A DNA stretch of 27,240 nt from a virus: IMG/VR virus record IMGVR_UViG_3300017605_000022, positions 1 through 27,240 of that record; one strand, 5' to 3'. Numbering within the stretch: position 1 is the stretch's first letter; each line of letters begins with the position of its first letter. A model generated the notes under the pieces. That model worked only from the letters and a program-made list of their open reading frames with translations. It did no database searches and was not told the origin of the DNA. Shown piece after piece: positions 1 through 27,240 of this stretch. The translations under genes were made by a program, and so were the position numbers.

Positions 1-1995
1 AGCCCTAATACGTCGAGGATGGCGCGTAAAGGGACAGGTGTAAGTGATGAGCATATCGAAACAGAGAACGTTGTATTTGCGAACACTACGGCGTTGGTCC
101 CTGCCACTTATGCCAAGAATCCAGATGTCGAAATCACCGCTAACGATAAGCAGGATGAAGCGACTAACTACTTCGCCACATGCGCGGAGAGGCTGGTCAA
201 TACATTGTTTGCAACGAAGACAAGTCCCGGTATCAACCTAAAGCCCAAAGCGCGTAAGTGTATTATAATGTGTACACTTACGAACGTAGCGTATCTAGAG
301 TTGGGCTGGACGGATAAAGAGGATAGCAGTGAGGCAACATTGGCAGAGATTTCATTTGAAGCGGATAGACTGGCTAAGGCGAAAGATATTACGGAGATAC
401 AGGAGATCGAGGGTAATTTAGCGGCGCTAGAAGAGAAGGTAGACGTACTAAGTCCTGCGGGTCCGTGGGCGAAGTTCAGACATCCTAAAGATGTACTACG
501 CGATCCTGCTACGACTCATAACGATTTGACTGATTGTAATTGGGTTATGATTGCAGATTATGTAGCGACTACCCTTCTGAGGGCGATCTACTTTAAGAAG
601 AGTGAGGATAAAAGTGACGAATGGGAATCGATCTATGCACCGACGCATGTACTTAATGCAAAGTCAGGAGGCGGACATACAGATGAGGAGATTACGAACT
701 TTTCGCTATTAGATGGACACAAGGATTATCATTCATATGGGTACGATGATGAAGAAAGCTATTGTAAAGCACAGTATACTAAAGTGTGGAGGGTATATGA
801 CAAGATTACACGACGGCTCTTATTGTTTAACGATAAGAACTGGTCGTGGCCCATCTGGGTTTGGGACGATCCGTACAATCTCACCAATTTCTTCCCCATC
901 TATTGCTTGGAGTTTTATACCGATCCCGAGGGCGACTATGCTCGATCTGAGGTCATGTACTACCTTGATCAACAAGATGCGATCAACGAAATCGCGAGTG
1001 AAAGGAGAAGAGCGATAGCATGGGCTCGCAAGAATCTGTTCTACGATATAGATGCGATAAAAGATCCTGCAATTATTTCCGCTTTTCTAAGTGGTGCAGA
1101 GAAGGGCGGTGCGGTCGGCGTGAAAGTACCAGATGGCAAAAAGATTGGAGAACTAATATTCTCAATCCCGCCGCCCTCTGGGCAATTTATGCAGCTATTC
1201 GACCCCCAGCCGTATTTGCAAGCTATAGATCGAGTATCAAGCGTTACAAACGTTATGAGAGGGGTCGAGTATAAGACTAATACGACTAATAAGGCCATCG
1301 AGTCTTACGAGTCGCAGACACAAACACGACTAGATGAGAAGATCGACCAGATCGAAGACTTCATTGGGAATATCGGCAATGGTCTATTGGAGTTGTGTGT
1401 AGCTAAGATGTCTGCGGAGATGGTCGGCGCGCTTATCGAGGATAAGTGTGGTGAGATATGGAGACAGTTCACTCCGATGTCACCACAGGAGTTGCATGGT
1501 AAGTTCTCGATGCGGATGGTTGGTGGTTCTGCACTGAAACCGACGTCTCGTGCGAAGAAGGAAGAAGCGATACAGATTGGACAAGTGCTAGGTCAGTTCG
1601 GTAAAGCCATTCCTTCTACGATGCTTGTAATTCTAAAGGTATTTGAGCGTGCATTTGACGAGATCACCATTACTCAGGAAGATTGGGCGATGCTCAGAGC
1701 TACTGTAGAGAAGCAGTTGGCTCCAGAACAGCCGGAACAACAGCAACCGCAAGGTGATCAGGTTGCTGAAATGGAGCAGATGATCAATCAACTACCTCCG
1801 GAAGCCAAAGCGGCAATCGGACAGGCTACTGCTAAAGGCGTACCGATAAGACAGGCTGTTGAAGAAGTGATGATGAGAGTACAACAGTCTAAGAAGAATC
1901 GAGTTACGGAGATACACAATCAGAGTGCAACTCCGATACAACCTTCAATAGCGAGAGGACAGCCAAATGGCACCGCGCAGGGACTCCCTCAATAA
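1..1995 (+). CDS. Portal protein (5' end cut by window edge)
   Basis: Probable podovirus portal protein, the dodecameric ring at the capsid vertex through which DNA is packaged and ejected. The segment reading LVPATYAKNPDVEI is typical of the N-terminal part of such portals, and the acidic, helical middle and Gln/Pro-rich C-terminal tail also fit. It is the first of the structural genes and lies directly before scaffold-like and capsid genes. The first ATG (position 19) has GAGG immediately against it with no spacing, the frame is open to base 1 (S-P-N-T-S-R), and family members usually have more sequence ahead of this motif. The real start is therefore probably upstream of the window. The 3' end overlaps the next gene by 29 bases. 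The assignment rests on motif and gene order. Confidence 0.8.
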   Translation, partial: SPNTSRMARKGTGVSDEHIETENVVFANTTALVPATYAKNPDVEITANDKQDEATNYFATCAERLVNTLFATKTSPGINLKPKARKCIIMCTLTNVAYLELGWTDKEDSSEATLAEISFEADRLAKAKDITEIQEIEGNLAALEEKVDVLSPAGPWAKFRHPKDVLRDPATTHNDLTDCNWVMIADYVATTLLRAIYFKKSEDKSDEWESIYAPTHVLNAKSGGGHTDEEITNFSLLDGHKDYHSYGYDDEESYCKAQYTKVWRVYDKITRRLLLFNDKNWSWPIWVWDDPYNLTNFFPIYCLEFYTDPEGDYARSEVMYYLDQQDAINEIASERRRAIAWARKNLFYDIDAIKDPAIISAFLSGAEKGGAVGVKVPDGKKIGELIFSIPPPSGQFMQLFDPQPYLQAIDRVSSVTNVMRGVEYKTNTTNKAIESYESQTQTRLDEKIDQIEDFIGNIGNGLLELCVAKMSAEMVGALIEDKCGEIWRQFTPMSPQELHGKFSMRMVGGSALKPTSRAKKEEAIQIGQVLGQFGKAIPSTMLVILKVFERAFDEITITQEDWAMLRATVEKQLAPEQPEQQQPQGDQVAEMEQMINQLPPEAKAAIGQATAKGVPIRQAVEEVMMRVQQSKKNRVTEIHNQSATPIQPSIARGQPNGTAQGLPQ

Positions 1996-2965
1996 CGAGG
2001 TAGACGATAATCTGCTAGATACAGTACCGGGATTAGAGCCTGATACTGATAGTGATGATTTTAGTGGTATTGACGATAGTACTCCCGACACTGGCGGGCC
2101 AGATGGTACTAATGAAGCACCACAACGACAAGCCGATCCTAATCAGCAACGTCAGCAGGATGAAAGTCAAGTTCGCTACGATCAAGCAGGCAATGTTATC
2201 GATGCTCGCGGTAATATCATCGCTCCTGCTGGTAGAGGTAGGAGGCTAGATGAGCAGAATAGACGCTACCGTGGTCTTCTCGAAGCTAAAGAGAAAGAGC
2301 TACAACAAGTAAAGGCACTACAGAGTGAGGCTAACTTCCTCAATGGAGCACCAGCAAAACTCGGTCTAAATACCGATGAGACTGCTGCGGCTCTTGACAT
2401 GATGGCACTTTTCAAGAATAATCCTGCGCAACTCGTCCAAATCGTCTTGGCCGAGGCTTCCGCGAAAGGTGTCGATCTAAATAAATTACTCGGTCAGAAT
2501 ATAGGGACTGTTCAGACCGATGCGATTAAGAAGATGCTCGATGAACGTTTTGCTCCTCTCGATAAAATGAGTAAGGAGCGAGCGGCAGAGGCACAACTTA
2601 ATCAGGCAGTTAAAACTAGATACGATACATTCCTTTCTAAATACCCTGACGCAGACCCGCATCAGGATGCTATCGCGAACTTGATGCGAACTCAAGGTCT
2701 CCATGAAACGGAGGCATACTTTAGAGTTCGAGAGTTCGCGCTTCGGAATGGGTTGGATTTTAACCAACCTCTTGGCCCGCAACTCGTCGCAGTTATGCAG
2801 GGACAACAGCCGAGGCAACAAGCATCTCGTCGTCGTCCAATCGTTAATGGTCGTGGTCCATCTAACGGGCAGATGACTGAGCGGAAAACCGAAGTCGCCT
2901 CGCCAGATCGATCTTACGCATCGATTGTCGAAGAGGCACTTCTAGAAGCAGGGTATCAAGGATAA
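1967..2965 (+). CDS. Scaffold-like capsid assembly protein
   Basis: A 332-residue protein placed between portal and major capsid protein, the usual site of a podovirus scaffolding protein that guides procapsid assembly and then leaves. The first ~60 residues are very acidic and disordered-looking (many D, S, T and G), followed by a Gln-rich stretch and a charged helical region near residues 95-125 likely to form a coiled coil. The C-terminal part is rich in Arg and Gln with an RRR cluster near residue 290, consistent with a basic capsid-binding tail. The start is an ATG inside the end of the portal gene with GAGAGGACAG just upstream. The stop overlaps the capsid start by one base (TAATG). No enzymatic motif is seen. 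Function is inferred from position and composition. Confidence 0.65.
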   Translation: MAPRRDSLNNEVDDNLLDTVPGLEPDTDSDDFSGIDDSTPDTGGPDGTNEAPQRQADPNQQRQQDESQVRYDQAGNVIDARGNIIAPAGRGRRLDEQNRRYRGLLEAKEKELQQVKALQSEANFLNGAPAKLGLNTDETAAALDMMALFKNNPAQLVQIVLAEASAKGVDLNKLLGQNIGTVQTDAIKKMLDERFAPLDKMSKERAAEAQLNQAVKTRYDTFLSKYPDADPHQDAIANLMRTQGLHETEAYFRVREFALRNGLDFNQPLGPQLVAVMQGQQPRQQASRRRPIVNGRGPSNGQMTERKTEVASPDRSYASIVEEALLEAGYQG

Positions 2966-3921
2966 TGTCTGTTATCGCAACGGTTCTCAACTCCACACTC
3001 ACTAAGAGTCGTGGCAAGTTGATCATGGCGGCTGTTAAATCCAACGCATTCGTCGCGTGGGCAATGGCTACCAATCGCGTCGAGTATGAAGATGGCGGTT
3101 GGGAAATCACTAATCCTCTCACCGTAGGTCGTAATCCTAATGTTGGGACTTACGAATACTACCAACCTCTCCCTGTAAACCAGACTAACGAATTTACGAC
3201 AGTTCGTTATAGCTGGAGTAGGTTCGCTGGTACGGTTATTATCAGTGAACAAGAGGAAGATGAGAACAGAGGGCGAGCGCAAATCTTTAAATTGATGAAA
3301 GCCAAGATGGAAGTCTTGGAAGAGTCAATTAAAGAGCAGTTCTCCGCTTATCTCTATGCTGCTGGTGGCGGCACTGATCCTTATGGTCTTGCTACTATGA
3401 TCCCAGACGATCCTACTACGGGCACACTGGGGGGCCTGTCTCGTGCAAGTGAACCACAGTGGCGCACTTCCAGCTATGACTTCGACGTTGGGGGAATTGA
3501 TAGCACGAACATCGAGGAAGCTCTTGATGACGTGCTTATGGACCTCACCGTGAAGGGCGAACGTCCTGATGTAATGCTTACGGGACGCAATCTCTATCGC
3601 ATCTACCGTGCTGCTGTTCGTGACAAGGTGACGATCGAACTCACTGATAGCAATAACGGAAAGAAGATGATGGACCTGGGTTTCAAAGGGGTCAGTCATC
3701 AGGCAGTACCAATGCTCTATGATGAAGACTGCCCAGTCAATAAGATCTACTTCATCAACTCTAAATATCTACGCCTCCATATCCTCAAGCACGTTAATAT
3801 GAAGGTGAAGGAGTTGACTGCGCCGTGGAACGTGGACGCAAACGGTAGCCGTGTTGTATGGCAAGGCCAATTCTGTATGTGGAAAGCCTATCGTACTCAC
3901 GCTGTCCTTATCAACGAGTAG
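2965..3921 (+). CDS. Major capsid protein, HK97-fold type
   Basis: A 318-residue protein in the canonical capsid slot after a scaffold-like gene. Features typical of podovirus-type capsid subunits include a helical charged segment near residues 92-125 (EDENRGRAQIFKLMKAKMEV), a following 'GGGTDPYGLATMIPDD' style loop, a Trp-Arg motif at about residue 168, and a C-terminal beta-rich part that names a peptide near 'RPDVMLTGRNLYRIY'. These resemble capsid proteins that form T=7-like shells, but no fold prediction was run. The start is the ATG overlapping the scaffold stop (TAATG), so translation is probably coupled. No cleavage site for a prohead protease is obvious and no protease gene is seen nearby. 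Confidence 0.75.
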   Translation: MSVIATVLNSTLTKSRGKLIMAAVKSNAFVAWAMATNRVEYEDGGWEITNPLTVGRNPNVGTYEYYQPLPVNQTNEFTTVRYSWSRFAGTVIISEQEEDENRGRAQIFKLMKAKMEVLEESIKEQFSAYLYAAGGGTDPYGLATMIPDDPTTGTLGGLSRASEPQWRTSSYDFDVGGIDSTNIEEALDDVLMDLTVKGERPDVMLTGRNLYRIYRAAVRDKVTIELTDSNNGKKMMDLGFKGVSHQAVPMLYDEDCPVNKIYFINSKYLRLHILKHVNMKVKELTAPWNVDANGSRVVWQGQFCMWKAYRTHAVLINE

Positions 3922-3926
3922 AGAGT

Positions 3927-4229
3927 ATGGCACAAGCAGTCCAGCTTAAGAATAATCAGCCCGTTCCGAAATTCACAGTGGAAGACGGCGGGCCATATAA
4001 GAGGCGAGTCGCTTCATATAATAAGGAGAAGCGGCTCTTTGACTACAAGGAGATTGAGGAGCCTTCGTCTTATATCCTCAAGTTTCCTAAAGGCCACTCT
4101 ATTCGTGTAAGGACTCGTGCAGAAGTAGAGCGTCTCGTTGGTGATCCCGAACACGTCGAACTCGTAGACTTGGAGACGAGTGATGTTGTCGGTGTTCAGC
4201 ATCGTCCGCTTAAGAAAGGAGACAAGTAA
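3927..4229 (+). CDS. Small protein after capsid gene, function unknown
   Basis: A 100-residue basic protein between capsid and the next virion gene. I chose the ATG at 3927, five bases after the capsid stop, because the longer in-frame reading would run back inside the capsid gene. The upstream GAGAG is a weak ribosome-binding site, so coupling with the capsid gene is likely. The middle part alternates beta-prone and charged residues (SYILKFPKGHSIRVRTRAEV) and the C-terminus is Lys-rich. The position suggests a head accessory or capsid-decoration protein, but no family was recognised. The stop overlaps the next start (TAATG). Confidence 0.7.
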   Translation: MAQAVQLKNNQPVPKFTVEDGGPYKRRVASYNKEKRLFDYKEIEEPSSYILKFPKGHSIRVRTRAEVERLVGDPEHVELVDLETSDVVGVQHRPLKKGDK

Positions 4230-4903
4230 TGCCCTTCCCTCAGGCTCAACACTTCGATACTTGGAATCCGAACGTTAATATGTACGTTCCAAGTGCTAAC
4301 TTCAGTGCGGACATCGACTACGTTACTGGAGAGTTTAGAGCAGACTACGGTGCAGTTGCGGCGGCTAGTGCTAACGGTATCATCGCTTCTGGTAGCTGGA
4401 TTGCCGCTGGTAGTACGAACGTCTTCGTTGCTGGCTATCGAGCTAAGATGGGACCATTTGGTCGTCAACTTTCGTTCGTTGGACCGGCAGGTGCTACTGG
4501 CGTAGTGACCATTCAAGGTCGCGATTACATGGGTCAACCGATCCGTGAAACTCTTACTATGACTGCTGCAACTCCGGTCAACAGTGTTAAAATCTACCGT
4601 CAGGTCGACCTTCTCTCATGGACGGCTAATGCGAGTGCTACTGCGATCAACGTTGGCTTCACTGATGTGCTCGGTGTGCCTTATCGTACAATCGGAGCGC
4701 AGACGTGGCTCGAGAATGGTGTAGCCGCGAGTGCTGGTACTCTTGTTACTGGCGCGACTAACGCTACTGCACAGACCGCAACTACGAGTGATCCTCGTGG
4801 CAGCGTTGACTTTGCGACAGCGAGCAATAACGTCGTTACTTTCGCTCTTATCGGTCTCGCTGATCTTACCAACCTCTACGGCAATGCTCACTTTGGTGGC
4901 TAA
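4229..4903 (+). CDS. Probable structural protein (head or neck), family not identified
   Basis: A 224-residue protein rich in Ala, Thr, Gly and Ser with strongly beta-prone sequence, typical of a virion component. It contains 'GRDYMGQPIRETLTM' near residues 98-112, a type of motif I associate with structural proteins encoded just after podovirus capsid genes, where the products act as decoration or spike-like proteins. The start overlaps the preceding stop (TAATG) and has AAAGGAGA a few bases upstream. A strong hairpin follows the stop. There is no signal peptide or membrane segment. The exact role is unknown. Confidence 0.6.
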   Translation: MPFPQAQHFDTWNPNVNMYVPSANFSADIDYVTGEFRADYGAVAAASANGIIASGSWIAAGSTNVFVAGYRAKMGPFGRQLSFVGPAGATGVVTIQGRDYMGQPIRETLTMTAATPVNSVKIYRQVDLLSWTANASATAINVGFTDVLGVPYRTIGAQTWLENGVAASAGTLVTGATNATAQTATTSDPRGSVDFATASNNVVTFALIGLADLTNLYGNAHFGG

Positions 4904-4910
4904 ATCAAGA

Positions 4911-4942
4911 TGGGGATTTCTTATACGAATAAGGAGTCCCCA
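4911..4942 (+). terminator. Strong intergenic hairpin, possible attenuator or terminator
   Basis: The stem is 14 base pairs: TGGGGATTTCTTAT (4911-4924) pairs with ATAAGGAGTCCCCA (4929-4942), with two G-U wobbles and a 4-base loop (ACGA). It fills the only sizeable gap between the head genes and the tail adaptor. The downstream tail is CTCTTCT, pyrimidine-rich but not a clean U-tract, so it may be a weak terminator, an mRNA processing site or a 3'-end stabiliser for the abundant head transcripts. Confidence 0.55.
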
Positions 4943-4959
4943 CTCTTCTGAGGTGAGTG

Positions 4960-5595
4960 ATGACAACTTTCAACGATCTCATCTTTCGTGCTCTCGTCGA
5001 ATTAAGACAGGAGCCAGGCGTCTCTGTACAGCAGTATGCCGAAGACACACTCGCGGCTATCCTCCAACGACAGTTTAACATCTTCTTCGACCATTACTGG
5101 TGGCCTACCTATACGACTAATAGAGAGATGTTTACTCTTAATGGTCAAGATGGGCAAGTTATCGAGGATCTAACACAGAAGATTAAGAGAAGTGATGACA
5201 TCAGATATATCTGGTATGAGAGCGAGCCGACACCATTAGCAGCAATGCCTCCTCATCTCAATTCGGTTACGTTCCGTCGCTATTACGAAACAGTACCTAA
5301 TAACAAGTTATTCCGTATCGTTCCAATGACGACTACGGGTCGCGTAACTCTGACGTATCGAACGAAACCTGCACCATTTCTAGCTAATGATGATGTTAAG
5401 CTAGATGATGATCTTCTAGTCTGTGCTACTTGTTTTAATTATCTAGCTGACGATGAAGACGCACCTAATGCGATTAAGAAGTTCTCAGAAGCTACGGCTA
5501 AAAGAGAGGCGCAGTTACGTGAAGCATTGAATAAGGGACCGATCCCATTCGGTGCTCCTGCCGCGTCTCCATTCACTGATTGGATGACCAGTTAA
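4960..5595 (+). CDS. Tail adaptor protein (podovirus gp11/gp4-like)
   Basis: A 211-residue protein in the position of the podovirus tail tubular protein A or head-to-tail adaptor, which forms a ring below the portal and receives the nozzle. The N-terminal helical part (LIFRALVELRQEP, then IFFDHYWWPTY with its W-W) and the C-terminal helical KKFSEATAKREAQLREA segment are typical of this family. The start is the ATG at 4960 with GAGGTGA a few bases upstream; a GTG directly before it in frame is less likely. Its stop overlaps the nozzle start (TAATG). The family call rests on motif style and order. Confidence 0.65.
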   Translation: MTTFNDLIFRALVELRQEPGVSVQQYAEDTLAAILQRQFNIFFDHYWWPTYTTNREMFTLNGQDGQVIEDLTQKIKRSDDIRYIWYESEPTPLAAMPPHLNSVTFRRYYETVPNNKLFRIVPMTTTGRVTLTYRTKPAPFLANDDVKLDDDLLVCATCFNYLADDEDAPNAIKKFSEATAKREAQLREALNKGPIPFGAPAASPFTDWMTS

Positions 5596-7952
5596 TGGCT
5601 CCTCTTAAGTCGACTATTGTTCGTGATTTTAGTGGAGGGCTCAACGTAGTTGATGACGATCTTAATTTGTCCGCAACCTTTCAACCCGTTCTAGACAACG
5701 TACATAGAGGCGTCGATAATACACTAAGTGTGAGATGGGGTACAGAGCTATTCGCAGACTTACGTCGCGGTAGCGTACTAACAGGCACAGCAACGGTCGC
5801 AATCAATTGGACGATTAATCAACGCGAACTTGTCTGTGCCTATACCTCTCATGGATTAGTGGACGGTGATCACGTTACATTTACTGTTGGCTGGGCTAAC
5901 ATGCTCGGTCTTGTCAGCAGTGAGATCATTGGCAAGCCGCTAGGTGTTCGCGTCATCGATGCTAATAATTTCAGACTAGTGATGAAGACTATGGCCTCCG
6001 TAACGAGTAGTGACGCAGGGGCCAAGACATTTACAAAGGACACACACTTCCTAGCTGGAGACATTATCGAAATCATCTATTTTAGCGATCATCTAGTAGT
6101 GTTCGATGCTGTTGGCGAGGTAGTTAAGATTAATGCCGCGATGACTGTTACACGTATATGGGATAATGCCAAAGCATTCGTTGCACCGGGAGCAGTTGCT
6201 GGTTCGGCGGGCTGGACTTCTCCTATCGACTACGTATCAACAGCAATCTTTAAGGGGCAATTGATAGCGGTTAATGGTATAGATAAGCCATTGCTAATTG
6301 ACTTCAGTAGGACACCTAATTGTCAGTATTTAAGTGATGAGGGCGACAGCTTTAACATCGTAAATGTACCCGTTTGTAGATATGTATGTTCTATTGATAG
6401 ATGGCTCATTATGGCGGGCGATCCACTGAAGCCATGGAAGGTGCATATTAGTAATACCGACTCTTCAGGTACATGGGAAGGGGCGCCTGCTCCTAATGAT
6501 GCTTGTAGTATAGAGTTGAATAACACTAATAGCTCCTCGCTTTATATTAGAGGCATCAATAAATTCAGAAACTTTCTCGCTGTTGCTTTCGATGATACGG
6601 TAGCAATGGTTGAGTTGGGTATCTTCGACGGGACTACACATAGACCAGAGACTACCGATAGTGTTGCGCGACATGGAGCAATCGCACATAAGAGCATGGT
6701 CTTTCTCGGCTTCGATCTTGTGATGGCCGATCCTGTTGGCGTTCCGTCATTCGCGAAATCACAATTTGATAGCTCTATCATCCCTTCCCGAATGAGTGAA
6801 TTCATCGCTCCGATGATACAGAAGAATATCTCTCGTCTCACTGCGAAGACACTTGAGCGCGATATCTTCAGTGTCTATAGCACTCACGATAACCGCTACG
6901 TGTTATTTGCACCTAACCACGACGACGTACCTACACAACTACCGAATGATCCTATCTACTACTTACAAGAACTAATCGGCACTACTCGTGCTGTCCTTAA
7001 TACGCCTAATCATGGACTCGAGGTGGGCGATAAGTTTAGGCTGACTAGCATTACGGCGATGAAAGGAGCAAAGAACGTTATCGATCTCCCCGATCCGTGT
7101 ATTGTGAAGTCAGTCGTCACAGATAACGTAATCACGTTTGACGTTCTTAATACGATTGTAGAGGCGAAGAATTGGGGAGGAGATGACATCGACATCGTGC
7201 GTATGCGTACTGAGATGACCGCTTATGCATTAACTTACAGTAAGTCATTGAAGATTAAAGCATGGTCGCGCTATAAGGGATGGAATTTCGCTTGCGGCAC
7301 TACATCACTATATGGTCGCGTATTCCTCGCCAAATATGGTAAAGTCTGGCGTATGGGCAACCGCTTCGATCCTATCTACGCTGATTTTAAAGGCGAATTT
7401 GATAAAACGTGGGCACATAGTACCGCCTATACAGTGGGACAGCGCATTAAAGATAACGACACTAACGAAGTCTTCACATGCATGATTGCTCATACATCGA
7501 CAGCGAACATCGCACTTACATTTGAGAGTGATCGAGAGACATATCCCTATAATTGGGAGATCTATACTGGCATTCCTATCAACTTCGCCATCGAATTCCC
7601 ATGGGCTGACTTCGACAAGCGCGACCTCACTAAAATATCGAAGACACTCAATGTCGATGCTAAAGGGACAGGCCGCTTTACCGTACAGATGTTCCTCGAC
7701 TACTATTATAAGCATAAGATTACAGGAGAATATACGCCACAATTAAGCATGGATATGATTGGTGGTGATGAAGGCGGCTACGGTGTCTACGAACAGTCTT
7801 ATGGTGCTGGTAGATTAGCTATTCGTCAGCGTCCTTGGCCTTTCGAAGCTCGTGGGAAGTTGTTCAAACTACGTATCCAAGGCGCAGTCAAACTGCCCTT
7901 ACGATTCATCGCCTTTATCTTCGGCTATAAAATAATAGGAAGAGATCGATGA
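5595..7952 (+). CDS. Tail nozzle protein (podovirus tail tubular protein B-like)
   Basis: A 785-residue, beta-rich protein starting with a 'FSGGLNVVDDDL' segment and a 'RWGTELFADL' motif, the usual opening of podovirus tail nozzle proteins (T7 gp12 and P22 gp10 role), which form the lower tail tube and hold the fibres. The start at 5595 is the ATG overlapping the adaptor stop (TAATG). An in-frame TTG at 5580 is less likely. Residues ~603-659 look like an inserted carbohydrate-binding-type module: Y-T-V-G-Q-R-I, then F-T-C, A-H-T-S and a closing N-W-E-I. The following fibre carries a similar module. The C-terminal part (FRIYxFxFGYKI-like ending) fits the nozzle fold. No catalytic motif was recognised. 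Confidence 0.7.
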   Translation: MAPLKSTIVRDFSGGLNVVDDDLNLSATFQPVLDNVHRGVDNTLSVRWGTELFADLRRGSVLTGTATVAINWTINQRELVCAYTSHGLVDGDHVTFTVGWANMLGLVSSEIIGKPLGVRVIDANNFRLVMKTMASVTSSDAGAKTFTKDTHFLAGDIIEIIYFSDHLVVFDAVGEVVKINAAMTVTRIWDNAKAFVAPGAVAGSAGWTSPIDYVSTAIFKGQLIAVNGIDKPLLIDFSRTPNCQYLSDEGDSFNIVNVPVCRYVCSIDRWLIMAGDPLKPWKVHISNTDSSGTWEGAPAPNDACSIELNNTNSSSLYIRGINKFRNFLAVAFDDTVAMVELGIFDGTTHRPETTDSVARHGAIAHKSMVFLGFDLVMADPVGVPSFAKSQFDSSIIPSRMSEFIAPMIQKNISRLTAKTLERDIFSVYSTHDNRYVLFAPNHDDVPTQLPNDPIYYLQELIGTTRAVLNTPNHGLEVGDKFRLTSITAMKGAKNVIDLPDPCIVKSVVTDNVITFDVLNTIVEAKNWGGDDIDIVRMRTEMTAYALTYSKSLKIKAWSRYKGWNFACGTTSLYGRVFLAKYGKVWRMGNRFDPIYADFKGEFDKTWAHSTAYTVGQRIKDNDTNEVFTCMIAHTSTANIALTFESDRETYPYNWEIYTGIPINFAIEFPWADFDKRDLTKISKTLNVDAKGTGRFTVQMFLDYYYKHKITGEYTPQLSMDMIGGDEGGYGVYEQSYGAGRLAIRQRPWPFEARGKLFKLRIQGAVKLPLRFIAFIFGYKIIGRDR

Positions 7953-10267
7953 GCGGCGCAGTTCGAGAAACTACGAAATACTTTGACTTCGAGATTCCCC
8001 AATTCGACTTTCCGGGTTGGCACGTCTACTACGATCGTAATATTAAGACGGTCGATACGATCTTGTATCTAATGACGGGTACGGATAGCCTTAAAGGTAT
8101 CTGGAAGAACAACGAATATTACAATGTAGGTGATCGTGTTGTTGACGTTGATGTGGCCTTCGCATTTGAGTGCTTCGTTGCACATCTTAGCCCTCCTGCT
8201 CCTACTACATTCGCACAGTCACGCGCATTACATCCTGACTACTGGCACGCTATCGACTTCATCCAAGCCCTTAGTGGCACTTCATCTACGGCAGTTACTA
8301 TCGGTCTAGGAACGAAGGTATTTCAAACACAGACTGGCCGCGTCTTTACTCCCGGTGCGAAGATCATCATTAATAGTGCCGCTAATCCCACCGTAGATTA
8401 CATGTGGGGCGCGATCATCTCTTATAGCGGTAATACATTAACAGTAGATGTCGATGTGATTGGCGGATCAGGAACACACAGCGATTGGTTGTTGTCCGTT
8501 AGTGGTGAAAGAGGTGTACAGGGAGAGATTGGGCCGCAAGGTATTCAAGGTCCACAAGGCATTCAGGGTGAAATTGGTCCTGTTGGTCCTACAGGCCCAC
8601 AAGGTATTATAAATGAAGCGCCAACTGATGGTGCAGTTTATGGACGTAGAGGCAGTACCGCTACATGGGCGACCGTCTCCGCCATCAATGCTGCAACTCT
8701 ACCGAATACTCCCGCAGGTAACATTGCAGCAACGAACGTACAAGCAGCGATTAACGAACTCGATACTGAGAAGGTAGCTAAAGCGGGAGATACAATGACG
8801 GGGCACTTGGCGCTCCCCATTAATCCCGGTTCGACTAATGCAGTCCGTAAAGACTATGTTGATGCTGCCGATGCTTCCATGGCATCTAGTATTGGTACGA
8901 AAGCCTCGACTATTTACGTCGATCAGCAAGACGCCTTAAAGGTATCTAAAGCTGGTGACATAATGTCAGGGCCATTAACTCTCACTACTTTGTCTCTAGC
9001 TGCTCCGGGAGCCTATTCCGATATTTCTTTCTATCAAAGTTACGCAGCTACTGGATATATACGTTGGCTTATGAGAGCGGCCGATCCCGGTCCTAATAAC
9101 TTCGAACTTCATCGATATAATGATGCTGGGACATATCTCGGCATGCCGCTAAGTATCAATCGTTTAACGGGAATTGCAACATTTAGTCACGACCTTATTA
9201 CTAACGGTATGCTTAGGACTTCAGGTTCTATAGCAGTTGGCAGTAATGTGTCCAGTGGTCTGATGAGCGATGGGACTAATCTTCTACTTAGAGCATTAGG
9301 TGCTGGTCCCATCTATATGCATTCTGCTAACGGCTCAATATATTACGCACACTTTGCTAATGGAGGATCTAATATAAATGGTAGCTTAAGTGTGGCTACT
9401 AGTTTAACTGTTGGTACAGATATCAGTGCTAATATCATTACATCTCGTTATAGTGATGGACTAAGAATATCCGTACCGTCATACTGGCACGCACGTTTCG
9501 TCTCTACAGTAGAGGGTGTGCGTCAATGGTCTATGGGTACACTGAATTGGGGCGCATTCGGCATTTGGGATGAGAATGCTGGTCGTCAATGCATGAGCAT
9601 CGATACTAATGGTAACACTAGCTTCTATGGTCAAGTAACCGCTACACAATTCAACGGTACGCTTAGCGGCAACTGTACGGGTAGTTCTAGTTCCGCAAGT
9701 AACTTCAACAATGGCACTATATATAGTGACGGTGATTCTATTTTTTCTTCTGGAGGTTTCTATATACGTGTTGCGGGTGGTGGTGAGTATACTTGGTTTG
9801 ATAGTGGTGGTGGTATTCATCCCGCTAGAGGTATAAAGGGTAGACAAGGCTACAATGGTCCAGGTGGTGGAAATCTTTACAACTTCGATTGGCAAAGTAC
9901 ACTAAATGCATGGATCGATACTAGCAATTGGGGCTCTGTGCTCAATGCACATTCTGATTATCGGCTGAAGAAAGATGTCGTTGATCTCGGATCGATGTGG
10001 GATATCGTTAAGACACTTCGACCAATTAAATATACTCCTTCTGATTGGGAGCCCTATTCTGTATCAAGTGACGAAGAAAGATGGGGCTTCATTGCTCACG
10101 AATTACAAGAAGCAATGATCCCATTCGCATCTTCGGGCATCAAAGATGATACAGGTGCGCCTCAACAACCTAATATAATGGTAACGTTAGCAGCAATTAC
10201 TAAGGCACTACAGGAAGCGATGACCCGTATTGAAGCATTGGAGGCTAATCTTGCTACAGCAAAATGA
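7949..10267 (+). CDS. Tail fibre with collagen repeats and S74 autocleaving chaperone
   Basis: A 772-residue receptor-binding tail fibre. In order: an N-terminal virion-anchoring part; a carbohydrate-binding-like module (~48-103, with Y-N-V-G-D-R-V, F-E-C and a closing D-Y-W); eleven Gly-X-Y triplets (~186-219); two fibre repeats with K-A-G-D-T-M-T-G and K-A-G-D-I-M-S-G followed by a Y-V-D motif; a long beta-rich, Gly/Ser-rich shaft and tip; and a C-terminal peptidase S74 intramolecular chaperone starting at Ser669 (S-D-Y-R-L-K-K-D). In that family the Ser, together with a Lys, makes the cut that releases the trimerisation chaperone. The last residues are a heptad-like helix (ALEANLATAK). The start overlaps the nozzle stop (ATGA) with AGGAAGAG upstream. 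Known family; host receptor unknown. Confidence 0.88.
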   Translation: MSGAVRETTKYFDFEIPQFDFPGWHVYYDRNIKTVDTILYLMTGTDSLKGIWKNNEYYNVGDRVVDVDVAFAFECFVAHLSPPAPTTFAQSRALHPDYWHAIDFIQALSGTSSTAVTIGLGTKVFQTQTGRVFTPGAKIIINSAANPTVDYMWGAIISYSGNTLTVDVDVIGGSGTHSDWLLSVSGERGVQGEIGPQGIQGPQGIQGEIGPVGPTGPQGIINEAPTDGAVYGRRGSTATWATVSAINAATLPNTPAGNIAATNVQAAINELDTEKVAKAGDTMTGHLALPINPGSTNAVRKDYVDAADASMASSIGTKASTIYVDQQDALKVSKAGDIMSGPLTLTTLSLAAPGAYSDISFYQSYAATGYIRWLMRAADPGPNNFELHRYNDAGTYLGMPLSINRLTGIATFSHDLITNGMLRTSGSIAVGSNVSSGLMSDGTNLLLRALGAGPIYMHSANGSIYYAHFANGGSNINGSLSVATSLTVGTDISANIITSRYSDGLRISVPSYWHARFVSTVEGVRQWSMGTLNWGAFGIWDENAGRQCMSIDTNGNTSFYGQVTATQFNGTLSGNCTGSSSSASNFNNGTIYSDGDSIFSSGGFYIRVAGGGEYTWFDSGGGIHPARGIKGRQGYNGPGGGNLYNFDWQSTLNAWIDTSNWGSVLNAHSDYRLKKDVVDLGSMWDIVKTLRPIKYTPSDWEPYSVSSDEERWGFIAHELQEAMIPFASSGIKDDTGAPQQPNIMVTLAAITKALQEAMTRIEALEANLATAK
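8504..8605 (+). repeat. Collagen-like Gly-X-Y repeat in the fibre gene
   Basis: Eleven consecutive Gly-X-Y triplets, including GPQ, GIQ, GEI and GPV units, within the tail-fibre coding sequence. At DNA level the units are similar but not identical. Such runs form a triple-helical rod in trimeric phage fibres and can vary in length by recombination between units. Confidence 0.85.
9953..10264 (+). other. Region encoding S74 autocleaving chaperone domain
   Basis: Encodes the last ~104 residues of the fibre, from Ser669. The S-D-x-R-x-K-K-D opening, the 'RWGFIAHELQEA' segment and the closing helix are the hallmarks of the peptidase S74 / intramolecular chaperone. In known members, self-cleavage before the Ser removes it from the mature fibre, so the mature product is expected to end near residue 668. 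Confidence 0.75.
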
Positions 10268-10829
10268 AATAGTCACACATAAACAGCGTCGTCTCGAACG
10301 CCTTAAGCGCGCGGGATCGTGGTATGACATCCGCGAGATGCTGACTAAAGAAGACTTATACGTATTAGAACCTCTCTTCCGTAAGGCTCATGCTGAACTC
10401 GTCCCTCATCAAGACTTCGACATGAAAGCTATACTTAGACATGCCGATTATAAGATGAGTGATCCCGAAAGGATGACGTATAATGGATGGGCCGCTTATA
10501 GAGAAGGCGAGCCTGTTGGGTTCTTCATCGGTTATGTGAATAGTTTCTTCATCTCCACCGACAAGTTCGCTATAAGCAGTGTATGGTACGTCGATAAACA
10601 ATACAGGGGGAGTCCAGTCGCCTTTCTATTACTAAAGCAGTTCCTACAATGGGGCGCTTTACGAGGCTGTGTTCGCTTTATCGTAGATATCATCCGCGAT
10701 AAGCACTCCGATAAGCAAGTTCGTCTCTTCGCAAAGATGTCTCAAAAGCTCGGCTTCAGAGAGGCTGGAGCGTATTTTGTAAAGGATGTCAACAATGCTG
10801 CCAGCATGGATGATCAACGATCTTCGTAA
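10251..10829 (+). CDS. GNAT-like acetyltransferase with probable TTG start
   Basis: A 192-residue protein resembling GNAT-fold N-acetyltransferases, which transfer acetyl groups from acetyl-CoA. The core beta strands and acetyl-CoA loop are suggested by GEPVGFFIGYV, SSVWYVDKQYRGSPVAFLLLKQF and 'KLGFREAG'. The canonical R/Q-x-x-G-x-G/A loop is seen only as Y-R-G-S-P-V-A, so CoA binding is plausible, not shown. I place the start at TTG 10251 because GGAGG (10240-10244) sits six bases before it inside the fibre gene; the next ATG (near 10338) has no such site. It overlaps the fibre end by 17 bases. Similar proteins occur beside podovirus tail genes; the target is unknown. Confidence 0.6.
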   Translation: MLQQNEIVTHKQRRLERLKRAGSWYDIREMLTKEDLYVLEPLFRKAHAELVPHQDFDMKAILRHADYKMSDPERMTYNGWAAYREGEPVGFFIGYVNSFFISTDKFAISSVWYVDKQYRGSPVAFLLLKQFLQWGALRGCVRFIVDIIRDKHSDKQVRLFAKMSQKLGFREAGAYFVKDVNNAASMDDQRSS

Positions 10830-11892
10830 TCGTAAGGACGAAGAAGATGCAACCTTATCAGTATACGACGATCCTCGTAGTTATCCTAATGATAATAGGG
10901 ATAGCGGGGATGGTGATAATAGCGATGAAGTGTTGAATTGTGGAAGTGGTGGAGGTGGTCAACCGCAACCTCCTCCTGCTCCCGATCCTGCTGTTGAAGC
11001 TAAAGCTCAGATGGACCTAGAAGACCATCGAGCCAAGATCGCAGCAGATGCTCTTGCTCTAGCGGATCAGAAGAAAGCTGATCAACTCGTTGCTGATAAA
11101 GCAGCGTTCCAAGGTAAACTTGGAGGAGCTTATACGACTGCTGAGAACTACGGTACTAGCCAATTACGTAATATGGGTATCGATGACACCTATGGAATCA
11201 TGGCATCGTATAAGACTGCACTTGATCGTGCTAAAGGTGTCGTGCCTGAACTCGATCCTAATCCGGGACAGTACTTCGGTACAGACTTGTGGGAGAACAC
11301 ACTCAGCGGCGAGCGTACTGCGGAACGTGGAGCACTGACTCGCGGTTATGAGAGTGAAGTGCCTACTGGTTTCGAAACTACTTACATCCCCGATACTGCT
11401 GACGATGCTCTCATCGAAGCTATCGTCGGTGGACAGTACGGCGAAGCGACAGACTATATTGATCGCGCTAAAGCCCGTGGCACACTGAACGATACTGGTT
11501 ACAGTACTGCTTCAACAGCACTTAAGAACGCCAGAGCCGGTGCTATTGCTCGCGGTAATGAACTCGGTATGGGTGTCCTCGAAACAGGCAGACAGTCACT
11601 TAAGGATATCGACAAGCAAGCACGACAAGGGATTACGAATTGGGACTTCGGCGATACATATGATGCTTCCAACTGGGCCGGGAAGATTAAGTCTGGCGCT
11701 TCTACCTTCACTGGAGGACTGGAAGGTAAGCTTCGCAATGCCTTTGGCGAGACGCAATTCTTCGATCCTGAAACATTCATCGCTAAAGGTGGTAAGGCTC
11801 AAGGTGCTGTCAATGCCGGTAGTACTGCACTACAAGATGCTATGACTGAAGAAGAGAAGCGCCGAACTGCGGGTAGCGTAGGAGCCTTCTAA
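10795..11892 (+). CDS. Probable internal virion (ejection) protein, 365 aa
   Basis: Located between the tail fibre and acetyltransferase genes and the large ejection gene. I chose ATG 10795 because AAAGG lies 8 bases upstream; ATG 10786 has AAGG directly against it. The overlap with the acetyltransferase gene is 35 bases. The N-terminus has an acidic stretch, then a GSGGGG and PQPPPAPDP linker, then long helical Ala/Asp/Lys-rich segments. The composition suggests a largely helical protein that could be ejected with DNA, as T7 gp14-16 are. No enzymatic domain or membrane segment was recognised. The role is inferred from position. Confidence 0.55.
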   Translation: MLPAWMINDLRNRKDEEDATLSVYDDPRSYPNDNRDSGDGDNSDEVLNCGSGGGGQPQPPPAPDPAVEAKAQMDLEDHRAKIAADALALADQKKADQLVADKAAFQGKLGGAYTTAENYGTSQLRNMGIDDTYGIMASYKTALDRAKGVVPELDPNPGQYFGTDLWENTLSGERTAERGALTRGYESEVPTGFETTYIPDTADDALIEAIVGGQYGEATDYIDRAKARGTLNDTGYSTASTALKNARAGAIARGNELGMGVLETGRQSLKDIDKQARQGITNWDFGDTYDASNWAGKIKSGASTFTGGLEGKLRNAFGETQFFDPETFIAKGGKAQGAVNAGSTALQDAMTEEEKRRTAGSVGAF

Positions 11893-11900
11893 GGATGGAA

Positions 11901-12911
11901 ATGATGGGCGGTATGTTAGGCGGCGCGTTTGGTGCTGTAGGCAGCATCGTTGGTGCGTCTATTGCCGCCGACGCACAGAAATACACGGCTAATACTAATT
12001 GGTCCATCGCGTTAATGAACTACTACGCGAGGGAGCGTGAAAGGTATCAAGCGCGTATAGAAGCGAGTCGTATTGAGGCTAAGCAAGACCTCGGTCAGAC
12101 AGACGCGCAGGGTAATACAACACGGTTCATACCGGGACAAGGATGGGTACAAGAGGCTGCACCCGCTACTAAGGCGTTAATGCAGCGCGAACAATCGGAG
12201 AAGATGGCGCAGTTTGGCGACGTTGCTAAGAAGCGTCGTCAGATGGATCTCAACTTAGCACAACAAGCTAAGGAACGCGACTATAGTAGTGCTCTCTTTG
12301 ATGAGATGAGGAATAGAACTACTCCAACAGCAGGGGAGTTAGAACATCTCATTACGGGAGCACAATCTACAGCTACTAATCGTGCGTTCGATGACACTCT
12401 TAATATAGGCGCACGACAAGCTATGCGTACTGGAACTAATCCAGATCGTCTCCTGACTGAAATCGCTAGACAACGTGGTAAAGAGTTAGCAGGTATCGGT
12501 GGAGCAGCTAAAGCACAAGCTATGACTCTCGCTCCACAACTTGCCGATCAAGAGAATAAGATGCAAGCTAACCTCTATAACCTGTTTGCCACTCGTGCTT
12601 CTGCTGATCCTAATGTATCGTTCTCGCCAACTGCCATCGATAGTGGTGGACTATCACAAGCAGCAGGCAGAGATCAGTCTGGTGGACTTAAAGCTGCGAT
12701 GATGGAGGGAGGACGGTTGCCGTATCAAGCACCCAATTATGGCTACGCTAATCTCGCTGGTGCTATCGGTGCCGCAGGACAAGGCTTTATGAAAAACGCT
12801 TCTCCCTACATGCAACAACGTCCACAGTTCTCAGAAGGCGGGGGCGGCTATAGCGATCTATGGGACACAATGAAAGATCGAACTCGTGAATCCTTTGGGG
12901 CATTCTCGTAA
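11901..12911 (+). CDS. Probable ejection protein with Gly/Ala-rich N-terminus
   Basis: A 336-residue protein. The N-terminus (MGGMLGGAFGAVGSIVGASIA) is a glycine/alanine-rich hydrophobic stretch, the kind of segment that internal virion proteins use to enter the host envelope. The rest is helical and rich in Gln, Ala, Arg and Glu. Three ATGs crowd the start (11895, 11901, 11904); 11901 or 11904 gives a sensible spacing to AAGGA, and I use 11901. It lies between two other ejection candidates. I see no catalytic motif. The role (a T7 gp14-like pore or channel component) is inferred. Confidence 0.55.
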   Translation: MMGGMLGGAFGAVGSIVGASIAADAQKYTANTNWSIALMNYYARERERYQARIEASRIEAKQDLGQTDAQGNTTRFIPGQGWVQEAAPATKALMQREQSEKMAQFGDVAKKRRQMDLNLAQQAKERDYSSALFDEMRNRTTPTAGELEHLITGAQSTATNRAFDDTLNIGARQAMRTGTNPDRLLTEIARQRGKELAGIGGAAKAQAMTLAPQLADQENKMQANLYNLFATRASADPNVSFSPTAIDSGGLSQAAGRDQSGGLKAAMMEGGRLPYQAPNYGYANLAGAIGAAGQGFMKNASPYMQQRPQFSEGGGGYSDLWDTMKDRTRESFGAFS

Positions 12912-12930
12912 TCGCTTATAGGAGTCTATA

Positions 12931-13428
12931 ATGGCTGGAGACAGCAGTTTTGACCCACTCGCACTCGTTAAGGCGATGGGTCCACAGCGCGACCCTTATT
13001 CATGGGCCGAACTCTATGCAGCAGATGCAGCCAAGTCCGCTAATATTAGAGATGAATTGAAGAATCGTCTCTTAATACAAGAGATGACTAGAGCGGAACG
13101 TGCTAAGGAAGGTGCAGCAGATCGAGCTTCTAGAGAAGGCATTGCTAAAGAAGGACGCAACGTCGCTAGAGAGAGAATTGCGGCCACTGCTGATAATTAT
13201 AAGAAACGTCTCGAATATATCAGCAAGGATATCAATTGGCCGAAGGGTAGTATGACTCCGAAAGAAGCAGAGACTAAGGGCATCCTAAATCCTGGCGAAG
13301 ATATCGGTAAGACACATGAGAGAAAGACTCGTCGCGGTATCACCATGGTCGTACCGATCGGAACAGAACCAACAATACTTCCCTACACTCGTCCTCCTGC
13401 TGCCGATCCATATGACGATGGTTATTAA
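12931..13428 (+). CDS. Probable small virion protein, helical
   Basis: A 165-residue protein with an AGGAG ribosome-binding site upstream. Residues ~35-90 are charged and helical (many A, R, K and E) and likely form a coiled coil; the C-terminus is short and Pro/Tyr-rich (PYTRPPAADPYDDGY). It sits directly before the giant ejection gene with a 2-base gap, and may act with it. No family was recognised. Confidence 0.55.
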   Translation: MAGDSSFDPLALVKAMGPQRDPYSWAELYAADAAKSANIRDELKNRLLIQEMTRAERAKEGAADRASREGIAKEGRNVARERIAATADNYKKRLEYISKDINWPKGSMTPKEAETKGILNPGEDIGKTHERKTRRGITMVVPIGTEPTILPYTRPPAADPYDDGY

Positions 13429-13430
13429 TA

Positions 13431-16400
13431 ATGGCTGAAGAAAAGAAGATCATCTTCGATAAAGAAGGTAAGGACACGGGCGAAGCAGAAGGTCCGGATG
13501 ATAGCTCGTTGAAGGGCTACGCTAAATGGATGCTTCGACAAGGTGGTATTGGCCTCGCAGATACACCCGGAGCAATAGCTGGCCTCTATGGATTAGGTGG
13601 CGCAGTTAAAGACTATCTATATGACCGCGTAGATCCTACCTACACTCCGGAGAAGGGTTTCGCACAGAACCTATTCGATCCAGCAGGTGGAGAAGAGAAA
13701 CTTAAAGCCTATAATCAGAAGGTCATCGAAGACATACAACGTGCTCGTCCCGATGCTGCGCCGGAAGACGTACAAAAGCGATTCGAAGAAATAACAAAAC
13801 ACTCTAAACGTTATTACGAAGAGACGACTCCGTTCTATCGACAAGGATTAGCGTTCGCTCGTAAGTGGGGACAAGGGACGAATGAGTTCTTCGGTGATCC
13901 TCGTCTCCCACCTGAACGTACTCAAGCCGACACTCTAATGAATATTGTTGGTAGTGCTGCTCCGACTCGCGGTATTGGAGCGGTCACTGGCGCTACTGGT
14001 GCAGTTGGTAGAGGTCTCGCATCTGTTGCCGCTACAAAAGCTGGAAGGATTGGCCTCAATGTCGCAGAAGCACTCACTCCAGTTACCGTTATTCCCAAGG
14101 GAGCCACAGCAGGAGAAGCAGCAACGCGAGTGGGAGCAAACATTGCTATACCAGCGGCTATTGATCAAGCCGTTAGGTACTCTAAAGGCGATCCTTCCAT
14201 TGTCGCCGACACAGTTGAAGCAGCTAAAGACCTCTATTCCAGTAAAGAAGACACAGGTAAGCCAAGCGTAGTCGACGCAGCTAGAGATATTGATCTTAGA
14301 GCCGACCTTAATAAGAAGGATGATGGATCAGCAGGCGTCGCTACAGTAGGTGCAGCAGGCTTATTCGCCACCCTATTCGGTGCGCGTCGTCTCCGTAACG
14401 TATCAGCGGGGCCAACCACACACGCAATGTCTCAAGCTGCTTATCCTACTGTTAACGCTCTTAAGATGGGTGCAGCTAAAGCAGGTAGCGACGTTGAACC
14501 CTTCCGAGTAATGGCTAAAGAGGGCGGTCTCACAAACGATGAGATCGACCTCTTTATGACTAACATTCGACAGAACGCCGGTAACAATCCTATTGCAGAT
14601 CATCGTATATGGTATGACTCTAAAGTATCTCCTATTGTCGAGAAGTTCGCTAGAGACGATCCAGCTTTCCAAGAGAAGTTCCTACAGCACGCAGCGGATG
14701 CAGACCGTATCCGCGGTGATACAGATGCACTAGCTCGTACTAACGATCTATTAACAGATGCACAAGCCGCATTAACGAAGGCACAAGGGCCTAGAGGGCG
14801 GTCTACACCTGCACGTCTTCAAGAGTTACAAGATGAAGTCAACACTCGCCTAGCAGAACGTAATGCTCGCTTAGCTGACGTTGATCCTAATCTCCGCTAC
14901 TCTATGATGAATGAGGATAAAGCTACCGTACAAGCACGCCTTAATCAGTCGAGACAAGACCCTCGCATTCGTGCAGTTGAGCAACAGCTACAGCGTCTCT
15001 ACGACGATCCATTCGACTTGGCTGTTAGAGAAGGAGCTATGAGTAATGCGGAGGGGCAGCGTCTTAAACTCGAAACTCGTATGGGCAATTACCATCTAAC
15101 CGACAATCCGATGGCGCAGAAGAACTTCTTGCAGCGTGTCGGTACTAAACTAATGAATACGACAGAGGGGCATATTCTCAATACAAATCCCGAAGCGGTC
15201 CTCGGCCTCTATAGGATGGCTAATCGATCTAAGACTCGTAAGGGCTATCAGAAACCTGATGAGACTAGCATCTATACAAATCCCGGTCAGTTTGACGTAC
15301 CTCACCCTCGCACTAATAACCCTCGTGATCCATTCTCTGAATTAAAGCATGTAGACATCCGCGTCCGTCAAGCTATCGCTCATAATAATGCTCGACGCGA
15401 CTACACTAACATGATGTTAGGATCACGTAACTATAACCCTCGTAAGCTCGAGATCGTCAAGAGAATACCAGAGAAGGAGATACCTCAGAACATCAAGTGG
15501 GTAGAGAGTAAAGTTAACGGCACAGCTAATGATAGGACCGGCTACTACTACACATATAGAGAACGTGATGGTGGCCTCGTATTAGTGAGACATAACGAGA
15601 AGGCAATTCACGAAGCATTGAAGTTCGCTCCTGCTGCTGTCGTTCCCATTATGAACCAAATGCGGAAGACAATTCAAGCAGGCACTACTGGATGGATGAA
15701 TCCCGGCTTCGCACTTAGAGCCAGCGTACCATTCGACATCATCATTGGCGGTGTCGCTCGTCATAGCAATATGGCATTCGGCCCGATCAGTCGTCTCGCT
15801 ATTAGTACATTCGGTTACGGACATCCCGTATCTCGCATCCTTAGTGCAATTGGTGCAGGCGTCGACATCCCCTATAATCTCATTCTCGCTTGGCCCGCTT
15901 CAACTGCTAGAGCCCTTATATCAGAAGCACTCGGTAATCAACTCGCCAAGAAGTGGCAAGCCGATCTCGCAATGAATACCGGCACTATTAGCATGATCGC
16001 TAAAGCAATACCGGGAGGTAGACAGCTAATAGGTCACGTTGCCGATATCATGTCTAAAGCCTACGATACTTCGTGGACTAATCTAACTAAGACAATGAAG
16101 GCTGGACATGTAGCTGGTCGCAGTGATGACGTCCTTGCTAGAATGAACGAAGTCAACGCAGTCATTAAGAAGCGACCAATCCTTAGATCAGTCGGTAATT
16201 TCTATCTCGATATGCTCAACGTCTTCAACGACGTTCCTAAGCAGATGGCTCTTTCACAGAACCTAAAGCTATGGAAGAAGGAAGTAGCTAAGGGACGCCA
16301 GCAATCAATAGCCATGAATGAGAAGTTCATTGCTGACCAAGCTGCCATGATCGGTGGTGATATGCGGCGTGTCAGTGGATCACGTTGGGTACAGCAATTC

Positions 16401-17732
16401 ACATCAATGGTCCCGTGGTCTAATACTGCACTTCAATCTCTCCGCTACATGAAGCAACGTATACTAGAGAACCCCGCCGAGAACCTAACCCGTCTAGGAT
16501 CGCTAGGCTTCGCATCCATGTGGGCCTACTACATGGTATCTCGCGATCCAGAAGCCAGCGATTGGTTCTTCAATCAACTTCCCAACGACACGCGTGCGCA
16601 ATCAATTCCAATTCCTGACTTCCAACGTTGGGCATCACGCTCTCTCGGCCTCAACATCCCATATGGAAGACCCGACGAGGAATTCACTCTACAACGAATG
16701 CCGCCAGAAGTGATGATGTTCGTCCTTCCAATGCTCCACGGTGCGCGTGCTCTCGGCCTCCTTCCAAGTAAGGATATCGTCGTACCTCCATCTATCAAGG
16801 ACGATATGGCTCACGCGATGGAGCAGACATTCGGTCTCGCCGTTCCTCCAGCAGCTAATGCAATCGCCGCTCAATACGGTAAGAAGATCGAACCGGGTAA
16901 AGCATTCTCAGGAGGATCTATCTTTAACGACATTCGCGACTTCAAGTTCTCAGGAGCTAATGCGGATAAGATGTCTCCGCAATCACGTATCCCTCATGCG
17001 GCTCACGACACTATCAACGCTCTCTTCGGCACCGTCATTGGCACCATGCTCGAAGCAGCCAACTATGGAGACGTTGTAGCTAACGATAGTCGTGGTAGCG
17101 TAACAAAGGGTATTAAGGAAGGCACTGAGAAATTCCTAACTACTCAAGCAGTCAACGCTCCCGGCATCAGTTACATCTGGCCCGATGTCAATCGTCGCTA
17201 CATCTACACTCCCGCAGCGGAGAAGCTACAGAAGGACATGGCTACTCTTAAGCAAGGCGTAACTGCGCAGATGGCTGCTGAGCCGGGATTGCGTCGCGTC
17301 CTACAAGACAATGCTCGTATCAACGCTACAGAGAAGACTGGCGCACTGCCCGGTGCCGTTGTTGGAGCACCTGTTACCGATCCCGACCTTCGTGCAATTA
17401 TGGCACAGGTCTATAAAGGACTACTCACGGGACCATTCCAACAGCTAGAAGAACAGCGCCGTATTGAACGTTCTCGTCATCAATCACTGACGATCGGACC
17501 TAATCCCACTCGCACCGACTCGCCTCTCATGCGCTACAAGATGGCACAAGAACAAGCTAAGAAGGTCAACGATCTTGATCGTCGAATGTATACTTTATAT
17601 CAAGATCAATGGAAGATGGTGGAGTCTTCTCCAAGTGGGATTGCGTTTGCGAAGAAGTATGGTCCACTAACGCCCGAGAATTTGACGAAGGCAATTCAGG
17701 GGTCTGCGCGTGAAGGTGGTCAGCGCCGGTAG
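13431..17732 (+). CDS. Giant polyvalent ejection protein with LPD38-like region (1433 aa)
   Basis: The largest gene in the window, at the end of the structural block, typical for the giant internal virion protein of podoviruses (T7 gp16-like role). The N-terminus has a Gly-rich hydrophobic stretch (residues ~37-58). The ~750-1130 region reads like LPD38, a large polyvalent protein-associated domain seen in phage ejection-type proteins (GWMNPGFALRAS, then SDWFFNQLPNDTRAQSIPIP, then MPPEVMMF). Hydrophobic helices near ~801-828 could be membrane-active. No lysozyme or transglycosylase motif was found, although such giants often carry one. The start is ATG 13431 with only a weak upstream site. 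Its last 167 bases overlap, antisense, the convergent DUF3987-type helicase gene. Confidence 0.65.
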   Translation: MAEEKKIIFDKEGKDTGEAEGPDDSSLKGYAKWMLRQGGIGLADTPGAIAGLYGLGGAVKDYLYDRVDPTYTPEKGFAQNLFDPAGGEEKLKAYNQKVIEDIQRARPDAAPEDVQKRFEEITKHSKRYYEETTPFYRQGLAFARKWGQGTNEFFGDPRLPPERTQADTLMNIVGSAAPTRGIGAVTGATGAVGRGLASVAATKAGRIGLNVAEALTPVTVIPKGATAGEAATRVGANIAIPAAIDQAVRYSKGDPSIVADTVEAAKDLYSSKEDTGKPSVVDAARDIDLRADLNKKDDGSAGVATVGAAGLFATLFGARRLRNVSAGPTTHAMSQAAYPTVNALKMGAAKAGSDVEPFRVMAKEGGLTNDEIDLFMTNIRQNAGNNPIADHRIWYDSKVSPIVEKFARDDPAFQEKFLQHAADADRIRGDTDALARTNDLLTDAQAALTKAQGPRGRSTPARLQELQDEVNTRLAERNARLADVDPNLRYSMMNEDKATVQARLNQSRQDPRIRAVEQQLQRLYDDPFDLAVREGAMSNAEGQRLKLETRMGNYHLTDNPMAQKNFLQRVGTKLMNTTEGHILNTNPEAVLGLYRMANRSKTRKGYQKPDETSIYTNPGQFDVPHPRTNNPRDPFSELKHVDIRVRQAIAHNNARRDYTNMMLGSRNYNPRKLEIVKRIPEKEIPQNIKWVESKVNGTANDRTGYYYTYRERDGGLVLVRHNEKAIHEALKFAPAAVVPIMNQMRKTIQAGTTGWMNPGFALRASVPFDIIIGGVARHSNMAFGPISRLAISTFGYGHPVSRILSAIGAGVDIPYNLILAWPASTARALISEALGNQLAKKWQADLAMNTGTISMIAKAIPGGRQLIGHVADIMSKAYDTSWTNLTKTMKAGHVAGRSDDVLARMNEVNAVIKKRPILRSVGNFYLDMLNVFNDVPKQMALSQNLKLWKKEVAKGRQQSIAMNEKFIADQAAMIGGDMRRVSGSRWVQQFTSMVPWSNTALQSLRYMKQRILENPAENLTRLGSLGFASMWAYYMVSRDPEASDWFFNQLPNDTRAQSIPIPDFQRWASRSLGLNIPYGRPDEEFTLQRMPPEVMMFVLPMLHGARALGLLPSKDIVVPPSIKDDMAHAMEQTFGLAVPPAANAIAAQYGKKIEPGKAFSGGSIFNDIRDFKFSGANADKMSPQSRIPHAAHDTINALFGTVIGTMLEAANYGDVVANDSRGSVTKGIKEGTEKFLTTQAVNAPGISYIWPDVNRRYIYTPAAEKLQKDMATLKQGVTAQMAAEPGLRRVLQDNARINATEKTGALPGAVVGAPVTDPDLRAIMAQVYKGLLTGPFQQLEEQRRIERSRHQSLTIGPNPTRTDSPLMRYKMAQEQAKKVNDLDRRMYTLYQDQWKMVESSPSGIAFAKKYGPLTPENLTKAIQGSAREGGQRR

Positions 17733-18978
17733 ACTTCCCACTCCTTAGCAGTATCTCTTCCCACTTCTGCGGATTAAGTATCTTCGTCGTCGCTACAAAG
17801 TACCGTGATGGACGGCCACTCCTACCCGTGTGCGTCGGTACTATGTACTGCTTAACCGCACCTATATCTACCAACAACTCCATCACCCCATTATACTCTT
17901 GCACGCTAAAGTGATACTTACACTGTACGTAAAGCTCCCAATTCTTAATCCCATTAAGACCACGTTTCAAGAGTGCTTCACGTACTTTATCAAGCCCGTT
18001 TGTAAGTTTAAGATCAAATGCTGCTTGCTTGAATATGCGACTACCAGACTTCTTTGCCCTTGATACAGCATGAAGCGCCAGTTCGACTTCACTAATCCCA
18101 ATTCTGGACTTAAGTTGGCTAAGGGCGAGCGTCCCGGCAAGTCGAAGAATGTGGCTATCTTCGCGGCTTTCAAAGCTACGGAGGTAAGTTTCCGTAGAAT
18201 AGTTCCTAGACCTGTACCAAGCATCAAGAAACTTCTTCGCCTCTTCATCAGGTAAGATTGTCTTAAGTTTAGTGGCGTGTTCTCTAATAGCATTTAAGTA
18301 TTCCTTCGCCGCTTTAACACTGGGCTGGTTTACACTATCGGGCCAGAAGATCAACTTCTTTCGAGCCTCGGAACTAACGAAAATAACGCGCGATGTAAAT
18401 CCTCCCTCGATAACATCTGGGTTAATTGCGCGTATAAGCCATGACGGTGTTGAGCCGGCGATAAACGTGATGAAAGGATTAATGAGAGGTAGGCTTCCAT
18501 AGTTAACACTTCCTCCTCCTTCCCTCTTAACTGGACAATCGTAAAGATCAGTGAGCAAGATGGGCATTCCCATAGAATAGCCTTCTCGCCCGAAGAAGGT
18601 AACAAGCTCGGATATATTAATAACGACATGGCTCTTACCCCTTTCTCCGCTTTGATTAGCCATCATCGTCCATAGCTTCTCAGGCGTCGTCTTATTCTGT
18701 AATACTTCCGCTCCTTCTGGCAGGCATCCCTCTATCATATCATTAGCGAAGTTAATCACGGTAGACTTCCTAGTCATGCCGCTCTCAGCACATATAATTA
18801 CATACCAATTAAAGTAGATAGGTGCTCGTGGACGGTCGATGAAGCAGCTACGACCTATTACCGCACCAACCGTCCACACAGCAGCCCAAAAGTCGTACTC
18901 ACTAGGCGTCTCCTGATCTTTAAGTAAAGACATGAAGAGTTCGATGTACGAATCTTTTGGGCCACTGATACTGAGCAT
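17566..18978 (-). CDS. DUF3987-type phage helicase/ATPase
   Basis: A 470-residue P-loop ATPase, probably the replicative helicase or helicase-primase partner. The Walker A-like loop is E-S-G-M-T-R-K-S-T (residues 65-73), of the G-x-x-R-K-S-T form typical of DUF3987/DUF927-type phage proteins. A Walker B-like segment is at ~118-126 (VVINISELV), with N-I-S-E in place of D-E. The C-terminal part (~350-405) looks like a winged helix (ELYVQCKYHFSVQEYNGVMEL), and after ~415 the tail is Ser/Thr/Pro-rich and low-complexity. The start at 18978 follows the previous gene by 6 bases with GGAG about 15 bases upstream. The low-complexity tail is the part that overlaps antisense with the ejection gene. Confidence 0.7.
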   Translation of the reverse strand: MLSISGPKDSYIELFMSLLKDQETPSEYDFWAAVWTVGAVIGRSCFIDRPRAPIYFNWYVIICAESGMTRKSTVINFANDMIEGCLPEGAEVLQNKTTPEKLWTMMANQSGERGKSHVVINISELVTFFGREGYSMGMPILLTDLYDCPVKREGGGSVNYGSLPLINPFITFIAGSTPSWLIRAINPDVIEGGFTSRVIFVSSEARKKLIFWPDSVNQPSVKAAKEYLNAIREHATKLKTILPDEEAKKFLDAWYRSRNYSTETYLRSFESREDSHILRLAGTLALSQLKSRIGISEVELALHAVSRAKKSGSRIFKQAAFDLKLTNGLDKVREALLKRGLNGIKNWELYVQCKYHFSVQEYNGVMELLVDIGAVKQYIVPTHTGRSGRPSRYFVATTKILNPQKWEEILLRSGKSTGADHLHAQTPELPSSNSRALVDHTSSQTQSHLEKTPPSSIDLDIKYTFDDQDR

Positions 18979-18984
18979 TACTGT

Positions 18985-19281
18985 TTACGCCACTCCGCGT
19001 TGGGCGGCTTCGAGTTGTGCTGCTGCGTCTCTCAATGCTTGCGCCGTATGGTTAAGCAGTTGCGGATCTTTATCTTTCATGTGTCCCGCACTGTTAACTA
19101 CATCAGCGATCTTCCTGTTCATCTCATCGATATAGGCATGTTGTGCTTTCGCGGCCTGATCAGCAGCCCGTTGGTGTTCAGCAGTTACCGGGTCTACTTG
19201 TCCTTGCCGTTTATTCTGCATATCACGATCAGCTTTCTCACGATCAGCTTCTTCTTGTTCGCGTTCGGCTCTCGTAGCCAT
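18985..19281 (-). CDS. Coiled-coil protein with Acb2-like C-terminal hairpin
   Basis: A 98-residue protein with a perfect AGGAGGATAAA start context. The first ~48 residues are very charged and Gln/Ala-rich (likely coiled coil). The C-terminal half (~50-90) can be aligned without gaps to residues 19-58 of the 68-residue Acb2-like neighbour: about 12 of 40 positions are identical, including the D-K-D-P tetrad (70-73 here). This suggests a shared helical hairpin, possibly an old duplication. At DNA level only a 12-base identity is clear (GGATCTTTATCT on the + strand at 19064-19075 and 19382-19393). The M-W-A-V-K end of the neighbour is replaced by Gln and Ala, so nucleotide binding may be lost. 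Function unknown. Confidence 0.6.
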   Translation of the reverse strand: MATRAEREQEEADREKADRDMQNKRQGQVDPVTAEHQRAADQAAKAQHAYIDEMNRKIADVVNSAGHMKDKDPQLLNHTAQALRDAAAQLEAAQRGVA

Positions 19282-19299
19282 TTTATCCTCCTGTGAGTG

Positions 19300-19506
19300 T
19301 TACTTCTTCTCGCTAGTTACAAGTTTCACGGCCCACATAGCAGCTTCTTCATAAGCAGTAATTGCAAGTGCAGATAGACGTGGATCTTTATCTCTGTGTT
19401 TCTCGGCCAGATCAATCAGATCGGCTGTCGCTTGTTTGAACTCTTCTACATCAGTGTTGGCATTAGGATTAAATGAAAGCCGTACCAAATCTGTACCTTT
19501 AGACAT
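19300..19506 (-). CDS. Acb2/Tad1-like hairpin protein (candidate cyclic-nucleotide sponge)
   Basis: A 68-residue all-helical protein. The sequence pattern S-F-N-P near residues 11-14, a helix D-V-E-E-F-K, then L-A-x-T-x-x-E-E-A-x-M-W-A-V-K (47-61) is what I recall for the Acb2/Tad1 hairpin family. Acb2 of T4-like and Pseudomonas phages binds CBASS cyclic dinucleotides and trinucleotides and blocks defence signalling; Tad1 does so for Thoeris signals. The length is near that of the family. The start has AGGAGATTAGCG before ATG. It lies in a small-gene cluster inside the replication operon, so it would be made early, as an anti-defence protein should be. The assignment is by motif only; ligand and activity are unknown. 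Confidence 0.7.
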   Translation of the reverse strand: MSKGTDLVRLSFNPNANTDVEEFKQATADLIDLAEKHRDKDPRLSALAITAYEEAAMWAVKLVTSEKK

Positions 19507-19508
19507 CG

Positions 19509-19808
19509 CTAATCTCCTATGTGTTTCGCTTCTTCCCCATATATAATTACATCGCTCAACTTCCTTTCAAGTACAGTCGTAATTATAGCCACATATCTCA
19601 CGATCTCATTACACTCCCCTAAGATATCCTCAACGGCATCTTGATAAGCATGTGCTCCTTTATTCTCGTAATCACCTCTAGCAATATGCGCTGCCTCTCT
19701 CGCAAGTCTCCCCGTATGACTACATAACTTCAATGACAGATACTCAATCGACTTACCCTCTGAGAAGACATCACCCTGCCTCTTCTGATAATCATCGAAA
19801 TCATTCAT
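19509..19808 (-). CDS. MazG-like protein with degenerate metal ligands
   Basis: A 99-residue helical protein whose opening (DDYQKRQG), central LSLKL...LAREAAHI and later ILGECNEIVRYVAIITTVL-like helices match the general layout of MazG-like all-alpha NTP pyrophosphatases, which hydrolyse NTPs to NMP and pyrophosphate. The ExxE and ExxD metal-binding motifs of the family are poorly kept: the first appears as H-T-G-R-L-A-R-E and the second as I-L-G-E-C. It may therefore be inactive or not a true MazG. The start overlaps the polymerase stop (ATGA). MazG homologues in phages have been linked to nucleotide pools or (p)ppGpp. Moderate to low certainty. Confidence 0.45.
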   Translation of the reverse strand: MNDFDDYQKRQGDVFSEGKSIEYLSLKLCSHTGRLAREAAHIARGDYENKGAHAYQDAVEDILGECNEIVRYVAIITTVLERKLSDVIIYGEEAKHIGD

Positions 19809-22267
19809 AGCTTCACCTTCTTTATATTACTCCATCGATGTTTCCCTTGCTCATCCGCGACAGAGATGCCCAGATCAGCCGGTATTATCAGTGGCTCGCC
19901 CCGTACTACGATAGGTTGTTCAGCGTATTTCTTCATTATGGCAAGACAGTGTTTCGCCCTCTGTACGGTAGCTAACCCAACTAAGGCATCATGCACGTTC
20001 AGGCATATCCGCTCCCGTCGCCTATCCCACTTGTCATCCTCGTGACATTGATAAATAACTTGACTGACCTTATCTCCAATTGTAGATTGCGGCTTGAAAG
20101 CGACTATCGATTCCAGGCTGTCTTCGGTCAGTCTCTCCATGACGTACAGGCGGCGGCCGAAAGCGTTGTACAACATGCGTGTGGAACGTACCTCCTTCTC
20201 AAGCGTTCCCCACCATCTACGAAGCTCAGGTGTAAGGCGATGATACATGATGTAGCTCTCATGCGCTCGTTGAAGCGGAAGGCCCGTAGTCTCGGCCAGC
20301 CGTTCAGGAGCCATCCTGTAATTCAGTCCATGCCTGCATCTCTTCGCAATGAACCTGATCGTTTTACTTCCGCTTGCATCTTCGTCAGTGGTAGGCACGT
20401 CTTCGTAAGGGACATTGAACATCTCGCTTGCCAAAGCCCTATGACAATCATAGCTTCCATCTAACCTTGCTTTTTCAAATTGTTCTTTCCACTTCGTTAT
20501 CTCCGCATCCCAAGCTACATATCTAGCTTCTGCTTGACTAAGATCAAAGTAAATGAACACATAACCTTCATCTGCAACGAACATTCTCCTTGCCTTTGTA
20601 GGTTGGTTCTGCAAGTTGGCCCCCGTTCCGAGTAGTGTTTGCGCACTGCTTAGTCGACCGGGGGCCGCTTGCGTTCCAGTTTGTCGCCATTCACATCTCA
20701 TCCTTCCATCTTCATCTATATCTGATTCTGCATAAGTACTTAAGAACTTGAATTCTTTGGCCCATTCGTCGTGGAGTCGGAGGACATGTCTAGCGTCTTC
20801 AGAAGTTCTAGGATGTTGACGCATTCGATCTCTATTTGCTGCATCCGTAGATGTACCTCTACCGACGAGTTTAAGTCTGTTGAAGTAGAGTTCCGAACGA
20901 TCTCTTGTCGAACTCGGATTAGGTCTAAATGTATCGTCAGTAGTCGCTTTCGCAACCGCTCCATGAAACTCCTGTAGGAGCCGCGCAACTGTTTCTCGAA
21001 CATCGTGTCTGAACTTGTCCTTCTCTTCTCCATCAATCAGTACTCCTCCCACTGTCATCGTTACTAGATGTTGCTGCAATTTCATTATATGTGTAAAGAA
21101 GAAGTCACTCATATTCTGTTCTTCAAGTTCATGTATTAATCGCTCTTGTACCGCAAGAGTAATGCAAACGTCCTTAACATTGTATTGCCAGAAAAGGTCG
21201 ATGTCACCCTTATCCTTCCATTCGCCTCTCTCGTCTTTATAATACGGATGCGTTGTGTATTGTGTACAAAGATATCCAAGATCATGGGGGATACTGGGAT
21301 ATAAACAATGGTGTGCCAACATGGTGTCGAACCACGCTTTATGTACCCGTATCTTGTCCTTAATCCAGAGCCAATACATGTCAAAGTTCGCGTTCTGAGC
21401 AACAAAACGGAGTCGTTCGTTGGCGAACATTTGTTGCAAGCGCATTCGCAAATCAGCTTCTTCTTCGAGCGAAAAGTAGTCTTCACCCCTGATACCTCTG
21501 AAGGGAATGCAAGTTCCATAATGCTTATCATCGGCCAATCCGACGCAGGCCGTTTCTCCACCTCCCGTTTCGATATCAAAGCTGATAGGTTTTCTAGTAG
21601 CGGAGTAGTACGCAATCCTTTCCTTCGCTCTTTTATAGTCATAGCAAACTTCACCCTTTATCTCATAAGGTTGCCATCGACCACTCATCACCTTAGTCAG
21701 CTTAGCAACATCCATTATAAATGAGATCTCAGTTTTAGGCTCTCTAAGTACAGCGGCGGGATTGTTGGCAACAACTGCTTTGTAAGTACGGGGCTGACTT
21801 GTGGCGAGTGAGAACATCTCAAAGTCAAGTACGCTTCCTCTCCATTTGGTAATACCTTTACGTCCACATAGAGCATCGAGGGCGAGATTGCCAAGCAATA
21901 GCACGTATCGTAAATTGGGTAGGCAAGCGAGTTCCCACTTGAGTAATCCGACCCAATGATCGTATTCAGCTTTAGGCAATTGCACCTTGTCAGCATCTAA
22001 TCCTCCAAATGTTAGCTGTCTCTTAACTACATTCGTTATATAGAAGTTACCCCTCTGCAACTGATGCTTCTTAAGTGCAGACCACAAGAGCGATCCACTA
22101 CCGCCGACTAGCGGCACTTTCAATTGTACTTCCCTACTACCCGGAGCTTCAGCTACAATTGCCACATTAGAATTAAACGTGCCATCACTACCACAATCAA
22201 CTTTAAGATTGATGCTGCGTGCCTTCTTCAGAAACTCCTGCTGTAGTTCCGGCATCGACTTTATCAT
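19805..22267 (-). CDS. Family A DNA polymerase with N-terminal uracil-glycosylase-like domain
   Basis: An 820-residue fusion. Residues ~34-190 resemble family 4/5-type uracil-DNA glycosylase: E40-A-P-G-S, then P-L-V-G-G-S-G, and A-N-N-P-A-A-V-L-R-E-P (167-178), where N169 replaces the His of the usual HP motif. Next comes a 3'-5' exonuclease (D231-I-E233; N-A-N-F-D296; Y362-x3-D366) and a Pol I-type polymerase with motif A (D575-L-S-Q-A-E580), motif B (R638-x3-K642 ... Y650) and motif C (H759-D760-A761, not H-D-E). There is no 5'-nuclease domain. Phage SPO1 is a known case of a UDG-like/PolA fusion. The start is ATG 22267 with GGAGAG upstream, overlapping the previous gene by 65 bases. This is the phage replicase. 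Confidence 0.88.
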   Translation of the reverse strand: MIKSMPELQQEFLKKARSINLKVDCGSDGTFNSNVAIVAEAPGSREVQLKVPLVGGSGSLLWSALKKHQLQRGNFYITNVVKRQLTFGGLDADKVQLPKAEYDHWVGLLKWELACLPNLRYVLLLGNLALDALCGRKGITKWRGSVLDFEMFSLATSQPRTYKAVVANNPAAVLREPKTEISFIMDVAKLTKVMSGRWQPYEIKGEVCYDYKRAKERIAYYSATRKPISFDIETGGGETACVGLADDKHYGTCIPFRGIRGEDYFSLEEEADLRMRLQQMFANERLRFVAQNANFDMYWLWIKDKIRVHKAWFDTMLAHHCLYPSIPHDLGYLCTQYTTHPYYKDERGEWKDKGDIDLFWQYNVKDVCITLAVQERLIHELEEQNMSDFFFTHIMKLQQHLVTMTVGGVLIDGEEKDKFRHDVRETVARLLQEFHGAVAKATTDDTFRPNPSSTRDRSELYFNRLKLVGRGTSTDAANRDRMRQHPRTSEDARHVLRLHDEWAKEFKFLSTYAESDIDEDGRMRCEWRQTGTQAAPGRLSSAQTLLGTGANLQNQPTKARRMFVADEGYVFIYFDLSQAEARYVAWDAEITKWKEQFEKARLDGSYDCHRALASEMFNVPYEDVPTTDEDASGSKTIRFIAKRCRHGLNYRMAPERLAETTGLPLQRAHESYIMYHRLTPELRRWWGTLEKEVRSTRMLYNAFGRRLYVMERLTEDSLESIVAFKPQSTIGDKVSQVIYQCHEDDKWDRRRERICLNVHDALVGLATVQRAKHCLAIMKKYAEQPIVVRGEPLIIPADLGISVADEQGKHRWSNIKKVKL

Positions 22268-22871
22268 CTAATCTCTCCAACCATTCGTTTATAAACAATA
22301 GTACCCGATCGACGGCCGTATCTACATGACCATCGACATTATATACAATCCCATTACATTGACTCAGCCATTCTCTCGTATCATCAAATTCAGTGTCGGT
22401 TCGATAGACACGTATCACCTTAACTCTATCACCATATGCTGCCTTCAACGCCTGAAATTCAGGTTCAACTCCCGCATCAACAAAGTGTATATTAACTTGA
22501 TCTTTAAACTCAAATGGCCGCGATCTACGATGATTACGTTTCAACTCATTCACTAACAGATTACCTAAGAAGTCCTCACCAAATAATGGCCGGGACCAAT
22601 GTACATCTAAATGTTTAATTGCCTCTCTCGGCGTCACACCATTTGGAAGAATAGGATCATCTTTCATCGTCTCATACTGATAACCATTCAATCCGAAGAG
22701 GCCACAGACCATATCTCTAAGCGGCATCACCATCTTCTCATGCCAACCCATTATATGTTTATGATTAAGTATCATATAAGGAGTCGTCGCATGCATCAGC
22801 CTACTTATGATCGTGTCCTTACCGCAATTCGACGGCCCGTTTAGTATAACGACGAGGAATCTTTCGCTCAT
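22203..22871 (-). CDS. Deoxynucleoside monophosphate kinase-like P-loop protein
   Basis: A 222-residue protein with a Walker A motif G-P-S-N-C-G-K-D-T (12-20). Later, F-V-D-A-G-V-E-P-E-F (~130-140) and V-I-R-V-Y-R followed by F-D-D-T-R-E-W-L (~162-169) fit phage deoxynucleotide kinase-like proteins that phosphorylate dNMPs to dNDPs for DNA synthesis. The start has AGGAGAAGAAAC upstream. The C-terminal 18 residues (after NEWLERLDDK) lie in the polymerase overlap, and the first bases overlap the zinc-ribbon gene by 53. The exact substrate cannot be told from sequence. A kinase next to the polymerase fits a nucleotide-supply role. Confidence 0.65.
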   Translation of the reverse strand: MSERFLVVILNGPSNCGKDTIISRLMHATTPYMILNHKHIMGWHEKMVMPLRDMVCGLFGLNGYQYETMKDDPILPNGVTPREAIKHLDVHWSRPLFGEDFLGNLLVNELKRNHRRSRPFEFKDQVNIHFVDAGVEPEFQALKAAYGDRVKVIRVYRTDTEFDDTREWLSQCNGIVYNVDGHVDTAVDRVLLFINEWLERLDDKVDAGTTAGVSEEGTQHQS

Positions 22872-23034
22872 GTTTCTTCTCCTTTACGTATATCCTCTCT
22901 ACTGTAGTGAACCTAAAGCGACAGTTTCCTTGATAGCATTGGCGTCTCCTTCTCCTACCATCTAGTGGAATGGACGGACGCGACTCCAGTACTTTCGTAA
23001 TGGAGCCGCATTTCGGACAAGCAAACTTGCTCAT
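22819..23034 (-). CDS. Zinc-ribbon protein resembling Ogr/Delta or NrdR
   Basis: A 71-residue protein with four Cys in C-P-K-C (near residues 5-8) and C-Y-Q-G-N-C (~33-38), a zinc ribbon. The run CPKCGSITKVLESRPS and RRRRRQC...RFTTVE resembles NrdR (ribonucleotide-reductase repressor) at the RRRR and F-T-T-x-E parts, while the C-x4-C spacing resembles Ogr/Delta phage activators. The ATP-cone of NrdR is absent. The rest is very basic, so nucleic-acid binding is likely. I start at ATG 23034, overlapping the helicase stop (ATGA). An in-frame GTG at 23049 is less likely. A transcription regulator or operator-binding role is inferred. Confidence 0.6.
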   Translation of the reverse strand: MSKFACPKCGSITKVLESRPSIPLDGRRRRRQCYQGNCRFRFTTVERIYVKEKKHERKIPRRYTKRAVELR

Positions 23035-24422
23035 CGTTCCTGTTTCCACATCGAATAATTAAGACTAGTACTATCTGTAACCACAATTACATGTTTTCTA
23101 GCCCTCGTAACCGCCGTATAGAGGTTCTTACGTCCCTGTGACCACTTACTCGACTTATTAAGTACATATATAACTTCTTCGAACTCACTACCTTGACACT
23201 TATGTGTCGTAAGTACGTAACCTAAATCTATCGATTTCAAGAATGAAGTCTGATATACACTAGTGTTATAAGGGTTCTTCTCATGTATCGTATGCGGGAG
23301 GAGTACTTCACGATCACCAAAATCTATAATTACATGCTTGACATTCTCTCCATCCTCAGTCTCTTCAATCTCACTTATCGTACCAATCTCACCATTAAGC
23401 ATCATACATTCATCAAGAGGATCTATATAAGAACTAGGAACAGGATTACCCTGATCATCAAACTCACTATAACGTTCAAAGTAGTCTCTCGTATCATAAA
23501 TATTCTCAGTGCAAACTACCTTGTCACCTAGCCCAAGTGTGATCGGTTTATCTGCATGCCACTTATGTCTAGGAGGATCGAAAGCGCCATAAGGGTCGGG
23601 GTTTAATATACATTGTATCCGTTGATTTAACTCATACGTACCAATCCATCCCCTATGTCCCGTTACAATTATCTGATTCTCAATTTCCTTATACTTATAA
23701 GCCTCATTCCACACATATTCCTCAACTTTATTAGTCGGCTCATTTGTAAAGATGATACGGAAGTCATCACGTTTCGTAGGGATCATTCCTCTCACTATTC
23801 CGCGCGCATTTAAGAATATCCCTGAACCTTCGCCCTGTCTATATACCTTCTCTAGCATTACAGACGGAAAATCCTTAAGCAGCCGCTCAAAGGGCGTATG
23901 CTCGTAGCCATTCTTCTTTATCTTATAGTCTTCGATCGGGGGGAGTTGGTTGATATCTCCGAAGCATCTAAGGAGACCACCATTTGGTAAAGCGTCGATA
24001 AGCTGTCTATTAAGTGCGTGACCAACCATCGCATATTCGTCACAAATAACAACATCATATTTCAATCGTAGATCTTTATGTCTCTTAGGGTGTCCTTCCT
24101 TTAATGGAAGTCCGGTCTTCTCGTCTCTTTCGTGGGGTTTGGGGAATTCCAGTAGCTTGTGGATCGTTATTGCGGGTAGACCAGTAGCTTCACGTATTCT
24201 TCTCGCCGCTTTTCCAGTCGGCGCGCAGCATACAACCTTTCTACCTTGCTCCTGTAGGATTTCCGCAGTACGTTTAATGATCGTCGTCTTACCAGTACCC
24301 GCACTACCCGTAACAGATGCGATGCGGTTGGCAGGGTTAACACAAATTTCAATTGCTTGTCTCTGTTTCTCATCAAATAGTAACTCCAATTCCAAGCCAT
24401 CCTCTACCGGAATGGCTGACAT
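23031..24422 (-). CDS. SF1B helicase (RecD2/Pif1/Dda-like)
   Basis: A 463-residue helicase. Motif I is G-S-A-G-T-G-K-T (39-46), motif II D-E-Y (128-130), motif III G-D-I-N-Q-L-P-P (155-162), motif V T-H-K-C-Q-G-S-E-F and motif VI A-V-T-R-A-R-K-H near the C-terminus. These are the marks of SF1B 5'-3' DNA helicases of the RecD/Dda/Pif1 group, which unwind DNA in replication, recombination and repair. It has no extra N-terminal nuclease-like domain. The start is ATG 24422 with GAGGTGAC a few bases upstream, 28 bases after a terminator's U-tract. It heads the kinase/polymerase part of the operon. Confidence 0.88.
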   Translation of the reverse strand: MSAIPVEDGLELELLFDEKQRQAIEICVNPANRIASVTGSAGTGKTTIIKRTAEILQEQGRKVVCCAPTGKAARRIREATGLPAITIHKLLEFPKPHERDEKTGLPLKEGHPKRHKDLRLKYDVVICDEYAMVGHALNRQLIDALPNGGLLRCFGDINQLPPIEDYKIKKNGYEHTPFERLLKDFPSVMLEKVYRQGEGSGIFLNARGIVRGMIPTKRDDFRIIFTNEPTNKVEEYVWNEAYKYKEIENQIIVTGHRGWIGTYELNQRIQCILNPDPYGAFDPPRHKWHADKPITLGLGDKVVCTENIYDTRDYFERYSEFDDQGNPVPSSYIDPLDECMMLNGEIGTISEIEETEDGENVKHVIIDFGDREVLLPHTIHEKNPYNTSVYQTSFLKSIDLGYVLTTHKCQGSEFEEVIYVLNKSSKWSQGRKNLYTAVTRARKHVIVVTDSTSLNYSMWKQER

Positions 24423-24449
24423 AGTGTCACCTCATTTGTTTATATGATA

Positions 24450-24498
24450 TAAGAAAAGGGAGACAGCATCCGGGTTGATACGGTTGTAACTGTCTCCC
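24450..24498 (-). terminator. Rho-independent terminator within the minus-strand operon
   Basis: On the minus strand GGGAGACAG pairs with CTGTCTCCC (9 base pairs; + strand arms 24458-24466 and 24490-24498), with a 23-base loop holding a small CCG/CGG pairing. TTTTCTT follows directly. It lies between the 70-residue gene and the helicase gene. It would split the recombination genes from the helicase-polymerase genes, so the helicase side needs read-through or its own promoter. The AT-rich run beyond it (TATATCATATAAAC) could hold a -10 box, but no clear -35 was found. Confidence 0.75.
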
Positions 24499-24529
24499 CC
24501 TCTCGCTACTCAATGTGGGCTAAGACACA

Positions 24530-24742
24530 CTAAGCAGCAACTGAGAGCTTATTCTTATTCTTCCGCGTAAACTCGCTCACGTCAGTGTACTTAACACTGT
24601 CGTCTCCTTGTGCGAGCTTAAGAATTTCGAACGCATCTTTCGACACTGCGAGGATTTCGATATCCTCACCGCGATAGACAAGATACGTCGGCTTCATGTT
24701 GCGCGGGCCACTCGACCGACGCCGCTTCTTTTCCTCTGCCAT
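24530..24742 (-). CDS. Small basic protein, function unknown
   Basis: A 70-residue protein with a very basic N-terminus (EEKKRRRSSGPR) and a short beta/alpha part (TYLVYRGEDIEILAVSKDAFEILKL). The start is ATG 24742, because AAGGAGTGGTAAA precedes it; an in-frame ATG at 24769 has no such site. It is the last gene before the terminator. The pattern 'KxRRRSSGPR' followed by a beta strand is seen in small conserved phage replication-region proteins; no function is known to me. Confidence 0.6.
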   Translation of the reverse strand: MAEEKKRRRSSGPRNMKPTYLVYRGEDIEILAVSKDAFEILKLAQGDDSVKYTDVSEFTRKNKNKLSVAA

Positions 24743-24800
24743 TTTACCACTCCTTGATGTTTTGGTCATGGAAGTCTCTCAGGTTAGAGACATTGATAAG

Positions 24801-25250
24801 TTAAGCCGATGCAAGTACTTTGTCAACGGTAGGGCGAGTAGTGCCTTCCCATGTATCGTGCTTGATCACAATCTTCGCCTTCAATCCGACCCACTGTGTC
24901 AGATCGAGCGAGCGGCCTACGGGGGGCGCACCTACATTCTGAATGAACCGTTTAAGGTTGAACCTACTCATCTTGTTATTCTCAAGTGACAGCTTCCTAT
25001 AAATAAGTACAAGTCCGTCAGGAGCTTCATCGAGAGGATAGTCGGCAGGGAAAGCGTCAGTTGGAATGTAGAAGGAAACAGCGGCATACTTCTTATTATT
25101 ACCGCTATACTTAGCTTCAACAGCCTTAATTTCAGCTTCGTAAGTGCCTTCAGGAAGTGGAAGCGGCATCTCGGCATCATCAATGTCATCAGTGTACTCG
25201 ATAATGCTACCGAGATCATCTCCACGCATATTCGTATGCTCTTTATCCAT
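24801..25250 (-). CDS. DUF669-like probable ssDNA-binding protein
   Basis: A 149-residue protein. The central part (PEGTYEAEIKAVEAKYSGNNKKY, split by my reading, then FYIPTD, and LKRFIQNVG, then TQWVGLKAKIVI) has the G-x-Y-x-x-E-I opening and W-x-G-x-x-x-x-V ending of the DUF669 type, which I treat as possible phage single-strand-binding proteins beside Sak4-like recombinases. The start is ATG 25250, since AAAGGA lies 10 bases upstream. An upstream in-frame TTG (25310) coincides with a TTGACA box and is not a good start. The acidic N-terminus may be disordered. The role is inferred from neighbour and motif. Confidence 0.55.
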   Translation of the reverse strand: MDKEHTNMRGDDLGSIIEYTDDIDDAEMPLPLPEGTYEAEIKAVEAKYSGNNKKYAAVSFYIPTDAFPADYPLDEAPDGLVLIYRKLSLENNKMSRFNLKRFIQNVGAPPVGRSLDLTQWVGLKAKIVIKHDTWEGTTRPTVDKVLASA

Positions 25251-25281
25251 GATTGTATGTCCTTTGTGGGTTGGCTTTAAT

Positions 25282-25310
25282 ATTGTGACTTCAGGTTGCA
25301 AGCCTGTCAA
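25282..25310 (-). promoter_or_regulatory. Candidate sigma-70 type promoter before the DUF669-like gene
   Basis: On the minus strand, TTGACA (25310-25305) is followed after 17 bases by CACAAT (25287-25282), which keeps four of six positions of TATAAT. It sits in the 92-base gap between the Sak4-like and DUF669-like genes. The perfect -35 and good spacing support it; the -10 is weak. Confidence 0.4.
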
Positions 25311-25342
25311 GCCACCAAATATAGCTACAACTTAAAGTTACC

Positions 25343-26230
25343 CTACAAGTCCTTGTGCCCACTCATGTTTTTCAATAACTCATCATAATCCTTAGTACCC
25401 GGTATCGGTATTTTATTCTTATTAGTAACATTCCACAATTCCCACCACCTACTAATCGTATCTCCTTTCTGTGTACTAGGATCGTAAGTGAGTGGGAATT
25501 CGGGCTCTCTATTAGTAGCGAAGATACGTGTCTTCATTGGCTTTCTTGATCTACAAGGTCTAATGCCAATATGCTTTCCTTTTCCAGCAACCTCATAGAC
25601 ACACCATACTTCGCTAAAATCGATGGGAACAGAGTCGGGTAAGCTGCCTCCAAGTGCGATGCTAACGAATAGAACTGTTCCTTCGTCAGTCTTAGTTGGA
25701 CTGTCTTCGTGCGCGATGAAGATACAATGTTTAGCATACTGACCAGTGATTCGTAGGACATTCTTTATCAACTTCAATGTTAGCCTATTCCGGAATTGGT
25801 AACTACCCGGAGCAGGTCTCTCAGTGTGCGATCCTTTCACCATACTTGAAGCCACACCGGCATCAAGGGCCTTATCACTAGCATTAGTAATGCTATCAAC
25901 AATAATAGTGTCATAGCGATTAAGAGCATCCTTTGTAAGTCCCAGCGGTTCAGTTTCGCTCTTAAACGTTTCGGTAATGCCATAAGGACGCGTTGAGTAA
26001 TCGAGGACATCGACATCGTTCCTATAAGCCACACTATCAGGACCATCAGGATCGAAGTTGATTATAAGCTTCCGTCCGGGGGCAGTACAAGCTAGTGTAG
26101 TCTTCCCGCCTCCAGACGGTCCCCATATGAGTGCAGTAAAACGTCCGCTACCAGCACTAGCACGCCCGATCTGCACTCCCTTAATAGTTATAGCTTCCTC
26201 AGAAGGGGATTTCGTCGTTTGTTCGTTCAT
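25343..26230 (-). CDS. Sak4-like RecA-fold recombinase/ATPase
   Basis: A 295-residue P-loop ATPase. Walker A is G-P-S-G-G-G-K-T-T (37-45), and a Walker B-like strand is T-I-I-V-D-S (108-113). The later C-I-F-I-A-H-E-D strand and the closing acidic/aromatic tail fit Sak4-type phage single-strand annealing proteins, which are small RecA-like ATPases used for recombination. The start is ATG 26230 with AAAGGTGG upstream; longer in-frame readings run back into the preceding gene. It overlaps that gene by 32 bases. It lies beside nuclease and DUF669-like genes, the usual recombination set. Confidence 0.72.
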   Translation of the reverse strand: MNEQTTKSPSEEAITIKGVQIGRASAGSGRFTALIWGPSGGGKTTLACTAPGRKLIINFDPDGPDSVAYRNDVDVLDYSTRPYGITETFKSETEPLGLTKDALNRYDTIIVDSITNASDKALDAGVASSMVKGSHTERPAPGSYQFRNRLTLKLIKNVLRITGQYAKHCIFIAHEDSPTKTDEGTVLFVSIALGGSLPDSVPIDFSEVWCVYEVAGKGKHIGIRPCRSRKPMKTRIFATNREPEFPLTYDPSTQKGDTISRWWELWNVTNKNKIPIPGTKDYDELLKNMSGHKDL

Positions 26231-26513
26231 TATCCACCTTTGGTAAACAGAGAGGGAGATTAGCCTTAGTCCAACCATATCTACGTAAGTATTCATCAAG
26301 AGTGCTACGTAAGTTACCTCCTTTAGTTTGTTTACTGTAACTACCTCCATCAAATGTGAATGTGATTTCCACATCGCCATCTAGAACGCGACCATTTACT
26401 TCGATATTAAAATCGAGATACGAAGGCGGATCTTCGAGACTAGCAACTTCTTCTCTCATACTCTTAACTACTTCGATGATAGCATCTTCAAGATGATTAT
26501 ATATATCGGTCAT
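26199..26513 (-). CDS. Small protein ending in an SSB-like DEIPF tip
   Basis: A 104-residue protein: helical N-terminus (YNHLEDAIIEVVKSMREEVA), a beta-rich middle (FNIEVNGRVLDGDVEITFTFDGG) and a helix around residues 68-80, then a short tail ending N-E-R-T-N-D-E-I-P-F. The last five residues resemble the D-D-I-P-F tip of bacterial SSB, which binds partner proteins. An OB fold is not obvious, and the length is short for an SSB. The start at 26513 overlaps the previous stop (ATGA) and has AGGAGG upstream. The tail codons overlap the Sak4-like gene in another frame. It may recruit host repair proteins; that is inference. Confidence 0.6.
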   Translation of the reverse strand: MTDIYNHLEDAIIEVVKSMREEVASLEDPPSYLDFNIEVNGRVLDGDVEITFTFDGGSYSKQTKGGNLRSTLDEYLRRYGWTKANLPLCLPKVDNERTNDEIPF

Positions 26514-26674
26514 TCGTCATCCTCCTCATCTTCATCGAACCATGCAAGGAATTCCACTAGTGCATCCTTATCGCATTCAGTTCTAATTGCATCACGTTTA
26601 TCTGTCCACGAGCCTTCATCATTCATCACAACCTTTTCAATAAGCGCACATAGTGCCTTTACATCTTTATCCAT
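26510..26674 (-). CDS. 54-residue very acidic protein
   Basis: A short gene between the nuclease and the DEIPF-tailed gene. It starts at ATG 26674 with a textbook AAGGAGGAATAG site that lies at the end of the nuclease gene, and stops at TGA inside the next start (ATGA). The protein has 19 Asp/Glu and 7 Lys/Arg in 54 residues, with an acidic end after L-A-W-F (D-E-D-E-E-D-D-E). Two Cys and two Trp are present. No family was recognised; acidic tails can mimic DNA or bind partners, but no function can be assigned. Confidence 0.6.
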   Translation of the reverse strand: MDKDVKALCALIEKVVMNDEGSWTDKRDAIRTECDKDALVEFLAWFDEDEEDDE

Positions 26675-27240
26675 CTATTCCTCCTTCGTTAGTGGGTTCC
26701 ATTGATCACTTCTAAACTCTTCATTAAGCAGCATCTCTTGCTCATCTCTAGACGCAGTACAGAATGGAATGAGTTGGCAGGGTTGGAAGTAGCGATTACA
26801 AGAATGTGTATACATAGGGCTATTATATATATCTTTCTTATACTTACTTATAGTCGCGTGTGTATCTAGGAGCCATGCGAGCCATCTTTCGTAATTTTCT
26901 TCGTGTCTAGTAGTTCGCTCGATAACAAGGCTCCCAATCTCCACTGAACGAGGTAGTGGGATTTGCAATCCGTGCACCACACAGCTATTGATATCTTTTC
27001 CTGCCTCGGATGGAAGGATAAGTTTGCTTGCTGCGAGGTAGCCCGTAACTTGGTGAGACATGTGGAAGGACAAGGCCCACGCTTCGTTGATTCTTGCTCC
27101 TGTCTTATTTTCGTGGACTTCAATCTCTCTTGTTGTTCTATTATCAATGATCGCGTCGATCTTACCCACGAATCTAAAGCGCCCACAATCATGCTCGATG
27201 ACAAGATCGAATGGTACTTCGATTCCGATAAATCCACTTG
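26675..27240 (-). CDS. Cas4/RecB-like PD-(D/E)XK nuclease (5' end cut by window edge)
   Basis: 187 residues are visible, and the frame is open to the window edge at about 27238. The run V-G-K-I-D-A-I-I-D, then E-I-E-V-H-E-N-K-T-G, gives the D ... E-x-K catalytic signature of PD-(D/E)XK nucleases. Near the C-terminus, three Cys in C-x6-C-x5-C (SCNRYFQPCQLIPFC), with possibly one more Cys further up, resemble the iron-sulphur cluster site of Cas4, AddB and related phage exonucleases. An internal GTG at 27169 is a poor start because coding sense continues upstream of it. With the Sak4-like protein it would resect DNA for recombination. The N-terminus is outside the window. Confidence 0.72.
   Translation of the reverse strand, partial: SGFIGIEVPFDLVIEHDCGRFRFVGKIDAIIDNRTTREIEVHENKTGARINEAWALSFHMSHQVTGYLAASKLILPSEAGKDINSCVVHGLQIPLPRSVEIGSLVIERTTRHEENYERWLAWLLDTHATISKYKKDIYNSPMYTHSCNRYFQPCQLIPFCTASRDEQEMLLNEEFRSDQWNPLTKEE

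Follow-up and report, generated by a model that had tools for sequence, protein, structure and literature searches.

A 68-residue phage protein from a divergent branch of the Acb2/Tad1 hairpin superfamily as a candidate cyclic-nucleotide sponge

Does a 68-residue protein encoded among phage replication genes belong with Acb2 and Tad1, and would it, like them, act as a sponge for the signalling nucleotides of host defense? The window, by which we mean the whole 27,240-base IMG/VR virus record analyzed here, carries structural genes on the plus strand (portal to ~17.7 kb) and replication genes on the minus strand (27.2 to 17.6 kb). The ORF that an earlier note on this DNA had described without giving a strand was found on the minus strand (Table 1), the plus strand at 19300-19506 being non-coding. 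Its product, MSKGTDLVRLSFNPNANTDVEEFKQATADLIDLAEKHRDKDPRLSALAITAYEEAAMWAVKLVTSEKK, contains all of the motifs listed in that note, namely S-F-N-P at the start, a Lys-bearing helix, and L-A-x-T-x-x-E-E-A-x-M-W-A-V-K at the end. The gene lies in a tight operon with the order UDG/exo/PolA polymerase, 99-aa protein, 68-aa protein, 98-aa protein, and DUF3987/primase-helicase-like gene, and its position between polymerase and helicase genes was thus also described correctly, with one small gene on either side. We consider the ORF real and beyond chance on the basis of a Pfam match with E=5.8e-10, its many relatives, a Shine-Dalgarno sequence (AGGAG) upstream of the ATG, and a dN/dS of ~0.08 (dN 0.24; dS saturated) relative to the copy in a related virus, L001. 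The two proteins are 72% identical and 24 of the 43 changed codons are synonymous, and judged from this codon comparison the ORF is under purifying selection.

Table 1. Coordinates of the hairpin gene, its conserved segments, and the adjoining genes in the window.
Feature	Position	Strand	Basis or remark
FNPS-branch Acb2/Tad1-hairpin protein, 68 aa	19300..19506	-	ATG 19504-19506, stop 19300-19302; ORF, Pfam, and AF2
Codons 12-15, F-N-P-N (usually FNPS) loop replacing the Tyr-x-x-Leu of Acb2	19462..19473	-	F and N 100%, P 90%
Codons 18-24, start of helix 1 to K24	19435..19455	-	K 98%; ungapped Pfam register with T4; profile alignment
Codons 43-65, helix 2 signature R43, T50, E53, MWAVK (57-61), T64	19312..19380	-	conservation
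DNA polymerase (UDG-superfamily, 3'-5' exonuclease, and family A polymerase), upstream	19805..22267	-	PF03167, PF01612, PF00476
MazG-like protein without metal-binding residues, 99 aa	19509..19808	-	FNPS start codon 2 nt past its stop
98-aa neighbor, C-terminal half a probable diverged hairpin copy	18985..19281	-	ungapped 37-aa alignment
DUF3987/primase-helicase-like protein, downstream	17566..18978	-	PF13148 29.3 bits; phrog_14296 E=2e-30

The polymerase carries its uracil-DNA-glycosylase (family 4-like) domain at the N-terminus, ahead of the fused exonuclease and family A polymerase, and its closest named phage matches are just ~27% identical. Elsewhere in the window, a 76-aa protein (22819-23049, minus strand) is a lone NrdR-type zinc ribbon (PF22811), too short for the ATP-cone of NrdR, and a GNAT-family acetyltransferase (10230-10829, plus strand) is encoded amid the structural gene cluster.

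The match to the hairpin family anticipated in the earlier note was recovered, with Pfam PF24729 (Acb2/Tad1 hairpin) aligning to residues 16-61 of the 68-aa protein at 39.7 bits, above the curated cut-off of 27 bits. This cut-off was exceeded in 29 of 29 relative contigs tested, FNPS relatives scoring 34-52 bits, whereas the known members T4 Vs.4 (Acb2) and PaP2 Acb2 scored 71 and 66 bits, which argues that the FNPS branch is the more distant. Profile-profile comparison with hhalign joined the FNPS family to a PaP2/T4-type Acb2 set (E=2.1e-8, probability 95%), with the R, T, M, and K/R positions in register, and to an intermediate branch whose members start with Y-R-x-L, hereafter YRxL (E=1.4e-17, probability 99%); a further comparison, of alignments A2 and A5, had a similar outcome (E=3.7e-14). 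FNPS sequences were also recruited by an iterative search seeded with T4, PaP2, and one YRxL protein, and the top PDB match of the FNPS profile, a weak one (E=0.069), was T4 Vs.4, that is, Acb2. A phmmer search of the PDB with the 68-aa protein returned chance G-protein gamma matches only and lends no support to the family case, and nothing convincing was matched in PHROGs, NCBIfam, or PADLOC. In a tree of 71 columns, for which the program warns of long branches, all FNPS sequences fell on one side of a long stem (SH-aLRT 99), separate from Acb2, YRxL, and a siphophage-type branch.

The family is widespread. One query of IMG/VR returned 24 close relatives, an alignment query found FNPS relatives in at least 507 of 599 stretches, and 26 FNPS-type loci were found in bacterial genomes, mostly, going by record titles, of Alphaproteobacteria and Bacteroidota, while the family was absent from all 14 control genomes searched. 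Seven contigs of one Rhodobacteraceae MAG (L038-L044; CATOSB010000001, 8, 9, 10, 17, 24, 29) encode an identical FNPS protein in an ORF with the same limits, as might be seen for a single element that is multi-copy or was assembled more than once. Based on these sequence comparisons, we concluded that the 68-aa protein represents a divergent FNPS branch of the Acb2/Tad1 hairpin superfamily, separate from Acb2 and from Tad1. Because public databases already name the family and its domain, the novelty is modest and the find, though sound, is largely expected.

The helical hairpin was found in the predicted structure as well. An AlphaFold2 single-chain model of the 68-aa protein, built with 20 sequences, had a pLDDT of 95.2 and helices at residues 3-7, 18-36, and 42-63, the last two being long, antiparallel, and modelled at a pLDDT of ~98. 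This predicted fold agrees with the published account of Acb2, in which a short helix accompanies two long ones running antiparallel (PMC10419184), and is without the beta-domain of Tad1. Foldseek searches of BFVD placed at ranks 1-2 two 'Acb2/Tad1 hairpin' proteins, from Providencia phage vB_PstP_PS3 and an uncultured Caudovirales phage (TM 0.91 and 0.89; ranges 0.89-0.93 and 0.66-0.91); these are 33-35% identical to the query and look like FNPS-branch members, and are therefore not independent support. Against the PDB, Foldseek returned no Acb2 or Tad1 for the 68-aa model at E<=10. As a control, we modelled the YRxL paralogue of L023, for which ranks 1-14 were all T4 Vs.4, PaP2 Acb2, or CbTad1, led by 7uq2, 8h2x, and 8h2j, and this recovery of the solved structures makes the negative result for the FNPS model informative. 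Either the FNPS branch packs its hairpin differently, or the single-chain model does so. Acb2 proper was rejected as an identity for the protein given the lack of a PDB fold match, its separate tree branch, and the missing equivalent of a ligand-stacking Phe described below, and Tad1 was rejected for want of a beta-domain, the 68-residue model having no strands. Of the Acb2/Tad1-like identity proposed in the earlier note, membership of the hairpin superfamily therefore stands, and identity with Acb2 or Tad1 themselves does not.

Conservation was measured over 60 non-redundant, diverse FNPS relatives, in which F12, N13, A28, R43, and A48 were 100% conserved, G4, V8, K24, T50, E53, M57, A59, V60, K61, and T64 were 98% conserved, and W58 was 97% conserved, with the Pro of the FN(P) motif at 90%. 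K24 aligned ungapped with K23 of T4 Acb2 and K26 of PaP2 Acb2, R43 with PaP2 Acb2 R67, T50 with T68 (T4) and T74 (PaP2), and K61 with R79/R85 of Acb2; in PaP2 Acb2, we take K26 to be a dinucleotide contact and R67 a cyclic-trinucleotide contact. The last helix of the 68-aa protein carries an Arg-x6-Thr-x2-[E/Q]...Met...[K/R] signature that occurs in the same register in Acb2 and CbTad1. In place of the Acb2 Tyr needed for cyclic dinucleotide binding (Y8 in T4, Y11 in PaP2), FNPS proteins have the invariant Phe12 as a putative equivalent in a loop three residues shorter, and the position of T4 Phe82 is occupied by Thr64, so that the Phe82 feature is absent. In T4 Acb2, a Y8A mutation abolished nucleotide binding (PMC12657218) and also Panoptes activation (PMC12657218, PMC12657230), Phe82 stacks on the ligand base (PMC12657218), and T68M was reported to lower affinity (PMC12657230). 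Stacking by Phe82 is evidently not universal, since PaP2 Acb2 has Ala there.

In the reading we favor, and hold to be probable though well short of secure, the 68-aa protein would be a minimal cyclic-nucleotide sponge for CBASS/Thoeris-type signals. Several copies would assemble, as those of Acb2 and Tad1 do, and pockets would form where the helix ends and loops of separate copies meet. There K24, R43, T50, and K61 might bind both phosphates and bases of a cyclic oligonucleotide, putatively one made by a CBASS- or Thoeris-type system of the host; the signal would thereby be withheld from its effector without being cleaved. Superfamily homology, the predicted hairpin, and the near-invariant polar and aromatic residues aligned with ligand-site residues of Acb2 favor this reading, as does the alignment of T50 with the T68 whose substitution weakens T4 Acb2. 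The gene also behaves as an accessory gene, with a shifting location and, in L023 and L010, a second hairpin gene in tandem. Weighing against a sponge are the negative Foldseek search of the PDB, given its working YRxL control, by which FNPS hairpin packing may differ, and the replacement of Phe82 by Thr64 and of Tyr by a Phe in the shortened loop. As to the ligand, R43 aligns with the presumed trinucleotide-contact Arg of Acb2 and the dinucleotide-binding Tyr region has been rebuilt as F-N-P, and for these two reasons our guess would lean towards cyclic trinucleotides.

The same observations could be read as those of a sponge for some other signal, such as a cADPR isomer, a cyclic mononucleotide, or a host nucleotide, for which the pockets of Acb2 have been rebuilt. 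An FN motif that is invariant and unlike the YRxL of Acb2, a branch well separated on a long stem, and a model that finds no solved Acb2 or Tad1 when the control does would all suit this alternative, and Tad1 demonstrates use of this hairpin for gcADPR. The R43/T50 signature, however, is exactly that of Acb2 and CbTad1, and the separation of the branch comes from the short alignment and the long-branch warning noted above; we regard this alternative as unlikely, if the best of the competitors.

The position of the gene differs among relatives. In L001, whose polymerase is 83% identical, the FNPS gene occupies the same replication neighborhood as in the window, and in L024 it is flanked by SSB-like and RecD-like genes. 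In L016 (1936-2136) and L020 (6001-6201), by contrast, it lies between portal and scaffold, the capsid protein being 52% identical to that of the window, and in L067 (5388-5591) and L077 (6001-6204) it follows the capsid gene and precedes tubA; in these four related podophage-type contigs the hairpin gene is thus inside the head-morphogenesis cluster. Neighbors tallied over a wider set included terminase, portal, head morphogenesis, endolysin, and primase genes, a tally from a crude gene caller that indicates variety and not enrichment. The gene shifts position between related phages and has no fixed link to replication, and such mobility is what accessory, counter-defense-like cargo often displays. 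The early expression that the earlier note had deduced from the location fails as a general inference, since the gene lies in the head cluster of relatives whose head genes are homologous. These locations could instead be taken to mean that the hairpin is an oligomerizing module for phage metabolism or assembly, with a polymerase/primase or head-protein partner, as the replication operon of the window and L001, the portal/scaffold and capsid/tubA sites, and the terminase, portal, head-morphogenesis, and endolysin neighbors would each allow. A location that varies between related phages ill suits a fixed partner in either machine, however, and the characterized members of the superfamily, Acb2 and Tad1, bind nucleotides; we give this explanation rather little credence.

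Over 37 ungapped residues, the 98-aa protein aligned to the 68-aa hairpin with a score of 56, versus 27 +/- 5 for shuffled sequences (0 of 2000 and 2 of 3000 shuffles as high), and the L001 homologue of the 98-aa protein aligned to both 68-aa proteins with 0 of 3000 shuffles as high. The 98-aa protein has a charged N-terminal extension, has lost the equivalents of R43, T50, and MWAVK, and scores 9.7 bits with the FNPS profile; from these alignments it is probably, with moderate support, a diverged tandem copy of the hairpin. L001 keeps both genes with their order swapped, and tandem hairpin genes of different branches occur in L023 (1115-1375 and 1388-1588) and L010 (5676-5996 and 6001-6201). 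A hetero-oligomer of the 68-aa and 98-aa proteins, born of tandem duplication and with the ligand residues gone from the 98-aa copy, would fit their similarity, their joint retention in L001, and the tandem pairs, but seems very improbable to us given the low profile score of the 98-aa protein and the single Pfam-detectable copy in most relatives.

The 99-aa neighbor was considered as another hairpin and rejected, its alignment score falling below the shuffled mean. It aligned with a MazG-like protein of L001 (5017-5676) at a score of 130 versus 28 +/- 5 for shuffled sequences. In the L001 protein, which matches MazG below threshold, the metal-binding residues are retained; in the 99-aa protein they are replaced (GECGE to SHTGR, ECGD to ECNE), suggesting that the MazG-like protein adjoining the hairpin gene is possibly a pseudo-enzyme. 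A MazG-like phage protein, Atd1, has been reported to counter TIR-STING (PMC10419184).

If the FNPS protein binds a defense signal, an abundant branch, present in bacterial genomes as well as in those IMG/VR matches, would become known counter-defense, and the reach of nucleotide sponges would be wider than Acb2 and Tad1. The capsid-adjacent location of the gene in some phages would then make a match between sponge timing and capsid-triggered immunity testable. Thoeris has been reported to sense the major head protein (PMC12043709), and capsid mutations help phages escape CBASS (PMC10419184); expression beside capsid genes would suit such capsid-sensing defenses. A bolder version of the sponge reading, which we offer with considerable doubt, is that FNPS proteins may form a distinct sponge class with its own ligand specificity and subunit packing, in some phages encoded in the head-gene cluster and so made together with the capsid proteins that reportedly trigger CBASS or Thoeris, and sometimes in a tandem pair with a hairpin protein of another branch that would cover two signals.

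Among characterized systems, Acb2 (Pseudomonas phage PaP2/PaMx33 p26; 8H2J, 8IXZ) and T4 Vs.4 (7UQ2) share with the FNPS protein the PF24729 hairpin, with a short N-terminal helix and two antiparallel helices, and have in register the helix-1 Lys, the Arg that opens the last helix (R67 in PaP2), the Thr (T68 in T4), and the M...K/R. Acb2 proper is a homohexamer from which bound cyclic di- and trinucleotides are released intact. Unlike Acb2, the FNPS protein is 68 rather than 88-94 residues long, has the FNPS loop in place of YxxL and a very short inter-helix turn, lacks a Phe82 equivalent and a Foldseek match, and sits on a separate branch. The 'Acb2 homolog 43' (PDB 9PTQ, 76 aa, six chains) is likewise a short hairpin of the same superfamily and is matched by the YRxL and siphophage branches, but it carries the R-E-K-S-x-x-x-T-K-L-E-E-A of another branch and is missed by the FNPS profile. 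Tad1 of a Clostridium botulinum prophage (7UAV, 8SMD, 8KBE-8KBH) differs in having an N-terminal antiparallel beta-sheet domain, absent from the FNPS protein, in a chain of ~125 aa, yet its hairpin, S-R-E-N-A-C-A-L-T-H-V-E-E-A-L-M-W, bears the same Arg/Thr/Glu/Met-Trp signature. The vB_PstP_PS3 and uncultured Caudovirales hairpin proteins, which UniProt already names 'Acb2/Tad1 hairpin domain-containing protein', are apparently members of the same FNPS branch.
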